Of a stretch of 64,000 nucleotides of DNA, positions 1 to 64,000 are shown piece by piece. The stretch's first letter is position 1; each line of letters starts with the position of its first letter. Under the pieces are notes generated by a model. It did not search any database and was not told the DNA's origin. It worked only from the letters and a program-made list of their open reading frames with translations. Origin of the DNA: Demequina sp. TMPB413 (GTDB lineage Bacteria; Actinomycetota; Actinomycetes; Actinomycetales; Demequinaceae); the NCBI RefSeq assembly GCF_020447105.2, contig NZ_CP096184.1, forward strand, positions 2,480,001 through 2,544,000, read 5' to 3'. The position numbers and the translations under genes were made by a program.

Positions 1-1201
1 GTGCTTCAACCGGCTCGAGCGAGGCCGCCCGAAGGGACGGGTACACGCCAGCGATCAACCCTGTCAGCGCGCCAAGCAGCGGAGCGCCGAAGGGAATCAG
101 GGGAGAGAGCACGGGAGTCCAGTCGCGGGACGCGGCCAAGCCCACCACGATCAGGATGCCTGCTGTTGCTCCAATCACCCCGCCGACCAAACCCATTGCT
201 GTCGATTCCACGAGGAACTGCGTCGCGATGTGACGGCGGCGGGCGCCGACGGCGCGGCGAAGGCCGATCTCACCCACCCTTTCGAGCACGGAGACGAGGG
301 TCACGTTGGCGATACCAATCGCGCCTACCAGGAGCGACACCGCGCCGAGAATGAGGAAGAGCGCGTTCGCGTCGCTCTCGACCCTGTTGCGAAGCGCATC
401 AGGAGACGGAGGTGTGCGCACGCGATAGGCGTCGGGATTGTCGGGGTTCAGCGCGATGGGCGCCTGGGCGCCAATGAGCTCTGCGGCCCCGATCTGCACA
501 TCGATCTGGACGGTCGACGCGCTCGTGTACTCGTAGTGCTTGCGCGCGGTCGCCTCCGGCATGATGATCGCACCAAGCAAGTCGCTCTGCCTGGCCACAT
601 CGGCCAAAATACCCATCACCACAAAGGGGCGATCGCCCAAGAAGACAACAGGCTGCTGATCGACCCTGTAGATGCCCAACTGAGCAGCCGCGCCGGGTCC
701 CAGCACCACGACGTCGTCGGCGCGCTCTTCGTGGCCCGAGTCGAACCATCGACCTGTGCGCAAGGTGCCCTTGACGGCCTCAAGTAGGCCTGGAGAGGCG
801 GCAAGCACGTCTACCTGGAACTCGTTGCGACCGGAGGGGTCGTCCAGCTTCACTGCCGAGGCAAAGTCCTCGCCGATGGGCACCGCGCCCATCACGCCGG
901 CAGCGGTGACTCCATTGAGGCGCATGAGGCGATCCTCGACGTCCCGGGGGAACGAGACGCGCGTCCCGTCGCCACCCCAAAACCCGCCGTCATTGGAGAC
1001 CTCGATGCTCGTCGCCTCGAGCTCCGAGAAGTTGCCGACGATGCGGTTGCCTGCCGTCTGGGCGATTCCCATGGTGGCGACCAGTGCGGCGATGCCAAGC
1101 ACGGTTCCCAGCACAGTAAGGAGGGTGCGAGCAGGGCGAGAAGCGAGACCAGCGATCGCCTCGGTAGCGAGGTCTCGCCACGCCATCTTGGTGGGCTTCA
1201 C
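1..1201 (-). CDS. MacB/FtsX-type ABC transporter permease (C-terminus cut by window edge)
   Basis: Membrane permease of a MacB-like exporter; it would pair with the ATPase encoded just upstream. An N-terminal membrane segment (LLTVLGTVLGIAALVATM) is followed by a long extracytoplasmic domain, then three membrane segments at the C-terminal end, the FtsX fold order. The family's closing motif is visible close to the edge (GVYPSLRAASLEPVEA), so only the last few residues are missing. A GTG start at 1201 is preferred because GGAG lies 7 nt before it; the ATG at 1186 has no ribosome-binding site. The start follows the ATPase stop by 2 nt, so the two are translationally linked. Substrate unknown. 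Confidence 0.88.
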   Translation of the reverse strand, partial: MKPTKMAWRDLATEAIAGLASRPARTLLTVLGTVLGIAALVATMGIAQTAGNRIVGNFSELEATSIEVSNDGGFWGGDGTRVSFPRDVEDRLMRLNGVTAAGVMGAVPIGEDFASAVKLDDPSGRNEFQVDVLAASPGLLEAVKGTLRTGRWFDSGHEERADDVVVLGPGAAAQLGIYRVDQQPVVFLGDRPFVVMGILADVARQSDLLGAIIMPEATARKHYEYTSASTVQIDVQIGAAELIGAQAPIALNPDNPDAYRVRTPPSPDALRNRVESDANALFLILGAVSLLVGAIGIANVTLVSVLERVGEIGLRRAVGARRRHIATQFLVESTAMGLVGGVIGATAGILIVVGLAASRDWTPVLSPLIPFGAPLLGALTGLIAGVYPSLRAASLEPVEA

Positions 1202-1203
1202 GA

Positions 1204-1977
1204 CTAGTCTCCGATCTGCGCGACGGCGCGTGCCATGTCGGCGGAGTCGACCTCGGTGAGCCTGCCGTCCCTGATGCGCACCGCGCGGTCAGCACGTGAG
1301 GCGACAGAGGCGTCGTGCGTAATCATCACGATGGTGAGACCGCGCGCCCGCAACTCGTCAAAGAGCGCGAGCACGGCGTCGGAGGTATGAGAGTCGAGGT
1401 TTCCTGTGGGCTCGTCCGCGAGGAGCAGCGCCGGCTCGGCGACGATTGCCCGCGCGACGGCCACGCGCTGACGCTCGCCGCCGGACAGTCGGGTGGGGGT
1501 GAACCCCGCTCGGTGGCTCAGTCCCACTGACTCAAGGGCCGCGTTGGCCCGCTCGACTCGCTCGGCTGGCCCGACGCCGGTGTACAGCATCGATAACGTG
1601 ACGTTCTCGAGCACCGTCCGGTGGGACAGCAGGTGGAACGACTGAAAGACAAAGCCGATGCGCCTGCCCCTGACGGCGGTGCGCGCGGCCTCGTCAAGAT
1701 CGGCCACCTCGAGCCCCTCGAAGCGGTACGAGCCGGAACTGGGCCTATCAAGCAACCCCAAGACGTTCAGGAGCGTCGACTTCCCCGAACCGGAGGGACC
1801 CACGACCGACACGTACTCCCCGCGATGCACGGTCAGGTCCACGTCCGTCAAGGCGGAAACCTCGACATCGCCCGTGGCATACGTGCGGCCGATGCCGTCG
1901 AGGACGAGCACGGGGGCATCGCCCGTCACGACAGACAGTTCGCCCTCGTAGTCCTCGGCGGCGCCAGTGAGCGCCAC
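1204..1977 (-). CDS. MacB/LolD-type ABC transporter ATP-binding protein
   Basis: ATPase (257 aa) energising the adjacent permease. All nucleotide-binding motifs are intact: Walker A GPSGSGKST, Q-loop FVFQSF, signature LSGGERQRVAVARA, Walker B LLLADEPTGNLD and the switch histidine in ITHD. The EPTGNLD form is typical of the MacB/LolD/FtsE group. The open frame continues upstream into the adaptor gene, but that part is only a shadow. The GTG at 1977 is one base after the adaptor stop; its ribosome-binding site is weak, so translational coupling is likely. An alternative GTG lies about 22 codons further in. Confidence 0.9.
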   Translation of the reverse strand: MALTGAAEDYEGELSVVTGDAPVLVLDGIGRTYATGDVEVSALTDVDLTVHRGEYVSVVGPSGSGKSTLLNVLGLLDRPSSGSYRFEGLEVADLDEAARTAVRGRRIGFVFQSFHLLSHRTVLENVTLSMLYTGVGPAERVERANAALESVGLSHRAGFTPTRLSGGERQRVAVARAIVAEPALLLADEPTGNLDSHTSDAVLALFDELRARGLTIVMITHDASVASRADRAVRIRDGRLTEVDSADMARAVAQIGD

Positions 1978-1978
1978 G

Positions 1979-3673
1979 TCAACCCGCCTGAGTCTCTTCG
2001 GTCGAGGGCTCGTCCGACACCTGGTCTGAGCCCTCGTCTTCGCCCTCATCGCCGTCCGCCGGTACGCCACCGATGTCGGCCTGGCCAACGACGACCCTGT
2101 CTCCCTTGACGAGCTTGCCTTCGACCGCGCGCACCTCGACCACGCCGTCCGTGGCAAGGCCGGTGACGACGGTGACGTAGCGGGTGGTACCGGGAGCGTT
2201 GGGCTCTTCGACTTCGACCCGCGTATCGCCATTTGCCACCGCGGAGAGGGCTGCGGCTGGCACCACGAGCACTTCGCCGGACGTGGACTCAACGGGAATG
2301 ATGACGCGCACGTTGGCGCCCAACAGCGTCTCAGGAACCGTGTCCAGGAGCACCGTGACCTGAACGCGACCGGAACTCCCTGCCTCGGGGATCTCGGACA
2401 CGGTGGCCTCGATCGTCTCCTCGAGCAGGTCTGGCTCGTCGATGATGACGGTGTCGCCGACGCTCAGGCGCATCGCTTCTGACTCGCTCAGGCCGATCGT
2501 CATCGCGATGTCTGAGCCCGACACGGTCATGAAGGTGGTCGAGACTTCATCGCCGCGCTCCACCTCGGTGCGCGCGACCTGCACTGGCACGCGCTTGAGG
2601 AAGATGAGTTCGCCCGCAGGAATCCAGGTGCCCACAGTCGATTCGATTCTGACGAGGGCCTCCGTAGCGTCTGCGACCTGGCGCCGTGCATCGTCGCGAG
2701 CCCTGTTCAGCGCGGTGACATCTCCTGGGTTCCGCGCCTCTGCCAACCGCGCTTTGGCGATGTCGAGTTGACGCTGAGTGGCGGCCACGGCGGCGTCTTG
2801 CTCGACCTTCACCAGCGCCAGTGCGTTGTTCGCGTCGTCAATCGCCGCCTCGAGCGCCACGTAGTCTGCACTGCCGGCCGCCGGGGTACCGGCGTTGTCC
2901 GCGTCGGCGAGCGCTTGCACCGCCACGCTGACCGCGCCATTCGCGGCGCCAACGCTCGACGTCCTCGTGTTTTGGGCGATGGTCAGACTGCCTTGAGCAT
3001 CAGCCACGGCTGCTTGCGCCTCCAGCAGGCTGGAACCGCTCGCACCCCCTGCCTCCGAGATCGCACGCTGCGCGTCCTGGAGGGCCTCGTTTGCCGCGCG
3101 TACTTGGTCTCGCGCCGCGTCGAGTTGGGCTTTGTCGTCGCTTGAGGCGGCGTTCGCCGTATGTCCGACGCGGGCGTACAGGGCCTGAACGCCCGCGCCG
3201 GTGGCGTTGTCCCACGTGGAGTCGGCCGCCTTCATGAGCCCGAGGCGCACGAGCGACTGCTCGAGCTGCAAGACGTCATCGCCCTTTGAGCCGGGCCGCA
3301 AGTCACGGTAGACGGGCAGCTCGCCTTGCAAAAGGATGACGGGCCTGCCGGAGACCTCTAGTGCCACAGCGCCCTCAGCAAGTTCGGCGCCAACCTCAGG
3401 GACCATCGTGACGATCTGCTTGGACTCCGTGTCGCCGATCGAGCCAGACAGAGCAAGCGAAACAGGGTCATCGAAGTCGATGGTTCCTCTCGCGACGATG
3501 TCGGCTGAGAGTAGGCGCTCGTCGACGGCAACCGTGATCAGGGAGGGCTCTGGAGCCTCGGCGCGCGCCGCAGCCTCTGCTGGGGAAGAGATGCGGCTTC
3601 CTGCAAGCCACCCCAATCCACCAGCGGCGACGACCAAACCGAGCGATCCAGCGACCAGGCGGTTGCGGTTCAC
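1979..3673 (-). CDS. HlyD/MacA-like adaptor with peptidoglycan-binding domain
   Basis: Extracytoplasmic adaptor (564 aa) expected to dock on the ATPase/permease pair. One N-terminal membrane anchor (LVAGSLGLVVAAGGLGWLAG) is followed by a biotinyl-lipoyl-like strand, a PG_binding_1-like segment (LRPGSKGDDVLQLEQSLVRL), a long Ala/Asp/Gln-rich coiled-coil hairpin, and C-terminal barrel domains ending in an acidic tail. This PG-binding plus HlyD combination is common in actinobacterial MacB operons, where there is no outer membrane and the adaptor probably sits in the wall. The GTG start overlaps the lipoprotein stop (GTGA). Confidence 0.85.
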   Translation of the reverse strand: MNRNRLVAGSLGLVVAAGGLGWLAGSRISSPAEAAARAEAPEPSLITVAVDERLLSADIVARGTIDFDDPVSLALSGSIGDTESKQIVTMVPEVGAELAEGAVALEVSGRPVILLQGELPVYRDLRPGSKGDDVLQLEQSLVRLGLMKAADSTWDNATGAGVQALYARVGHTANAASSDDKAQLDAARDQVRAANEALQDAQRAISEAGGASGSSLLEAQAAVADAQGSLTIAQNTRTSSVGAANGAVSVAVQALADADNAGTPAAGSADYVALEAAIDDANNALALVKVEQDAAVAATQRQLDIAKARLAEARNPGDVTALNRARDDARRQVADATEALVRIESTVGTWIPAGELIFLKRVPVQVARTEVERGDEVSTTFMTVSGSDIAMTIGLSESEAMRLSVGDTVIIDEPDLLEETIEATVSEIPEAGSSGRVQVTVLLDTVPETLLGANVRVIIPVESTSGEVLVVPAAALSAVANGDTRVEVEEPNAPGTTRYVTVVTGLATDGVVEVRAVEGKLVKGDRVVVGQADIGGVPADGDEGEDEGSDQVSDEPSTEETQAG

Positions 3674-4755
3674 TTCTCGCCAGCAAGCGTTGCGGCAAGC
3701 GCCTTCAACTCGTCTTCGTGCTCGAGTGCGTACTGCTCCTCGATCTCGGCGTAGACCTTGCCCAACGTCTCTTGTTGGGGAATCGAGCACTCGTGGTTGG
3801 CCACGGCGATGCCGATTTCTTCCTCGAGGAGCGCCTCAAGCGCCGTGCGCTGTTCGGAAGTGAGCTCCGGTGGCCCGCCGAAGAGGGCGTCAATCTCCTC
3901 TTGAGTGGACTCCTCGAAGAAGGTGTTGATCTCTTCCTCCGACCAGCCCTCGAAGGGGTCCTTATAGAAGTCGTCGCCCAGGATCTCATCGTGGCGCGTC
4001 TGCAAATCCATGTAGCTGGTCTCCCAGAAGTCGTTCTGGTCCTTGTACTCGAAGCCAGCGTCGGACATGCACGAGGTCCACTTCTCGTTTGCCTCAATGA
4101 TCCTGGGGTCGGCCTCGGTGCGCTCTTGAAGTTCGGTGTAGTACTTCTCCGCAGCTTCCCAGTAATCGGGGGACTGCGTGGGGTCGTCGCCTTGGACCTC
4201 TGCGTAGGCCTCGCCCTGGCAGCCGGCGCCATAGCCGTAGGAGATCGTGTATTCCTCGCCCGTCTCAGGGTCAACCTCGGTGGTGGAGTCGGCCATCTGC
4301 TCTTCTTCTGTCCCGTACAGCGACTCGTAGTACGCCTCGCGCTCGGCTTCGGTCAGCGACTCCATGTACTCCTGGTTGGGGTCGACCCAGTCTTGGTAGG
4401 GGTCGACGAAGTCGTCAGTGCCCTGGTAGAGCGTGTAATACGCGATTCCGAGCCCCTCGCGCTTGATGCGCTCAAGTTCGTCCTCTTCCGAGTACTCGTA
4501 CACGCCGTCAGGTTGCTCGACGGGGATGTACTCCCAACCCTCGAGCTGCATGCACTGGGCGATCGCCTCTTGAACTTGCGCCTCTTGAGCAGCCCAGTCT
4601 GTGTCCTCGCCGGTGCTCGCGCCCAAAAGGCCAGCGATCGTGATGCTCTCGCCGTCCTCTGTTCCTTCTTCCGTGTCACCCCCGCCACAGCCTGCCAGTA
4701 GGACAACGGCCAAAGAACTGGCCGCCACGGCCGAGATAGCGTGAACGGTGCGCAT
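3670..4755 (-). CDS. Acidic secreted lipoprotein, first gene of the MacB-like operon
   Basis: 361-aa lipoprotein of unknown function. The signal peptide ends in a good lipobox (VVLLAGC), followed by a Gly/Asp/Glu-rich linker. The mature part is strongly acidic and Tyr/Glu/Trp-rich with paired cysteines, predicted helical. The ATG at 4755 was chosen over the longer frame because GGGGGA lies a few bases upstream and the signal peptide begins there. Its stop overlaps the adaptor start. It may be a substrate-capture or accessory protein for the exporter; that is inferred only from operon position. Confidence 0.8.
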   Translation of the reverse strand: MRTVHAISAVAASSLAVVLLAGCGGGDTEEGTEDGESITIAGLLGASTGEDTDWAAQEAQVQEAIAQCMQLEGWEYIPVEQPDGVYEYSEEDELERIKREGLGIAYYTLYQGTDDFVDPYQDWVDPNQEYMESLTEAEREAYYESLYGTEEEQMADSTTEVDPETGEEYTISYGYGAGCQGEAYAEVQGDDPTQSPDYWEAAEKYYTELQERTEADPRIIEANEKWTSCMSDAGFEYKDQNDFWETSYMDLQTRHDEILGDDFYKDPFEGWSEEEINTFFEESTQEEIDALFGGPPELTSEQRTALEALLEEEIGIAVANHECSIPQQETLGKVYAEIEEQYALEHEDELKALAATLAGEK

Positions 4756-4788
4756 GGTTCCCCCATGTTGTGACGGTGACGAACGGAA

Positions 4789-4806
4789 CTCGACGGCACC
4801 GTCGAG
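4789..4806. promoter_or_regulatory. 18-bp palindrome upstream of the lipoprotein operon
   Basis: CTCGACGG and CCGTCGAG are perfect inverted arms separated by CA, ending 34 nt upstream of the lipoprotein ATG. The place and symmetry fit an operator or a short 5' leader hairpin. No regulator gene is adjacent. The rest of 4756-4936 shows no gene. Confidence 0.35.
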
Positions 4807-4936
4807 CATTCACCACAATAACGATTGGGGTGGGTAAAAACGTTGGGTAGCGCGAAAAACCATGCTGGGGTATGAGACGCCGACGCGGCTTCTCGGGGGC
4901 GTCCCCTATGACCAAACGGGGACGGGGAGTGTCGCC

Positions 4937-5263
4937 CTAGCCGATGACCTCGTCAAATTGAGTCTGCAGCGCGGCCTTGGGACGGGCGCCCACGAGCGTC
5001 TTCACGACCTCGCCGCCCTTGAAGAAGTGCATCGTCGGGATGGAGGTGATGCCGTAGGCCATGGCGATACCAGGGTTGGCTTCCGTGTCCACCTTGACGA
5101 TCTTGATCTTTCCGACGTACTCGCCGGACAACTCGTCGAGGATGGGGGCAACTGCGCGACAGGGGCCGCACCACTCCGCCCAGAAGTCGACGACGACAGG
5201 CATCGGCGACTCGAGCACTTCCGCCTTGAACGTGTCTTCCGTGGCGTTGACGATCATGCTCAT
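4937..5263 (-). CDS. trxA: Thioredoxin
   Basis: Small cytosolic disulfide reductase (108 aa), the usual thioredoxin length. The redox motif WCGPC is at residues 31-35 inside VVDFWAEWCGPC, and the cis-proline loop is present (SIPTMHFF). Its ATG overlaps the TGA of trxB (ATGA) and uses the GGAGGA within the last trxB codons, so it is translationally coupled to its own reductase. The same trxB-trxA order occurs beside murJ in mycobacteria and streptomycetes. Confidence 0.97.
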   Translation of the reverse strand: MSMIVNATEDTFKAEVLESPMPVVVDFWAEWCGPCRAVAPILDELSGEYVGKIKIVKVDTEANPGIAMAYGITSIPTMHFFKGGEVVKTLVGARPKAALQTQFDEVIG

Positions 5264-6243
5264 CGTGCTCCTCCTTCGACCAAGGCAACTTGGTCCAAGC
5301 CCTCTTCCGGCTCTTCGAGATCCTCAAGCCACCGCTGGGCGTCAAGCGCTGCGGCGCAACCAGTACCTGCGGCCGTGATCGCCTGGCGGTACCGGCTGTC
5401 CACCAGGTCGCCTGCAGCGAACACTCCAGGGACGCTCGTGTACGTCGTGCCGCCGTCGACCTTCACGTAGCCAGCCTCGTCCACCTCGACGACGCCCTTG
5501 ACCAGTTCTGAGCGAGGGTCGTGCCCGATCGCGACAAAAAGCCCCGTCGCCGCAACAGTGCGCACTTCGCCGGTGATCGTGTCGGTGAGTTCGACGCCTG
5601 AAAGCTTCTGTTCGCCTTGGAGGCCGGTCACAGCCGAGTTCCACGCGAACTCGATCTTGGGATCGGCCTTGGCACGGTCGGCCATCACCTTGGAGGCACG
5701 CAGTTCGTCGCGGCGGTGCACAATCGTCACCTTATTGGCGAAACGAGTGAGGAACGTCGCCTCCTCCATCGCGGAGTCGCCGCCGCCCACTACGACCACG
5801 TCTTGACCGCGGAAGAAGAATCCGTCACACGTGGCGCACCAGCTGACGCCATGGCCGGAGAGGCGCTTCTCGTCGGGCAGACCAATCTCGCGATAGGCGG
5901 AACCCATCGCCAGGATCACCGAGCGTGTCTCGAAGACCTTGCCCATGCCGGTCGTGATGCGCTTGATGGGGCCAACGAGGTCCAAAGCGGTGGCGTCGTC
6001 GAACAGCACCTCCGCGCCGAACTTCTCTGCCTGGCCTTGAAGCGTCTGCATCAGTTCAGGTCCCTGGATGCCTTCCACGAACCCTGGGAAGTTTTCCACC
6101 TCTGTGGTGTTCATCAGCGCACCGCCGGCGGTGATGGAGCCTGCGATCACGAGCGGGTTGAGGCCAGCCCGTGCGGCATAGATGGCGGCCGTGTAGCCGG
6201 AAGGGCCTGAGCCCACGATCACGACGTTACGAATCTCACTCAC
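5260..6243 (-). CDS. trxB: Thioredoxin-disulfide reductase
   Basis: NADPH-dependent flavoenzyme (327 aa) that reduces thioredoxin. Visible motifs: N-terminal FAD-binding GSGPSGYTAA, active-site CATC at residues 136-139, NADPH-binding GGGDSAMEE, and the C-terminal FAD motif GVFAAGD. The start is GTG at 6243, with AAAGGA a few bases upstream. It is the first gene after an 85-nt gap from the pseudokinase gene, and that gap carries a sigma-R-like promoter. Confidence 0.97.
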   Translation of the reverse strand: MSEIRNVVIVGSGPSGYTAAIYAARAGLNPLVIAGSITAGGALMNTTEVENFPGFVEGIQGPELMQTLQGQAEKFGAEVLFDDATALDLVGPIKRITTGMGKVFETRSVILAMGSAYREIGLPDEKRLSGHGVSWCATCDGFFFRGQDVVVVGGGDSAMEEATFLTRFANKVTIVHRRDELRASKVMADRAKADPKIEFAWNSAVTGLQGEQKLSGVELTDTITGEVRTVAATGLFVAIGHDPRSELVKGVVEVDEAGYVKVDGGTTYTSVPGVFAAGDLVDSRYRQAITAAGTGCAAALDAQRWLEDLEEPEEGLDQVALVEGGAR

Positions 6244-6276
6244 GAGTCATTCCTTTAGTTGCGGTGGTGAAGCCCC

Positions 6277-6303
6277 AACACGATCGTATGCCCCTCCTAT
6301 TCC
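6277..6303 (-). promoter_or_regulatory. Sigma-R/SigH-like promoter of trxB-trxA
   Basis: On the minus strand GGAAT is followed 19 nt later by GTT, 34 nt before the trxB start. This fits the GGAAT-N18/19-GTT signal of disulfide-stress sigma factors (SigR in Streptomyces, SigH in Mycobacterium), whose best-known target is trxBA. The match is seen in the sequence; the sigma factor itself is not encoded here. Confidence 0.55.
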
Positions 6304-6328
6304 TCGCCTCACACGGCGCGGCGGCGGG

Positions 6329-7687
6329 TCACTCCGCTGGGGTGGGAGTGGGTGTCTGGCCAATCGTGAACTCCGGGTACTTCTGCGAAGGGTTATTGAA
6401 GTCACTGTCAGGAGGATCAAGCGGCTGAGTGATCATCGATGCCCCGATGACGGCCGTCACAAACACCGTCACGATGAGCAATGCGAGGACGAGAGGGCCG
6501 ACGTTGAAAGGCGCGGACGTTTGCGCGCGCCGACGCGCGGCTTCCGCGAACTCGGCCAACTGGGCGGAACGTGGGAAGCGTTGATGGAGTCGCTCGAAGA
6601 TTGCCTCCAACACCGATGGAGCCGGAGCGGCATTCTGCTCCAAGACGATGTCGTGAAACTCTTCGATGTCGTCGACCGCCCCACCAAAGCGGGTGCGCAG
6701 GCGGGTCGTCGTAGGATCCGGCTGCTCCACAGGGGCGACGGCCCGCCCGGTCTGCTCCGCGACCTCGGCGTCGGCGTCGGCGTCGGCGGTGAGGACGGTG
6801 ACCTCAGCGGCATCGCTGGAAACGACGTCGGCATCGCCCGTCTGCTCGACCAGCGCTGCCGCCTCACTACCGGCAGGAAGAGCCTCGGCGCTGGCAAGCG
6901 GTGCTGCCGGCCACCAGAGAGTGGGAGCCTCCGCCACGACAGCTCGCAAGGCGCTGGACTTGCCGGTGCCGAGCGCGTCGGTGAGGTGCTTGAGAGTGAG
7001 GGGGCCCGATCCGCGCAGCAGATCCTCGCACAACTCGCGGGCGGGATCTGCCAGATCGGGCGGCAGGTCGTCCGACGTCAGCTCGTCGGCGTCCAAGCCC
7101 GTCACGGCCGTGACGAAGATGCGAGCCAGAGCGATGGCGTCGGCGCGTTCACTCCGGACGCGACCAAGGCCTGCCTGGCTGCCCAGTTCCCCCTCAATGC
7201 CGAGGCCAGACGTCATGACCCGTCCACGCGGAGTGATCGTGAGCGACCTTGCCCTCACCATGCCGTGGTGAATGCCTGATCGGCCCGGAATCATGAGCGT
7301 CGCGGCAGCTTCGCCGACGATGGCCGCGGCGGTATCGGGCACAAAGGCGACCTCGCCCATGAGGGCGTCGAGCCTGACGCCAGAGGGACGCTCGCTGACC
7401 ACGTAGGCGAGGCGGTCAGTTCCCTGCCGCTCGAGACCGGCGGCGAGGACCCGCGTGAGGCGTCGATCGCGGATGACCTGGGCGCGACGGGCGGCGCGAA
7501 TGACGGATGACGGCGCCAAGGAGGTGATGATGTGAACGGTGACGTCTTGGTGGAGGCGGACATCGCGCGCGGTGAACACGGCTGCGCCCGGAATGTCGTA
7601 GTCCTCGCTGCGCACCAGCCGAAAACGGCGCCCGATCATGTCTCCGGCTTGCACCATCACCCCTCGCCCGTCATTTCCGGCCTTCAT
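6329..7687 (-). CDS. MurJ-associated pseudokinase membrane protein
   Basis: 452-aa protein with an N-terminal protein-kinase-like fold (begins IGRRFRLV), a long Ala/Asp/Glu-rich linker, and one membrane segment near the C-terminus (VLALLIVTVFVTAVIGASMI) followed by a short Pro/Thr tail. The kinase residues are lost: VTVHII replaces the VAVK lysine strand, HHGMVRARS stands where HRDLKPxN would be, and SGLG replaces DFG. In M. tuberculosis a comparable pseudokinase is fused to the C-terminus of MurJ (Rv3910), where it is part of the control of lipid II flipping. Here it is a separate gene overlapping the murJ stop by 4 bp (ATGA). Starts at 7657 or later are possible. Confidence 0.78.
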   Translation of the reverse strand: MKAGNDGRGVMVQAGDMIGRRFRLVRSEDYDIPGAAVFTARDVRLHQDVTVHIITSLAPSSVIRAARRAQVIRDRRLTRVLAAGLERQGTDRLAYVVSERPSGVRLDALMGEVAFVPDTAAAIVGEAAATLMIPGRSGIHHGMVRARSLTITPRGRVMTSGLGIEGELGSQAGLGRVRSERADAIALARIFVTAVTGLDADELTSDDLPPDLADPARELCEDLLRGSGPLTLKHLTDALGTGKSSALRAVVAEAPTLWWPAAPLASAEALPAGSEAAALVEQTGDADVVSSDAAEVTVLTADADADAEVAEQTGRAVAPVEQPDPTTTRLRTRFGGAVDDIEEFHDIVLEQNAAPAPSVLEAIFERLHQRFPRSAQLAEFAEAARRRAQTSAPFNVGPLVLALLIVTVFVTAVIGASMITQPLDPPDSDFNNPSQKYPEFTIGQTPTPTPAE

Positions 7688-9420
7688 CGTACGCGGCGCA
7701 ACCGGCGCGTGACGGCGCTGACAGCGGCGCTCACCTCGGAGACCTTCAGCACCTTGCTCGCACCGGCGTAGACGGCAAACATTGCGATCCCAATCGCGGC
7801 AGACATTCCCACGCTGGTCATGACGGCTGTGACGCCTTGATCGTTCCAAGAATGTGGTCCGACGGCGAGAATCCCGACGCCGACGACGATGGCGAGGCTG
7901 GCAGCAGTCGCCGCTTTGGCGTAGGTGACGAGGATGCGTCGCAGGTCGACGCCCCCGAGGCGTCGATACAGGCCCCAGGTGCGCAAGACGACGGCGACAA
8001 CATTGGTCGCGACAAGGCCAAGCGCTGCGCCCCTGACCCACCAGACGGGGTCCATCAAGCCCTTGACCGAGTAGGCCACCGCAAGCCAGGCGAGGGTCAT
8101 CGGGATGTGGATGAGGAAGACGGTGCGCCCGTCCTCGAGCGCGAAGTACGCCTGCTTGACGATGACGGAGGCGCCGAGGGGTACGAGCGCGAGGCTCATG
8201 ATCGCGAGCACCCAGGCGACCGCAGCGACCGACTCGACCGACGCAGACAGCGCCAGCACTCGCACCAAGTGCGGCGAAGCGACCACCATGATGGCTCCCG
8301 CGATCATCGTGAGAACGCCGATGTTGCGCACGCCCTCGCTGATCACGTCCCGCAAGCGCGCCATGTTCGCGTTCGAGGCGTGACGTGCCATCTGCGTGAA
8401 CAGCACGGTCATGAGCGAAACGGAAATCAATGAGTGGGGCATGAGGAAGATGCCGAGCGCGAAGTCGTAGCCAAAGACGCCAGCGACTGTCGGGTCCTTG
8501 GGCGCGGCGTCCGACGCCGCAGACGCGATGTTCGTAATGGCGGCGACTCCCACCTGCTCAACTACCACCGCCGCCAGCGCCCAACTCGCGACCCTCGTGA
8601 CCGTTCTCAACTCGCCCTTGGGTCCGCGCCACACCCAGCGCCAGCGGTAGCCGCCGCGGATCATTGGCGGGATCAGGATCAATGCTTGGGCAGCGATACC
8701 GAGCGTGGCGACGCCTGCGACCAGCACGATCTTTGTCGTCGTCCATTGGCCAACGATGGCGCTCACGGAGGCGTTCTCGTCGAGCATGTAGCGACCAAAA
8801 AGGGCCAAGTACGCGACAAGTCCCGCTATGGCCACCACGTTGTTTGCCACGGGCGCCCACATGAACCACCCAAACTGCTCGCGCGCATTGAGCACCTGGC
8901 CGAACAGCGTGTAGAGACCGTAGAAGAGCAACTGCGGGATGCACCAGAACGCGAAAGCGGTGGCCAGTGCCGTCTGATCAGCGTCCCAGTTGGAGTAGAG
9001 CCTGACCCACAATCCGGCAGTGACCGTGAGGAGCGTCGTCACCGCCAGGATGCCGACGCCCCCGAGAGTCAGGATGCGGTGCACTGTGCGGACGCGGTCC
9101 GCCTGGAAGGACTTCACGATTTGCGGCACGAGCGCGGAGTTGAGGACGCCCGCCGCTAGCACCGCAAACATCACGTTCGGCAACTTGTTGGCGACGGCGT
9201 AGGCATCGGCCGCTACCGAGCCGGTGAGACCGATGGCGATTACCAGCAACGTGGACCGCACCATACCGAGCGCTCGCGACACGAGCGTTCCCGACGCCAT
9301 CACCAAGGCGTGTCTTCCGACCTGCCCAGATGACGCGGTGGCGCCGCCTCCCGCCGCGCCAGGCCCTGCCGGATCTATCGGCGGCGTCGCGTCACTGCCT
9401 TCGGTAGTCATGCGAGTCAT
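7684..9420 (-). CDS. murJ: Lipid II flippase MurJ
   Basis: Polytopic membrane protein (578 aa, about 14 membrane segments) that moves lipid II across the membrane for peptidoglycan synthesis. The N-terminal family signature is clear (ASGTLVSRALGMVRSTLL), as is the conserved FGQVLNAREQFGWFMWAPV region. An ATG at 9420 with GGGGACA before it is preferred to the upstream open frame; an in-frame ATG 9 nt later is possible. It lies 13 nt after the DUF6049 gene and overlaps the pseudokinase start. No sigM/anti-sigma pair follows, unlike the mycobacterial locus. Confidence 0.95.
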   Translation of the reverse strand: MTRMTTEGSDATPPIDPAGPGAAGGGATASSGQVGRHALVMASGTLVSRALGMVRSTLLVIAIGLTGSVAADAYAVANKLPNVMFAVLAAGVLNSALVPQIVKSFQADRVRTVHRILTLGGVGILAVTTLLTVTAGLWVRLYSNWDADQTALATAFAFWCIPQLLFYGLYTLFGQVLNAREQFGWFMWAPVANNVVAIAGLVAYLALFGRYMLDENASVSAIVGQWTTTKIVLVAGVATLGIAAQALILIPPMIRGGYRWRWVWRGPKGELRTVTRVASWALAAVVVEQVGVAAITNIASAASDAAPKDPTVAGVFGYDFALGIFLMPHSLISVSLMTVLFTQMARHASNANMARLRDVISEGVRNIGVLTMIAGAIMVVASPHLVRVLALSASVESVAAVAWVLAIMSLALVPLGASVIVKQAYFALEDGRTVFLIHIPMTLAWLAVAYSVKGLMDPVWWVRGAALGLVATNVVAVVLRTWGLYRRLGGVDLRRILVTYAKAATAASLAIVVGVGILAVGPHSWNDQGVTAVMTSVGMSAAIGIAMFAVYAGASKVLKVSEVSAAVSAVTRRLRRVR

Positions 9421-9433
9421 TGTCCCCGGTTGC

Positions 9434-11371
9434 TCACGCGTCGGCGTCGGACGCGCCTGCGACGTCGTCCGCGCTCGTCGGCCGCACCCTGGTGTCCTTG
9501 CGTCCACGGCGAGCTGTGCGAACGATGCCAGCGATCAAGAGGACGGCGAGGCCTGCGGTAAAGATGCCCGTCGCAGCGTTTCCCCATTGCGCACGCACCC
9601 TCACACGAAGCGTCTCCGCGACGGCGACCGTCTGGCCTTCCTCGTTGCGCAGAGCGACTGTCACCTTCACGTCGCCGTTGGACACGGCGTTGACAGGGAC
9701 GAGCACGGTGGCTTCCGTGCCGGCATCGACGGTGGCCGTGGGTTGCGCCTTGGTGAGCAGGATAGGCGACCGTGACATCATCGCGACCCTCAGGGTGACG
9801 GGTACGTCAAGATCGTTGCGCACGGTGACGGGCACCTGGCCAGATGACGACACCAGATTGAGCGAGGTGCCCGACGTGACGGTGACAGCCTTGATGACGG
9901 CTTCCGCCTGCGCCATCGCCTCGTCGAACTCGGCCCTTCTACGTTCAGGGTCGGCGCGGTCCGGCAGCGACATGGATGACCACACGGCGCGTTGCGCATC
10001 TGCCACCATCTTGGAGGGCGCGTCGGCGGCAGTCGCCATGACGCTCAAGCGGTCGAGTGCCGAGACGGCGCCGACGGCCAACTCCGAACCGGCATCCGCT
10101 TCGCTAGCGAGCGACTCGGGGAGGTCCACCGCGGGCCTGTCGGGGGCGGAGAGCGCCGCAGTGAGGGGCGTCGCGGTGACAAAGGGCGCATCGAGAAGAG
10201 CGTCGATCGCCTGGGATGGCCGCGTTCCGTCGACCACCCAACTATCCCCTGGCGCGATGACGACCGATGTGTTGCCTTGGCCGGCATTCAGGGCGGCCAG
10301 CGCCAGGACGGTCGCGTTAGTCGCCGGGTGCGACGGTGGCTGAGACGCGAGCGCGAGCGAGAGGTCGAGGTGGGGCAGGACGACGGGGGCGAGAGCCACT
10401 TCGCCCACCGGCTCGGCTGTCACGACGGATGCGGTGGAGGGCTGCGCGCCTGCCCACTTGGCATCGGCGAGGATCGCGACGGCGCCCGCGTTGGTCGTGA
10501 GTGCCGCGGTGGCGTCATCGGCCGCTGCCGCCACTGCGATCCATGACAGAGAGGAGAGCTCGCGCGACTCGGCAACGGCCGCATCGAGCAGGGCTGGTGC
10601 TCCCGCGTGGGCCACGCTCGTCACATCGAGATTTCCGATAGGCAGCGTGTAGGCCTCCCTGTCATTGAGGTCGAGACGCTGCCGCACCGTGAGGGCTGAC
10701 GGATCGACGAGCAGAGTGACGCGCTCATCGCTGGCAGCGGCCAGGAGTGCGTCCACGCGCTCGGGAGGACCTGAGATCGAGGCGAGGACCGTGACGTCGA
10801 GCGGAGGAACCAGGTCGGGCTGCCACGTCACGGGAGAGGCTTGAGACCACACGACCTTGCCATCCACCGCGACGGAGACCGTGAGTCCGTAAACGCCCCA
10901 GTCTGGCGTTGGCAGGCCGAGCCCGCCTGGCGTGACCGAGAGGCCGACGGTGGCGGTTGTGCCCACCGGCAGGGCGCCAGGCGGCGAGGGCGAGGACGTG
11001 GATGAGGCGGTGACGGGCGCGGTGGCGACCGCACGACTAGCGACCCCTGTGGGATCTTCCATGAATCCGTTGATCGCCGCGGCGGAGGTCAACGGCGCCT
11101 CCGTGACGGTGAGCGTCGCAGAGACATTCGAGAGGTCGGTCAGGGGTGCCCGCACGGAGACGTAAGTGCCGAGGCGAGTGAGCGGGTCGGCGGACACGGG
11201 CATGCTGCCGACAACGGAGGCGTCCACTGCGGCCTCCACTTGCTGCGCCGTCTGGGCCGCTCCACCTTGTGCCATCGAGGCACCGGCGGCGCCCGCGACC
11301 GCGAGGCCACAGATGACTGCTACCGCCGCCGCCCTGGCGAGCCGTCCTAGGTGAGCTGACGCTGTCTTCAT
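9434..11371 (-). CDS. DUF6049-family secreted membrane-anchored protein
   Basis: 645-aa protein of unknown role that occupies the position of Rv3909 between the NUDIX gene and murJ. It has an N-terminal signal sequence (AAAVAVICGLAVAGAAGASM), a large extracytoplasmic Ala/Val/Thr-rich region with beta-sandwich-like repeats, one C-terminal membrane helix (GIFTAGLAVLLIAGIV) and a short basic-to-acidic tail. The start overlaps the NUDIX stop (ATGA). Its conserved place next to murJ suggests a cell-envelope function; that is inference. Confidence 0.82.
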   Translation of the reverse strand: MKTASAHLGRLARAAAVAVICGLAVAGAAGASMAQGGAAQTAQQVEAAVDASVVGSMPVSADPLTRLGTYVSVRAPLTDLSNVSATLTVTEAPLTSAAAINGFMEDPTGVASRAVATAPVTASSTSSPSPPGALPVGTTATVGLSVTPGGLGLPTPDWGVYGLTVSVAVDGKVVWSQASPVTWQPDLVPPLDVTVLASISGPPERVDALLAAASDERVTLLVDPSALTVRQRLDLNDREAYTLPIGNLDVTSVAHAGAPALLDAAVAESRELSSLSWIAVAAAADDATAALTTNAGAVAILADAKWAGAQPSTASVVTAEPVGEVALAPVVLPHLDLSLALASQPPSHPATNATVLALAALNAGQGNTSVVIAPGDSWVVDGTRPSQAIDALLDAPFVTATPLTAALSAPDRPAVDLPESLASEADAGSELAVGAVSALDRLSVMATAADAPSKMVADAQRAVWSSMSLPDRADPERRRAEFDEAMAQAEAVIKAVTVTSGTSLNLVSSSGQVPVTVRNDLDVPVTLRVAMMSRSPILLTKAQPTATVDAGTEATVLVPVNAVSNGDVKVTVALRNEEGQTVAVAETLRVRVRAQWGNAATGIFTAGLAVLLIAGIVRTARRGRKDTRVRPTSADDVAGASDADA

Positions 11372-11907
11372 GCCCGCGCGGTGAGCAACTCGGCGGCGGT
11401 CTGGGCCATCTTGCGCTCATTGGGAAAGGCCAGTTTGGTGCGCAACTCGTCGATCGGCACCCATGCGGCAACTTCAGCTTCTTGGTCGGGGTCGTTCTCC
11501 GTGGTGATGGTGCCGCTGATCGCCTCGAGAAGGAAGTGATAGACCTTCTTGTGGACTCGGCGGTCGTCTCCCGTGAACCAGTAGTCGATCACGCCGAGGG
11601 GCTGAACAACCTCAGCCGAGATCCCCGTCTCTTCCGCCACCTCGCGGACGGCGGCCTCTTCCGGCGTTTCCACCCCTTCGATGTGTCCCTTCGGGAGGCA
11701 CCACTCCAGCCTGCCTGCCCTGTTGCGGCGGCCGATGCACGCGACGTAGGCGACGCCGTCCTCGATCTTCACCGTCACCCCGCCGGCGGACACCTCGCGC
11801 GACACCGGCAACTGACCCGCGACCCGCTGAGCCCTGCGGCGGCGAATCATGGCGCCCGCCGGGGCCCGCGGCATGCGGCTAGGTCGAGGAATCGGCGAGT
11901 CCGGCAT
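11368..11907 (-). CDS. NUDIX hydrolase (MutT4-like)
   Basis: 179-aa pyrophosphohydrolase. A full NUDIX box spans residues 74-96: GHIEGVETPEE, then REVAEETGI, with the catalytic glutamates present. A basic 35-residue N-terminal extension (RRRRAQR) precedes the fold. Position and order match mycobacterial mutT4 (Rv3908), divergent from pcnA and first in the murJ operon. Substrate not deducible; nucleotide diphosphate derivatives are usual. Confidence 0.9.
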   Translation of the reverse strand: MPDSPIPRPSRMPRAPAGAMIRRRRAQRVAGQLPVSREVSAGGVTVKIEDGVAYVACIGRRNRAGRLEWCLPKGHIEGVETPEEAAVREVAEETGISAEVVQPLGVIDYWFTGDDRRVHKKVYHFLLEAISGTITTENDPDQEAEVAAWVPIDELRTKLAFPNERKMAQTAAELLTARA

Positions 11908-11997
11908 GGCCCAACTCTAACCGGGGGTCGGCCTGTCGCCGGGCAGGGGCGACCGGCCACGACGTCGTCCGCGCCAGGCTCTGGGATGCTGGTACCC

Positions 11998-13458
11998 ATG
12001 ACGCTTCAGGCCGCTCCTTCCGTTCCGCCCCGTGACGTCCTTGCGGCGAGGGCTGGCGCGTTGGGTGCAGCGGTGCCACAAGAGGTTGCCGCGCTGGCGG
12101 CGCTCTTCGACGACGCTGGCTACGAGTTCGCACTCGTCGGGGGGCCGGTGCGCGACGCCTTCTTGGGCCGGTCGAGCGCCGATCTTGACTTCACCACGTC
12201 GGCTAGGCCTGACGAGACCGAGCGGCTCCTCAAGCAGTGGACCCGCGCGACGTGGGACATGGGGAGGGACTTTGGCACCATTGGCGGGCGCAGGGGCGAC
12301 CTCGTGGTGGAGATCACGACGTTCAGGGCCGACGAGTATGACGGCGCCTCCCGTAAGCCGGTGGTGGCCTTCGGCGACTCGCTCGAAGGCGACCTCGCCA
12401 GGCGCGACTTCACCATCAATGCGATGGCGGTGCGGTTGCCGAGTGGGGACTTCGTTGACCCCTTTGGTGGACTGGAGGACCTCGCCGGGGGCTTGCTCCG
12501 GACCCCGATCGAACCGGCGCTGTCCTTTGGCGACGATCCCTTGCGCATGATGCGTGCGGCGCGCTTTGCGTCCCAACTTGGCTTCGAGATTGAGCCGGCG
12601 ACGTTCGCGGCCATGCATGCGATGGCCGACCGCATCGAGATTGTCTCGGCGGAGCGCGTGCGAGATGAGCTCACCAAACTGCTCATGGGTGCGCGTGTGC
12701 GTGATGGCCTCACGGCGCTGGTCGACTCGGGGATCGCCGAGCACGTGCTTCCTGAACTGCCAGCCCTCCAGCTTGAGGTCGATGAGCACCACCATCACAA
12801 GGACGTCTATCAGCACACGCTGACCGTGGTCGAGCAGGCCATCGACCTCGAGACCGGTCCAGACGGCCCTGTGCCCGGGCCCGACCTGGTGTTGCGCTTG
12901 GCCGCCCTCATGCACGACATCGGCAAGCCCGCCACTCGGCGGCTCGAGCCGGGAGGCGGCGTGTCCTTCCATCACCACGAGTTGGTGGGCGCCAAGCTCA
13001 CCGGCAAGCGGCTCAAGGCTCTGCGCTTTGATAAGGACACGATCAAGGCTGTCGCGCGATTGGTCGAGTTGCATTTGCGGTTCCACGGCTACGGCGAGGC
13101 CCGGTGGTCTGACTCGGCCGTGAGGCGCTACGTGACCGACGCGGGCGATCAGTTGGAGAGGCTGCACCGGTTGACCCGTGCCGACGTGACGACTCGCAAT
13201 CGACGCAAGGCCGAGCGTCTCGCGTTCGCCTATGACGACCTAGAGAACCGCATCACTGAGTTGCGTGCCCGCGAAGAGGTCGACGCGATTCGTCCCGATC
13301 TCGACGGAACACAGATCATGGCCGAGCTTGGCATCGGGCCCGGCCGCGACGTCGGCCTGGCCTACAAGCACCTTTTGGAGTTGCGCATGGAGCACGGGCC
13401 GCTGGGGGACGAGCGCGCCCGCGCCGAACTTCGGGCGTGGTGGGCTGGGCGCGCCTAA
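11998..13458 (+). CDS. pcnA: CCA tRNA nucleotidyltransferase
   Basis: Adds or repairs the 3'-CCA of tRNAs. The 486-aa protein has the class II nucleotidyltransferase head (GGPVRDAFLG, then the metal-binding DLDFTT), the conserved RRDFTINA-type motif, the (P)ALSFGDDPLRMMRAARFA region, and a C-terminal HD domain (HHHKDVYQHT, LMHDIGKP). An ATG at 11998 is used; another in-frame ATG lies 15 nt upstream. It is transcribed away from the NUDIX-murJ operon, as in mycobacteria. The long open frame on the opposite strand is a composition shadow. Confidence 0.94.
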   Translation: MTLQAAPSVPPRDVLAARAGALGAAVPQEVAALAALFDDAGYEFALVGGPVRDAFLGRSSADLDFTTSARPDETERLLKQWTRATWDMGRDFGTIGGRRGDLVVEITTFRADEYDGASRKPVVAFGDSLEGDLARRDFTINAMAVRLPSGDFVDPFGGLEDLAGGLLRTPIEPALSFGDDPLRMMRAARFASQLGFEIEPATFAAMHAMADRIEIVSAERVRDELTKLLMGARVRDGLTALVDSGIAEHVLPELPALQLEVDEHHHHKDVYQHTLTVVEQAIDLETGPDGPVPGPDLVLRLAALMHDIGKPATRRLEPGGGVSFHHHELVGAKLTGKRLKALRFDKDTIKAVARLVELHLRFHGYGEARWSDSAVRRYVTDAGDQLERLHRLTRADVTTRNRRKAERLAFAYDDLENRITELRAREEVDAIRPDLDGTQIMAELGIGPGRDVGLAYKHLLELRMEHGPLGDERARAELRAWWAGRA

Positions 13459-13509
13459 CCCCCCCGCCCGCCAGCGTCCCGCGCCGCGAACGCCCCACCC
13501 CTCGCTCGT

Positions 13510-13563
13510 GCGGGGCACTCACGCACCGTGTCTGCGCCCCTCTCTTCTGCTGCGGGGCACTCA
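13510..13563. repeat. Two inverted copies of the TGAGTGCCCCGC repeat upstream of the DUF559 gene
   Basis: GCGGGGCACTCA occurs at 13510-13521 and 13552-13563, 42 bp apart. It is the reverse complement of the core found three times downstream of the next gene. The first copy extends to 17 bp (GCGGGGCACTCACGCAC, 13510-13526), an exact inverted match to 14559-14575. The rest of 13459-13636 shows no gene. Confidence 0.85.
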
Positions 13564-13636
13564 GGCAGCGTCAAGGTTTTCCACAGCCTGCCCGGCCGCT
13601 CGACCCAGCACCTGCATGATCGACTAGACCGGGCGC

Positions 13637-14566
13637 ATGACCATGAAATCTCTCCGCCAGCGACTCCTGTCGCAAGCACGCCCCTTCTCGTACTCCACCA
13701 TGTGTGCGGAGGCCAGCCGCCAGGGAGTCGACGGTGCGATCCGGCGGGGCGAAATTGTCCGGGTGCTCCCGGGCTTCTATGCGGCCGCGGTCTATGCCGA
13801 GTCATGGGCGGTGCGTGCTCGGGCGGCGGTCTCCTGGGCGGGACCCGCGGCTGTGATCGCGGGCACATCGGCGCTCTTCGCGTGGGAGGCGACCGGCAGG
13901 GTCCCCGACACCGTCGACCTTGTCCTTCCACACGGATCACACCGGCGGCCGCCTCGGTGGCTGCGCATTGCGACCGTCACCTACGCGGTTCCTCATGGCC
14001 TGTGGCAAGGTGACCTCCCGGTGGCGCTACCGGCATACGCCGTGGCACAGGCTTATGGCCGCGCCCGTCCTGGCGATCGCGCGGACATCGTGTTTGCGGC
14101 CTTCCGATCAGGCAAGGTGTCGGCGGCGTCGATGGGACAGGCGCTCGCGCGCATGCCACGCGTGCGAGCGCGTGCGAGCCTGGTGGCGAGGGTGGCGTAC
14201 GCGGCCGACGGTGTCGAGAGTTACCTCGAAGAGCGCGGCTTGCGCGATGTCTTCGCAGGGTCGACTTTTGACCACCTACTCCGCCAGCACCGTTTGGTCG
14301 TCGAGGGCAGACGCTTTCGAGTGGATGTGTTCGACCCGGTCACGTCAACCGCGTTCGAGCTTGATGGTGCAGTTGCTCATGGCTCCCTGGAGCAGCGCCA
14401 GGCCGATGTCGAGCGCGATGGACTGCTCGCGGGGTTGGGGATCCTGACCGTGAGATTCACGTACCGCGACGTAATGGACAGGCCAGCGTGGTGCCGGGTC
14501 CTGGCGCTCAGGGTCTTGGCCGAGAGGGGCGGCGCGCAGGTGGTCACGCGTGCGGAGGGTGCGTGA
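13637..14566 (+). CDS. AbiEi-like/DUF559 PD-(D/E)XK domain protein
   Basis: 309-aa protein of a widespread actinobacterial family. The N-terminal part resembles the AbiEi antitoxin winged-helix domain (GVDGAIRRGEIVRVLPGFYA). The C-terminal ~110 residues look like DUF559, a Vsr/PD-(D/E)XK-type nuclease fold: ESYLEE, then FRVDVFD, then AFELDG and a final LTVRFTYRDV. The acidic residues expected for metal binding are present. No AbiEii toxin partner is adjacent. The last codons and the stop lie in the first unit of a 41-bp tandem repeat. Function unknown; DNA binding or cleavage is inference from fold. Confidence 0.75.
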   Translation: MTMKSLRQRLLSQARPFSYSTMCAEASRQGVDGAIRRGEIVRVLPGFYAAAVYAESWAVRARAAVSWAGPAAVIAGTSALFAWEATGRVPDTVDLVLPHGSHRRPPRWLRIATVTYAVPHGLWQGDLPVALPAYAVAQAYGRARPGDRADIVFAAFRSGKVSAASMGQALARMPRVRARASLVARVAYAADGVESYLEERGLRDVFAGSTFDHLLRQHRLVVEGRRFRVDVFDPVTSTAFELDGAVAHGSLEQRQADVERDGLLAGLGILTVRFTYRDVMDRPAWCRVLALRVLAERGGAQVVTRAEGA

Positions 14567-14671
14567 GTGCCCCGCGGGTTGGAGATGCGCGTGCGGAGGG
14601 TGCGTGAGTGCCCCGCAGGTTGGAGATGCGGGTGCGGAGGGTGCGTGAGTGCCCCGCAGGGTGGAGAGCGG
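14551..14671. repeat. 41-bp tandem repeat, about three copies, through the stop codon of the DUF559 gene
   Basis: Units start at 14551, 14592 and 14633 with TGCGGAGGGTGCGTGAGTGC and run on through CCCCGC and GGTTGGAGATGCG. Period is exactly 41 bp, with single-base differences between units and a third unit that decays near 14671. Each unit holds TGAGTGCCCCGC (14564, 14605, 14646), whose TGA is the gene's stop in unit one. The array ends just before the convergent ald stop. Confidence 0.92.
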
Positions 14672-14676
14672 AAGGC

Positions 14677-15768
14677 TCAAGCTGCGGGGAGGTCCGGAAA
14701 GGCCGCCGCGGTGGGCGCGTTGCGGATGCGCCCGCCTGAGACGGCCAGCCCCTTCGCGAGTGCCGGGTCGGCGGCCGACGCTTCGTCCCAGCCGCTTGCC
14801 GCCATCGCGAGCACATACGGCAGCGTCGCATTGGTCAGGGCGATGGTCGACGTGTTCCCCACGGCCCCTGGCATGTTCGCGACGCAATAGAACGTGGACT
14901 CCGCCACACGGTACGTGGGCTCCGCGTGCGTGGTGGGCCGCGAGTCCTCGAAGCAGCCGCCCTGGTCAATAGCCACATCGACCAGCACGGAGCCGGGCTT
15001 CATCCTGGAGACGAGCTCGCGCGAGACCAAGCGCGGCGCCCTCGCCCCCGGCACGAGCACGGCGCCGATGACGAGGTCGGCTTCGAGTACGGTCCGTTCC
15101 ACTTCGTAGGCGTTGGAGGCAACGGTCCGCACTCTCCCGCGCAGCACGTCGTCGATGTGGCGCAGCCGTGGAACCGACAGGTCAAGCACGGTGACGTCGG
15201 CGCCCATCCCTGCCGCCTGGCCGATCGCACCCCAACCGGCGACCCCTGCGCCCAGCACCGCGACTTTGGCGGGCCTGACTCCCGGGACTCCAGAGATGAG
15301 CACGCCCCGACCGCCTTGGCTCGACATCAGGTGGTAGGAGCCCACGTGCGCTGCCATGCGCCCCGCCACCTCGGACATGGGCGCGAGGAGAGGGAGCGAG
15401 CCGTCCGCTAACTGCACGGTCTCGTACGCGATGGCGGTGGTGCCAGATTCGACGAGCGCGCGAGTGAGGGGCTCGTTGGCAGCGAGATGAAGGTACGTGA
15501 AGAGTGTGAGGCCGGCGCGCAGGTAGCCAAACTCCGACGGAATCGGCTCCTTGACCTTCAGCACCGTCTCGCAAGACCACGCATCCTCGACGCCGACAAT
15601 GCGGGCGCCAGCGTCGACGTACTCGTCATCGCTCAGAGAACTGCCTTGCCCTGCTCCCGCCTGGATCAACACGTCGTGTCCGGCCGCGACGAGCGCGTGG
15701 ACACCGCCGGGCGTCACGGCGACGCGGGTCTCGTTGTTCTTGACCTCAGCAGGGATGCCGATGCGCAT
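14677..15768 (-). CDS. ald: Alanine dehydrogenase
   Basis: NAD-dependent enzyme converting L-alanine and pyruvate plus ammonia (363 aa, slightly shorter than the usual 371). Motifs: N-terminal MRIGIPAEVKNNETRVA, catalytic lysine region VLKVKEP, catalytic His in FTYLHLA, and the Rossmann loop VAVLGAGVAGWGA. The ATG at 15768 has AAGGAG at ideal distance; the longer frame is ignored. It is divergent from an Lrp-type regulator, the arrangement known for ald/aldR, so activation by that regulator in response to alanine is likely. Confidence 0.95.
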   Translation of the reverse strand: MRIGIPAEVKNNETRVAVTPGGVHALVAAGHDVLIQAGAGQGSSLSDDEYVDAGARIVGVEDAWSCETVLKVKEPIPSEFGYLRAGLTLFTYLHLAANEPLTRALVESGTTAIAYETVQLADGSLPLLAPMSEVAGRMAAHVGSYHLMSSQGGRGVLISGVPGVRPAKVAVLGAGVAGWGAIGQAAGMGADVTVLDLSVPRLRHIDDVLRGRVRTVASNAYEVERTVLEADLVIGAVLVPGARAPRLVSRELVSRMKPGSVLVDVAIDQGGCFEDSRPTTHAEPTYRVAESTFYCVANMPGAVGNTSTIALTNATLPYVLAMAASGWDEASAADPALAKGLAVSGGRIRNAPTAAAFPDLPAA

Positions 15769-15878
15769 GGTGGTCTCCTTGGGGTTGCGACCCACCCTTC
15801 AAGTTTCGAAGATTCTGCGCCGATTGCAACCGGTCTCGCATATCCTCTGTGCAACTGCCGGAAATGGAGAAGAATGCA

Positions 15879-16412
15879 ATGAATTCAACGTCCCATGAGG
15901 CCCTTCCGCCGACGAATCTTCGGCTCGACGCCCTCGATGAACGCATTTTGTGGGAGCTCACCAAGGACGCGCGGCTGCCCAACGCGGCGCTGGCCGAACG
16001 CCTCCACGTCTCCGCCTCCACCACCCACGCGCGAGTGCGCGCCCTGCGCGCGGCAGGCATCATCAAGTCGTCTCATATCGAGGTGGACTACGAGGCCCTC
16101 GGCTTCACGGTTCAGAGCATCGTCGCGGTCAAGCTCAGGGCCCAGGCGCGACCGCAGGTCAAGTCCTATGCGCGCCAGGTGATCCAGTTGCCCAACGTGT
16201 TGTCGGTCTACTTTGTGGGCGGGTCCTTCGACTTCCTGATCCACGTCGCGTGCACCTCGACCTCTCAGTTGCGCGACTTTGTGGCGAGCAACCTGAGCAT
16301 GGATCCCGTGGTCGCCTCGACGGAAACCCACCTCGTGTTCGACCACCTCATCGGAGCGGAGCACAAGAAGGGCGCCGACGGCTTGGCCGCCATGCGTAAG
16401 GCCCTCGCCTAA
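15879..16412 (+). CDS. Lrp/AsnC-family regulator (AldR-like)
   Basis: 177-aa transcription factor with an N-terminal winged helix-turn-helix (LDALDERILWELTKDARLPN, ERLHVSASTTHARVRAL) and a C-terminal RAM ligand-binding domain (VIQLPNVLSVYFVGGSFDFL). The ATG at 15879 follows GGAGAAG at 9 nt and is preferred; in-frame ATG 15864 and GTG 15849 are alternatives. The roughly 110-bp spacer shared with ald should contain its operator. Confidence 0.9.
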   Translation: MNSTSHEALPPTNLRLDALDERILWELTKDARLPNAALAERLHVSASTTHARVRALRAAGIIKSSHIEVDYEALGFTVQSIVAVKLRAQARPQVKSYARQVIQLPNVLSVYFVGGSFDFLIHVACTSTSQLRDFVASNLSMDPVVASTETHLVFDHLIGAEHKKGADGLAAMRKALA

Positions 16413-16428
16413 CGACACGCCGGGCTTC

Positions 16429-17727
16429 TCAGGCCTCAGCAGTGATGTGCGGAACGCGAGGCGCCCGCCAATACGCGGCCGCGCACGCCGCGTAGGCGAC
16501 CACGAGCGCCGCCATCACCAGTTGCGAGTAGCCATTCGCGGGCAAGACCAAAGCGCCGATGAAGGCCGCGCTGATGAAGGCCGTGTTGTAAGCGACGTCG
16601 TACAGGGCGAAGGCTCGGCCGCGGAAGGCGTCGTCCGTGTCCCGTTGCACGATCGTGTCGACCGCGATCTTCCCTCCCTGGATGCCGAAGCTGACAATGA
16701 CGGCGGCGCTGAGAAGAGCCCAGGGCTCGGAGGACACGGCCAGCAGTGCCTGCCCGGCACCACCAAGGGCGAGGCAGACGATGACCCAGTCGTGGCGCTC
16801 AATCCGGTGGGAGAACGCTGGCGTGACCACGGCGGCGAGACCAAAGCCGACGGCGGCGAAGCCGACCACGATGGCGAACTTGCCGATAGCCCCCTCTGGG
16901 TCTGAAGGGTCGTCCAAGACGTTGCGCGAGATGAGGATGGACGCGACAAACATGAGGCCGTAGAGCAGGCGTGCCGCGGCCATGACTCCGAGTGCGTGGA
17001 AGGGAGTGGCGCGCTGCCGTAGATGTCGGTAGCCGTCGCGCAGTTCTTTGACGACGTGCGCAGCCTCCTCAACAACGTGCTCGGCCTCGAGCAGCTTCAC
17101 CGGCCCGAGCGAGCGCTTCGACAGCGCCGTTGCCGCCCATGAGGATAAGCCGAACGCCAGGCCAGCGGCACCGAGCGCGAGCAGCGCCTTGTGGTCGTCC
17201 GAGACGCCCGGCACCACGAAGGCGACAATGCCGCCGATCGTCCCGCCAAGCGCGGCGGCGATCGTGCCCAGCGTCGGCATGATGGCATTGGCCGCGAGCA
17301 GATCATCCTTGTCGACGACCTGCGGGATGCCTGCTGACAGCGCGGCAAGCAGGAAGCGATTCACCGACAGCGTCGCCAACGCGAGGACGTAGAGGGAGAG
17401 CCGCGGCGCATCGGCGACCACGGCTGCCACGATGGCGCCCACCATCGCGAGGCGCATCATGTTGCCAGCCAAGACGATCCGCTGCCGATGCCACCGGTCA
17501 ATGAAGGGGCCGACGAAAGGCCCGATGAGCGTGAAGGGCGCAAACAGCACGGCGAAGCCGATCGCGATGTCGGCCGGCGTTGTCGCGTTCTCGGGCGAGA
17601 AGAAGAACGCGGTGGCGATCCCAAACTGAAAGGCCCCGTCCCCCGCCTGTGAGACCACGCGCACCCGGGTGAGCCGCCGAAAGCCCTGAGACTTCCACAG
17701 GTGGGCCAGGTCGGAGGAGTAGGACAT
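16429..17727 (-). CDS. MFS transporter
   Basis: 432-aa protein with about 12 hydrophobic segments and the cytoplasmic loop motif FIDRWHRQRIVLAGN between segments 2 and 3, typical of MFS_1 exporters of the MdfA/MFS_3 type. It converges with the Lrp gene, 16 bp away. The substrate cannot be read from sequence. Confidence 0.85.
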   Translation of the reverse strand: MSYSSDLAHLWKSQGFRRLTRVRVVSQAGDGAFQFGIATAFFFSPENATTPADIAIGFAVLFAPFTLIGPFVGPFIDRWHRQRIVLAGNMMRLAMVGAIVAAVVADAPRLSLYVLALATLSVNRFLLAALSAGIPQVVDKDDLLAANAIMPTLGTIAAALGGTIGGIVAFVVPGVSDDHKALLALGAAGLAFGLSSWAATALSKRSLGPVKLLEAEHVVEEAAHVVKELRDGYRHLRQRATPFHALGVMAAARLLYGLMFVASILISRNVLDDPSDPEGAIGKFAIVVGFAAVGFGLAAVVTPAFSHRIERHDWVIVCLALGGAGQALLAVSSEPWALLSAAVIVSFGIQGGKIAVDTIVQRDTDDAFRGRAFALYDVAYNTAFISAAFIGALVLPANGYSQLVMAALVVAYAACAAAYWRAPRVPHITAEA

Positions 17728-17809
17728 GGCATAAGGCTAGGGCGTCGGGTATGTCACTCTCGCCGCAGCCACTGACGTGCTCGCCTGCGCCGCCGAACGC
17801 CACTAGCGT

Positions 17810-17834
17810 GGTGCCACACGTGAAAGGTGGCACC
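17810..17834 (+). promoter_or_regulatory. Hairpin enclosing the ribosome-binding site of the DUF805 gene
   Basis: GGTGCCAC and GTGGCACC are perfect 8-bp inverted arms around ACGTGAAAG, ending one base before the ATG at 17836. If it forms in RNA it would bury the AAAGGTGG ribosome-binding site, so it could lower or control translation. Confidence 0.4.
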
Positions 17835-17835
17835 C

Positions 17836-18465
17836 ATGACATTCGGTCAGGCCGTCAAGTCGGTCCTTGGGCAGTATGCGGTCTTCACTGGGCGCGCGCG
17901 GCGTGCCGAGTACTGGTGGTTCGTGCTCTTCACCAACCTGGTGCAGATCCCCGTCCAGGTGATCTTCTTCATCGCGTACTTTGCAGCGTTCTTGCCCGCG
18001 CTTGACCAGACGAACGCCGACGGCAGCATCGCCTCTGGATCGGCTGAGGACATCAATTGGGGCCTCCTCGTCGGTGGTGCCGTGCCGTGGGTGCTCGTGA
18101 CGCTCGCGCTCATCATGCCGTCGATTGCCGTCACCGTGCGGCGCCTTCACGACACGGGACGCTCTGGCGCCTGGTACCTCCTCGTGTTCGTTCCTGGCGG
18201 CAGCATCGTGGTGCTCGTGTTCTCGTTGCTGGAGGGTGACGCTTACGAGAACGCATACGGGCCGGACCCCAAGGCCGCCGAACGGTACGTGGGCCCCGGT
18301 GACGGCCAGCCCCAGCAGTATGGCCAGCCCCAGCAGTACGGCCAGCAGGGCCAGCCACAGGCGTACCCGCCGCCCCCAGTTCAGTCCTTTCCCCCGCCCC
18401 CGCAGGGTCCGCTGGCTCAGCCTCCCGCTCAGCCTGATGACCCCTTCGCCGCTCCGGGTCGGTAA
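17836..18465 (+). CDS. DUF805 membrane protein
   Basis: 209-aa membrane protein. It has the DUF805 hallmarks: FTGRARRAEYWWFVLF near the N-terminus and PSIAVTVRRLHDTGRSGAWY in the middle, with about four membrane helices. The C-terminal ~55 residues are a disordered Pro/Gln/Tyr tail with QQYGQPQQYG-type repeats. Function unknown in the family. The ATG at 17836 is used. The LysE-type gene follows closely (6 nt) and is probably cotranscribed. Confidence 0.88.
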   Translation: MTFGQAVKSVLGQYAVFTGRARRAEYWWFVLFTNLVQIPVQVIFFIAYFAAFLPALDQTNADGSIASGSAEDINWGLLVGGAVPWVLVTLALIMPSIAVTVRRLHDTGRSGAWYLLVFVPGGSIVVLVFSLLEGDAYENAYGPDPKAAERYVGPGDGQPQQYGQPQQYGQQGQPQAYPPPPVQSFPPPPQGPLAQPPAQPDDPFAAPGR

Positions 18466-18471
18466 CCCGTG

Positions 18472-19137
18472 ATGTCGGCAGGCACGCTCGCCGCTTTCAG
18501 CGCGCTCGCGTTCGTGATCATCGTGATCCCCGGCCCGAGCGTCCTGTTCATCGTGGGCAGGGCTCTGCAGCACGGCAGGCGAGACGCGCTGCTGTCCGTC
18601 GTGGGCAACACGGGGGGAGCTCTCGTCCACGCGATCCTGGTGGCCGCGGGCATCGGCGCCGTCATCGCGGCGTCGTCAATCGCCTTCGTAGTGCTCAAGT
18701 TCGTGGGCGGCGGCTACCTGTTGTACTTGGGTATTCAGGCGGTGCGGCATCGGCGCGAAGGCCTCGACTTCGCCGCTGGCAAGGATGGGCAGGCGGCCGA
18801 CGCCGTGGTCGCCTTGCCCGACAGGCCTTTGCGGCGAGTGCTGGGCGAGTCTTTCGCGGTGGGCGTGACCAACCCCAAGACGCTCGTCTTTGTGGCGGCG
18901 GTGCTGCCCCAGTTCGTCGACCCCGCAGCGGGCCCGGCGTGGACGCAGATTCTGGCGCTGGGGGCCCTCTTCGCCGCGATTGCGTTGGTGAGCGATGGCG
19001 CGTATGCGCTGGCGGCGTCAGGTGCGAGGAACTGGTTCGCGCGCTCGCCTCGCCGTCTCGCGCGCATGCGCGCCGCCGGGGGCGTCATGATCGGATCGCT
19101 CGGAGTGGTGCTGATGGCGTCGCGCCGCGTGGCCTGA
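18472..19137 (+). CDS. LysE/RhtB-family amino-acid exporter
   Basis: 221-aa protein with five to six membrane helices. The N-terminal signature of the family is present (FVIIVIPGPSVLFIVGRALQ), as is GVTNPKTLVFVAAVLPQF before helix 4. It probably exports an amino acid or homoserine-lactone-like solute; specificity cannot be assigned. Start ATG 18472, with a GTG codon immediately before it as an alternative. Confidence 0.9.
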   Translation: MSAGTLAAFSALAFVIIVIPGPSVLFIVGRALQHGRRDALLSVVGNTGGALVHAILVAAGIGAVIAASSIAFVVLKFVGGGYLLYLGIQAVRHRREGLDFAAGKDGQAADAVVALPDRPLRRVLGESFAVGVTNPKTLVFVAAVLPQFVDPAAGPAWTQILALGALFAAIALVSDGAYALAASGARNWFARSPRRLARMRAAGGVMIGSLGVVLMASRRVA

Positions 19138-19207
19138 GCCGCGCCCGGCTCTCCCAGGGAGAGACGACGAGGGGAATAGGCACGGTCGCCGCGTCGTCAC
19201 AGTGGGT

Positions 19208-19876
19208 ATGACACTCACAGGAACCCCCACCCGCGTGGCGATCGTTGGCGGCGCTGGCAAGGTATCGCGTCAGTTGATCCCCCTCTTGCTCGAAGCTGGC
19301 ATCGAGGTGGTGCCGCTCGCGCGCCGCGATGAGCAGTTGGCCGAACTCAAGCAGGTGGGTGCGGAGCCGCGCAGGCTCGACATCGAGGAGGCATCCGCGG
19401 ACGAGTTCTTGGCGGCCTTCGAGGGCTGCGATGGCATCGTGTTCTCCGCGGGAGGCGGCGCTGACGGCAACGCCGAGCGCAAGCGCACGGTTGACCTGCA
19501 GGGCTCGCTCAAGTCGATGGAGGCCGCGAGGGCGCTGGGCATTGATCGATTCGTGCAGGTGTCCGCCATGGGCGTCGACCAGCCGGTGGAGGACTCGGCG
19601 AGCGAGGCGTGGAAGGCCTACGTGCAGGCCAAGAGGGACGCCGACGCCGCCCTGCGCAACACGCAATTGGCATGGACCATCATTCGGCCGGGCGGGTTGA
19701 CGGACGACGATGGCACCGGCTTGGTGACGCTGGCGAGCGAGGTGGAGCGAGGGACGGTTCCACGCGCCGACGTGGCAGCCGTGATCGCGGCGTGCCTGAC
19801 GAACGAAAACGCTGTTGGCCAGCAGTGGGAACTCGTGTCCGGCTCGACCCCGGTGGCCGAGGCGGTCTCCGGGTAA
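19208..19876 (+). CDS. NAD(P)-binding atypical SDR (YwnB/NmrA-like)
   Basis: 222-aa Rossmann-fold protein. It starts VAIVGGAGKVSRQLIPLLLE (GxxGxxxxxL), carries an ...SAGGGA... strand, and has a C-terminal WTIIRPGGLTDD segment typical of atypical-5 SDR proteins that sense or reduce with NAD(P)H. The catalytic tyrosine position is not clear. Start ATG 19208 is preferred to GTG 19202. It ends before a strong terminator. Confidence 0.85.
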   Translation: MTLTGTPTRVAIVGGAGKVSRQLIPLLLEAGIEVVPLARRDEQLAELKQVGAEPRRLDIEEASADEFLAAFEGCDGIVFSAGGGADGNAERKRTVDLQGSLKSMEAARALGIDRFVQVSAMGVDQPVEDSASEAWKAYVQAKRDADAALRNTQLAWTIIRPGGLTDDDGTGLVTLASEVERGTVPRADVAAVIAACLTNENAVGQQWELVSGSTPVAEAVSG

Positions 19877-19897
19877 CTCAAGGCCCCGCACTTCAGG

Positions 19898-19927
19898 AAG
19901 CCCCGGTCGCTCCGGCGACCGGGGCTT
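19898..19927 (+). terminator. Rho-independent-type terminator after the SDR gene
   Basis: Perfect 13-bp stem AAGCCCCGGTCGC / GCGACCGGGGCTT with loop TCCG, followed by a short T run. It is 21 nt past the SDR stop. Confidence 0.85.
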
Positions 19928-19969
19928 TGCCATGCGTGCGCTCCACGAGCGGGCTTGCACTCCTGGGAA

Positions 19970-20018
19970 TGAACACGTTCAGTCGCGACGTTCATCAGGT
20001 ATCGACTGAACACGTTCA
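19970..20018. promoter_or_regulatory. Doubled operator upstream of the TetR gene
   Basis: TGAACACGTTCA occurs exactly at 19970-19981 and 20007-20018, 37 bp apart. Each copy is a TGAAC/GTTCA inverted repeat with AC between. The inner flanks are also symmetric (GTCG after the first, CGAC before the second). The second copy ends 12 nt before the TetR ATG, so autorepression is likely. Confidence 0.75.
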
Positions 20019-20030
20019 AGGGAGCGCCCC

Positions 20031-20705
20031 ATGCCCACACTCGACAGCGCCACGCGCGAGCGCATCGTTGCCGCCGCATCAGAACTCATCATGGACCGCG
20101 GCTACGACAAGACGACCATGCGCGGCATCGCGGAGCGGGCCGATGTCTCGCTCGGCAGTGCCTACTACTACTTTGGCGGCAAGGAAGAGCTCGTCCAGGG
20201 CTTTTACCTGGACATCGCGCGGCGGCATCACGAGTTGCTGCAGGGGCGGATCGCAGGGGTGACGTCGTTCAGGGCTCGGCTCGACGCGTGCTTCGAGGCG
20301 TTCCTGGACGCTTCGGACGAGTATCGGTCCATCTCCGATTCGCTGCTGAGCCTCGCGATCGTCCCGACGAGCCCACTCAGTCCCTTCAGCGCGCAGAGCC
20401 GCCCGGCCCGCAATCAGTTCTTGCGCACCTTCGAGGAGCTGGTCGAGGGCTCTGACCTCAAGACCGATCCGCGCTTGCGCGAGGCCCTGCCGGAACTGCT
20501 GTGGATCATCCAGATGCTGGTAGTGCTCGGCTGGGTGCAAGACCTGTCCGCGGGACAGCGGGTGACCCGGACCGTGGTGAAGCGCTTGGTGCCTTCGCTC
20601 GCTCGGCTCTTGACGGCCGCCAGGCTTGCGCCCTTCCGACCCTTCGTGACCGACGCGCTTGAGAGTCTCGCGATGGTGCGCCAGCGAAGCTACAGCGTCG
20701 TGTAG
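20031..20705 (+). CDS. TetR-family transcriptional regulator
   Basis: 224-aa repressor. The N-terminal DNA-binding domain is intact (RERIVAAASELIMDRGYDKT, then MRGIAERADVSLGSAYYYFG). The C-terminal helical domain is of the TetR_C_33-like type. Two exact operator copies lie directly upstream. No other gene between them shares the promoter, so regulated targets outside the window are probable. Confidence 0.92.
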   Translation: MPTLDSATRERIVAAASELIMDRGYDKTTMRGIAERADVSLGSAYYYFGGKEELVQGFYLDIARRHHELLQGRIAGVTSFRARLDACFEAFLDASDEYRSISDSLLSLAIVPTSPLSPFSAQSRPARNQFLRTFEELVEGSDLKTDPRLREALPELLWIIQMLVVLGWVQDLSAGQRVTRTVVKRLVPSLARLLTAARLAPFRPFVTDALESLAMVRQRSYSVV

Positions 20706-20762
20706 AGACACAGCGGGGAGCAGGGACCGCAGCGGTACGGCGCCATATGACGAGGAATGCAA

Positions 20763-20794
20763 AGGGCCGGGCCACCAGAAGGTGACCCGGCCCT
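20763..20794. terminator. Bidirectional terminator between tetR and ino1
   Basis: A 14-bp stem with one mismatch, AGGGCCGGGCCACC / GGTGACCCGGCCCT, with loop AGAA. It lies between convergent genes. On the minus strand it is followed by TT and serves ino1, whose stop is 22 nt away. Confidence 0.75.
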
Positions 20795-20815
20795 GTTGCT
20801 GCCAGTGGGGAACGC

Positions 20816-21910
20816 TTAGCGCTCGCGCGTACCCGCGATGAACTCCTCGAGGTGCTGGCGGCCGAGGGTGTCCTCGGTCTGCACGGGCGGGGACTTCATG
20901 AAGTAGGTCGCGGCCGACAGGATCGGGCCGCCGATGCCACGGTCCTTGGCGATCTTCGCGCAGCGCATCGCGTCGATGATGATGCCTGCCGAGTTGGGCG
21001 AGTCCCACACCTCGAGCTTGTACTCAAGGTTGAGGGGCACCTCGCCGAAGGCCGAACCCTCGAGGCGCACGTAGGCCCACTTGCGGTCATCGAGCCATGC
21101 CACGTAGTCGGACGGGCCGATGTGGACGTTGCGCGAGTTCTTGAGGCCGGCCAAGGGTCCGGTGTCGATGTTCGACGTGACGGCCTGGGTCTTGGAGACC
21201 TTCTTCGACTCGAGGCGCTCGCGCTCCAGCATGTTCTTGAAGTCCATGTTTCCACCGACGTTCAGCTGGTACGTGCGGTCCAAACGGACGCCGCGGTCTT
21301 CGAACAGGCGAGCCAGCACGCGGTGCGTGATGGTGGCGCCCACCTGGGACTTGATGTCGTCGCCCACGATCGGGACGCCCGCGTCCTGGAACTTCTTGGC
21401 CCACACGGGGTCGGAGGCGATGAACACTGGCAGCGCGTTGACGAACGCGACATTCGCGTCGATCGCGCACTGGGCGTAGAACTTGGCGGCCTCTTCGGAG
21501 CCGACGGGCAAGTAGCAGATCAGCACGTCGGCCTCGGTGTCCTTGAGGACCTTCACGATGTCGACGGGAGCGTCGTCTGCCTCGACGATGGTCTCCCTGT
21601 AGTACTTTCCGAGGCCGTCAAGGGTGTGACCGCGCTGGACCTGGATGTCCGTCTTGGGGACGTCACAGATCTTGATGGTGTTGTTCTCCGAGGCCTGCGT
21701 CGCCTCAACAAGCTCCTTGCCCACCTTGAGCGAGTCAACGTCGAACGCCGCCACAAACTCAATGTCGGAGATGTGGTAGTCCCCGAGCTGGACGTGCATC
21801 AAGCCAGGAACGGTGTCCCCAGGCTTGGCGTCCTTGTAAAACTCGACGCCCTGAATGAGGGACGTCGCGCAGTTACCCACGCCCACGATGGCAGCGCGCA
21901 ACTTGGCCAT
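20816..21910 (-). CDS. ino1: Inositol-3-phosphate synthase
   Basis: 364-aa NAD-dependent enzyme making L-myo-inositol-1-phosphate from glucose-6-phosphate, the first step to phosphatidylinositol and mycothiol in actinobacteria. Motifs: [15 protein letters not shown] at the N-terminus (NAD binding), [12 protein letters not shown], the [12 protein letters not shown] motif and the SKTQAVTSN segment. Length equals the actinobacterial form. It is 14 nt downstream of the PadR gene and probably cotranscribed, as in mycobacteria (Rv0046c-Rv0047c). Confidence 0.96.
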
Positions 21911-21924
21911 TTTTGTCTCCTTGT

Positions 21925-22497
21925 CTAGCCCGCGGATGCGGGATCGTCCTTACCGCGGGTTGCGGATCGTTCGTCTTCGATGAGTTGGTCGAGCCACTCG
22001 ACCTCACGCTCGACCCGTTCCAGCCCGTGCCTTTGCAGTTCGGCTGTGTAGCGGTCGTGGCGTTCGCGCATGGCCTTCAGGCCCTGCGAAATCTCTTCCA
22101 GTCGCTCGGACAGACGGCTGCGGCGTCCTTCGAGAATGCGCAGTCGTGTGGCCGAGTCGGTCTTCTCAAACATGGCAAAGCGCACGTCAAAGGCGTCGTC
22201 GTCCCAGGACGATGCTCCTGACGACGCGAGCTCTTCAGCAAGTTGGGCGGTGCCAGCGTCGGTCAAGCGGTAGGCAATGCGCGAGCGCCTGTTCGTCGAA
22301 GGGTCGGTGCCCTCGTCGTCGACCGAGATCAGTCCCTCAGCGACCATGCGCTTGAGTGCTGGATACAGGCTGCCGTAGCTGAGCGCGCGGAAGGGGCCAA
22401 GGGAGGCCCCGAGCCGCTTGCGGATCTCATAGCCATGCAGCGGCTTCTCTGCGAGGGTCCCGAGAATGGCGAGGGTGAGCACGTCGGTGCGTCCCAT
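21925..22497 (-). CDS. PadR-family regulator
   Basis: 190-aa regulator. Winged-helix N-terminus [20 protein letters not shown] and [20 protein letters not shown] are the PadR signature. The C-terminal Vir-like half is a charged coiled coil for dimerisation ([20 protein letters not shown]). The ATG at 22497 is chosen because GAGAGG lies 6 nt before it; ATG 22503 is possible. The open frame continues far upstream only by chance. Probably controls itself and ino1 from the palindromes upstream. Confidence 0.92.
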
Positions 22498-22523
22498 TGC
22501 CATCCTCTCGCTCGCTCGATCGT

Positions 22524-22583
22524 GCGCCGATGCATCGGCGCGGTGTAAAGAACAGTTATATCGCCCCGATACATCGAAAGCAA
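22524..22583 (-). promoter_or_regulatory. PadR-ino1 promoter with two CGATRCATCG palindromes
   Basis: Minus-strand -35 TTGCTT (22578-22583) and -10 TATAAC (22555-22560) are separated by 17 nt. Palindrome CGATACATCG (22567-22576, one base off perfect) lies in the spacer. A perfect 18-bp palindrome GCGCCGATGCATCGGCGC (22524-22541) lies downstream of the -10. This is a typical layout for repression, and PadR is the obvious candidate. The remaining stretch to ponA at 22730 holds no gene. Confidence 0.65.
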
Positions 22584-22729
22584 GCCTGAGACGCGCCTCA
22601 AGGAAGAAAAGCCCTGATGGGTGAGGGAATCGCCTGCCCACGCGTCGGCCGTGACAAGACTGCAACCGCATCGTCGCCAAGGCGTAGCCGTGGGAACCAG
22701 GCGTCGCGGCCCCCCGTTCGTACACTGAC

Positions 22730-25021
22730 ATGGTGAGTGAGAACGGCCGACAGCCGCAAAGAAGAAGCACCCGACCCGCTAGCGGCGCCTCGGGGGCCCA
22801 GCCGACGCGACGCACAACCAAGCCGCCGAGCGTCCAGCCGCGCTCGGGCGTCGCGAGAACATCCGTCAAGAACCCGAGCGCCACGACGCGCACGGGGGCA
22901 GGCAAGGGCGGTACCGGCGGCGGCAAAGGCGGCGGCAGGGGGGGAAACGGCGGCAAGGACGTGCGCGTCGACAAGCACGGCGAGCCCATCCCCGCGTGGA
23001 AGTTCTGGCTGCGCCGCATCGGCGTCGGCGCTCTTGCTGCGGGTCTCGCGACGGCGCTCCTCGGGTTCATCGGCCTGTTCATCCGCTACCAGATGCTTGA
23101 CGTTCCCGAGCCGGACGCCTTCGCACTCCAAGAGGCGTCCACCGTCTACTACGCGGACGGCACCACGGTGATGGGTCGCCTAGGCGAAGCCGAGCGCGAC
23201 ATCATCGACATTACGGACCTTCCTGATTACGTGCCGAATGCCTTCGTCGCGGCAGAAGACCGCAGCTTCTACACGAACCCCGGCGTGGACTTCGTGGGGA
23301 CGGGCCGCGCCCTGGTGAAGACCGTCGTGTTTGGCAAGCAGCAGGGCGGATCCACCATCTCGCAGCAATATGTGGAGCGTTACTACGTTGGCGCGACGAC
23401 GACCGACATGGTCGGCAAGATCGACGAGGCGCTGCTGGCCCTCAAGATCAACCAGACGCAGGACAAGGAAGAGATCCTCGGCAACTACGTCAACACTGTC
23501 TACTTTGGCCGTGGCGCATACGGCATCGAGGCGGCGGCCCGCGAGTACTACGGCAAGCACGCTTCGGAACTCACTGAGTCCGAGGCGGCCCTGCTCGCCG
23601 GCATCCTTCCCGCGCCCTCGCGTTGGGACCCCCGCCTCAATCCTGAGCAGGCCGAGTACAGGTGGAACTATGTGCTGGACGGCATGCTTGAGCTGGGGTA
23701 CATCGAGGCCGACGATCGCGACAGCATGGTCTTCCCCACCACGATTGAGTACTCCAACAACGACATCTACGGGGGCACCCAGGGCTACCTGCTGCGCGCC
23801 GCCATCGAGCAGGTCGAGAAGGAAACGGGCATCACCCAAGAGGAGATCGAGACCCAGGGCCTCAGTGTTGTCACCACCTTCGACCTCGCGACTCAGCAGG
23901 CGATCGAGGCGGCGGTGGCGCAGATGCCGGAGGACGCAGCACCCAACCTCAGGGTCGCGGCCGTCACCATGAATCCGGAGACGGGCGCTGTGACGGGCAT
24001 GTACGGCGGCGCCGACTATCTGCAGGTCCAGCGCAACGCCGTCACTCAAGACGTGGCGCAGGCAGGCTCGACCTTCAAGCCCTTCACTCTCGTCGCCGCG
24101 CTGGAAAGCGGCATCTCGCTTGATTCGGTCTACAACGGGGCCAACAGGAAGACGGTCCCTGGCTTTGATGGTCCCGTCACCAACTACGCGGGCGAGAACT
24201 ACCGCGATATTGACTTGGTGCAGGCGACCGCCAGTTCGGTAAACACCGTCTATACCCAGCTGAACGTGGAGGTCGGTCCAGACAAGACGCGCGAGGTGGC
24301 CGTGAGGGCGGGTATCCCAGAAGACACCAAGGGCCTCGGGGACAATCCTTCTAACGTGCTTGGCTCCGCTTCGCCCCGCGCGCTTGACCTCGCATCCGCG
24401 TACTCGACCTACGCCACCGGTGGGCTGAGCACCGAGCCGTACATGGTGGCCCAGGTCATGCTTGCGAACGGCGATCTTTACTACGAGCACCAGTCGACTC
24501 AGGATCGGGTGTTCGATCCAGACGTGATGGCCGACGCGACCTATGCGATGCAACAAGTGGTCAACTACAACTCGGGTTCTGGCCACTTCGCCGCCGAACT
24601 CGGGCGACCTGTCGCCGGCAAGACGGGAACCTCGAACGACAACCGCTCGGCGTGGTTCGTCGGCTTTACGCCCCAGCAGGTCGGGGTGGTGGGCATGTAT
24701 CAAGTGGGTCCAAACGGCGAGGAAGAGCAGATCACCCCGTTCGGAGGCTTCCCGCAGATCACAGGCGGTTCCATGCCGGTGCGCATCTGGACCTGGATGA
24801 TGGGCCCGATCCTCCAGGATCTGCCCGTCGTGGACTTCCCGCCGCGCGCAGGTGTGGGCACGGCCAATACTCCCGAGCCGAGCCCGACGCCGTCACCCAC
24901 TCCGTCGCCAAGCCCCGAGCCGAGCCCGACGCCGTCACCCACGCCGTCGCCAGAGCCGGAGCCGGAACCGACGCCCACTCCTGAGGTGCCTCCCGTGGTG
25001 GATCCGCCCCCGGCGCCATGA
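22730..25021 (+). CDS. ponA: Class A penicillin-binding protein (bifunctional transglycosylase/transpeptidase)
   Basis: 763-aa peptidoglycan synthase. A basic Gly/Arg/Lys-rich cytoplasmic tail of about 95 residues precedes one membrane helix. The GT51 transglycosylase domain shows EDRSFYTNPGVDFVG near 174 and GGSTISQQYVE. The transpeptidase domain has SxxK (STFKPF, about 446), SxN (SSVN, about 501) and KTGTS (about 630). A Pro/Ser/Thr/Glu repeat tail (PSPTPSPTPSPSPEP) closes the protein. Position next to ino1-PadR and upstream of rpsF matches mycobacterial ponA1. Confidence 0.95.
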   Translation: MVSENGRQPQRRSTRPASGASGAQPTRRTTKPPSVQPRSGVARTSVKNPSATTRTGAGKGGTGGGKGGGRGGNGGKDVRVDKHGEPIPAWKFWLRRIGVGALAAGLATALLGFIGLFIRYQMLDVPEPDAFALQEASTVYYADGTTVMGRLGEAERDIIDITDLPDYVPNAFVAAEDRSFYTNPGVDFVGTGRALVKTVVFGKQQGGSTISQQYVERYYVGATTTDMVGKIDEALLALKINQTQDKEEILGNYVNTVYFGRGAYGIEAAAREYYGKHASELTESEAALLAGILPAPSRWDPRLNPEQAEYRWNYVLDGMLELGYIEADDRDSMVFPTTIEYSNNDIYGGTQGYLLRAAIEQVEKETGITQEEIETQGLSVVTTFDLATQQAIEAAVAQMPEDAAPNLRVAAVTMNPETGAVTGMYGGADYLQVQRNAVTQDVAQAGSTFKPFTLVAALESGISLDSVYNGANRKTVPGFDGPVTNYAGENYRDIDLVQATASSVNTVYTQLNVEVGPDKTREVAVRAGIPEDTKGLGDNPSNVLGSASPRALDLASAYSTYATGGLSTEPYMVAQVMLANGDLYYEHQSTQDRVFDPDVMADATYAMQQVVNYNSGSGHFAAELGRPVAGKTGTSNDNRSAWFVGFTPQQVGVVGMYQVGPNGEEEQITPFGGFPQITGGSMPVRIWTWMMGPILQDLPVVDFPPRAGVGTANTPEPSPTPSPTPSPSPEPSPTPSPTPSPEPEPEPTPTPEVPPVVDPPPAP

Positions 25022-25086
25022 CGCTTCCGCTGCGGTGAGTACCCTGGCACCACCGCCTTGCACGAACAACCCTCACGGAGAGTGAC

Positions 25087-26316
25087 ATGAGCGCTCGCGC
25101 CGCCGCGCCTGAAGTTGACGTCGTCTTTGTCGGTGCCGACATCGGGGTGTACGCCATGGCCCGTGCTTTTCACGCGCGCACCGGCAGGCGATCCACGTTG
25201 GTCGCAGGCAAGGCGCTCGCGGCCGTACGGTACTCCTCGATTCTTGACGTGGTCACGCTCGCCGACGCGCTTGACGAGGCGGAGATCATCGCGACTCTCA
25301 CGAGGGTCGCCGAGAGCAGCGCCAGGCCAGTGATCTTGCTCACCAACTCCGACCACTTCGCGGGCATCATCGCGCGTCACGAGGACGCCCTGAGGAAGCT
25401 GTACTTTGTGCCGATGCCGTCGCTCGAGACGATCGACAGAGTGGCCGACAAGACGTCCTTCATGTCCATCTGCACCGACCTTGGCATCCGGGTGCCTCAG
25501 GGCATCACGGTTGACCTCAGCGCGGCTGATTGGTCGGAGCCCGCTCTCGACGGGATGACCTTCCCCTTGATCGCCAAGCCAGCGGTGTCTGCGGAGTACG
25601 TCGACGTGAAGTTCGCTGGCAAGAAGAAGGTGTTCGTGTTGGACACCCCCGAGCAGGTCGGCGCGCTGTGGACCACGCTCCGGGGTGCGAACTACCCTGG
25701 CGAGTTCCTGTTGCAGGAGTTCATCGCTGGCGGCGACGAGACCATTAGGTCGGTCACGATGTACGTGGATGGTGCCGGCAAGGTGTCCTTGAAGTGCGCC
25801 GCCCAGGTGCTGCTTGAGGAGTGCGCTCCCCACAAGTTGGGAATCCCCGCCGCCATGATCACCATGGTCGACGATCCCCTCTTCGATGCCGCCGAGCGAT
25901 TCCTCTCAGCGGTCGACTACCGCGGCTTCGCCAACTTCGACGCCAAGCTCGACCCCGTGACGGGCGAGCCGGTCTTCTTTGAAGTCAACACACGCATCGG
26001 CCGCAACAACTTCTACGTCACTGCCGCAGGGGTCAACGTCATGGATCCCGTGCTCGACGACTTTGCCGGCGTCCATGACGGCACAGTCAGGGTGCCTCAG
26101 GGCGTCATCCTGTATTCGACCGTGCCGCCGCTGTTGCTCAAGCGCTACGTGACGGACCCTGCGCTGTGGGCACGCGTCAAGAGCGTCATGAAGGCAGGCA
26201 TCGCCCGGCCGATGATGTACCGAGGGGACCGGTCAGCCAAGCAGCGCCTTCATGCCTGGCTTGCGGAGTGGGCGCAGTGGCGCACCTATCGCAAGTACCG
26301 CCCGCAAGCGTCGTGA
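25087..26316 (+). CDS. ATP-grasp carboxylate-amine ligase, candidate cross-bridge D-amino-acid ligase
   Basis: 409-aa ATP-grasp enzyme. The nucleotide-binding core is visible: FPLIAKPAVS (lysine), EFLLQEFIAGGDE, and EPVFFEVNTRIGRNN (metal-binding Glu/Asn). It lies between a class A PBP and a FemAB-type transferase. D-aspartate ligases of the Aslfm type, which add D-Asp to the peptidoglycan stem, also belong to the ATP-grasp fold. The cell-wall role is inferred from neighbours; a generic carboxylate-amine ligase is the safe call. Confidence 0.8.
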   Translation: MSARAAAPEVDVVFVGADIGVYAMARAFHARTGRRSTLVAGKALAAVRYSSILDVVTLADALDEAEIIATLTRVAESSARPVILLTNSDHFAGIIARHEDALRKLYFVPMPSLETIDRVADKTSFMSICTDLGIRVPQGITVDLSAADWSEPALDGMTFPLIAKPAVSAEYVDVKFAGKKKVFVLDTPEQVGALWTTLRGANYPGEFLLQEFIAGGDETIRSVTMYVDGAGKVSLKCAAQVLLEECAPHKLGIPAAMITMVDDPLFDAAERFLSAVDYRGFANFDAKLDPVTGEPVFFEVNTRIGRNNFYVTAAGVNVMDPVLDDFAGVHDGTVRVPQGVILYSTVPPLLLKRYVTDPALWARVKSVMKAGIARPMMYRGDRSAKQRLHAWLAEWAQWRTYRKYRPQAS

Positions 26317-26338
26317 AGGGCTGCGCCCGGACGACGCT

Positions 26339-27379
26339 CTAGCGCCTCCCGCGCAGCGCCCGCTTGGCAGCGAGCGCCAAGGAGAGGCCTCGGTAGGTTA
26401 GCTTCTTGATGGGCACGTCCCACGAGGGGGCGACGGGGGTGGTGGTCTCCGCGAACTGAAGTTTGAATTGGCGCACGCCCATGAGTTGCGGCGCCTTGGC
26501 CGAGCCGACGCCCATCATGTCGTAGCGCTTGCCGCCCTCAGCCTTGAGGGACATCAGGATGTGCCACTTGAGGCGCAGCGCCGCATTGGTCTCGAAGCCC
26601 TCTGCGTTTGACGCCCCGTAGTAGTCCTGGCCAACGCCGTCGTAGAACGTCGAGAGCACCCACGACACGGCGCGGCCTGGCTCGCCAGGGCCATCGGTGC
26701 GCCGCGCCACGAACAGTCTGGCGGCCTCGCCGAGCGCGGTGAGCATGGTGAAGTACACGTCGGCTGGATAGATGCCGAAGGAGTCACGCACCGCCGTCTC
26801 GCGGTAGATCTCGTACAGTTCCGCGAAGTCCTCGCGGGAAATGTCCCGCTCCTCGCTGAGTGCGAAGCCCTCGTCCCGCAAGGTGCGCCGCAGCTTCTTG
26901 CGGCCGGTCTTGCCCATGGCGGCCATCACGTCGTCCTCTGAAGGCGTCAGGTCCACCTCGACCGTCTCGTCGTACGTCACCGACTGGAGAACCGGGCGGA
27001 GGTCTGCCGCCTCGTCGTGGAAGTGCAGGCGTGCAAAGGCGATGTGGGGCGCGTGACGCGCGAGGTGGTTCCGCAAGGCTTCGCGCAAAGACTTCTCAGC
27101 CTCTGGCGTCGGTGAGGCGAGCCAGACGGGACCGTGCTTCGCCCACAAGTAGCGGAAGCCCCTACCCGTGTATTCGGTGAGCGCCATGACTGCGACCGCT
27201 ACGCCGTCGGCGTTGTAGGCCGCCAGGCGACCCCATGGCGTGCGTCCCGCGATGGCGGCGTCGAAGGCGTCCCAGACGCCTGCTTGCTCGACCGGCACCG
27301 GCTGGCCCGCAGCATGGACGAGCTCCTCCAGCGTCGTCGCGTCGATCGGCTCGAGCCGGAACGGTCCTGTCTCAGTCAC
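26339..27379 (-). CDS. FemAB-family peptidoglycan bridge aminoacyltransferase
   Basis: 346-aa protein of the FemX/FemAB group, which uses aminoacyl-tRNA to attach an amino acid to the stem peptide. It has the two GNAT-like halves: first a [10 protein letters not shown] strand, then [18 protein letters not shown], typical of Fem proteins after the first domain, and the second domain with [20 protein letters not shown] and the closing [20 protein letters not shown]. It is convergent with the ATP-grasp gene (22 bp apart). Confidence 0.85.
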
Positions 27380-27498
27380 GCGTCGAGCCTACTGGCGCTG
27401 TGGATCATTTCCCGTGGACTGCCCCGACAAGGTACGCTTGCTGATCGTGGTTTGGCCCGTCCACCTGGGCGGTCCGCCACTACTTGCGTCACCCTCCT

Positions 27499-27517
27499 GC
27501 TACGGAACGTCCGTAGC
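27499..27517 (+). promoter_or_regulatory. rpsF leader hairpin (candidate S6:S18 binding site)
   Basis: Perfect 8-bp stem GCTACGGA / TCCGTAGC with loop ACG, ending 30 nt before the rpsF start and 10 nt before its ribosome-binding site. A CCG-containing leader hairpin is the known autoregulatory site for the S6:S18 complex in many bacteria; identity here is inference. The spacer back to femAB (27380-27498) holds no gene. Confidence 0.45.
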
Positions 27518-27547
27518 CGTTTTAGTCCAGAGGAGGTGGGTTCTTAC

Positions 27548-27838
27548 ATGCGCCAGTACGAAATGATGGTCATCCTCGACCCCGAGATCGATGAGCGTAC
27601 GGTCAAGCCGTCACTCGAGAAGTATCTCGCCGTGGTCACCAATGACAAGGGCACCGTCGACAACCTCGACGTATGGGGCCGACGCCGTTTGGCCTTCCCC
27701 ATCAAGAAGAAGAGCGATGGCGTCTACGCGGTCATCAACTTCACCGCGGAGTCCGCTACGGCGAAGGAGCTCGAGCGTCAGCTTGGTCTGAACGAGACCA
27801 TCCTGCGCCTCAAGCTGCTGCGTCCCGACGCTCACTAG
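27548..27838 (+). CDS. rpsF: 30S ribosomal protein S6
   Basis: 96 aa, the normal S6 length. Starts [19 protein letters not shown] and has the [14 protein letters not shown] core and the ...[12 protein letters not shown] end. The ATG at 27548 follows GAGGAGGTGGG; the long upstream frame is not used. First gene of the rpsF-ssb-rpsR-rplI operon. Confidence 0.98.
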
Positions 27839-27872
27839 CACCGGAAACTCCACGAGACGACAGGGATAAGAC

Positions 27873-28367
27873 ATGGCAGGCGACACTCAGATCACCGTGG
27901 TGGGCAACCTCACCGGAGACCCCGAACTGCGATTCATTCAGTCAGGGGCAGCAGTGGTGAACTTCACCGTCGCGTCCACCCCCCGCACGTTTGACCGTCA
28001 GTCGAACGAGTGGAAGGACGGGGACACCCTGTTCATGCGCTGCTCCCTGTGGCGCGAGGCCGCTGAGAACGTGGCCGAATCGCTCACCAAGGGCATGCGG
28101 GTCGTCGTGACCGGCAGGCTGGTGTCGCGCTCGTGGGAAGCCAACGGCGAGAAGCGCACGGTCATGGAGATGCAGGTCGACGAGGTCGGCCCGTCCCTCC
28201 GTTACGCCACTGCCAAGGTCACGCGCACTCAGCGTGGCGGTGGCCAGGGTGGCGGCGGTGGCTTCAGCGGCGGCGGTCAGGGCGGCGGCTACGCCAACGC
28301 CCCTGCCGGCGGTGCTGACAACGACCCGTGGGCATCGGCTCCGTCCTCAGACGAGCCTCCGTTCTAA
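27873..28367 (+). CDS. ssb: Single-stranded DNA-binding protein
   Basis: 164-aa replication/repair protein. N-terminal OB fold ([17 protein letters not shown], then [20 protein letters not shown]), a Gly-rich linker, and the conserved acidic tip SSDEPPF that binds partner proteins. It lies 34 nt after rpsF and 46 nt before rpsR. Confidence 0.98.
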
Positions 28368-28413
28368 CAGCGACGACGAGTCGCACCACTTCTTGATGTA
28401 AGGAAAGACAAGC

Positions 28414-28650
28414 ATGGCAAAGATCGACACGCGCAAGCCGCGTAAGAAGGTCAACCCGCTCAAGGCCGCCAAGGTCAAGACGATCGACTACAAAGACACC
28501 GCGCTGCTGCGCAAGTTCATCTCCGACCGCGGCAAGATCCGTTCGCGCCGCGTCACGGGTGTCACCGTTCAGGAGCAGCGCCAGATCGCCCGCGCCATCA
28601 AGGTCGCGCGCGAACTCGCCCTGCTTCCCTACGCCGGCTCCGGCCGTTAA
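28414..28650 (+). CDS. rpsR: 30S ribosomal protein S18
   Basis: 78 aa. Conserved core [20 protein letters not shown] followed by the [19 protein letters not shown] and LALLPY motifs. There is no CxxC zinc motif, so it is the zinc-free form. GGAAAG lies before the ATG. Confidence 0.98.
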
Positions 28651-28661
28651 GGGGAACTGAC

Positions 28662-29108
28662 ATGGCAAAGATCATCCTCACGCACGAGGTTGCCGGTCTC
28701 GGCACCGCGGGCGACGTCGTCGAGGTCAAAGACGGCTACGCCACCAACTTCCTGATCCCCCGCAAGCTGGCCACGCCGTGGTCTGCAGGGGCAGAGAAGT
28801 CCATCGAGTCAATGCGCAAGGCGCGCCGCGGTCGCGAACTGGCAAGCATCGAAGAGGCCCAGGCGGCCCGCGATGCCCTCCAGTCGAGCCCCGTGACCGT
28901 CCAGGCCAACGCCGGTGAGTCCGGCCGCCTCTTCGGTGCAATCACCACGACCGACATCGCGGACGCCATCGGCACCCGCGCGCTCGTGGACAAGCGTCGC
29001 ATCCAGATCGGTCAGCCGATCAAGGCGCTTGGTGACTACCAGGTCAAGGTCGCGCTGCACGAAGGCGTGACGGCGACGGTTGCCGTCAAGGTGGTAGCCG
29101 CCTCTTAA
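28662..29108 (+). CDS. rplI: 50S ribosomal protein L9
   Basis: 148 aa, normal length. The N-terminal signature is GLGTAGDVVEVKDGYATNFL, continuing IPRKLA; a long helix follows, then the C-terminal domain (SGRLFGAITTTDIADAI). It is 11 nt after rpsR and last in the operon, followed by a terminator. Confidence 0.98.
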   Translation: MAKIILTHEVAGLGTAGDVVEVKDGYATNFLIPRKLATPWSAGAEKSIESMRKARRGRELASIEEAQAARDALQSSPVTVQANAGESGRLFGAITTTDIADAIGTRALVDKRRIQIGQPIKALGDYQVKVALHEGVTATVAVKVVAAS

Positions 29109-29123
29109 CGGGCGATTCGACAC

Positions 29124-29174
29124 GCCCCGGGCGTCCCCATTCTCGCTCTTGCGAGAGGGGATTCTCGGGGCTTT
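29124..29174 (+). terminator. Terminator of the rpsF-ssb-rpsR-rplI operon
   Basis: Nested stem: GCCCC/GGGGC outside, CCCC/GGGG next, and CTCGC/GCGAG with loop TCTT inside, followed by TTT. It begins 16 nt past the rplI stop. Confidence 0.75.
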
Positions 29175-29554
29175 GTCGTCCCTGCCCGCCGTCCCGTCCA
29201 CGCGCCCATCGAGCCACACGCGACACGCCGGGTCGCGACACGCCGACGATTTCTCCCCGGGGTTTTCCCCATGCTGACCCCTCTCAAAAGCCCTGGTAAA
29301 CATGCCTCTCTTGACGCTGGGCCTTCGCAACTCACAGGCTCATCCACAGGAAGCGCGCGACTGTCCCCATGCGCGGGAGCCTGTGTCCACCGCCGTCCAC
29401 TGGCCGTCCACTGAGACTCGGTTTGTGGCGCGCGGCGCGCCTTCACTACGGTGACGTGGCACACCCAGGTGGCGGGGTCTTGTCTGACCGACGTGGGACG
29501 CTTGTCTCATCACCACGCTGGGACCAAACGCAACAGAATGGAGGCGGATAGCGC
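29175..29554. other. Non-coding spacer upstream of dnaB
   Basis: About 380 bp without a convincing gene. It holds a DnaA-box-like CATCCACAG near 29341-29350, several GTCCAC words (about 29385-29415), and a near-repeat of CTTGTCT(G/C)A close to dnaB. The dnaB promoter must lie here, but no clear -10/-35 pair stands out. Confidence 0.4.
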
Positions 29555-30916
29555 GTGTCAGTAGACGAACTCGAAGCCTCCTATTCATCGCGCGGTCTCG
29601 AGCGCACGCCGCCACAGAACCTGGACGCGGAGCAATCGGTTCTTGGCTCCATGATGCTCTCGAAGGACGCGATGGCGGATGTCATCGAGTCAGTGCGTGC
29701 GGATGACTTCTACAAGCCCGCTCACGAGACGATCTTCGACACGGCGATCACGCTGTACAACTCCGGAAACCCCGTCGACGCCCTCACCGTGGGCGCGGAG
29801 CTCCAGAGGTCGGGTCAACTCGCACGGGTGGGTGGCGCGGAGTACCTCCACACCCTCATCTCGATCGTCCCGTCAGCCGCCTCGGCTGGTTACTACGCGC
29901 GTTTGGTGCGCGAACAGTCGATCCTGCGCCGCCTTGTTGAGGCCGGCACCCGCATCGCCAACATGGGTTACGACGCCGACGGCGCTCAAGTGGACGACGT
30001 TGTCGACAGCGCGCAGGCCGAGGTGTTCGCCGTCACCGAGCGGCGCAACTCCGAGGACTACCTGCCCATCGGCGAAGTCATGGAGCATACGCTCGAAGAG
30101 ATCGATGCCGCCTCGAGCCGCGACGGCCAAATGCTCGGCATCCCCACGGGCTTCAGGGACCTGGACGACCTCACGGGCGGCTTCCAAGCGGGACAGATGA
30201 TCGTGATCGCGGCCCGTCCGGCCATTGGTAAGTCGACGCTCGGCCTCGACATCGCGCGGGCCGCCTCGATTGGCGCAGGCAAAGCATCCGTCATCTTCTC
30301 GCTCGAAATGAGTCGCGAAGAGATCACCAAGCGCATGCTCTCGGCCGAGTCGAAGGTGAAGCTCACCCAGCTCACCAAGGGTCCGATGAACCCGAACGAC
30401 TGGGAGCGCCTTGCGAGCACCGCGGCTCGCATCGCCAAGGCGCCCATGTTCATCGATGACAGCCCCAACATGTCCCTCATGGAGATCCGCGCGAAGTGTC
30501 GTCGGCTCAAGCAGCAACACGGTCTCAGCCTCGTGGTGGTCGACTACCTCCAGCTGATGTCCTCAGGGCGCAAGGTCGAGTCTCGTCAGCAAGAGGTCTC
30601 CGAGTTCTCGCGCGCGCTCAAGTTGCTGTCCAAGGAGATCCAGGTGCCCGTCATCGCGATCTCACAGCTGAACCGTGGCCCAGAGCAGCGCACCGAGAAG
30701 AAGCCGATGCTCTCAGACATGCGTGAGTCAGGCGCGATCGAGCAGGACGCCGACATCGTCATCCTGCTGCACCGCGAGGACGCCTACGACTACGAGAACC
30801 GTCCAGGCGAGGCGGACTTCATCGTGGCCAAGCACCGAGGCGGTCCCACCAAGACCATCTCGGTCGCCTTCAAGAAGGACTACGCGCACTTCGCTGACAT
30901 GGCTCCGGACTTGTAG
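29555..30916 (+). CDS. dnaB: Replicative DNA helicase DnaB
   Basis: 453-aa hexameric helicase. The N-terminal primase-interacting domain (PPQNLDAEQSVLGSMMLSKD) is followed by the RecA-like motor. Walker A is RPAIGKST at about 221-228 (a variant of RPGxGKT/S), Walker B LVVVDYLQLM, then ISQLNRG and the arginine-finger region ending KHRGGPTKTI. No intein, unlike many mycobacterial copies. GTG start with GGAGG upstream. Confidence 0.97.
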   Translation: MSVDELEASYSSRGLERTPPQNLDAEQSVLGSMMLSKDAMADVIESVRADDFYKPAHETIFDTAITLYNSGNPVDALTVGAELQRSGQLARVGGAEYLHTLISIVPSAASAGYYARLVREQSILRRLVEAGTRIANMGYDADGAQVDDVVDSAQAEVFAVTERRNSEDYLPIGEVMEHTLEEIDAASSRDGQMLGIPTGFRDLDDLTGGFQAGQMIVIAARPAIGKSTLGLDIARAASIGAGKASVIFSLEMSREEITKRMLSAESKVKLTQLTKGPMNPNDWERLASTAARIAKAPMFIDDSPNMSLMEIRAKCRRLKQQHGLSLVVVDYLQLMSSGRKVESRQQEVSEFSRALKLLSKEIQVPVIAISQLNRGPEQRTEKKPMLSDMRESGAIEQDADIVILLHREDAYDYENRPGEADFIVAKHRGGPTKTISVAFKKDYAHFADMAPDL

Positions 30917-30979
30917 CGGTCGTTCTTCGCGCGCCACCCCCTGCCACGGGGGCGGGTGCGGGCGGCCGTCAGGCCAGAG

Positions 30980-31444
30980 TCAGGCCTTCTTGTCTGGACG
31001 CTCCGAGCCGGGCTGTACCGACCACTCGGCAGGCTCGTCGTCTGTTTCGTCGTCGTCCGCCTTGGTGACGTGAATCTTGCCAGGCGCGTGATGCTGGGGG
31101 GCGTAGATCGTGTACACCTGCATCGGCTCATCGCCGATGTTGGTGATGTTGTGCCAACTTCCCGCGGGCACCAGCACGCACCAACCGTCCGAGACCTCCT
31201 GATCGAACGTCAGGTTGTCCTTGCTGGGACCCATCTGGGCGCGACCCTTGCCGCCATCGAGTCGGATGAACTGGTCCGTCTCAGGATGCGCTTCGAGGCC
31301 GATGTCCCCTCCGACAGGAATCGACATGAGGGTGACCTGGAGGTACTTGCCGCTCCACGCCACCGTGCGGAAGTTCGAGTTCTCGAGGGTCTCCGTCTCG
31401 AGGTCGAACGATTGCGGATCCGGGCCGATGTCCTTGATGGTCAT
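30980..31444 (-). CDS. Cupin-domain protein
   Basis: 154-aa single-domain cupin. Metal-binding motif 1 is visible as GLEAHPETDQFIRLDGGKGR and motif 2 as VLVPAGSWHNITNIG. The C-terminal tail is acidic. The ATG at 31444 has GGAG before it. It is convergent with dnaB and divergent from the nitrilase gene. Substrate unknown. Confidence 0.87.
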   Translation of the reverse strand: MTIKDIGPDPQSFDLETETLENSNFRTVAWSGKYLQVTLMSIPVGGDIGLEAHPETDQFIRLDGGKGRAQMGPSKDNLTFDQEVSDGWCVLVPAGSWHNITNIGDEPMQVYTIYAPQHHAPGKIHVTKADDDETDDEPAEWSVQPGSERPDKKA

Positions 31445-31569
31445 GATGCGAACTCCTTGGTAGGCGCCTGATTTCGACCCTAACACCGGGGCGCGAGCGT
31501 TGTCGGGTGTGGGGCGGCTATGGTCGGGATGTCCGCCGCCTCGGCGCGAAGGAACAAAGGAGGCTCCCG

Positions 31570-32358
31570 ATGGTGAACCCGAATGCGCTCCGCATCGGCA
31601 TGGGCCAAATACTCGTGATCCCTGGTGCTGTGGACGACAACCTGACCCGCGCCGTCCACATGATCGACGAGGCCGCCCGGCAGGGGTGCGCGATCGTCGT
31701 GCTGCCAGAGTGCCTCGACGTGGGCTGGACCTCGGCCATGGCGCCTGCGCTCGCTCAGCCGATTCCTGGGCCAGCGGCGGCTCGCTTGGCAGCAGCGGCG
31801 GCCGCAGCCGGAGTGATGGTGGTCGCAGGCCTCACGGAGCGCGATGGCGACCACCTCTTCAACGCCGCAGTGCTGATCGGCTCCGACGGCGCCATCCTTG
31901 CGAAGCATCGGAAGATCAACGAACTGGACTTCGCACGCAAGGTCTACCACGCGGGGACATTCTTGCAGGTGGTCGAGACGGAGCACGGCGTGATCGGCAT
32001 CGACATCTGCGCCGACAACGCCTACCCGTCGCTCGCGTTGGGAAGGGCCCTCGCCGCCATGGGAGCACAGATCCTCTTGTCGCCCTGTGCGTGGGCGGTG
32101 CCTGCTGACTTCGACAACAGCGTCAGGCCCTACGGCGATGAGTGGGTCACCGCGTACGGCGCTCTCGCGCGCGAAACGGGGATGCCAGTGATCGGCGTCA
32201 GCAACGTCGGCCCCGTGGTGGGCGGCGAATGGGACGGCTGGCGTTGCATCGGGGCGTCGCTCGCGGTGGGACGGGACGGCGAAGTGGTCGCCCAGGCGCC
32301 CTTCAGCGACCGCGACGAGCAACTCGTGGTGGTCGACATCGCTCTCGATCGCCCATAG
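31570..32358 (+). CDS. Carbon-nitrogen hydrolase (nitrilase superfamily)
   Basis: 262-aa amidase-type enzyme. The Glu-Lys-Cys triad is in place: VLPECLDVGW, KHRKINELD and IGIDICADNAYPS. The length suits a stand-alone branch such as omega-amidase or N-carbamoyl-amine hydrolase; the substrate is open. AAAGGAGG lies 6 nt before the ATG at 31570. Confidence 0.9.
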   Translation: MVNPNALRIGMGQILVIPGAVDDNLTRAVHMIDEAARQGCAIVVLPECLDVGWTSAMAPALAQPIPGPAAARLAAAAAAAGVMVVAGLTERDGDHLFNAAVLIGSDGAILAKHRKINELDFARKVYHAGTFLQVVETEHGVIGIDICADNAYPSLALGRALAAMGAQILLSPCAWAVPADFDNSVRPYGDEWVTAYGALARETGMPVIGVSNVGPVVGGEWDGWRCIGASLAVGRDGEVVAQAPFSDRDEQLVVVDIALDRP

Positions 32359-32417
32359 CCCGCGGGAGCCCTCGACTTGTAGTCTGAGCGGCACACCCCA
32401 TGAAGGGAGCGTCAGCC

Positions 32418-33017
32418 ATGACGCCCATGTCCCGCCCCGCTCCGCTCGTCGCCCTCACGTTGGCGGCACTTGCCCTGGTCGCGTGCGGCTCCCCTGCCGA
32501 CGAGCCCGTCGACGCCACCCTTGATCCGGCGACGCCTGTGGCCGCTGCCGCCTCGCACGACGTCACGCCCACGACCGATGCTGACTGGGCGAACCCCGAC
32601 GCCCCCGACCTGTTCAAGTTCATGGCGACCGACCTGATCTCGGGAGAGCAGATCGACGGCACCGACCTGCTGTACAAGGACGTGGTGCTGTGGTTCTGGG
32701 CACCGTGGTGCCCCATTTGCGACGCGGAGGCTGGCGCCCTGGTGAACGCCATGAAGGAGTTCCCGCCCGACGTGACGGTGTTGGGCATCGCAGGGCTTGG
32801 GGACGTTCCCACGTCGGAGACGTTCATCGCCGACCACCCTGGGGTGGAGCAGTTCGCCCACATCTACGACGAGGACGGCTCGATCTGGCAGGGCTTCAAG
32901 GTGACCGGCCAACCGACGCTGGTGCTCATCAACCAAGACGGGGAGTCGCAGTCCTACTCGGGCGGCTACGGCAAGAACGACATCGTCGACAAGGTGGCGT
33001 GGTTGGCGGAGGGGTAG
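32418..33017 (+). CDS. TlpA-like thiol-disulfide lipoprotein, copy 1
   Basis: 199-aa exported thioredoxin-fold protein. A signal peptide with lipobox (LALVAC) leads to a short acidic linker and a redoxin domain with active site WAPWCPICDAEAG and cis-Pro loop GQPTLVLI. The ATG at 32418 is preferred because AGGGAG lies 9 nt upstream. It forms a set with the second copy and a CcdA-like protein next door, so electrons for reduction probably come from CcdA. Confidence 0.87.
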   Translation: MTPMSRPAPLVALTLAALALVACGSPADEPVDATLDPATPVAAAASHDVTPTTDADWANPDAPDLFKFMATDLISGEQIDGTDLLYKDVVLWFWAPWCPICDAEAGALVNAMKEFPPDVTVLGIAGLGDVPTSETFIADHPGVEQFAHIYDEDGSIWQGFKVTGQPTLVLINQDGESQSYSGGYGKNDIVDKVAWLAEG

Positions 33018-33175
33018 GTGGACTGCGCCCTTGCGCGGCGTCCCCTCGCGCAGGGGTGCCGTGTGCGGGCCCATCCGGGGCCGCGTTCACTCCGAATGCA
33101 CGGTGTGCGTTCGTTGACGTACCCGTGTCCCCAGGTGCCCTCCGAGGGCTCCCGTCGAAAGGCAATGTCGAGATG

Positions 33176-33784
33176 AGTGTTCGCTTCGTTCCCCGCTGGG
33201 CGGTTGCCGCAGGCGCCGCCACCGTGCTCCTCAGCAGTTGCGCCACGAGCGAGCCTGACCCTCAGAATGCCTCGGTACCGCCAGCGATGGAGGACGCGGC
33301 GACGTCTCCTGACGCCACGCAACACGCGACAGGCGACGACGACGCGATGGTCGGGGAAGCCGACGACGTGGTGGTCAACGACAAGCTCACATTCCAGGCC
33401 ACGACCGTTTCCGGAGAGGCCTTTGACGGCACCGATCTCGCGGGGACCGACACGATCCTGTGGTTCTGGGCGTCGTGGTGCCCCACGTGTCAGGCTGAAG
33501 CGCCGGGCGTCGCCGCGGCGGCGGCACAATTGCCAGAAGGCGTGACGATGTACGGCGTCCCTGGCAAGTCTGACCAAGCCGGCATGGAGAACTTCATCGA
33601 CTCCTATGACCTTGACGGCATCGAGCACATTGTCGATGGCGATGGGAGCCTGTGGTCAACCTTCGAGGTTCCGTACCAGCCAGCGTTTGCCCTGATCAAT
33701 GACACCGGCGAGATCACGGTGATCCAGGGCTCGATGGGACGCGACGGCATCCTCGATGCGGCGAACTCCCTGCTGGAGGGTTGA
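33176..33784 (+). CDS. TlpA-like thiol-disulfide lipoprotein, copy 2
   Basis: 202-aa paralogue of the preceding gene. Lipobox VLLSSC, acidic low-complexity linker, redoxin core with WASWCPTCQAEAPG and a Pro loop YQPAFALI. The active-site dipeptide differs (CPTC here, CPIC in copy 1), which may change redox potential. It is convergent with the CcdA gene (4 bp between stops). The upstream open frame is not used. The 158-bp spacer before it holds no gene. Confidence 0.87.
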   Translation, partial: SVRFVPRWAVAAGAATVLLSSCATSEPDPQNASVPPAMEDAATSPDATQHATGDDDAMVGEADDVVVNDKLTFQATTVSGEAFDGTDLAGTDTILWFWASWCPTCQAEAPGVAAAAAQLPEGVTMYGVPGKSDQAGMENFIDSYDLDGIEHIVDGDGSLWSTFEVPYQPAFALINDTGEITVIQGSMGRDGILDAANSLLEG

Positions 33785-33788
33785 GACC

Positions 33789-34679
33789 TCAGCGGCTCAC
33801 AGCGTCGGTGCGACGGGCGTCGCGCCTGGCGATCAAGAACACCGCGACGACGGCGGTAGCGACGAGCGTCACCAGCGTCACCAACACTGGGGTGCCCCAG
33901 TCAGCGATTCCGCTGGAGATCGAGCCCTGAATGCGCGAAGAACTGAGCAGCACCTCATCGAGGGCACGCACTCCGTAGCGAGGCAGGATCTCGGCGAGCC
34001 CGTACAGGATCACCCAGGCTCCCGCGAGCACCATGATGACACCGCCGGTGCGCAGGATGGCGCCGGTGCGCTTGCGTAGCGCCTTGCCCACGGCCGCCCC
34101 CGCAAACGCGGCCCCGAGCGAGACCACCATGACGGACGTGCCCATTCCGGTTCCGTAGATCACGAAGGGTGCCACGGCGCCGACGGGCCCCGACGCGTCG
34201 AGTGACTGGGTCACCACTGCGAAGAAGGGGGCGATGGTGCAAGACAGGGAGGCGAGGGCAAAGGAGACGCCGTAGAGCACTTGAGACCACGCGTCGGCCT
34301 TGGGTGCGCGACCGGAGAGTGTCCTCACGCGCAAGCCAGGCACCTCGTGACCCAGGGCCATGGCGATGCCGAAGCCGATGAGCACCACGCCCAGCGTCAC
34401 TGTCACGTAGGGCAGGTACGGCAGCACCGAGCCTTGAAGGGCCACGTTGACCGCCCCGAACAGCAAGCCGAAGCCGGTGAACACCGCGACGAATCCTGCG
34501 GTCATCGCCAGGCCAAAGACGACGGCGCGGCGTAGCGCCTGGGCTCGGGTGAGGCGTTCGTCGGCGCTGCCAGTGACAATCACCGTGATGTAGGCGGGAA
34601 GCAGCGCGAAGCCGCACGGATTGAAGGCGGCCACGGCCCCGAGGAGGAGGGCAAAAGCGGCGGCGGTCGAGTCGATCAT
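33789..34679 (-). CDS. CcdA/DsbD-type thiol-disulfide transporter
   Basis: 296-aa membrane protein passing electrons across the membrane to exported thioredoxins. Paired cysteines occur in the family positions: FNPCGFALLPAY in helix 1 and ASLSCTIAPFFAVV in helix 4, with more helices than the minimal six. The ATG at 34679 follows GGGAG. It stands with the two TlpA-like genes, so the trio is a reductive pathway for exported cysteines, haem or copper proteins. Confidence 0.9.
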   Translation of the reverse strand: MIDSTAAAFALLLGAVAAFNPCGFALLPAYITVIVTGSADERLTRAQALRRAVVFGLAMTAGFVAVFTGFGLLFGAVNVALQGSVLPYLPYVTVTLGVVLIGFGIAMALGHEVPGLRVRTLSGRAPKADAWSQVLYGVSFALASLSCTIAPFFAVVTQSLDASGPVGAVAPFVIYGTGMGTSVMVVSLGAAFAGAAVGKALRKRTGAILRTGGVIMVLAGAWVILYGLAEILPRYGVRALDEVLLSSSRIQGSISSGIADWGTPVLVTLVTLVATAVVAVFLIARRDARRTDAVSR

Positions 34680-34821
34680 CGTCGTCTCCCTCTCGGTGCT
34701 CCGCCGGGGCGCGGCACGCACTGCGTCAGAGCCTATTCTCTGCCGCCGCCCGGACGGATGGGTGGAGCGAGTGGAACGCGCCAAGAGGAGCCGCGCCTAT
34801 GACGCGCCCGTTGCGAGTCCG

Positions 34822-37341
34822 CTACAACTCGCCTGTCCGCTGCAGGAACCTCATGGCGAGGTAGCCCAGCGGGATGCGCGCCCAGTAACTGAAGAGGCGG
34901 AAGAGCACCACGACGGACGCCGCGATCTCCTTGGGAAGGCCGGCAGAGATGAGCCCGGCGGTGAGCGCACCCTCGACCACGCCTAGGCCGCCAGGAGTGG
35001 GCACGATCGCGCCCGCAGCGTTGCCGAGCAAGAACAGGACGGTGACGTCGATGAGGGCGAGGTCTTGGCCGAAGGCGCGAAGAGTCGCGTCGAAAGCGCC
35101 GACGTAGGCGATTGTCAGCAGCAGATTGCCACCGAGCCCGAGGGCGAGACGCCATGGCTGGCTCAGCACTTGAGCGAGGCGAGGCCACGTCTGACGGACC
35201 AAGGGTCGTAGCCTCCCGAGAGCCCATCCACGCACGCGAGGAACGACCATCGCCAATGCGATCACGGCCGCCGTTCCCACCACGCCGACGAGCACCGAGC
35301 TCGAGGGCAGCGCCGCGAGGGTGCCCTCCGAGCCGGTGATGAGCGACAGCGTCACGAGGCCGACCACGGTGACCACCACGGCGCTCACCTGGACGAGCGC
35401 GACGGTCGCGACGGCGAGAGGGGCGGACACCTTGCGACGAGTTAGCAGCCGCATGTTGAGTGCGGCGGGGCCAACCCCTGCAGGGGCTGCGAGCGCGAGG
35501 TAGGCGGCCGCGACCTGAGCGAGCAGGGCCCTGCTCCACGGAAGCTTGATGGGCGAGAACGCCATGAGGGCGACGGCCGCGCCAAAGAACGTGGCCATCG
35601 ACCAGCCGAGAGCGACCAACAGCCACCAGGGGTTGGAATCGCTCAACGCACCAAGGACGTCCTCCGTGTTGAACGACGCGAACACCAAGTAGGCGGCGAC
35701 GATGCCAGCGGCGATCGTGAGCACGGTGCGCAGTCCAAAGCGAGCGATCTTGTCCGGCTCGACGTCGGCATCGGGCAAGCGCTCGACGATCTCTTTTCGT
35801 AGCCCGCCAAGGTCCACGTCGGAGGTGCTCAACGCCGCGCGTGTCGAGCGCGGGAGGACGATCGTCTGCAGCATCGGCGCGAACTGCTCCACGCCCTCGT
35901 CCCCGAGAGCCCTGAAGGCCGCCGCGACCGCCCGGTCTGCGCCCACGATGGGCGCGAGCATCGCGACGAGCTGCGCCCTGTCGATCCTCTTGGCCAACTC
36001 CGAGGTGGCGACCTCGCCCAGTTCCCAACTCGTGAGCCACACCGTCGGGACGTCTACCAACTCGTCGTGACCCACCATGACGGTGTCGGCACTCAGTGAG
36101 CGATGCGAAATGCCGACCTTATGTGCCTTCAAGACTTGGTCCCAGACGGCGTCGACGGTCTCGTCGGTGACCTCGGCTGAGTCGAATTGCGACAACGGCC
36201 TGGCGGAGAGCGGTCGCTGGTAGATCACGATCATCGTGTCGCGTGCCTGAGACATGCCGAGCACCCTGGCCGTGTGGACGCCGGCTCCTCGAGCGGCGTG
36301 AGAGACCAGAGCGGTCGCCTCCGCGGAGTGGCGCAAGGACACATCCGCGCGGGCGTCGATTCCGCGCAGTCTCAGCGAGGACCACAGTTTGGTGAGGAAG
36401 CCGGCAGCGTGTTGGTCGGCGTCGAGAGCCACCACGATGAGGTGATGGTTCTCGATCGTGGTGAGGGCATACACCCTGCCATGGCGGGTGCGACCGAGAG
36501 CCGTCGAGAGCTCGTCCTGATCCTCATCGGTAGCCTCGCCGTTCGGGTCGGCGCGCACGAGGCGCTTGGGGATGAACCCTGCCCTCTCGATGCCCTCCAC
36601 GAGCGAGTCGCCGTAAGCGCGGTCGGTGGTCGAGCCCAGTGCGTAGCGCAGCCCAAGGCCAGCAAGGCGCCCGATGAGCACCGTGATGAGCGCGGCGGGC
36701 AGGGTGACGATGCCGGAGATGACGGCTACGGCCAGCGCGGCCCACAGGATGTTCCACGAGATGGTGAAGGTGCGCCGAGTGCCTCGCCTGCCGGCGACCG
36801 TGAGCAGCGCCGCGACCCCGGCGATGTAGGCGGGGAGGGTGACCTCGGCGTCGTCGCCGAAGCCGACGGACAGCGACCGCACCACCTCGTCGGAACCGAC
36901 CGCCTGCGCGAGATAGACGGCGCCGACGGTGAGCGCGAAGCCCGCAGCCGAGGACCCGATGGCCTCGAGAATGCGGCGGGGCTCGCGGCGCAAAGCGAGG
37001 TCGACCACCACGGCGGCTGGCAGCACGAGCGTGACGATCCCAGAGAAGAGGTTGACGGGCGCGACCAGTAGCCGCTGCAGAACCTTGGAGATGCCCTGAA
37101 CGTCGTCAGTGATGCCTTCGGTGGTGCCGTGGGCGTAGGCGCCAAGCAGCAGCACCAACACGATTCCCAGCCCGACGCCCAGCAGGCTGATGAGGTCGGC
37201 CATGCGGTGGACGCGCGTCTCCGGGTCGTCGACGATGTGCACGGCTCGTGGGGTGGTCTTGGAACGGGACGACGCTGGAGAGGAGGCCGCGGAATCGCTA
37301 CGGGCGCCGCCCGGCGATGCGGGCGGTACGTCGGCGGCCAT
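34822..37341 (-). CDS. Large flippase-like (LPG synthase TM/UPF0104) protein with internal kinase-like domain
   Basis: 839-aa membrane protein in three parts. Residues ~45-230 hold about six membrane helices. Residues ~245-510 are soluble and kinase-like: HRSLSADTV stands at the HRDLKPxN position and LTSWELGE at the DFG position, so catalysis is doubtful. Residues ~530-839 hold the AglD/YbhN-type transmembrane domain with the conserved PTPGGLGVVEGALTAGL end. In actinobacteria such proteins are linked to lipid or polyprenol-linked glycan handling; the substrate is unknown. The 142-bp spacer to the CcdA gene holds no gene. Confidence 0.78.
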   Translation of the reverse strand: MAADVPPASPGGARSDSAASSPASSRSKTTPRAVHIVDDPETRVHRMADLISLLGVGLGIVLVLLLGAYAHGTTEGITDDVQGISKVLQRLLVAPVNLFSGIVTLVLPAAVVVDLALRREPRRILEAIGSSAAGFALTVGAVYLAQAVGSDEVVRSLSVGFGDDAEVTLPAYIAGVAALLTVAGRRGTRRTFTISWNILWAALAVAVISGIVTLPAALITVLIGRLAGLGLRYALGSTTDRAYGDSLVEGIERAGFIPKRLVRADPNGEATDEDQDELSTALGRTRHGRVYALTTIENHHLIVVALDADQHAAGFLTKLWSSLRLRGIDARADVSLRHSAEATALVSHAARGAGVHTARVLGMSQARDTMIVIYQRPLSARPLSQFDSAEVTDETVDAVWDQVLKAHKVGISHRSLSADTVMVGHDELVDVPTVWLTSWELGEVATSELAKRIDRAQLVAMLAPIVGADRAVAAAFRALGDEGVEQFAPMLQTIVLPRSTRAALSTSDVDLGGLRKEIVERLPDADVEPDKIARFGLRTVLTIAAGIVAAYLVFASFNTEDVLGALSDSNPWWLLVALGWSMATFFGAAVALMAFSPIKLPWSRALLAQVAAAYLALAAPAGVGPAALNMRLLTRRKVSAPLAVATVALVQVSAVVVTVVGLVTLSLITGSEGTLAALPSSSVLVGVVGTAAVIALAMVVPRVRGWALGRLRPLVRQTWPRLAQVLSQPWRLALGLGGNLLLTIAYVGAFDATLRAFGQDLALIDVTVLFLLGNAAGAIVPTPGGLGVVEGALTAGLISAGLPKEIAASVVVLFRLFSYWARIPLGYLAMRFLQRTGEL

Positions 37342-37411
37342 GAGGCGAGTCTAGAGTGGGCGGCGGCCTATCGGCACGACGCCGATGGCGGGTCTGCGGA
37401 CGGGCTGGGGG

Positions 37412-38116
37412 CTACTGATCGCCGGCCGGTTGCAACGTGACCTCGTCGCCGACGGCGACCGCCCCGCGAGACGCGACATCGCAATAGACGGCGAGGCGAG
37501 CGTCTCGCCGCTGACCCAAGGGAACCAGCCACTGCGTCGTGCCCTCGACGCCGTCTTGAGCCAGGTCTACCGTGCGGCACCGCAAGAGCCGGCCCATCGG
37601 GTTCAGGAGCACGCCGCCGATTTTGATGGTCGAACCAATCCAGCCCTCTTCTTCGAACGGCTCCGTCGTTTCGACCACGATGTTGACCCGGAGGCGCCGA
37701 GGGTCGGCGTCCACGCCCAACTCCCGCGCGCACCACTCAAGAGTTGCCGTGCCCACCAGCGATACCGCGCCGTCGTCAAAGTGAGGAACGTCCGTCTCGT
37801 GGGCGACGCGAACCTGGGTGCCGAGGGCCTCGGTGAGGGCGGCGTCGACGGCGGGGTTGCCTGCGTCGCCGATGCGACCGGAGGCGTCGGCGATCACCAC
37901 GCGCCGGCCCTCGGTGCGGGCTTCAAAAGCGAAGATGCCGTCGTTCCTGGCCATGCGCTTGGTGTTCTTGCCTGACAGGAGCTTGTCATCGGCGTCCCTC
38001 ACCGCGAAGATCCGGTCGCCTGAGATCCCTCTGGTCACCACGTGCGCGACGGCGAGCGACTCGCCGCCCATCGACTTCACAGGGTATCGGCGCAGAGACA
38101 CAACGCGGAGGCTCAT
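37412..38116 (-). CDS. MOSC-domain protein
   Basis: 234-aa protein with the MOSC N-terminal beta-barrel (LRRYPVKSMGGESL, then RGISGDRIFAV) and a C-terminal MOSC domain (RRLRVNIVVETTEPFEEEGW). A cysteine sits in GRLLRCRTVD, near the position that binds sulfur or molybdenum cofactor in relatives. It may be a molybdenum-cofactor-dependent reductase of the YiiM/mARC type. No partner reductase is adjacent. Confidence 0.87.
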   Translation of the reverse strand: MSLRVVSLRRYPVKSMGGESLAVAHVVTRGISGDRIFAVRDADDKLLSGKNTKRMARNDGIFAFEARTEGRRVVIADASGRIGDAGNPAVDAALTEALGTQVRVAHETDVPHFDDGAVSLVGTATLEWCARELGVDADPRRLRVNIVVETTEPFEEEGWIGSTIKIGGVLLNPMGRLLRCRTVDLAQDGVEGTTQWLVPLGQRRDARLAVYCDVASRGAVAVGDEVTLQPAGDQ

Positions 38117-38170
38117 TGACCCAGACTAGGGGTGCAAACGGGCGGCCCCCGCCCCTGCGTCGCCCTGGCC

Positions 38171-38238
38171 CTCGCGTCGGCCCCGCCCCCGCGCCGGCCC
38201 CGCCCTCGCGTCGGCCCCGCCCCCGCGCCGGCCCCGCC
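38171..38238. repeat. 34-bp perfect tandem duplication, GC-only
   Basis: The 34-bp unit starting CTCGCGTCGGCCCCGCCCCC occurs twice in perfect tandem (38171-38204, 38205-38238), followed by a partial unit. It is composed almost only of C and G and lies between the MOSC gene and the first ECF sigma gene. No gene is seen in 38117-38441. Confidence 0.85.
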
Positions 38239-38269
38239 CCCGCGCCGCGCCCGCCACCCCGCCCAAACA

Positions 38270-38364
38270 GACACTGCGAACCAAACTGGACGACGACACC
38301 CCGCGGCCGACGCTCGGGTGGGGCCCGCGTCGGCCTGTCGCGCGCGAGATCGGTTCGCAGTGTC
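38270..38364. repeat. Nested inverted repeats upstream of the ECF sigma gene
   Basis: Outer arms GACACTGCGAACC (38270-38282) and GGTTCGCAGTGTC (38352-38364) are a perfect 13-bp inverted repeat. Inside it GGCCGACGC (38305-38313) and GCGTCGGCC (38327-38335) form a 9-bp stem. The 95-bp unit could fold as a branched hairpin and ends 20 bp before the predicted ECF promoter. Confidence 0.7.
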
Positions 38365-38383
38365 CGGCACGCGGGAGTTGCCC

Positions 38384-38409
38384 CAACGATTCGCGGCCCT
38401 CACCTCGTT
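38384..38409 (+). promoter_or_regulatory. Predicted autoregulated ECF promoter, copy 1
   Basis: CAACGAT (-35) and CGTT (-10) with 18 nt between AAC and CGTT, 32 nt before the sigma gene ATG. The same sequence and spacing recur before the second sigma gene, which supports function. Confidence 0.6.
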
Positions 38410-38441
38410 CTCAGGGTGACAATGATCCACAAGGGGGTCCG

Positions 38442-38984
38442 ATGGCGCGCTGGGAGCCGATGCTCGAGCAGGTGATGCGCGAACGCGCGCCTCGCCTGTT
38501 GGCTTACGCGGCGATGCTCACGGGAGACGACGCCGAGGCTCACGACGTGCTTCAAGACGCCCTGGTGCGAAGCTTCTCGCGCGGGCGGCGATTCGACCAC
38601 ATCAACGCGGCGGAGTCGTATGTGCGGCAGGCGATCGGCAGCGTGGTGATCGATCGCTCCCGCAAGCGCCGGCCGGTGCCGCGCGCGCCAGAGGATCATC
38701 CGCACCTGCCAGCGCCCTCCTCCGACCGTGACACCGTCATGGACGTGAGGCGGGCGTTGCGAGAACTAACCCCCCGGGAGCGCACGTGCATCGTGTTGCG
38801 TTTCTACGACGACCTGACGGTGCCGCAGATCGCCGCGAGGCTCAATCTGGCGAATGGCACCGTCAAGCGCTACCTGTCCGACGCGTCGGCGCGCTTGGCG
38901 GGGATCTTGGGGACCGAGGTCGACTGGGACAGCGGTCAGCAGGTGGTGCGCGTCGTGGTGCATTCAAGTAAGGGAAGGAACTGA
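38442..38984 (+). CDS. ECF RNA polymerase sigma factor (SigE-like), copy 1
   Basis: 180-aa sigma factor. Region 2 (LLAYAAMLTGDDAEAHDVLQ, then DALVRSF) and region 4 (LTPRERTCIVLRFYDDLTVP, then AARLNLANGTVKRYLS) are complete and joined by a short linker. AAGGGGG lies before the ATG. The next gene starts 1 nt after its stop and is a candidate membrane anti-sigma factor. About 60% of residues match copy 2 by eye, including the opening MARWEP. Confidence 0.92.
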   Translation: MARWEPMLEQVMRERAPRLLAYAAMLTGDDAEAHDVLQDALVRSFSRGRRFDHINAAESYVRQAIGSVVIDRSRKRRPVPRAPEDHPHLPAPSSDRDTVMDVRRALRELTPRERTCIVLRFYDDLTVPQIAARLNLANGTVKRYLSDASARLAGILGTEVDWDSGQQVVRVVVHSSKGRN

Positions 38985-38985
38985 C

Positions 38986-40245
38986 ATGGATGACTTCAGG
39001 GACTTGATGACGGCGCAGATGGACGACGCCGCGGCGAGGTTCGCGGACGAGGACTTCGCGGCGCTCTACGGCGGTGCGGTGGTGAGCAGGGTGCGCCGAC
39101 GGCGGACGGTGCGCGCGGCGGGCGTGGGCGGAGGGACGATGCTGACGGCGGGAGCGCTCGCGCTCGCCGTGACGCAGTTGCCGGCAAACCGCGCCATGAA
39201 CCCTGCGAGTGGCGGCCCGTGCGTGACGATCACACCCTCCGTGACGGAGTCGCGCCAGCTTGAGACGCAGGCAGACGGCGGCTCGTGGGTTCTCATGGAC
39301 AGCAGCACGGGGGAGATCATCGTCTCGGCGGAGTTCCAGGCAGACGGCGCCTGGTTGGTGACGCATGCCTCCGGGCTCACTGAGGTTGCCGAAGTGAGCC
39401 CAGCTGGCACCCTCGTGATTGCGATGGACGACGGCGGGGTTGTGACGCTTGCGGTCCCCGCGGACAACGACATTGTCGAGGGCAGCTTCGTGGCACCGCC
39501 CGCTGAGGAGGGCGCGACGGGGGAACCCAAGACCGTTACTTCCGGCGACTGCGTCACCGAGAGCCCTTTGCCGACTCCCAGCGCTTTGGAAGAGCGCCCG
39601 TCCGCCACGGCGGCGCCAAGCCCGACGGTTGCGGCGCGGGTCGAGGACATCACGAGCCCCTTCCAGTGCGGCTTCGAGTTCCCTGTTCCCGAGTACGCGA
39701 CGGAGCAACTGTCCATCGCGGTGGAGCCCGTGTCCAACCAAGAGATCGGCGCGGAGCTCAACCGCAGGTTTGGCGCCGGCGCGCCGGCGTCCGAGGTGGA
39801 AGCGGGCAATGGCATGTGGGCCACCATCACAGGAATGCCCGGCGGGTCGGGCGCAATCGTCACGGAGACGAGCGTGCTTGATCCCCTCGATCCTGGCCGC
39901 ACCTACGTCGCTGGCAGGCAGTGGACGGAACGATTCATCGCGGAAGGCGTGTCCGTTGTGGGCACACGTGACGGCACCGTCGTGACGACGGTGGTTCCGG
40001 AGGAGTCGGGCCTCACTCCAGGGTTCATCTCCGACCGAGTCCGCGAGGGGGCCGACCTCGAGGCCTTCGTCTTTGACCGCACCGCACTCATAGCGTGCGA
40101 CGTTGACGTTGACCTCAACGTCGATTCCCTGTCCTACTATCTGGTCGCTGGCTATGCCATTGGCGACGGCTCGACCGTTTCCGAGCCGATCTATGCCTGG
40201 CAGGAGGCGCCCGCGCCGGTCTTCGGCGCGGACGTGAAGCCCTAG
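38986..40245 (+). CDS. Candidate membrane anti-sigma factor, copy 1
   Basis: 419-aa protein. A cytoplasmic N-terminus of about 45 residues (MDDFRDLMTAQMDDAAARFA) is followed by one membrane helix (GGGTMLTAGALALAVTQL) and a large extracytoplasmic region with a Pro/Ser/Thr linker and several cysteines (SPFQCGFEFP). The final segment (PIYAWQEAP) has a counterpart in copy 2. No ZAS zinc motif is present, so anti-sigma activity is inferred from linkage. Its stop overlaps the stop of the convergent CPBP gene (shared CTAG). Confidence 0.75.
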   Translation: MDDFRDLMTAQMDDAAARFADEDFAALYGGAVVSRVRRRRTVRAAGVGGGTMLTAGALALAVTQLPANRAMNPASGGPCVTITPSVTESRQLETQADGGSWVLMDSSTGEIIVSAEFQADGAWLVTHASGLTEVAEVSPAGTLVIAMDDGGVVTLAVPADNDIVEGSFVAPPAEEGATGEPKTVTSGDCVTESPLPTPSALEERPSATAAPSPTVAARVEDITSPFQCGFEFPVPEYATEQLSIAVEPVSNQEIGAELNRRFGAGAPASEVEAGNGMWATITGMPGGSGAIVTETSVLDPLDPGRTYVAGRQWTERFIAEGVSVVGTRDGTVVTTVVPEESGLTPGFISDRVREGADLEAFVFDRTALIACDVDVDLNVDSLSYYLVAGYAIGDGSTVSEPIYAWQEAPAPVFGADVKP

Positions 40246-41087
40246 ACGTTCAGCCAATCGAGCAACGACTCGGGCGCGACCTCTGGCCCCACGAAGGCGA
40301 CCACGTCCATGAGCGAGTGCGCCGCGATCATCGGCAGCAGCCGGCCGGTGCGGTGATAGGCCCAGGCGAACACGAGACCCATCACCACGTTGCCGAGCGC
40401 CATGGGCCAGCCTTGGTACAGGTGGTACGCGCCGCGTAGCACCGCCGACGTGATGATGATCGCCGTTACGGACCACTTCAGGTCCTGCAGCCTGGTCATG
40501 AGGTAGCCGACCACCAGCACCTCTTCGAGGATTCCCCACGAGGCGGCCGCCATGAGCAGGATGGTGGCGGCCCACCACTGATCGGGGAGCCCGGAGGTGT
40601 CGACCCGGACGGTCTGGCCGATCGCGCGACCGAGCGCGTACAAGCCGATCCCCGGTATCCCGATGAGCGCGGCCAAACCGGCACCGAGGGCGAGATCCTT
40701 GCCCCAGCGTCGGCCGTTGCCCGCCAAACCGAGGCGCCGCGCCCAGCTGCGCCCGTGCGTGGACAAGAGGTAAAGCGCGAGGAGCACCGGCACGAGCCGG
40801 AAGCCAATGGCGAGGATCTGGCGGATCAGGTCGAGGTATTCGATGTCCGAGCGAGAGGGGTTGACCTGGGCAGTCTGGCCGCCAATTGCAACCTCTCGTT
40901 GGTAGCGCTCGATCAGGTTGATGATGGCCCACACGGCCGCTTGGCCGAGGCTCAGCGCGAAGACGATGATGATCTCGGCGCGAATGCGGCTAGGCGTCTC
41001 GGTGGGGACGGGGCCTGGGTCTTCTATCACGGGGGTGTTGGTCGCGGCTGCTGGGGGCGCGGCGGTCCCGGGCGCGGCATCGTTCAT
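40242..41087 (-). CDS. CPBP-family intramembrane metalloprotease
   Basis: 281-aa membrane protein. The CPBP/Rce1-like motifs are visible: the double Glu in GILEEVLVVGYLMTRL, R and H in LRGAYHLYQGW, and the late His in IAAHSLMD. Its place between two sigma/anti-sigma pairs suggests it may cut the anti-sigma factors, as the related PrsW protease does with RsiW; this is inference. The ATG at 41087 is used. The spacer it shares with sigma gene 2 carries an AAC-N18-CGTT element readable on both strands. Confidence 0.85.
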   Translation of the reverse strand: MNDAAPGTAAPPAAATNTPVIEDPGPVPTETPSRIRAEIIIVFALSLGQAAVWAIINLIERYQREVAIGGQTAQVNPSRSDIEYLDLIRQILAIGFRLVPVLLALYLLSTHGRSWARRLGLAGNGRRWGKDLALGAGLAALIGIPGIGLYALGRAIGQTVRVDTSGLPDQWWAATILLMAAASWGILEEVLVVGYLMTRLQDLKWSVTAIIITSAVLRGAYHLYQGWPMALGNVVMGLVFAWAYHRTGRLLPMIAAHSLMDVVAFVGPEVAPESLLDWLNV

Positions 41088-41133
41088 GACGCCCACTGTA
41101 ATCAGCGCGCGGCGGCAACCCTGCGACGCCACC

Positions 41134-41159
41134 CAACGATCAGTGCCACCACTCCCGTT
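41134..41159. promoter_or_regulatory. Predicted ECF promoter, copy 2, possibly bidirectional
   Basis: CAACGAT and CGTT with 18 nt between AAC and CGTT, 33 nt before the sigma-2 GTG. On the minus strand the same stretch also reads AAC-N18-CGTT, 46 nt before the CPBP start, so one element could drive both. Confidence 0.55.
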
Positions 41160-41192
41160 GTGTGCGTGACAGGCTTAGCGACGGAGGCGGAT

Positions 41193-41729
41193 GTGGCACG
41201 GTGGGAGCCGGTACTCGACCAGGTGATGCGGGAACGCGGCGCCGGTCTGCTCGCCTACGCGCGGCTGCTCACGGGTAGCGAGGCCGAGGCGGAGGACGTG
41301 CTGCAGGATGCCCTCGTCCGCTCCTTCTCAAGGGGCCGCGCGTTCACCCACGTCAACGCCGCGGAGGCGTACGTGAGGCGAGCCATCCCTTCCGTGTTCA
41401 TCGACCGCTTGCGACGTCGGCGCACGCGTGACGGGGCCGACGAACGGCAGGCCCGCTCCACCGGGGAGGCCGTCGAGATGGGGGACCGTGACGCGGTGCT
41501 CGACGTCCGCGCGGCGCTCGCGAGCCTGCCCCCACGCGAGCGAGCTTGCACGGTGCTGCGCTTCTACGACGACCTCACGGTGCCGCAGATCGCGACCCAA
41601 TTGGGGCTCGCCGAGGGAACCGTCAAGCGGTACTTGGCCGACGCGTCGGCGCGGCTGGCCGGGGTGCTCGGAGACCACGACGACGACCGAGTGCCGGTCG
41701 TCACCCACTCACGGACGGAAAGGCGCTGA
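41193..41729 (+). CDS. ECF RNA polymerase sigma factor (SigE-like), copy 2
   Basis: 178-aa paralogue of the sigma factor at 38442. It begins MARWEPVLDQVMRERGAGLL and keeps both regions (DVLQDALVRSFSRGRAF; PRERACTVLRFYDDLTVPQI). The GTG at 41193 has GGAGG 6 nt upstream and aligns with the start of copy 1; the longer frame is therefore rejected. The candidate anti-sigma gene follows after 1 nt. Confidence 0.92.
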   Translation: MARWEPVLDQVMRERGAGLLAYARLLTGSEAEAEDVLQDALVRSFSRGRAFTHVNAAEAYVRRAIPSVFIDRLRRRRTRDGADERQARSTGEAVEMGDRDAVLDVRAALASLPPRERACTVLRFYDDLTVPQIATQLGLAEGTVKRYLADASARLAGVLGDHDDDRVPVVTHSRTERR

Positions 41730-41730
41730 C

Positions 41731-42498
41731 ATGGGGAACTCATTTCACGCAGCAATGGACGACCTGGTGGCGGACGACGCGTCGCGCATGTCAGGAGCAC
41801 GGTTCGCCGATGCGCGGGGCGCGAGCATTGCGCGCAGGGTGCGCACGCGCCGGACGGTGAAGGCGGCAGGCGTCGGCGGGGCGTCCGTGGTGGCCGTTGG
41901 CGCGCTCGCGGTGGGAGCCACGCAGGCGCCTTGGCGAGCACTCGACCCGCAGAGCGCCTCCCCTGAGCCCGCGATAGCACTGAGCTCGCCTTTCGAGTGC
42001 GGATTCGTCATGGATTCGCCTGTGCACACCAGCCGGAGCGTCGAGGTCAAGGCCTCGGGACTCACCACCGTGAGCGCTGCGGAGGCGGCGACGCAAACAG
42101 TCACGGCGCCGGGCCACGGGAGCGTCCCCTTCGTCGAGGCGCGCGGCCTGCACGATCCCGACGAGTACTCTGCGGGGGTCATCGGTGATCCGAGCAGTGC
42201 CAGGGGCGGCAGGGGCGACACGGCGATCGGCGTTGGCGTGGTTCTGGTTGAGAGCGGGGTGGTCGTTGGAACGCAAGACGCCAATACGCCATTGGTCCCA
42301 TATCCCGTGGCACACGGGCTGGTGGACGACGACGGGGTGAGTGTCTACGTTGTCGATCCGGCGTACTTCTCCACGTGTCCCGGGGTCGCTTCCCTCGAAG
42401 ACGCGGTGATGTACGCGGTGGCGGGCAGTATCACCTTCGGTTTGAAGTCAGAGCCTGCCGCGCTCGCGTATGCCTGGCAGCCGCTGACATCGCCGTAG
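41731..42498 (+). CDS. Candidate membrane anti-sigma factor, copy 2
   Basis: 255-aa shorter paralogue of the protein at 38986. A cytoplasmic segment (SFHAAMDDLVADDASRMSGA) leads to the basic stretch RRVRTRRTVKAAGVGGAS (RRRRTVRAAGVGGG in copy 1), one membrane helix, and an extracytoplasmic domain with SPFECGFVMDSP and a final ALAYAWQPL. The long Thr/Pro-rich insert of copy 1 is missing. Anti-sigma role inferred from position. Confidence 0.75.
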   Translation: MGNSFHAAMDDLVADDASRMSGARFADARGASIARRVRTRRTVKAAGVGGASVVAVGALAVGATQAPWRALDPQSASPEPAIALSSPFECGFVMDSPVHTSRSVEVKASGLTTVSAAEAATQTVTAPGHGSVPFVEARGLHDPDEYSAGVIGDPSSARGGRGDTAIGVGVVLVESGVVVGTQDANTPLVPYPVAHGLVDDDGVSVYVVDPAYFSTCPGVASLEDAVMYAVAGSITFGLKSEPAALAYAWQPLTSP

Positions 42499-42526
42499 CG
42501 TTCCGCGACCCGGCGAGCGAGTGTGC

Positions 42527-43966
42527 CTACGCCAAGTATTCGTCCACCAGTTTCTCTGCCAAGCCGACGTACGACGCTGGAGTCAGGGCGATGAGGCGCT
42601 CGGCGGCGTCGGCGGGAAGGCCAAGTCCTGCCACAAAGGTGCGCACGTCGTCGGCGTTGATGCGACGGCCGCGCGTGAGGTCGCGCAGAGTCTCGTAGGG
42701 GTTGTCCATGCCGGGCACGCCGGCGATCGCGGCGGCGCGCATGGCCGACTGGATGGGCTCGGCGAGCACCTCCCAGTTGGCGTCGAGGTCGGCCTCGAGC
42801 GCGGCGGGGTTGACGTCCAGGCCGGCGAGTCCGCGGCGCACGTTGTCGATCGCGAGCAGCGAGTGTCCGAACGCGACGCCGATGTTGCGCTGGCTGGTCG
42901 AGTCGGTAAGGTCGCGCTGCATGCGGCTGGTGACCAGGGTGGCGCCCAGGGTGTCGAGCAAGGCGGCGGAGATCTCGAGGTTGGCCTCGGCGTTCTCGAA
43001 GCGGATGGGGTTGACCTTGTGCGGCATCGCGCTGGACCCGATCGTCCCCTGGCCGCGCACTTGCGCGAAGAAGCCCAGCGAGATGTAGGTCCACACATCC
43101 GTGGCCAGGTTGTGCAGGATGCGGCCAAAGCGGGCGACGTCTGCGTACAACTCCGCCTGCCAGTCGTGCGACTCGATCTGCGTGGTCAGCGGGTTCCACG
43201 CGAGGCCCAGCCCCTCGACAAAGGTGCGAGACACTTCGACCCAGTCGGTACCGGGCACTGCGGCCGCGTGGGCCCCGAACGTCCCTGTCGCGCCGTTGAT
43301 CTTGCCCAGGTACTCGGCGCCCTCGACGCGACGTAGCTGGCGCGTCAAGCGGTGGGCGACGACTGCGAGCTCCTTGCCCAACGTCGTCGGCGTGGCCGGT
43401 TGGCCGTGGGTGCGGGCGAGCATCGGCTGGGACTTGGCGGCACGAGCCATCTCCGCCAACTCGCCCACCAGGCCCTGCGCGGCGGGCAGCCACACGTCGC
43501 GCACTGCGCCCTGAATCATCAGCGCATACGACAGGTTGTTGATGTCCTCCGACGTACACGCGAAGTGGACCAGCTCGCGTAGCGGCTCCAGCGAAGTGCC
43601 CGCGATGCGCGCCTTGATCACATACTCGATCGCCTTGACGTCGTGCACCGTCTCGCGCTCAAACGTGGCGTGCTCGGCGATGGTTGTGGCGTCGAAGTCT
43701 GCGGGGATGCCGCGCAGCAGCTCAGTCTCGGTCGCGGTGAGCGCGCGCACCCCCGGCACCGCGCCCACCTCGCACAGGTGAATGAACCACTCGACCTCGA
43801 CGTGCAGGCGCATGCGGTTAAGCGCCGGCTCTGACAGGTAGTCGACCAGCCCGGCGACGGCGCCGCGGTAGCGGCCGTCGAGCGGGCCGAGCGCGATGGC
43901 CGGCTCCAGGCCCGCGAGGGACACCGTAGGGATCAGCGGATGGGCGGCAGCATTCGGCGAGGTCAC
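42527..43966 (-). CDS. purB: Adenylosuccinate lyase
   Basis: 479-aa purine enzyme acting on adenylosuccinate and SAICAR. The superfamily signature GSSAMPHKVNP is present (about residue 315), with catalytic His regions in FACTSEDINNLSYA and ARTHGQPATPTT. Length equals the E. coli-type PurB. GTG start at 43966 with no evident ribosome-binding site; a parS-like sequence occupies the space 9-24 nt upstream. Confidence 0.96.
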   Translation of the reverse strand: MTSPNAAAHPLIPTVSLAGLEPAIALGPLDGRYRGAVAGLVDYLSEPALNRMRLHVEVEWFIHLCEVGAVPGVRALTATETELLRGIPADFDATTIAEHATFERETVHDVKAIEYVIKARIAGTSLEPLRELVHFACTSEDINNLSYALMIQGAVRDVWLPAAQGLVGELAEMARAAKSQPMLARTHGQPATPTTLGKELAVVAHRLTRQLRRVEGAEYLGKINGATGTFGAHAAAVPGTDWVEVSRTFVEGLGLAWNPLTTQIESHDWQAELYADVARFGRILHNLATDVWTYISLGFFAQVRGQGTIGSSAMPHKVNPIRFENAEANLEISAALLDTLGATLVTSRMQRDLTDSTSQRNIGVAFGHSLLAIDNVRRGLAGLDVNPAALEADLDANWEVLAEPIQSAMRAAAIAGVPGMDNPYETLRDLTRGRRINADDVRTFVAGLGLPADAAERLIALTPASYVGLAEKLVDEYLA

Positions 43967-43974
43967 GGCGTCAT

Positions 43975-43990
43975 TGTTTCACGGGAAACA
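43975..43990. promoter_or_regulatory. parS-like ParB binding site
   Basis: TGTTTCACGGGAAACA matches the bacterial parS consensus TGTTTCACGTGAAACA at 15 of 16 positions. Such sites cluster near the origin. ParA/ParB genes are not in the window. Confidence 0.65.
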
Positions 43991-44017
43991 CTCCGCGCCA
44001 GGGAGTGGCGGCTCGCG

Positions 44018-44413
44018 CTAGTCCTTCTTCTTGGCGCCGGGGATGATCGCCTCGAGCAGGCTGCTGACCAGCGCGATCACGACGGCGGCGAACAGGGTCT
44101 TCCAGAAGCCGCCCACCGTCAGCGTCGCGAAGTCGATCTTGTCCGTGATCCACGACGTCAGCCACAGCATGAACCACGCGATCACGAACGAGAACAGCCC
44201 AAGCGTGAGGATCTGCACAGGGAACGTCAGCACCTTGATGAGCGGCTTCAGGATCGCGTTGAGCAACACCAACACCACGCCGATGCTGAGGAAGACCAGC
44301 GGCCGATGCCACCAGTCTCCGTTCTCGCCACCGGTCACGGCAATGTCGAGAGGCAGTTCGGTGGCCACCCACACGGCCACTGCGGCAATCGCTGACTTGA
44401 TCACAAATCTCAT
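44018..44413 (-). CDS. Phage-holin-family (PF04020-like) membrane protein
   Basis: 131-aa protein with four membrane helices. The family core is readable: VLVLLNAILKPLIKVLTFPV, then LTLGLFSFVIAWFMLWLTSW. The tail is basic (PGAKKKD). It is not a prophage remnant; such genes are common single copies in actinobacteria with no settled role. Start ATG 44413, divergent from hisC with 36 bp between the starts. Confidence 0.85.
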   Translation of the reverse strand: MRFVIKSAIAAVAVWVATELPLDIAVTGGENGDWWHRPLVFLSIGVVLVLLNAILKPLIKVLTFPVQILTLGLFSFVIAWFMLWLTSWITDKIDFATLTVGGFWKTLFAAVVIALVSSLLEAIIPGAKKKD

Positions 44414-44449
44414 GCATCGATTCTGGCACGGCGCTGGCATGCTTGGACA

Positions 44450-45544
44450 ATGGTGCTACCAGAACCTTTACCCAACGTTTCCTCGTTGCCGCGCTACGTG
44501 CCCGGCGCTCGCGGCTCCGCTTCGGGCCCCGCGCCCATCAAGCTCTCCTCCAACGAGAACGCGCTGGCGCCGTTGCCTTCCGTCGCGCAGGCCATCGCCA
44601 CCGCTGGCGGCTCGGTCAACCGCTACCCCGACATGTTCGCTGGGGAGTTGGTGAACGCGCTCGCGGAGCGTCAGGGCGTGGCACCGGAAAACGTCATCGT
44701 GGGTGCCGGCTCGGTGGCGGTGCTCGCGCACCTGCTCCAGGCCTACGCCGGGCCAGGCCGCGAGGTCGTCTATGCATGGCGCAGTTTCGAGGCCTATCCC
44801 ATTCTCACGGCGCTTACCGGAGCGACCCCCGTGACCGCGCCCCTCGCGCCGGACGGACGGCACGACCTCGACGCGATGGCCGCGCTCATCACGGATGACA
44901 CGGCAGCGGTGATGGTTTGCTCTCCCAATAACCCGACCGGGCCCGCGGTCACGGCCGACGAGTTTGCCGCGTTCGTCGACAAGGTTCCGCCGTCCGTCCT
45001 TGTCGTTCTTGATGAGGCGTATGTGGAGTTCGTGACGGACGCTTCCGCCGTGGACGGCAACCGCTACATCGGCGACGACGCGTGGAAGGCCCATCCCAAC
45101 GTCGTCGTGCTGCGCACCATGTCAAAGGCCTACGGCCTGGCCGGCCTGCGCGTCGGCTTCGCCTTTGGCCTGTCCGATGTGCTCGCTCCTGTGCGTGCGT
45201 GCGTGACGCCGTTCTCGGTCTCCTCGGTAGCGCAAACGGCGGCTCTCGCCTCGCTCGCGGCACAGGACGAGTTGTTGGCGCGCGTGGAGGGCATCGTTGC
45301 CGAGCGGGAGCGCGTGGTCGCGGCCCTTGCCGCCGACGGCTGGTCGGTGCCCGACGCTCAAGGCAACTTTGTGTGGATTGGAGCCCGGGAACGCACCGGT
45401 GAACTGGTCGCGCACCTCGGCTCCCAGAGCCCGGCGATCTTGGTGCGACCCTTCGCTGACGAGGGGGTTCGCATCACGATCGGGGACCCAGAAGAGAACG
45501 ACGCCGTGATCGCTGGACTCGCGGGCTTGGGCTGGCGCGTGTAG
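44450..45544 (+). CDS. hisC: Histidinol-phosphate/aromatic aminotransferase
   Basis: 364-aa PLP-dependent class I/II aminotransferase. Visible: IKLSSNENALAP near the N-terminus, SPNNPTGP, DEAYVEF, and the lysine motif MSKAYGLAGLRVGF. It probably works in histidine synthesis or as the aromatic transaminase (pat) type; neither his nor aro genes are adjacent, so this cannot be settled here. Confidence 0.88.
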   Translation: MVLPEPLPNVSSLPRYVPGARGSASGPAPIKLSSNENALAPLPSVAQAIATAGGSVNRYPDMFAGELVNALAERQGVAPENVIVGAGSVAVLAHLLQAYAGPGREVVYAWRSFEAYPILTALTGATPVTAPLAPDGRHDLDAMAALITDDTAAVMVCSPNNPTGPAVTADEFAAFVDKVPPSVLVVLDEAYVEFVTDASAVDGNRYIGDDAWKAHPNVVVLRTMSKAYGLAGLRVGFAFGLSDVLAPVRACVTPFSVSSVAQTAALASLAAQDELLARVEGIVAERERVVAALAADGWSVPDAQGNFVWIGARERTGELVAHLGSQSPAILVRPFADEGVRITIGDPEENDAVIAGLAGLGWRV

Positions 45545-45628
45545 AAACGAGGTAGGTGCAGGTGGCGTCCCCGCTGCCAGTGCCCGACGGAAGTCGTCAC
45601 GACTGACGCCCCAAGGAAAGGACCGATC

Positions 45629-46390
45629 ATGCTTAGCTCTGTCAGGGTTTTGGCCCCAGAAGACAGCGAGGAGGTGGGCACCAGGGTCGCTGATTTCCTT
45701 GAGACGGCAGGGTGGACCGCCCTCATCGTGTCCATCGCGGTGCTCGTTCTCACGCTCATCGTGGGCGTTGCCATCGCCAAGAAGGCCGGCTACTCGGGAT
45801 GGTGGGGAGCGCTCGCCGTACTCGTGCCCGGCCTGGGGTTCATCCTGTTCCTGTTGTTCGGCATGTTGAAGTGGCCGGCGCTCAAGGAGCGTGACGAGGC
45901 GATCGGCGTGATCGAGGCGAACGACCTCATGTTGCCCAGCAGGGAGCGCGCCGCCATCAAGGAGGCCGAGCGACGCAAGCAGATCGAAGAAGAAGCCAGG
46001 CGTCGCATGGACCAGGCGCGGCTGGATCGGGAGAAGGCCGAGGCGGAGAGCGCGAGGTATCGCAGGGTTCAGGCCGACAAGAACGCGACCGCAGCGGTCA
46101 CTCCCGGCGCGGCGACGGCTGGTCCGCTTGCTGCGGCACCCGCAACTCCTGCCCAGAAGCAGCTTGCCGATCCCCCTGCCCCCAAGCCGGGCGACGGCCC
46201 TGCGGCCCCGCCGCCGGCCAAGGGCACTGAAGGCGCTGCCGACGCTCCTGCCGCCAAGCCTGCCGATGGCGCTGCCGACGCTAGTGCCAACAAGCCCGCC
46301 GACGCCGACTCGCGGAAGCCGCGCAGCACAGCGACCAAGAAGCCCGCAGCGAAGGCCCCTCCGGGTCAGGGGCCAACAGAGGACAAGTAG
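45629..46390 (+). CDS. Membrane protein with coiled-coil and Ala/Pro/Lys-rich tail
   Basis: 253-aa protein of unknown function. Two membrane helices (ALIVSIAVLVLTLIVGVAIA; ALAVLVPGLGFILFLLFGML) separated by the loop KKAGYSGWWG, like DUF805/signal-peptidase-adjacent proteins, then a charged coiled coil (RRKQIEEEARRRMDQARLDR) and a disordered tail built of ADAPAAKPADGAADA-type repeats ending in Lys/Arg. AAGGAAAGGA precedes the ATG. No known domain in the tail. Confidence 0.75.
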   Translation: MLSSVRVLAPEDSEEVGTRVADFLETAGWTALIVSIAVLVLTLIVGVAIAKKAGYSGWWGALAVLVPGLGFILFLLFGMLKWPALKERDEAIGVIEANDLMLPSRERAAIKEAERRKQIEEEARRRMDQARLDREKAEAESARYRRVQADKNATAAVTPGAATAGPLAAAPATPAQKQLADPPAPKPGDGPAAPPPAKGTEGAADAPAAKPADGAADASANKPADADSRKPRSTATKKPAAKAPPGQGPTEDK

Positions 46391-46426
46391 GCCTGGGCGG
46401 CCGCTCCCGTGGGTCGATCACTTGCC

Positions 46427-46461
46427 AACCTACGGAACCGTAGCCTACGCTTGCGTAGGTT
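46427..46461. promoter_or_regulatory. Operator-like double inverted repeat before the 2-oxoacid dehydrogenase operon
   Basis: Outer half-sites AACCTACG (46427-46434) and CGTAGGTT (46454-46461) are inverted. Between and overlapping them are two perfect palindromes: CTACGGAACCGTAG (46430-46443) and CCTACGCTTGCGTAGG (46444-46459). It lies 63 nt before E1-alpha. This resembles tandem sites for a dimeric repressor; the regulator is not identifiable here. Confidence 0.65.
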
Positions 46462-46523
46462 ACCGAGCGGTGCCTCCGCGCGGGACCACTGACCCACATC
46501 GTTGAGACCGCAAAGGGGTGCGC

Positions 46524-47654
46524 ATGGCAGGCATCGGGCCGCTGTCAGAAGAGGGACTCGTCCGCCTCCTTGACCACAAGGGCGAGCGAGTCGAGGATTC
46601 GAGGTTTGGTCCCTACGCCGCCGACATCACGGCCGACGACTTGCGCGGCTTCTGGCGCGACATGATGCTCACGCGAGCCTTCGACAACGAGTCGACCAGC
46701 TTGCAACGCCAGGGCGAACTGGGCCTCTGGGTCGCCTCGCTCGGCCAGGAGGCCGCCCAGATCGGCTCCGCGAGCGTGTTGCGCGATCCCGACTACGTGT
46801 TCCCCAGCTACCGCGAGCACGGCGTCGCCTTGAAGCGCGGTATCGACCTGCCCGAGATCCTGCGGACCTTCCGCGGCCACCAGCACGGAGCGTGGGACCC
46901 GGCGGCACACAACTTCCACCTCTACACCCTGGTGATCGGCGCGCACTCGCTGCACGCCGTCGGCTACGCGCAAGCCATGGACTGGGACGGGCTGGTCGGC
47001 TCCGGCAAGCCCGAGTCCGACGGGGCCGTGATCTGCTACTTCGGAGACGGCGCGACCAGCCAGGGCGACGTCAACGAGGCGCTCATCTTCGCCTCGGTGA
47101 ACAACGCGCCCATCGTGTTCTTTGTGCAGAACAATCAGTTCGCCATTTCCGAGTCCACCACGCGCCAGTCCAAGGTGCCGCTCGCTCAGCGGGCCGACGG
47201 CGTGGGCATGGAGAACGTGAGGGTCGACGGCAACGACGTCATCGCCGTGCACGCCGTGACGGCGTGGGCCATGGAGCACGCTCGCTCTGGTGCCGGCCCT
47301 GTCATGATCGAGGCCCTCACCTACCGCATGGGCGCACACACCACGTCTGACGACCCCACCAAGTACCGCACCAGGGCCGACGAGGACTACTGGCGCGAGC
47401 GCGACCCGATCGCCAGACTCGAGGCTCACCTGAACGCCCTCGGCGAGTTGCCTGAGGAGTTCGTGGAAGCCGTCGCGGCCGAGTGCAAGGAGATGGGCAA
47501 GCGCACGCGCGAGGCCGTCCGCTCGTGGCCCAAGCCCCCCAAGCACCTGATCTTTGAGCACGTCTACGCGGAGCCCCACGCTCGCGTCGAGGCGGAGCGC
47601 ACCTGGTTCGAGAACTACGAGGCGACGTTCGCCGACGCGGAGGTGGCCCGATGA
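46524..47654 (+). CDS. 2-oxoacid dehydrogenase E1 component, alpha subunit
   Basis: 376-aa thiamine-diphosphate enzyme subunit. The ThDP/Mg motif is intact (YFGDGATSQGDVNEA through NN), as is the phosphorylation-loop-like YRMGAHTTSDDPTKYR. Together with the next two genes it makes a branched-chain 2-oxoacid or pyruvate dehydrogenase complex; the substrate is not settled by sequence, though branched-chain type is favoured by the two-subunit E1. Start ATG 46524, AAAGGGG before it. No E3 gene is in the window. Confidence 0.9.
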   Translation: MAGIGPLSEEGLVRLLDHKGERVEDSRFGPYAADITADDLRGFWRDMMLTRAFDNESTSLQRQGELGLWVASLGQEAAQIGSASVLRDPDYVFPSYREHGVALKRGIDLPEILRTFRGHQHGAWDPAAHNFHLYTLVIGAHSLHAVGYAQAMDWDGLVGSGKPESDGAVICYFGDGATSQGDVNEALIFASVNNAPIVFFVQNNQFAISESTTRQSKVPLAQRADGVGMENVRVDGNDVIAVHAVTAWAMEHARSGAGPVMIEALTYRMGAHTTSDDPTKYRTRADEDYWRERDPIARLEAHLNALGELPEEFVEAVAAECKEMGKRTREAVRSWPKPPKHLIFEHVYAEPHARVEAERTWFENYEATFADAEVAR

Positions 47655-48718
47655 CCGCAACGTTGCCTTCACAGGACCAGGCCGCCTCGGAGGCGCCCAC
47701 GACGGTGCGCACTCTCACCCTCGCAGGCGCCATCAACGCGGGATTGCGTGCCGCCATGGATCGCGACCCCAAGGTCGTGCTGATGGGCGAGGACATCGGC
47801 GCGCTCGGCGGAGTGTTCCGCGTGACGGACGGATTGCACAAGGACTTCGGTGAGCGCAGGGTGATTGATACCCCGCTAGCCGAGTCTGGCATCGTCGGCA
47901 CCGCGATCGGCATGTCGATGCGCGGCTACCGTCCGGTGGTGGAGATTCAGTTCGACGGCTTCATCTTCCCCGCCTACGACCAGATCACCACGTCGCTCGC
48001 CAAACTGCACTACCGCTCTCAAGGCCGCGTCTCGGTGCCCGTCGTCATCCGCGTGCCCTACGCCGGAGGCATCGGCGCGATCGAGCACCACTCGGAAAGC
48101 CCAGAGGCCCTGTTCGCGCACACGCCAGGCCTCCGCATCATCACTCCAGCCACGCCTCAAGACGGCTTCGACATGATCCAGCAGGCGATCGCGTCGCCGG
48201 ACCCGGTGATGTTCTTCGAGCCCAAGGCCAGGTATTGGGACAAGGGCGAGGTGGACACCGCACGCGTGGCCGGCCAGTTGGGCGCCGACGCTGGCGCTTC
48301 TGCGGGCACAGCGGAGATGAGCAGTGCCCGCATCGCGAGCCCTGGCACCGACGTGACGCTGCTCGCATACGGGCCGACGGTGCGGCTGGCTTTGCAGGCT
48401 GCCGCCGTCGCGGCGAAGGACGGCATTTCGGTGGAGGTCATCGACCTGCGGTCCATCTCGCCGATCGACTTTGACACCGTGATCGCCTCGGTCAAGCGCA
48501 CCGGGCGTGCAGTGGTGGTGCACGAGGCGCCCGTGGCCTTCGGCACCGGCGCCGAGATCGCGGCCCGCATCAACGAGCTCGCCTTCTTCCGGCTCGAGGC
48601 ACCCGTGCTGCGCGTGGGCGGCTTCCACACCCCGTACCCTGGCTCCACCCACGAGCACGACTACCTTCCCTCACTCGACCGAGTGCTCGACGCAGTCGAC
48701 GCCGTGATGGCCCACTAG
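47651..48718 (+). CDS. 2-oxoacid dehydrogenase E1 component, beta subunit
   Basis: 355-aa partner of E1-alpha. Characteristic segments: VLMGEDIGALGGVFRVTDGL near the N-terminus, VEIQFDGFIFPAYDQI, and the C-terminal EVIDLRSISPIDFDTV with VVVHEAPVAFGTGAEIAA. The ATG overlaps the E1-alpha stop by 4 bp, so the two subunits are coupled. An Ala/Ser insert near 210-220 (GADAGASAGTAEMSS) is a small family variation. Confidence 0.92.
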   Translation: MTATLPSQDQAASEAPTTVRTLTLAGAINAGLRAAMDRDPKVVLMGEDIGALGGVFRVTDGLHKDFGERRVIDTPLAESGIVGTAIGMSMRGYRPVVEIQFDGFIFPAYDQITTSLAKLHYRSQGRVSVPVVIRVPYAGGIGAIEHHSESPEALFAHTPGLRIITPATPQDGFDMIQQAIASPDPVMFFEPKARYWDKGEVDTARVAGQLGADAGASAGTAEMSSARIASPGTDVTLLAYGPTVRLALQAAAVAAKDGISVEVIDLRSISPIDFDTVIASVKRTGRAVVVHEAPVAFGTGAEIAARINELAFFRLEAPVLRVGGFHTPYPGSTHEHDYLPSLDRVLDAVDAVMAH

Positions 48719-48726
48719 GAGTTCCG

Positions 48727-50250
48727 ATGCCCAAGTTCCAGAGTTTCCCGTTGCCAGACGCGGGCGAGGGTCTTACCGAGGCCGACGTGGTGACGTGGCG
48801 CGTCGCCGTGGGCGACCGGGTGGAGATCAACCAGCCACTGGTCGAGATCGAGACTGCGAAGTCCCTGGTCGAGCTGCCGTGTCCTGTTGATGGGATCGTC
48901 ACTGAACTGGTGGCGAGCGAGGGCGATACCGTCGAGGTGGGCTCGCCCATCTGCATCTTCGACATCGACCCCGACGGTCCGCCGGCGCCCGAGGGTGAGG
49001 CCCCCGCAGTCGCCGACCCGCCGCCTTTCGCGGACCACGCCGACGCCGCCCCCACCGCCCCCACCGCCCCCTCGAACCCCGCCGCCCCCTCGGACACTCC
49101 GAACCAAACCCGGGCCGACGCGCCGACCGGAACCGGCGTCGGCGAGGCTTCTCCCGGCGTGTCAGGCGCCAATCCGGTTCGTACTGTCGGGCAGGGTGGC
49201 GGGGCAACGGCCGACGCTGGGGGCACACAGAACGAGGGCTCGGGCGCCGTGCTTGTGGGTTACGGCGTCAAGGCCGACGCGGTGCACCGCCGCCCCCGCA
49301 ACGTCGAGGTGGTGGAGCAGATCGGCGGCGTAGGCGACACCGACTACCCCGTGCTTGCGAAGCCGCCGGTGCGCAAGCTCGCCAAGGAGTTGGGCGTCGA
49401 CCTCACCACGATCACTCCGTCCGGCCCAGGAGGGCTCGTGACGCGGGGGGACGTCGAGCAGAAGGTCAAGGCCACTGCGGCGCAGAGGCTCGCCACCTAC
49501 GCGAACGACGATCAGCCGTGGCTCGAGACCGGCTACTCGAACGACGACGGCCGCTCGACGCGCGTTCCCGTGAAGTCCGTGCGCAAGCGCACGGCCGAGG
49601 CGATGGTGCAGTCCGCCTTCACCGCGCCGCACGTGACGGAGTTCCTCACCGTTGACGTGACCGAGACCATGAACCTGGTGGCCAAGCTCAAGGCGGACAA
49701 GGACTTCGCCGACGTGCGGGTCACCCCCCTGTTGTTGGTCGCCAAGGCGCTGTTGCTCGCGGTGCGTCGCCACCCCGAGGTCAATGCCTCGTGGGACGAC
49801 GAGCGTCAAGAGATCGTCTACAAGCACTACGTCAACCTCGGCATCGCCGCGTCGACGCCCCGCGGCCTCGTCGTGCCCAACATCAAGGACGCCCACCGGC
49901 TGCCCCTGCACGCGCTCGCGACCGAGTTGCAGCACCTCACGGCCGAGGCACGCAGCGGCAGGGTCCCGCCCGCTCGCATGGCCGATGGCACCATCACCAT
50001 CACCAACGTGGGAGCGCTCGGCATCGACACAGGAACCCCGATCCTTAACCCCGGTGAGTCGGCGATTCTCGCGTTTGGCGCGATCCGCCAACAGCCGTGG
50101 GTTCACGAGGGCGAGATCCAGATTCGCTGGGTCACTCAACTCGCGCTCAGCTTTGACCACCGCTTGGTGGACGGCGAACTGGGCGCGCGGTTGCTGTACG
50201 ACGTGGGCCGCGTGATGAACGACCCGGCTCACGGGTTGGTCTGGGCCTAG
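48727..50250 (+). CDS. 2-oxoacid dehydrogenase E2 (dihydrolipoamide acyltransferase)
   Basis: 507-aa core enzyme. One lipoyl domain at the N-terminus with lipoylated lysine in ETAKSL (K45), a long Ala/Pro/Thr linker, a peripheral-subunit-binding domain (AKPPVRKLAKELGVDLTTIT), and a C-terminal acyltransferase domain with the catalytic FDHRLVDG (His478, Asp482). It is 8 nt after E1-beta. Its TAG stop sits in the CCTAGC that became the target duplication of the IS481 element. Confidence 0.93.
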   Translation: MPKFQSFPLPDAGEGLTEADVVTWRVAVGDRVEINQPLVEIETAKSLVELPCPVDGIVTELVASEGDTVEVGSPICIFDIDPDGPPAPEGEAPAVADPPPFADHADAAPTAPTAPSNPAAPSDTPNQTRADAPTGTGVGEASPGVSGANPVRTVGQGGGATADAGGTQNEGSGAVLVGYGVKADAVHRRPRNVEVVEQIGGVGDTDYPVLAKPPVRKLAKELGVDLTTITPSGPGGLVTRGDVEQKVKATAAQRLATYANDDQPWLETGYSNDDGRSTRVPVKSVRKRTAEAMVQSAFTAPHVTEFLTVDVTETMNLVAKLKADKDFADVRVTPLLLVAKALLLAVRRHPEVNASWDDERQEIVYKHYVNLGIAASTPRGLVVPNIKDAHRLPLHALATELQHLTAEARSGRVPPARMADGTITITNVGALGIDTGTPILNPGESAILAFGAIRQQPWVHEGEIQIRWVTQLALSFDHRLVDGELGARLLYDVGRVMNDPAHGLVWA

Positions 50251-50251
50251 C

Positions 50252-50275
50252 TGTACTGACCCGGATCGTTGTTGA
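50252..50275 (+). repeat. IS481 left terminal inverted repeat
   Basis: Begins TGTACTGACCCGGATCGTTG; agrees at 21 of 24 positions with the reverse complement of 51300-51323. Confidence 0.92.
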
Positions 50276-50344
50276 CGTAGGAGAGACCTCCGGGGTCGAG
50301 TTGGAGCTGTCTAGTTCTTCAGCTCGATTCCACGGAGGTCTCTC

Positions 50345-51328
50345 ATGTCCCACGCTAATGCCCGCCTGACTCCGGCCGGCAGACTCGTCATGGTCCAGCG
50401 CATCCAAACTGGTCGCGCAGTCGCCCATGTTGCAGCCGAGATGGGCATCTCACGCACGACCGCGTGGCGGTGGTGGCGTCGGTTTCGCGAACTTGGCCCG
50501 GCGGGCATGGTCGACAGATCGAGTTGCGCCCGCTCGCACCCATCCCGCACGAGTGCGTGCATCGAGACACGGGTGCGGATCATGCGTCACCTGACCCGAC
50601 GCGGCCCGGTGTTCATCGCAGGCAAACTTGGGATGCACGCCTCAACCGTTGGTCGCGTCCTTCACCGTCACACAGTGCCGTTGCTTCGGGACATCGACCC
50701 GGTCACCGGGACGGTGATCCGTGCCGTCCGCCGCTCCGCGCGGCGTTACGAACACGACCATCCGGGCTCCCTGATCCATATCGACGTGAAGAAACTCGGA
50801 CGCATCCCAGACGGCGGTGGATGGAGGTCGGACCCGACACAGAGCCCCGCTGTTCATCGAACGTCCCATCACCAAGTCGGCTACGACTACATCCACACCG
50901 TGATCGACGACCACTCCCGCGTCGCCTACGCCGAGATCCACGACGACGAGAAAGGCACCACCGCAGCAGGTGTCCTCGAACGCGCGATCGCGTTCTACGC
51001 CACGCTCGGCGTCAACATCGAACGCGTCATCAGCGACAACGCGTTCGCCTACCGACACTCCACCGCATTCCACGCCGTGATCGCCGCGCACGGCATCACC
51101 CAAAAGTTCATCAAGCCCCACTGCCCCTGGACCAACGGGAAAGTCGAACGCCTGAACCGGACCCTCGCAACCGAATGGGCTTACGCCCAGCCCTGGACAT
51201 CGAACACCGACCGCGCGTCCTCCTTGCAACCATGGCTCGACCACTACAACCTAGACAGAGCCCACCTCGGCATCGGCGGAGCCTCACCCATCGACCGAAT
51301 CAACAACGGTCGAGGTCAGTACACCTAG
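50345..51328 (+). CDS. IS481-family transposase
   Basis: 327-aa DDE transposase. An N-terminal helix-turn-helix (VAAEMGISRTTAWRWWRRFR) is followed by an rve integrase domain. Acidic triad: Asp in LIHIDVKKL, Asp in VIDDHSRVAY, Glu in NGKVERLNRTL. The frame runs through the right inverted repeat, and its TAG stop (51326-51328) is supplied by the CCTAGC target duplication, not by the element itself. Confidence 0.95.
   Translation: MSHANARLTPAGRLVMVQRIQTGRAVAHVAAEMGISRTTAWRWWRRFRELGPAGMVDRSSCARSHPSRTSACIETRVRIMRHLTRRGPVFIAGKLGMHASTVGRVLHRHTVPLLRDIDPVTGTVIRAVRRSARRYEHDHPGSLIHIDVKKLGRIPDGGGWRSDPTQSPAVHRTSHHQVGYDYIHTVIDDHSRVAYAEIHDDEKGTTAAGVLERAIAFYATLGVNIERVISDNAFAYRHSTAFHAVIAAHGITQKFIKPHCPWTNGKVERLNRTLATEWAYAQPWTSNTDRASSLQPWLDHYNLDRAHLGIGGASPIDRINNGRGQYT
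51300..51323 (-). repeat. IS481 right terminal inverted repeat
   Basis: Reads TGTACTGACCTCGACCGTTG on the minus strand; the last codons of the transposase lie inside it. Confidence 0.92.
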
Positions 51329-51371
51329 CCCACACCGCGGCGTCGGCCGTCGCCTGGGCTGGCGAGGGGGC

Positions 51372-52775
51372 TCAGCCCTCCATCACCACGCCGTCGAGCA
51401 AGGCGCCGTCTGGCACCGCATTGCGCTGCCCGTCGCTGTCCTGCAACACCACGGTCCCGCGCACAATGACGCCCTTGCCGAACGTCCAGTCGCCCTTGAC
51501 GGTCAGCGACGATGCCTCGCGTAGTGACGGCGCCCCGTGCGGGAAGCGGGCGTCAAAGTCGGCCATCGTCTTGTAGAAAGCGGGGTCGAGGTCCACGAGG
51601 GGCGCCCGGCGCACCGCTAGTCGCAGGGCCCCGTCGTCCTCGAGCTCGTAGGCGTCGGAGCGCAGCACCAGCAGATCGTTGGTGGTCTTGACGGGCAGGA
51701 ACCTGTCGCGGCCCACCACGATCGCGGTGGCGCCCTCGAACACCTCGATCGCGGCACCCATCGCCGTCTCGATCTGGAAGACCTGCGGCGACGCCTTATC
51801 CGTCGGGTCCACGTTCTTGGTGTTGCGGATGAGCGGCAGGCCGAGCACGGCGCCCCTCTCGGTGAGCGCGGTATTCAACTTCTGCAGGTCCCACCACAGG
51901 TTGTTGGTGTGGAAGAACGGGTGGTGGTGTTCGTCGGTGAAGAAGTGCATCTCGTCTTCGGCCGTCTGCGCGGTGTCGCGCAGGATCAACTGACCGTCGG
52001 CCTTGCGCACCGCGAGGTGGCCGCCCTTGCGGTCTGCGGCCGTGCGCTCGCACAGTTCTGCGGCGTAGGGCGCGCCTGACGCAGCGAACCAGCCGGCGAT
52101 GCGCGCGTCGGGGACGGCGCCGAGGTTGTCGGAGTTGGACACTGAGGCGTAGCGGAAGCCCGCCTCAAGCAGGGCATCGAGCACGCCAGACGCAAGAATC
52201 GCCGTGTAGATGTCGCCGTGGCCGGGAGGGCACCACTCAAGGTCAGGGTCGGCTGGCCACTCGACGGGTGTGAGACCGTCCACGAGCAACTTGGGCTCCT
52301 TGTTCTGCACGAAGTCGAGCGGCAAGTCGTCAAGTTGAAGGCCTGGGTGCGCAGCAAGCGCCGCGAGAGAGTCGTCGCGAGTGCGGAACGAGTTCATCAG
52401 CACGAGCGGCAACTGAGCGCCGGTGGCAGCTCTGGCCTTCTGCACCTGCCCGACGATGACGTCCAGGAAGCTCTGCTCGTTGCGCACGGGCAGGAGCGAC
52501 TTGGCCCGGTCCATCCCCATCGAGGTGCCGAGACCGCCGTTGAGTTTGATGACCGCGGTCTTCGCCAGGGCGGCCTTGCCCGCCTCCTCGTCGACGGCGA
52601 CATTCGCGAGGTGCGTGGGGTCGGTGAGCGGCTCGATGGTGTCCTCGAGGATCAGGCCGGTGGCCCCCGCCTCAAGTTCGCCGTAATAGTGACTGAAGAC
52701 GTCGATCGCGGCCTGGTTCACGCCCGCCGCGCGCATCTTGTTCTGGGCAGCTGTCAATCCGGGTGCATCGCTCAT
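51372..52775 (-). CDS. UTP-glucose-1-phosphate uridylyltransferase (UDPGP family)
   Basis: 467-aa nucleotidyltransferase of the eukaryote-like UDPGP family, also found in bifidobacteria. Motifs: KLNGGLGTSMGMDRAKSLLP (nucleotide binding), LMNSFRTRDDS, CPPGHGDIYTA, and VSNSDNLGA. Probably makes UDP-glucose; UDP-N-acetylglucosamine as product is the alternative within the family. It is convergent with the IS element. Confidence 0.9.
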   Translation of the reverse strand: MSDAPGLTAAQNKMRAAGVNQAAIDVFSHYYGELEAGATGLILEDTIEPLTDPTHLANVAVDEEAGKAALAKTAVIKLNGGLGTSMGMDRAKSLLPVRNEQSFLDVIVGQVQKARAATGAQLPLVLMNSFRTRDDSLAALAAHPGLQLDDLPLDFVQNKEPKLLVDGLTPVEWPADPDLEWCPPGHGDIYTAILASGVLDALLEAGFRYASVSNSDNLGAVPDARIAGWFAASGAPYAAELCERTAADRKGGHLAVRKADGQLILRDTAQTAEDEMHFFTDEHHHPFFHTNNLWWDLQKLNTALTERGAVLGLPLIRNTKNVDPTDKASPQVFQIETAMGAAIEVFEGATAIVVGRDRFLPVKTTNDLLVLRSDAYELEDDGALRLAVRRAPLVDLDPAFYKTMADFDARFPHGAPSLREASSLTVKGDWTFGKGVIVRGTVVLQDSDGQRNAVPDGALLDGVVMEG

Positions 52776-52828
52776 ACTCCGAGACTAGAGAAGAGACCCG
52801 CCTTCGCGCGATTCTTCGCGACAGCCGG

Positions 52829-54628
52829 TTACGCCTCCGGTCGGCCCGACGCGTCGGCTGGTTCGGTAGCGTCCCCGTCCCGAGCGTCGGCCGTGGCGTC
52901 CTCGCGACCCTCACCATCAACGTCGGCGCGACCCTCGCCTTCAACGTCGGCGCCGCGACCGCCGGCGGCCTTGGCCGCCTCCTCGTCCCGCATCGTCTCC
53001 AGGCCGGACTTCTCCTGCAGCGGCACGTGAGGAATGAACAGCGCGAACAGCAGCCCGCCGATGGCAATGAAGCCGGACATCAGCAGCACTCGGGTGATCG
53101 CGTCGGCGAAGCCCTCTCGGATGGGGGCCGCGAGTACGGGGTCGGCGTCCTGAAGGAACGACGTGTCGTCGAGCGACAGGCCAGCGTCCTCGCCTGCGTC
53201 AAGAGTGCCTGCTTGAAGCGTCGCGATGATGGCGGCATTGGTGGGGTTCTCGGCCGTGGCGGGATCCGCGATCACCTCCTGGAACTGCGCGGTCTGGGAC
53301 GCGGCGGAGAGTTCGTCGCCAATGTCGGACGCGACGGTGCCGAACATGACGGAGAGGAACACGGCCGTGCCGAGCGAGCCGCCGATCTGCCTGAAGAACA
53401 TCACGGAGGCGGAACCGGTGCCCATGTCGCGTGGCTGCACCGCGTTCTGCACGGCGAGCATGTTCGGCTGCATCACGCCGCCGAGGCCGAGTCCGAACAG
53501 GGCGGCGCCGACGAACAGGTGCCACAGCGGGCTGTCGGCCGAGAGCGTGGACAGGTCAATGCAGGCGATGACCAGCAAGGAGGTGCCGATGATGGGGAAG
53601 ATGCGGTAGCGGCCGGTCTGGTGGATAACCCGCGCGGAGATGCCGGCCATCATCATGATGCCGATCGTCATGGGAAGCATCGCGAGGCCAGAGGCTGTGG
53701 GCGACATGCCCTTGGAAATCTGCGTGTAGAGCGGGAGTCCCGCCATGCCGCCGAACATCGCGAAGCCCATGATGAAGTTGAGGCCGGTCGAGACAGAGAC
53801 GGTGCGGTTCCTGAAGATGCGCGGCGGGAGAAGGGCGTCGTCGCCAGCGACCAGTTCGGCGCGCACAAAGCCGACGATGCCGGCGAGGGCGAGGCCGATC
53901 AGCGTGAGTACGAGCGGGGACGTCCAACCCCAGTCCCTGCCCTGCTCGACCACCAGCAGCATGGGCACGAGCGCGATCACCAGCGTGGCGACGCCCCACC
54001 AGTCGATGCGCACCCGCTTGTGGGTGGCTGGCAGGTGGAGCACGCGCAGAATGACCATCAGTGCGACCGCGCCGAGCGGCACGTTCATGAGGAAGATCCA
54101 GCGCCAACCGGCGAAGCCGAGCAGCTGGTCGGCATCGGCAAAGAACCCGCCGAGCACAGGCCCAAGCACTGAGGCGACGCCCCACACTACAAAGAAGAAC
54201 GCCTGGTACTTGGTGCGCTCGCGGGGCGAGAGCATGTCGCCAAGAATGATGAGCGCGAGGGCCATGAGGCCGCCGGCGCCAAGACCCTGAACGCCACGGT
54301 AGGCGGCGAGTTCGTACATCGAGGTGGCGGTGCCGCACAGCAGCGAGCCCAGCACGAAGGCGCTCAGCGAGAACACGTACAGCGGCTTGCGGCCGAAGAT
54401 GTCCGAGAGCTTGCCGTACAGCGGGGTGGAGATGGTGGCCGCGATCATGTAGGCCGTGGTGACCCACGCCTGGAGGGTGAGGCCGTTGAGGTCGTCGCCG
54501 ATGGTGCGGATGGCGGTCGCGACGATCATCTGGTCGAGCGCTGCCAGGAACATGCCCACCATGAGGCCGCCGACGATGAGGTTGATCTGGCGGCGACTCA
54601 ACAGCGGTGCTGGGGCGTTCGTGGTCAC
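52829..54628 (-). CDS. DHA2-family (EmrB/QacA-like, 14-TM) MFS drug exporter
   Basis: 599-aa exporter. Motif after helix 1 LAALDQMIVATAIRTIGDDL, helix 2-3 loop GKLSDIFGRKPLY, and motif C in WGVASVLGPVLGG are the DHA2 signatures; an extracytoplasmic Asp/Ala-rich loop (QAGTLDAGEDAGLSLDD) lies before the last helix. The C-terminus is a charged GADVEGEGRADVDGEG-type tail. The GTG start at 54628 has AAAGGAA at 6 nt; the longer frame is not used. Confidence 0.9.
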   Translation of the reverse strand: MTTNAPAPLLSRRQINLIVGGLMVGMFLAALDQMIVATAIRTIGDDLNGLTLQAWVTTAYMIAATISTPLYGKLSDIFGRKPLYVFSLSAFVLGSLLCGTATSMYELAAYRGVQGLGAGGLMALALIILGDMLSPRERTKYQAFFFVVWGVASVLGPVLGGFFADADQLLGFAGWRWIFLMNVPLGAVALMVILRVLHLPATHKRVRIDWWGVATLVIALVPMLLVVEQGRDWGWTSPLVLTLIGLALAGIVGFVRAELVAGDDALLPPRIFRNRTVSVSTGLNFIMGFAMFGGMAGLPLYTQISKGMSPTASGLAMLPMTIGIMMMAGISARVIHQTGRYRIFPIIGTSLLVIACIDLSTLSADSPLWHLFVGAALFGLGLGGVMQPNMLAVQNAVQPRDMGTGSASVMFFRQIGGSLGTAVFLSVMFGTVASDIGDELSAASQTAQFQEVIADPATAENPTNAAIIATLQAGTLDAGEDAGLSLDDTSFLQDADPVLAAPIREGFADAITRVLLMSGFIAIGGLLFALFIPHVPLQEKSGLETMRDEEAAKAAGGRGADVEGEGRADVDGEGREDATADARDGDATEPADASGRPEA

Positions 54629-54756
54629 ACTGGTTCCTTTCAGGCGCCTGCTGACGATGCGGCGGGGACTGCCGCGGCCGTGCGGCGGGGTTGGCACGGG
54701 GCGGGGTTCGCTCGCGGCGTGCAACGGAGGCAGTCTACGCTCCGTGTGACGCGCCC

Positions 54757-54838
54757 CGCCGTCGGCCGCGCCCCAACCCACCCCACCGTCGGCCTGGCCC
54801 AGCCCGCCCCGCCGTCGGCCGTGCCCCAGCGTCGGCCG
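54757..54838. repeat. GTCGGCC-centred degenerate tandem repeat
   Basis: GTCGGCC recurs at 54761, 54788, 54814 and 54831 inside CC-rich stretches (CCGCCGTCGGCC-type), spacing 27, 26 and 17 bp. Composition is like the C-rich repeat before the ECF sigma gene at 38.17 kb. No gene is seen from 54629 to 55028. Confidence 0.6.
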
Positions 54839-54867
54839 AAACCACGCCGCCCGCACCCACCCCCCGC

Positions 54868-55005
54868 AAATGGCTTGATCTGTACCGCGACACGCCGCGG
54901 CGCGCCCACAAGTGGCTTGATCCGTACCGGCGCCACGGCGCCGCGGTACAGATTCAGCCACCAACCGCCTGGCAGCCCCCCGGAGCGGTACGAATCACGC
55001 CATTT
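54868..55005. repeat. Four copies of a 21-bp interspersed repeat, two in each orientation
   Basis: AAATGGCTTGATCTGTACCG (54868) and AAGTGGCTTGATCCGTACCG (54910) are direct copies. At 54942-54962 and 54985-55005 the motif is inverted (GCGGTACAGATTCAGCCA; GCGGTACGAATCACGCCATT). The array ends 23 nt before the copD-ctaG start and could fold as nested hairpins. Confidence 0.8.
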
Positions 55006-55028
55006 GCTGGGACGCCTACGCTAAACAC

Positions 55029-56870
55029 ATGATCCTGGTGACTCTCGCCGCCATTGTCCGCGACGTGGGCGTGGCAGCGGTGGTGGGCGGACTCCTGATG
55101 GTCGCCGCCGTGGTGCGCGGTGCCGCCGCCGAACGAGCGGCCCTCGTGGCACGCATCGGCGCGCTCGTGTGGGTCGCCGCCGCGAGCGTCTTCCTGATCG
55201 CCTCTTACGTTGACATCGCGCAAGTAAGCGTCACCGCGCCAGACTTCGGCAGCCAGCTGTGGAGCTTCGTCGCGGACATCGACCTTGGCCGCGCGTACGG
55301 ACTCAACGTCCTCGCCGCCGTGGTGACCTCGATCATCGTGACGCTGGTGCGCACGCCCTCGGAGGCGGCATGGGGGCTGGTGCCGGTCGCCTACGGGCTC
55401 GGCGTGCAGGCGATGACGGGGCACGCGGCTGGGGCGGAGGACCACCACCTGGCCGTGACCTCGCTCTATGTGCACCTCGCCTCGTCCGCCGTGTGGCTAG
55501 GGCTGCTCCTGGTCGTGTTCGTGTCGCGCAAGCCGCTGGCCGGCGACGCCAAGGCCGCCGTGCAACGCGTCTCGCGAATGTCGCTGTGGGCCGCGTCGGC
55601 GATCGTGGCAACCGGCGCGGCGAACGCGTGGCTGCGCGTGGGCTCCGTGACCGACCTGGCAACCACCACCTACGGCCGGATGCTGGCGCTCAAACTGCTC
55701 CTCATGTCAGGAGTTATTGCCTTGGCCGCCTGGCACCGGCGCGCGACGATGCCACGCCTGACATCGGCCGACGTGAGGGCCAGGTTCTACCGAGTGCTCG
55801 CCTGGGACGTGGCGCTCTTGGCAGCGGTGGCTGGCATCGGCGGCGTGCTGTCGCGGACCGCGCCGACCATCCCCGTCGTGCTCGTCCCCGACCCCACTCC
55901 CGCCTTCGTCTTGACCGGCTATCCATTACCCCCACGCCCCGACGCGCTGCAATGGATCCTTCAGTGGCGACTCGAGATCCTTTCCGCGATGGTGATTCTC
56001 GCGCTCGTCCTGGTGTATCTGCGCTGGGCGAGCAGGCTGCGCCGACGCGGTGACGACTGGCCGTGGCAACGGACCGCCGCGTTCCTGGTGGGCATGGCGG
56101 GAATCGCCTGGATCACTCAAGGTGCGCCGGCTGTCTACGGAATGGTGACCTTCAGCGGGCACATGATGGAGCACATGCTGCTGGCCATGGCGGTGCCGCT
56201 GCCGATCGTCTATGCCGCACCGGTGACCCTCGCACTGCGCGCCCTTCCGAGCAGGGGTGACGGCACTCGCGGTCCTCGCGAGTGGATGCGGACCATCGTG
56301 GAGTCGCGGTGGATGCGCTTCATCGCGCACCCCGTGGTGGCTGCGGTGAACTTCGCCGGCTCACTCGTGGTGTTCTACTACTCACCGCTATTCGAGTTCG
56401 CGCTACGCAACCACGCGGGGCACTTGTGGATGATCGTGCACTTCACGCTCGCCGGCTACCTGTTCGCCAACGCCCTGGTGGGAATCGACCCGGGGCCAAC
56501 CCGCCCCGCGTATCCGATGCGCGTGCTCTTGCTCTTCGCGACCATGGCGTTCCACGCCTTCTTTGGCGTCGCGCTCACCTCCTCAGAGGTGCTGCTTGCC
56601 CCCAGGTGGTACGGGCTCATGGGCAGGGATTGGGGCGCCGACGCTATTACCGACCAGCAGTACGGGGGTTCCATTGCGTGGGGGCTTGGCGAGCTTCCCG
56701 TGCTCATCCTCGCGATCGGGGTGCTCGTGGCGTGGCGACGCGCGGATGCGCGTACGGCCAAGCGCAAGGACAGGGAGGCAGAGCGCTCAGGCGACGCGGA
56801 CTTGGGTGCCTACAACGCGATGCTGGGCGGCCTCGCGGCGTCAGAGGACGAGAGGCCGCCCTCTCGCTAG
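55029..56870 (+). CDS. CopD-CtaG fusion protein (copper/cytochrome oxidase assembly)
   Basis: 613-aa membrane protein. The N-terminal half matches CopD copper-import-type membrane proteins (TGHAAGAEDHHLAVTSLYVH, LHLASSAVWLG). The C-terminal half matches CtaG_Caa3 oxidase assembly factors (MVTFSGHMMEHMLLAMAVPL; HAGHLWMIVHFTLAGYLF; AFHAFFGVALTSSEVL). His and Met residues in helices suit copper handling for haem-copper oxidase. The fusion is usual in actinobacteria. The last ~40 residues are charged and cytoplasmic. Confidence 0.92.
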   Translation: MILVTLAAIVRDVGVAAVVGGLLMVAAVVRGAAAERAALVARIGALVWVAAASVFLIASYVDIAQVSVTAPDFGSQLWSFVADIDLGRAYGLNVLAAVVTSIIVTLVRTPSEAAWGLVPVAYGLGVQAMTGHAAGAEDHHLAVTSLYVHLASSAVWLGLLLVVFVSRKPLAGDAKAAVQRVSRMSLWAASAIVATGAANAWLRVGSVTDLATTTYGRMLALKLLLMSGVIALAAWHRRATMPRLTSADVRARFYRVLAWDVALLAAVAGIGGVLSRTAPTIPVVLVPDPTPAFVLTGYPLPPRPDALQWILQWRLEILSAMVILALVLVYLRWASRLRRRGDDWPWQRTAAFLVGMAGIAWITQGAPAVYGMVTFSGHMMEHMLLAMAVPLPIVYAAPVTLALRALPSRGDGTRGPREWMRTIVESRWMRFIAHPVVAAVNFAGSLVVFYYSPLFEFALRNHAGHLWMIVHFTLAGYLFANALVGIDPGPTRPAYPMRVLLLFATMAFHAFFGVALTSSEVLLAPRWYGLMGRDWGADAITDQQYGGSIAWGLGELPVLILAIGVLVAWRRADARTAKRKDREAERSGDADLGAYNAMLGGLAASEDERPPSR

Positions 56871-57390
56871 CGACAAGGGCCGACCGCGCGGCCGAGGCAA
56901 AACGGCGCCGACGCCGTTGAATCATTGCTCGCGACCGTATCCACAGATTTTGTCCACAGCGGTGTGAGCAACACGGGAACGCCCTGGGAAAGCCGGTGGA
57001 TAGAACTGTGCACAGCGGATGTGAAAAACTCCTGCCCATTCTGCCTTGCGCACGGTGCCTCACCTCCGCTACTACTGGGGAATCGAGGTATTCACCACTC
57101 GTGTGATCGGGGTTTCGACTCCGGTCATCCACACTGAGTTTGGGCGCTGGCAGGTCAGGGTCGAGGCAAGGGGGAGCGGGGGGTGAGGTCCTCGGACGCG
57201 TCGGACAACGGCAGTCCACGTCGCGAGGCAGAGTCTCGGCTCTGCGTCTCGAGCTGTGGGTGACGGCACAGGGACTGGCGGCTCCTCGCGTCGACCGATA
57301 GGTCGTCTTCTTCGGAAGGCGAAGCCGTAGCGTCAATCACGGCCGTCGGCGGTGCTCCACGGGGCAGCGTCGAGAACTTGAGGTCATGGC

Positions 57391-57423
57391 AGGGCCCCTC
57401 GAGCGCTTACATCGAGGGGCCCT
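57391..57423. terminator. Strong hairpin with CGCTTAC loop, first of two
   Basis: Perfect 12-bp stem AGGGCCCCTCGA / TCGAGGGGCCCT, loop GCGCTTACA. No T run follows, so factor-independent termination is uncertain. The loop sequence recurs in the hairpin at 58020. Confidence 0.5.
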
Positions 57424-57745
57424 TCGCCTGTCCCCACCAACGGTGCCCTTCCACGAGTAGTGCGCCATGTCGCATGTGCGGCGCCCCGGCTGAACGCCGC
57501 GCGGCGCTCCTCGGGCGAGTGCAAGTGGCCAACGCCACTGAGAAAGTGCCCGCGCGAACGCGGACAAGGAGCCGACCTTGGGGCCTTGCGCGCCTCGTCA
57601 ACCGGGCTTCCCTCCACAGATTTCCTCCACAGCCCGGTGGATTTCTTGCTACCAGACCGGCAAAACGGTGGATAAACCTGTGCAATAAAAGTGGAAAAAG
57701 AAAACGTCGATTTCCGCTTGCGCAGGCCATTTCGCAGGAGTAGAC

Positions 57746-57991
57746 ATGGCTTATTCGAACCGCACGAAGAGGAACAAAGTGGTCGGGGCAACCTGGCCAC
57801 AAAGGGACTTGAGTCGGATCGGAGTGGTTCACAGGATGTTGCTCCTGCCTCGCGGGATCTCTTCGGAGAAGACGCGGGGGCCGTCAGTCACGAGGCGGCA
57901 GCGACGGGCCGTGAATCGCAGAGTGAGGAGGGTTCCGCTTGCGGGGCTCGCCGGTCGGATTCGTTATCCATCGGTTGCGTCAGGCGCCTAG
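57746..57991 (+). CDS. Doubtful small ORF, 81 aa, basic
   Basis: ATG preceded by AGGAGTAGAC, so a ribosome-binding site exists. The product (begins MAYSNRTKRNKVVGATWPQR) is very basic and Arg-rich and resembles no family I know. It lies in the DnaA-box-like region next to an AT-rich stretch and ends before a terminator-like hairpin. It could be a short real gene, a degraded remnant or chance. Confidence 0.2.
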   Translation: MAYSNRTKRNKVVGATWPQRDLSRIGVVHRMLLLPRGISSEKTRGPSVTRRQRRAVNRRVRRVPLAGLAGRIRYPSVASGA

Positions 57992-58015
57992 CGCGTGGCG
58001 TGATCCTCGACTCAA

Positions 58016-58057
58016 CAGCAAGGCCCCCCGGACGCTTACTCCGGGGGGCCTTTGCTG
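58016..58057 (+). terminator. Terminator-like hairpin with CGCTTAC loop, second of two
   Basis: Perfect 13-bp stem AAGGCCCCCCGGA / TCCGGGGGGCCTT with loop CGCTTAC, flanked by AGC and TGCT that nearly extend it. It stops transcription coming from the non-coding region, which implies some transcript there. Confidence 0.7.
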
Positions 58058-58225
58058 TATGTGACGAAACGGATGAGACCGGCTCGCTCACACAAACGCT
58101 AATCCCACGGCCGGCTCGTGCGGCCCTGCGACACGCGCTTCGCCGCAAGTAGCGCCTCCACGACTCGCCTCCACGCCGGCCAGTTCCGCCGCGCTCCTCG
58201 TGAACTAGGCTCACAGGTAGGCGGG

Positions 58226-58243
58226 GGTGACCGATTTGTCACC
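58226..58243. promoter_or_regulatory. Inverted repeat upstream of the GGDEF-EAL gene
   Basis: GGTGAC and GTCACC flank CGATTT, 25 nt before the start codon at 58269. It may be an operator or leader hairpin. Confidence 0.35.
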
Positions 58244-58268
58244 TAAGCCGTGAGCGGAGGAGGTGTTC

Positions 58269-60377
58269 GTGGGCGACACCGAGCGCGACAGCGAAGCCGC
58301 TCGTTCCGAGTCAGCGGCGGAGCGACTCGCGCGCCTTGAGACGATTCTTGAACTCGCGCCCGTCGGCATCGGCCTGGTGGATTTTGAGGGCCGCACCACC
58401 ATGACCAATAGCGCCCTCCACCGCATGCTCGGCTACAGCGCAGAAGAGTTTGCGACGATGCCGTGGAAAGAGTTCACGCACCCTGACGACATCGAGCCGA
58501 ATGCGGTGCTGTCCCGCAAGCTCGCCGCGGGGGAAATCGACCACTTCACGATGGAAAAGAGGTTCCTTCGCAAAGGCGGAGGCTACCTGTGGACCGCCCT
58601 GACCGTGTCGCTCGTGAGGCGTGCGGATGGCACTCCCGATTACGAGATTGGAATGACCCTCGACATCACCAAACGCAAGCGCCTCGAGAGCGATTTGCGT
58701 GCGGCGGAAGAGCAGTTCCGACTTCTCGTCGAGCGCGTTCCTGCCGTGGTGTACGCGATGGAGGTGGGCGAGCAGACCACGGGGAGCTACGTCAGCCCCC
58801 AGATCGCACGCATGCTCGGCTTCGCCCCGGAAGAGTGGCGAGAGGATCCCGAGCTCTGGATCCGGCAGCTCGATCCGGCTGATCGCGACGAGGTGCTGGC
58901 GAGCAGGCTGCACATGATGCACGCGACCACCGACCCCGAACCGCGGTCCGACACGTACCGCCTCCACCGTCGCGACGGCACGGTCGTGTGGGTGCGAGAC
59001 GACACCATGGTGCTCCGCGACCAGAACGGCGTGAAGTCCTTGCACGGCGTCATCGTTGACGTGACGCAAGAGAAGGACCTGGAGCAGCGCCTGGCGTATC
59101 AGGCCTATCACGATGCGCTCACTGGTCTTCCCAACCGAAGCCTCTTTCGCGAGAGCGTCTCCAAGTCGCTAGCGACCGCGGGCGATGCGGACCGCCGTTG
59201 CGTGGTCATCTTCATCGACCTCGACCGTTTCAAGACCGTCAACGACAGTTTCGGCCATGCCTCCGGCGACGAGGTGATCAGGGCGGCGGCCCGCCGCATC
59301 GACGCATGTGCGCGCGAGGGCGACACGGCAGCACGTCTGGGCGGCGACGAGTTTGCACTCTTGCTCAAGAACTCGGATGTGGAGCAGGCGTCGGCGCTTG
59401 CCAATCGGATCCTCGTCGCTCTCCACGACACCCCGATCGAGTTCAGCGGCGGCACTGTCTTGGTGGGGGCGAGCATCGGTATTGCCGCCGCGGGCCCTAC
59501 GGACACGACCGAGACGCTCCTCCGCAACGCCGACCTTGCGATGTACGAGGCGAAGCAGCGTGGCCGCGGCCGCCACACCGTGTACGAGCCGGGAATGCAC
59601 AAGGGCGCGGTGGCGCAATTTCGTCTCGCCGCCGCCCTCCAGGTGGCAGTCGCGGCCGAGGCAATCTCGCTGGTCTATCAACCCATTGCCAACCTGCATA
59701 CCGGCGTCGTCGTCGGCATGGAGGCCCTTGCTCGGTGGAACGACCCCGACCTGGGTGACGTCCCGCCCTCCGAGTTCATCCCCGTCGCAGAGCAGACGGG
59801 CCTGATTCAAGAGATCGGCAGGCAAGTCGTGAGGGGGGCGTGCGGTGATCTTGTCCGGTGGCGCCGGGAGACGGGCGGCCATGCGTACGTCAGTGTCAAC
59901 GTGTCGCCTCTTCAACTTGACGACGACGGTTTTGCTGGCTTTGTGGTCGCCACTTTGGCGGAGCATCAGTTGGAGGCGGCAAGCCTCGTGCTTGAGGTGA
60001 CGGAGGGGCTGCTGCTCCACGAGCACAGCCGGGAGACCCTGCGGGAGCTGCGTGCGCTGGGAGTCCGCGTGGCGATTGACGATTTCGGGACCGGCTACTC
60101 CTCGCTCAGTTACTTGAGGGAGTTGCCCGTGGACATGGTCAAGCTCGACCAAGGCTTTGTGAACCCCGCGGTGCCAGCGGTGGGAGACTTCGCCTTCCTC
60201 CAGGCGGTAGTGCGGCTCGCGGAGACCCTCCACATGGTGACCGTTGCGGAGGGAATCGAGACGTCTGCGCAACTGAGCGAACTGCGGTCGATGGAATGCG
60301 CCCTCGGACAGGGCTACTACCTCGCGCGACCAGGGCCGATCGCGCGCATACCGACGTCGCTGACCACGTTGAGCTAA
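58269..60377 (+). CDS. PAS-PAS-GGDEF-EAL cyclic-di-GMP signalling protein
   Basis: 702-aa soluble sensor. Two PAS domains (~18-135 and ~140-260; PAC-type ending LDITKRKRLE), a GGDEF domain with intact active site RLGGDEFALL (~358) and a Lys/Asp-rich ...DLDRFKTVNDSFGH motif, then an EAL domain with GMEALARW (~484), and DDFGTGYSSLSYL with KLDQGFV. Both synthesis and breakdown of c-di-GMP are possible from motifs. The GTG at 58269 is chosen because GGAGGAGG lies 5 nt before it; the GTG 6 nt upstream overlaps that site. No membrane segment. Confidence 0.93.
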   Translation: MGDTERDSEAARSESAAERLARLETILELAPVGIGLVDFEGRTTMTNSALHRMLGYSAEEFATMPWKEFTHPDDIEPNAVLSRKLAAGEIDHFTMEKRFLRKGGGYLWTALTVSLVRRADGTPDYEIGMTLDITKRKRLESDLRAAEEQFRLLVERVPAVVYAMEVGEQTTGSYVSPQIARMLGFAPEEWREDPELWIRQLDPADRDEVLASRLHMMHATTDPEPRSDTYRLHRRDGTVVWVRDDTMVLRDQNGVKSLHGVIVDVTQEKDLEQRLAYQAYHDALTGLPNRSLFRESVSKSLATAGDADRRCVVIFIDLDRFKTVNDSFGHASGDEVIRAAARRIDACAREGDTAARLGGDEFALLLKNSDVEQASALANRILVALHDTPIEFSGGTVLVGASIGIAAAGPTDTTETLLRNADLAMYEAKQRGRGRHTVYEPGMHKGAVAQFRLAAALQVAVAAEAISLVYQPIANLHTGVVVGMEALARWNDPDLGDVPPSEFIPVAEQTGLIQEIGRQVVRGACGDLVRWRRETGGHAYVSVNVSPLQLDDDGFAGFVVATLAEHQLEAASLVLEVTEGLLLHEHSRETLRELRALGVRVAIDDFGTGYSSLSYLRELPVDMVKLDQGFVNPAVPAVGDFAFLQAVVRLAETLHMVTVAEGIETSAQLSELRSMECALGQGYYLARPGPIARIPTSLTTLS

Positions 60378-60452
60378 ACGTGGACGCGTTGGACGGGCGG
60401 CGGCTCCTAGATCGCTAGCATGAGTGCATCAGCGGCGGATGAGGGGCGCAAC

Positions 60453-61694
60453 GTGAGTGACCACAACCAGTACGACCCCTTCGCGTCGCCCGACGCTCAG
60501 CCGGGTATGGGCGAACCGTCGCGTGACGGCCAGGCACCGTCCGGCCAGCCGGGGATGAGTGAACCTTCGCACTACGGGCCGACGCCGTCGACGCAGCCCG
60601 GTATGGGCGATGTGGCGCCGATGCCTGACCAGGGGTACGCCTACGGCACCGGATCCGCCTACGGCTACGGAGCGCCATCACCTTACGGCGGCGCGGCGCC
60701 AGCGAGCTCGAGTCAGAAGAACTACCTCGGCGTCCTCTCGCTGGTCTTTCCGTTCGTGTCCCTTGCCCTAGTGGGCATCATCATGGGCCACTTGGGTCTG
60801 TCAGCGGTGAAGAAGGGGACGGCCAATAATCGTGGCGTGGCGCTCGCCGGCACCATCGTGTCCTGGGTCTTCACCGTGGTCGGCGGTCCGATCGTGCTCG
60901 CTGCTATTGCGCTACCGCTGTACGCCAGCCAGCAGGACGAGGCATACGAGGCGGAGGCAAAGTCCGACCTCCTCAACATCAGGGTCGCGGTGGCAAGCCA
61001 CTTGGTCGACAATCTGGATGCGCCCGTGGTGTCCATCGACGGCGACCATTACTCGGTCGGCGACCAGACGGTGCCCAAGTCGCATTCCGTCGAGGATGTC
61101 GAGTTGGTCATGCTGGACGGCGGCGAGTACGACATCGACTTCTGCGTGGCCGTGACCTACGACGGCGGCAAGGAGTTGTCGCTGTCAGAGTCCACCCGCT
61201 TTGTCGAGGGCCTTTGCCCCGAAGCCACGGAGAACCCCGACCTGGTCAGCGGTGACGGCAGCGACGACGATGCGGTCACCCCGCAGCCCACCGGAGGCAC
61301 GACGGAAGCCGACGTCGTGCCCTTCACCGATCTCGCCGTCGGCGATTGCATTGCCGACCCTTACGACAACCTGATGGAAGACCCTTCTGGCGGCACCTGG
61401 ATCACCGGCGTGACCATTGTCGACTGCGCCGAGGAGCACTACGGCGAGATCTACGCGGAGTTCGACGTGAGTGCGGACGCGTACGTCGAGGACGACATCT
61501 ACGACCAGGCAGACCAGCTGTGCTACGACGCTTACGAGGGCTTCATGGGCATCGGCTATGCCGACTCGGTGTACTACTACGAGCCGTATTACCCGAGCCC
61601 GCAGGGCTGGAAGCTTGGCGACAGAGAGACCACGTGCGTTGTCACGTCACTCGAGTCGGACACGGTGGGGAGCCTGCAGGGCTCCGGCCTCTAG
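60453..61694 (+). CDS. DUF4190/septum-formation-like membrane protein
   Basis: 413-aa protein. A disordered cytoplasmic N-terminus rich in Pro/Gly/Tyr/Gln with repeats of the type QPGM(G/S)EPS is followed by two membrane helices with NNRGVALAGTIVSWVFTVVG between them (DUF4190-like). The extracytoplasmic C-terminal half has four spaced cysteines (DFCVAV, VGDCIADP, VDCAEEHYGEIYAE, ETTCVVTS), the pattern of the septum_form/DUF4352-type domain. GTG 60453 is preferred because GAGGGG lies 6 nt upstream; ATG 60420 is possible. Confidence 0.78.
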   Translation: MSDHNQYDPFASPDAQPGMGEPSRDGQAPSGQPGMSEPSHYGPTPSTQPGMGDVAPMPDQGYAYGTGSAYGYGAPSPYGGAAPASSSQKNYLGVLSLVFPFVSLALVGIIMGHLGLSAVKKGTANNRGVALAGTIVSWVFTVVGGPIVLAAIALPLYASQQDEAYEAEAKSDLLNIRVAVASHLVDNLDAPVVSIDGDHYSVGDQTVPKSHSVEDVELVMLDGGEYDIDFCVAVTYDGGKELSLSESTRFVEGLCPEATENPDLVSGDGSDDDAVTPQPTGGTTEADVVPFTDLAVGDCIADPYDNLMEDPSGGTWITGVTIVDCAEEHYGEIYAEFDVSADAYVEDDIYDQADQLCYDAYEGFMGIGYADSVYYYEPYYPSPQGWKLGDRETTCVVTSLESDTVGSLQGSGL

Positions 61695-61814
61695 TTGCTG
61701 TGATCAGGCTCGCTCGTCGCGGGAGTCAGGTTCGCCCTGTGACTTGATCTGCGTCAAGGCGTTCTCGCCACCGTCTCCGTAGCGTCGGGGGTGACTCAAC
61801 AGAAGGAGCACCCC

Positions 61815-62420
61815 ATGTTCACTCAGAACATCACCACCCTGCTGGCCCATCTCAGGCCAACCGACGTCGAAGCCCACTGCGACACGGCCGATGGCCCGGC
61901 CGCCACAGACGGTCGCAAGGCCCTCGACACCGGCAACATCAATCACGCGCTCAAGTGGATCCCGGCCGAGGGCGAGGATGAGTTACGCGGCGTGTTCAGC
62001 AAGGCGTTGCGAGTGAGGACGCTCGGGGCCGATGCGGGCGACCTCGCCGACCGACTCTTCCTCGAGACCCTTGTCCGCCTGCACCGCATGGGTGAGGGGG
62101 TTGGCTTCACCGGCGTGCAACCAACAGGCACCGCCATTGATCCGGTGGTCAAGGCCGCCGACGAGGCGCTCGCCTTTGGCACGGACGATCGCCTGTTGCC
62201 GATGGTGCCCGAGGAGCGCCGGGAGGAACTCCACAGGCGCTTCCACGCCGCGAACGCCGCCGCTTCCTTTGACGCCGACGACGTGGCGGCTGGCCGTCGT
62301 TACCTCGCCGCTTACGTGGACTTCTTCAAGTTTGCCGAGGGCGACGACCACGATCACGGGCACGACGCTCGGGGCGGGCAGTGCCACGACCCCCGGCAAG
62401 TACCTGCCCACGCCCACTAG
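61815..62420 (+). CDS. DUF6448 protein with NiSOD-like leader-HCD start and His-rich tail
   Basis: 201-aa protein of a family without a known function. After a 20-residue leader (ends DVEA) comes HCDTADGP, with His21-Cys22-Asp23; the mid-region is typical of DUF6448 (VRTLGADAGDLADRLFLETL, then VRLHRMGEGVGFTG). The last 27 residues hold six His and one Cys (DDHDHGHD, GQCHDP, AHAH), likely metal-binding. AAGGAG lies 6 nt before the ATG at 61815; the GTG 24 nt upstream is rejected. The next gene, 9 nt on, is an S26 peptidase, the same layout as sodN-sodX. Confidence 0.85.
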   Translation: MFTQNITTLLAHLRPTDVEAHCDTADGPAATDGRKALDTGNINHALKWIPAEGEDELRGVFSKALRVRTLGADAGDLADRLFLETLVRLHRMGEGVGFTGVQPTGTAIDPVVKAADEALAFGTDDRLLPMVPEERREELHRRFHAANAAASFDADDVAAGRRYLAAYVDFFKFAEGDDHDHGHDARGGQCHDPRQVPAHAH

Positions 62421-62429
62421 GACGGCGCG

Positions 62430-62915
62430 ATGAGTCGACTCGTCAGAGTGGTCGGCGGCTCCATGGCTCCCACCTTCCGCCCGTCCGACCTGCTGCTCAC
62501 TCGGCGGGTCGGACGCGGCGGCAGGGGCGTCGGACGTGGGGAAGTGGTGGTGTTTCGACACGGCGGTGCGGTGATGATCAAGCGCGTGGTGGGCGTCGGC
62601 GGCGACAGGATCGCTCTGGAGGCCGGCAAGCTGACGATCAACGGGGATCCCGTCGACGGCCAGCCCGCTGTGCGCGGGGCCTACCGGCACACGTGGACGG
62701 TCCCGCCCGGCACCTACTTCGTGGCCGGGGACAACGCTGCGGTGTCCGATGACTCGCGCGTGTGGAGCGAGCCCTTTGTGGGGGCCGCGCATGTGCAGGC
62801 AGTGGTGACACGCAGGCTGGCGCAATGGCCGGCGCGCTCGCCGCTTCCTGGGTGGCGCGGAGTTCGCGGTTTCATGCGCCTGCTGCGAGCTGCCGCAACG
62901 CGTCGGATCGCGTGA
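62430..62915 (+). CDS. S26 signal-peptidase-like protease (SodX-like)
   Basis: 161-aa peptidase. Catalytic Ser11 in GGSMAPTF and Lys51 in VMIKRVVG, with the later GDN (100-102) and SDDSR (106-110) motifs of signal peptidase I. It has no N-terminal membrane anchor, unlike ordinary LepB, as in the SodX maturation proteases. Start ATG follows the DUF6448 stop by 9 nt, so they are cotranscribed. Its last 44 bp overlap the convergent Crp/Fnr gene. Confidence 0.88.
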   Translation: MSRLVRVVGGSMAPTFRPSDLLLTRRVGRGGRGVGRGEVVVFRHGGAVMIKRVVGVGGDRIALEAGKLTINGDPVDGQPAVRGAYRHTWTVPPGTYFVAGDNAAVSDDSRVWSEPFVGAAHVQAVVTRRLAQWPARSPLPGWRGVRGFMRLLRAAATRRIA

Positions 62916-63549
62916 TGGAGACTGATCGTCCCGACCCGATCCTGATGAGTCCCTGCGTGGCGAGCGACGCGAGCGCGCGGCTGAGGCTCTCTGGCGTGGT
63001 GTCGATGAGCGACGCGATGTCCTTCTTGGCCATCGGCAGATGTACAGTCTGAGCGCCGTCGACATTGGCCCCCGGCAGGCCGAGCAAGTACCCGGCGAGA
63101 CGGCTCTCGACATCGCGCGATGTGAGCGAGTTGAGGCGGTCTTCCGTCGCTGCCAGCCTTGCGCTCACGGTCGCGAGCATCCGCACCCCCGTTTCCGGGT
63201 ACTTGCGTACCAGCGCCAGGAGGTCATCGTGACGGAAGGCGCAGACCTGACAGTCGTCCAGTGCGGCGGCAAAGTCTCCAGGGGGTTGACCGGTGAACAC
63301 TGCCGTCTCTCCTGTGAACTCGCCGGGCCCCAGGACCCTCACCAGCTGCTCCGTTCCATCGGGGGAGATACGGAAGATCTTGAGGCGGCCCGTGTGCACC
63401 ACGAGCAGGCGGGCGGCCTCGTCCGAGGCGGAGTACGCGAGCTCGCCCACCTGCAGGCGCACCGGGCGGGCCACCCCGGCGACGCGCCGTTGCTCGTCCT
63501 CCGTGAGTCCGGCGAAAATCGGCACTCGCGTGACGCACGTGTCGACCAT
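62872..63549 (-). CDS. Crp/Fnr-family transcriptional regulator
   Basis: 225-aa regulator. N-terminal cyclic-nucleotide-binding-like domain (VPIFAGLTEDEQRRVAG; LGPGEFTGETAVFTGQ) and C-terminal winged helix (MAKKDIASLIDTTPESLSRA). Cysteines near the start (VDTCVTRVPIF) and in DDCQVCAF could sense redox state, but there is no FNR-type four-Cys cluster. It is convergent with the DUF6448-S26 operon and downstream of the ArsB-type gene on the same strand. Start ATG 63549. Confidence 0.9.
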   Translation of the reverse strand: MVDTCVTRVPIFAGLTEDEQRRVAGVARPVRLQVGELAYSASDEAARLLVVHTGRLKIFRISPDGTEQLVRVLGPGEFTGETAVFTGQPPGDFAAALDDCQVCAFRHDDLLALVRKYPETGVRMLATVSARLAATEDRLNSLTSRDVESRLAGYLLGLPGANVDGAQTVHLPMAKKDIASLIDTTPESLSRALASLATQGLIRIGSGRSVSITRSDALRQLAAGA

Positions 63550-63623
63550 CGTGACAGCGTATCCGGCGAGGCGGCGAGGCGGCGGTGCGGACGCGGTGGC
63601 GCAGTGGTCCCGCTGCGGCCCTG

Positions 63624-64000
63624 TTAGGCGCCGATCAGGCTCAGCCAACCGACGAGCGCGAGCAGCGTGATGGCCAACACGGGGATGGTCAGGACGATGC
63701 CCACCTTGAAATACGTTCCCCATCCGATGTGCATCCCCTTGCGGTCGAGCACGTGCAGCCACAACAGCGTCGCGAGGCTGCCGATCGGAGTGATCTTGGG
63801 CCCAAGGTCGGAGCCGATGACGTTGGCGTAGATCATGAACTGCTGCGTGAGACCCGTCGCGCCTGACGCCTCAATGCCGAGCGCGGCTACCAGCACGGTG
63901 GGCATGTTGTTCATGATGGAGGACAGGCCCGCGACGAGGAACCCAGTTCCCCCCGCGGCCGCGAGAGGGCCATGGTCGCCGAACCACGCGAAGACGTCGC
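63624..64000 (-). CDS. ArsB/SLC13-type permease, C-terminal part (cut by window edge)
   Basis: The last ~125 residues of a large anion permease. [19 protein letters not shown] and [20 protein letters not shown], followed by HVL, are the signature of ArsB-type arsenite pumps; a general citrate-transporter-family (ArsB/NhaD) permease is the alternative. The frame is open to the right edge. The Crp/Fnr gene follows 74 nt downstream. Confidence 0.88.

Follow-up and report, generated by a model that had tools for sequence, protein, structure and literature searches.

What does a small protease gene do directly behind a gene of the DUF6448 family? The question is raised by two adjacent genes in a 64,000-nt stretch of the genome of Demequina sp. 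TMPB413, hereafter called the window. An earlier note on this DNA proposed that the pair, a short-leadered protein with His-Cys-Asp after the leader and an S26 peptidase, mirrors the maturation of nickel superoxide dismutase (NiSOD). NiSOD and its protease SodX are, to our knowledge, the only case of a cytosolic S26 peptidase that trims a leader to make a metal-binding N-terminus. According to the available parts of the two papers, the N-terminus of SodN is processed by a cognate peptidase (PMC3919588) and the preprotein is cleaved by the SodX protease (PMC8346466). The name DUF6448 was not found in the literature search, nor did any title or abstract treat the DUF6448-S26 pair, and the available parts of PMC8510549 and PMC6332867 hold nothing decisive on it.

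The gene pair

The DUF6448 gene (61815-62420, forward strand) encodes 201 aa, from an ATG at 61815 to a stop codon at 62418-62420. This ATG was preferred over an in-frame GTG upstream, at 61791, because a ribosome-binding-like sequence, AAGGAG (61803-61808, forward strand), stands before it. The product matches PF20046 with 173 bits (cut-off 27, E 4.9e-51), and the family name given in the earlier note is thus correct. The leader, MFTQNITTLLAHLRPTDVEA (61815-61874, forward strand), is 20 residues long, weakly hydrophobic and ends in DVEA, of which V-E-A fits the (-3,-1) rule. The predicted mature protein of 181 aa (61875-62417, forward strand) starts with HCDTADGP, where the codons of His1-Cys2-Asp3 are at 61875-61883 (forward strand), continues with two helical repeats of about 80 aa and ends in a His-rich tail, DDHDHGHD..HAH (62346-62417, forward strand).

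The S26 gene (62430-62915, forward strand, 161 aa) starts with an ATG 9 nt past the DUF6448 stop codon. Its product exceeds the cut-offs of PF10502 Peptidase_S26 (88.6 bits, cut-off 22.9) and of TIGR02227 (89.7 bits, cut-off 47), and the codons of the catalytic dyad are at 62460-62462 (Ser) and 62580-62582 (Lys). The catalytic SMAP motif begins after just 10 residues, which leaves no room for a membrane anchor. The leader, the HCD sequence behind it, the His-rich C-terminus and the anchorless S26 peptidase were all described in the earlier note, and the genes bear them out. The main signal peptidase of the genome is encoded elsewhere, not at the DUF6448 locus.

A conserved N-terminus

An alignment-based scan of GTDB contigs confirmed at least 555 relatives among at least 590 candidate stretches, and the best 80 were kept (L016-L095). 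Since this set is skewed towards the clade of the window, genome samples of the order and of several phyla were taken as well. The conserved block opens with His-Cys-Asp or His-Cys-Asn in all of the best 80 of the at least 555 relatives, 75 by the strict motif and five by eye after translation; L092 is frameshifted behind the motif. Mature sequences were collected from 82 copies (the window, L013, 77 of the 80 scan loci and three second copies; L060, L090 and L092 are absent). The leaders of these copies are of several kinds, and in 82 of 82 the residues -1 and -3 fit a signal-peptidase site exactly ahead of the His.

For conservation, 68 of the 82 mature copies were aligned; the other 14 were left out by choice, mostly as close duplicates. 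His1, Cys2, Gly7, Pro8, Trp28, His70, Arg71, Glu74, Gly80, Asp96, Tyr147, Val148 and Glu155 are invariant in the alignment, and Asp3 is kept in 67 of 68. Cys2 is the sole cysteine in 64 of the 82 copies, and at least four His are found among the last 25 residues in 62 of them. That the leader is cleaved before the His is very likely, judging from these sequences.

An AlphaFold (AF2) model built from the 68 sequences is all helical, with a mean pLDDT of 92, a pTM of 0.82 and a pLDDT of 97 for the N-terminal ten residues. The two halves are tandem helical repeats of about 80 residues (hhalign probability 96%, E 1.7e-9). The first repeat alone carries HCD and His70, and an invariant Glu is found in both (74 and 155), a correspondence that comes from the global repeat alignment, as the local one stops short of Glu155. 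The freed N-terminus, with its alpha-amine, the His1 imidazole and the Cys2 thiolate, may form a metal site on this internally duplicated scaffold. His70 and Glu74 (HRxxE, codons 62082-62096, forward strand) are candidate further ligands, and together with Glu155 (62337-62339, forward strand), the presumed counterpart of Glu74 in the second repeat, they would probably complete the site. The His-rich tail could then help to load or to buffer the metal. We infer that the matured protein probably binds metal.

The available part of PMC12537917 presents exported proteins with an N-terminal histidine as a productive source of metalloproteins. In the secreted families identified by signal-strapping (DUF4198, DUF6702 and the anglerases), removal of the signal also exposes a His that is a metal ligand. 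These families are exported. What sets DUF6448 apart is its His-Cys-Asp, its helical model and the dedicated peptidase that a part of the family has.

Regulation and gene neighbourhood

A box of the FNR/DNR type, TTGATCTGCGTCAA, is found at 61744-61757, 57 nt before the DUF6448 ATG. It is the sole TTGAN6TCAA in the window, where 0.22 were expected and 20 of 100 shuffles had at least one. The whole genome of 2.92 Mb has three TTGAYNNNNRTCAA sites as compared to seven for the reversed-pattern control, so the count is below that of the control. One of the other two sites lies inside an ORF that is ArsR-like by eye, and the other overlaps the start of an ORF on the opposite strand, about 225 nt before a [FeFe]-hydrogenase-like gene. 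The latter box (L146:4947-4960) stands ahead of a gene whose product resembles NAD-linked hydrogenases (L146:1536-4721, minus strand). In all 12 rows of the clade of the window, two of them identical copies, the box stands 111-128 nt ahead of the His codon. It is thus at promoter distance and conserved in relatives, as in an FNR/DNR regulon. For 18 of 81 genes an exact TTGAN6TCAA lies in the 300 bp ahead of the His codon; among background windows from the retrieved loci the count is 70 of 3904. If one mismatch is allowed, the two counts become 34 of 81 and 552 of 3904. Many of the 81 genes are close relatives and not independent cases, and L054 had too little upstream sequence to be counted.

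Behind the S26 gene, on the minus strand (62872-63549), is a gene for a Crp/Fnr-family regulator, recognised by profile matches and by its FNR-type recognition helix, PESLSR. The best matches of the product are Fnr, FtrB and FixK, all under their cut-offs. The E..SR recognition helix of FNR reads TTGA, and it is present in 15 of the 17 neighbouring Crp/Fnr copies, that of the window included; such genes neighbour DUF6448 in 16 of 91 loci. We propose that an FNR-type protein activates the two-gene unit at the box, and that the DUF6448 precursor and its maturation peptidase are translated from this unit.

In the neighbour clustering, a quinol nitric-oxide reductase (qNOR) was found in seven of the 91 loci, six times directly downstream at a distance of 131 nt or less. 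Other neighbours were hemerythrin-like proteins (8), Ric (5), flavorubredoxin (4) and Hcp (3), the clusters being named by Pfam and NCBIfam from one representative each. The Bacteroidota sample has a Crp-type gene in 13 of 30 loci and a qNOR in five of 30, within about 1.5 kb; the qNOR loci include the centre L170 and also L180, apparently a repeat of L075. Plasmid copies of DUF6448 are located beside hcp, ric and flavorubredoxin genes (Pelobacter) or beside a hemerythrin and a Crp/Fnr gene (Sinorhizobium), and among the hosts of S26-bearing loci are Brachymonas denitrificans and Pollutimonas nitritireducens. The nitric-oxide regulons of the FNR-type regulators DNR, NnrR and HcpR are described in the available part of PMC1274295. 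The DUF6448 loci resemble them in their FNR-type boxes and recognition helices and in having qNOR, Ric and Hcp as neighbours; a difference is that neither 'signal peptidase' nor 'DUF6448' occurs in that part of the text.

No nitric-oxide enzyme was seen beside the operon of the window, where the neighbours are the Crp/Fnr gene and an ArsB-type permease gene. The permease gene follows the regulator gene (63624-64000, minus strand, in the window; L147:3625-5082) and its product matches PF02040 with 502 bits. Farther upstream the window encodes a fusion of CopD and CtaG, that is copper resistance D and a caa3 oxidase assembly factor (55029-56870), and, two genes upstream of the operon, a PAS-PAS-GGDEF-EAL protein (58263-60377). 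What DUF6448 does is best suggested by its FNR-type control and by the nitric-oxide genes around it, neither of which is mentioned in the earlier note; they give a lead, nitric oxide or low oxygen, for a family that is uncharacterised. For the family as a whole such a role is probable. In the organism of the window the chances for it are about even, and since no nitric-oxide enzyme stands beside the operon and the genome has the box sites mentioned above, low oxygen is there as likely a signal as nitric oxide.

Function of the matured protein

Put together, the gene pair would encode a protein with a proteolytically unmasked N-terminal metal site and its own peptidase, acting in the response to nitric oxide or low oxygen. 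We hold this to be somewhat more than an even bet, the grading here, as for its separate steps, being a matter of judgement. A more specific and tentative proposal is that DUF6448 may be a new metalloenzyme, unrelated to NiSOD, for the detoxification of nitric oxide or reactive nitrogen. Its His-Cys-Asp active site would be made by proteolysis, and the terminus would be reached by several routes: by export, by a membrane-type leader with an anchored private peptidase, or by a cytosolic leader with an anchorless private peptidase. The last of these would have arisen in parallel to that of SodN and SodX.

The same metal-binding end could also belong to a chaperone for metal sequestration or delivery and not to an enzyme, in which case the N-terminus and the His tail would bind Ni, Cu, Zn or Fe in a metal or low-oxygen response. 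The tails speak for this, as they are strongest in the S26-bearing groups; at least four His are found in the tail in 19 of 19 copies with an anchorless S26 and in 18 of 19 in the other S26-bearing group, as compared to 25 of 44 in the rest. Furthermore, the secreted N-terminal-His proteins DUF4198 and DUF6702 bind metal and are proposed transporters in the available part of PMC12537917. However, nitric-oxide and Fe-S repair genes are more common among the neighbours than metal transporters, and a private peptidase for a cytosolic form points to a site that is buried and assembled, not to a carrier. A chaperone is therefore possible but rather unlikely.

It is also conceivable that the N-terminus is not unmasked for a metal at all. 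Cys2 could be a reactive or S-nitrosylated thiol, or His1-Cys2-Asp3 a catalytic set, making DUF6448 a thiol enzyme or a nitric-oxide-trapping protein. A cysteine that is invariant in 68 of 68 proteins and, as stated above, mostly the only one, would suit such a role, as would the nitric-oxide genes nearby. We consider it unlikely, since a new N-terminal His combined with the invariant His70 and Glu74 and with His-rich tails has the usual look of a metal site, and other N-terminal-His families do bind metals according to the available part of PMC12537917.

Leader type and anchoring of the peptidase

We examined 92 loci, namely the window, three genome stretches, eight plasmid loci and the 80 scan loci (the best 80 of at least 555). 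At 41 of these 92 loci, among which relatives of the window are over-represented, an S26 gene follows the DUF6448 gene on the same strand. Of the 41 S26 genes, that of L092 is farther away and frameshifted, and those of L039 and L048 match S26 in two pieces that lie in different frames. The catalytic Ser is kept in 41 of 41 (in L027 by identity with L025), and the catalytic Lys was found by a strict pattern in 35 and by eye in the other six.

The leaders were scored with a Kyte-Doolittle window of 12, after the frameshifted L092 and L027, an identical duplicate of L025, had been dropped. Weakly hydrophobic leaders pair with an anchorless S26 (18 loci, 0.39-2.01) and membrane-type leaders with an anchored one (21 loci, 2.01-3.21; Mann-Whitney p 1.2e-7). 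Sixteen of the leaders scored below 1.7 stand beside an anchorless S26, and a single one, L043, whose start was mispicked, has no S26; the leaderless L014, L015 and L090 were set aside. Eight loci without S26 score 1.73-1.94 and thus overlap with the anchorless group, whose two highest loci cannot be told from them by score alone; the eight look like ordinary basic-hydrophobic export signals or mispicked start codons. The start codons were picked by a simple score, and some Bacteroidota leaders (L033, L034, L041, L043, L061 and L068, for instance) are too short, but these loci have no S26 and are hence outside the comparison. L038 and L040 gave no leader row.

In the tree of mature DUF6448 proteins, starred branches force two changes for the anchorless state. 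Leader and anchor each switch twice on this tree and both independent pairs shift in the same direction, although two switches are too few for a significant sign test. In the S26 tree, which used 37 of the 41 DUF6448-linked enzymes (L027, L039, L048 and L092 were left out), the anchorless ones fall in two groups of 11 and 6 rows, and starred branches force one change only.

The matching of leader type to S26 anchoring, with both traits switching together, supports cleavage before the His by the neighbouring S26, in the cytosol. Most simply read, substrate and enzyme of each pair stay in one compartment, in the clade of the window the cytosol. The leader of the window would then not be an export signal, and the anchorless S26 would use its Ser-Lys dyad to cut at Ala20|His21 and free His1-Cys2-Asp3. 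From these comparisons we consider it highly probable that the neighbouring S26 is the enzyme that cuts. A middle group would use a membrane-type leader and an anchored dedicated S26, and in most of the sampled relatives the same N-terminus would be exposed by export and signal peptidase. If this is true, leader and peptidase have swapped compartment together in the DUF6448 family.

Distribution and routes to the terminus

DUF6448 occurs in many bacterial phyla, in some Archaea and on plasmids; its distribution is patchy. It was found in four of 198 genomes of the order of the window and in nine of 396 of the phylum (the genome of the window is counted in both), and in three of 398 Pseudomonadota, three of 388 Bacillota and 33 of 385 Bacteroidota genomes, each count including the chosen centre. 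The samples gave 49 loci, centres included, with 30 of 38 places taken for Bacteroidota. A leader was found in 37 of the 49, among them L003, a broken copy ending in KPP that is doubtful. In 11 of the 49, M[P/A]P or a fragment ending in PP stands directly before HCD, with neither leader nor S26; a single broken gene accounts for two of these 11. One further locus is a fragment without the motif. An S26 is present in two of the 49, L002 from the genus of the window and L141, a centre picked for having S26. The private S26 is thus a derived trait of one part of DUF6448, as these are the only two such loci in the genome samples, and only a minority of the family has the pair.

To judge by their leaders, most of the relatives sampled use an export signal. 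The M[P/A]P-HCD proteins, with neither leader nor S26, weaken the claim that an unmasked amine is needed throughout the family. Some members may do without a free His1, which is doubtful in the MPP group; the clade of the window is unaffected by this. The survey of loci suggested with the earlier note has a divided outcome: His-Cys is invariant and the leader site was found in every leadered copy checked, while the S26 neighbour does not extend to DUF6448 in general.

The rarity of the S26 gene, together with the many ordinary export signals, could be taken to mean that it is a chance neighbour or serves other substrates, and that the main signal peptidase removes the leader, which would be a weak export signal. 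This is very improbable, since an adjacent S26 was found in Actinomycetota, Pseudomonadota, Bacillota and one archaeon (L048), and since the leaders below 1.7 adjoin an anchorless S26 in all cases except the mispicked L043.

Relation to NiSOD and SodX

The preferred reading, a proteolytically unmasked metal site with its own peptidase, leaves the question of kinship to NiSOD. PF20046 is the sole Pfam match in the DUF6448 protein of the window, and PF09055 Sod_Ni gave none at E up to 1. Comparison of DUF6448 with 14 NiSODs in hhalign gave a probability below 1%, and in a half-protein comparison only the letters of HCDxxxG were aligned. The second Cys of the NiSOD hook, HCxxxC, is missing as the earlier note had stated; the residue at position 6 is D in the window and, in the 68 aligned proteins, D in 56, E in eight, G in two, N in one and A in L076. 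Foldseek found no match for the model at E of 0.001 or less, and VIA-align placed a NiSOD chain (3g4x, Z 3.8, 66 aligned residues) among unrelated helical proteins, the best of which had a Z of 5.8. This alignment is out of register at the hook, with residue 1 of the model opposite residue 8 of the chain. That DUF6448 is a remote NiSOD relative with an altered hook, as the HCDxxxG start and the similar short leaders of both might suggest, is barely credible in view of the profiles, the low and shifted structural match and the internal duplication, and DUF6448 as a NiSOD homologue is unsupported. A weak sequence match to glycerol kinase in the PDB (E 0.013), which spans some of the helical core, was taken as chance.

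No NiSOD was found in the genome of the window itself. The control genomes gave no match in that run either, but the same search detected NiSOD in two of 16 other DUF6448 genomes, which shows that the method works.

The peptidase is not SodX either. The S26 of the window scores 26.4 bits against the SodX profile TIGR02754, below the cut-off of 63.25, and none of the eight other DUF6448-linked S26s sampled passes (28.3-38.9 bits), while the SodX control, L097, reaches 88.6. All eight exceed the TIGR02227 cut-off, as does the SodX control with 53 bits. In the S26 tree the 14 SodX and seven SodX-like rows form a separate starred clade, outside of which the S26 of the window falls, and six LepB rows are found among the DUF6448-linked enzymes, on the side away from SodX. 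The DUF6448-linked S26s are thus like type I signal peptidases (PF10502, TIGR02227) in passing the TIGR02227 cut-off and in the Ser-Lys dyad; those of the clade of the window differ in having no N-terminal membrane anchor and in that the gene is tied to one substrate.

The DUF6448-S26 pair has in common with NiSOD and SodX a short leader that ends at a small residue directly ahead of HCD, an adjacent S26 gene and the HCDxxxG start. It differs in the missing second Cys, in the protein family and the internal duplication, in its S26s, for which the signal peptidase I profile gives the higher scores and which are placed outside of the SodX clade, and in its nitric-oxide/FNR context and the many exported relatives. 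Since neither NiSOD nor SodX kinship was found, the likeness is confined to the way of working, which, by sequence, was reached separately. The claim that the pair mirrors NiSOD maturation can accordingly be kept in part: the leader end before the His, the matched S26, the invariant His-Cys and the His-rich tails make a NiSOD-like maturation logic likely, while kinship is unsupported by profiles, hhalign and the S26 tree. If this holds, DUF6448 would be a second, unrelated family with a metal-binding N-terminus made by a cytosolic S26, which would suggest a general way of building metal sites.

Variants among the relatives

The leaderless group (L131-L136, L015, L090, L150 and L151) has an M[P/A]P-HCD start, MMPP in L150 and L151; its spacer has a constant length of two residues, and S26 is absent. 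No relatives of the DUF6448 protein or of the S26 were found in viral contigs. On plasmids there are 47 DUF6448 records, 35 of them typed as conjugative, from Sinorhizobium, Klebsiella, Citrobacter, Salmonella, Marinobacter and others, and in the plasmid loci L008, L010 and L011 the gene adjoins that of an AraC-type regulator. Tandem DUF6448 genes are found in L069, L072 and L081, and the copies sit in different branches of the tree. The C-terminal end also varies in Bacillota (L012:5920-6750, L006:5941-6681, L067, L030, L046, L049, L071, L083 and L095). A LysM domain is present in L012, and L067 looks alike; some of the Bacillota proteins end, by eye, in a hydrophobic segment and a basic end, which suggests attachment to the surface.
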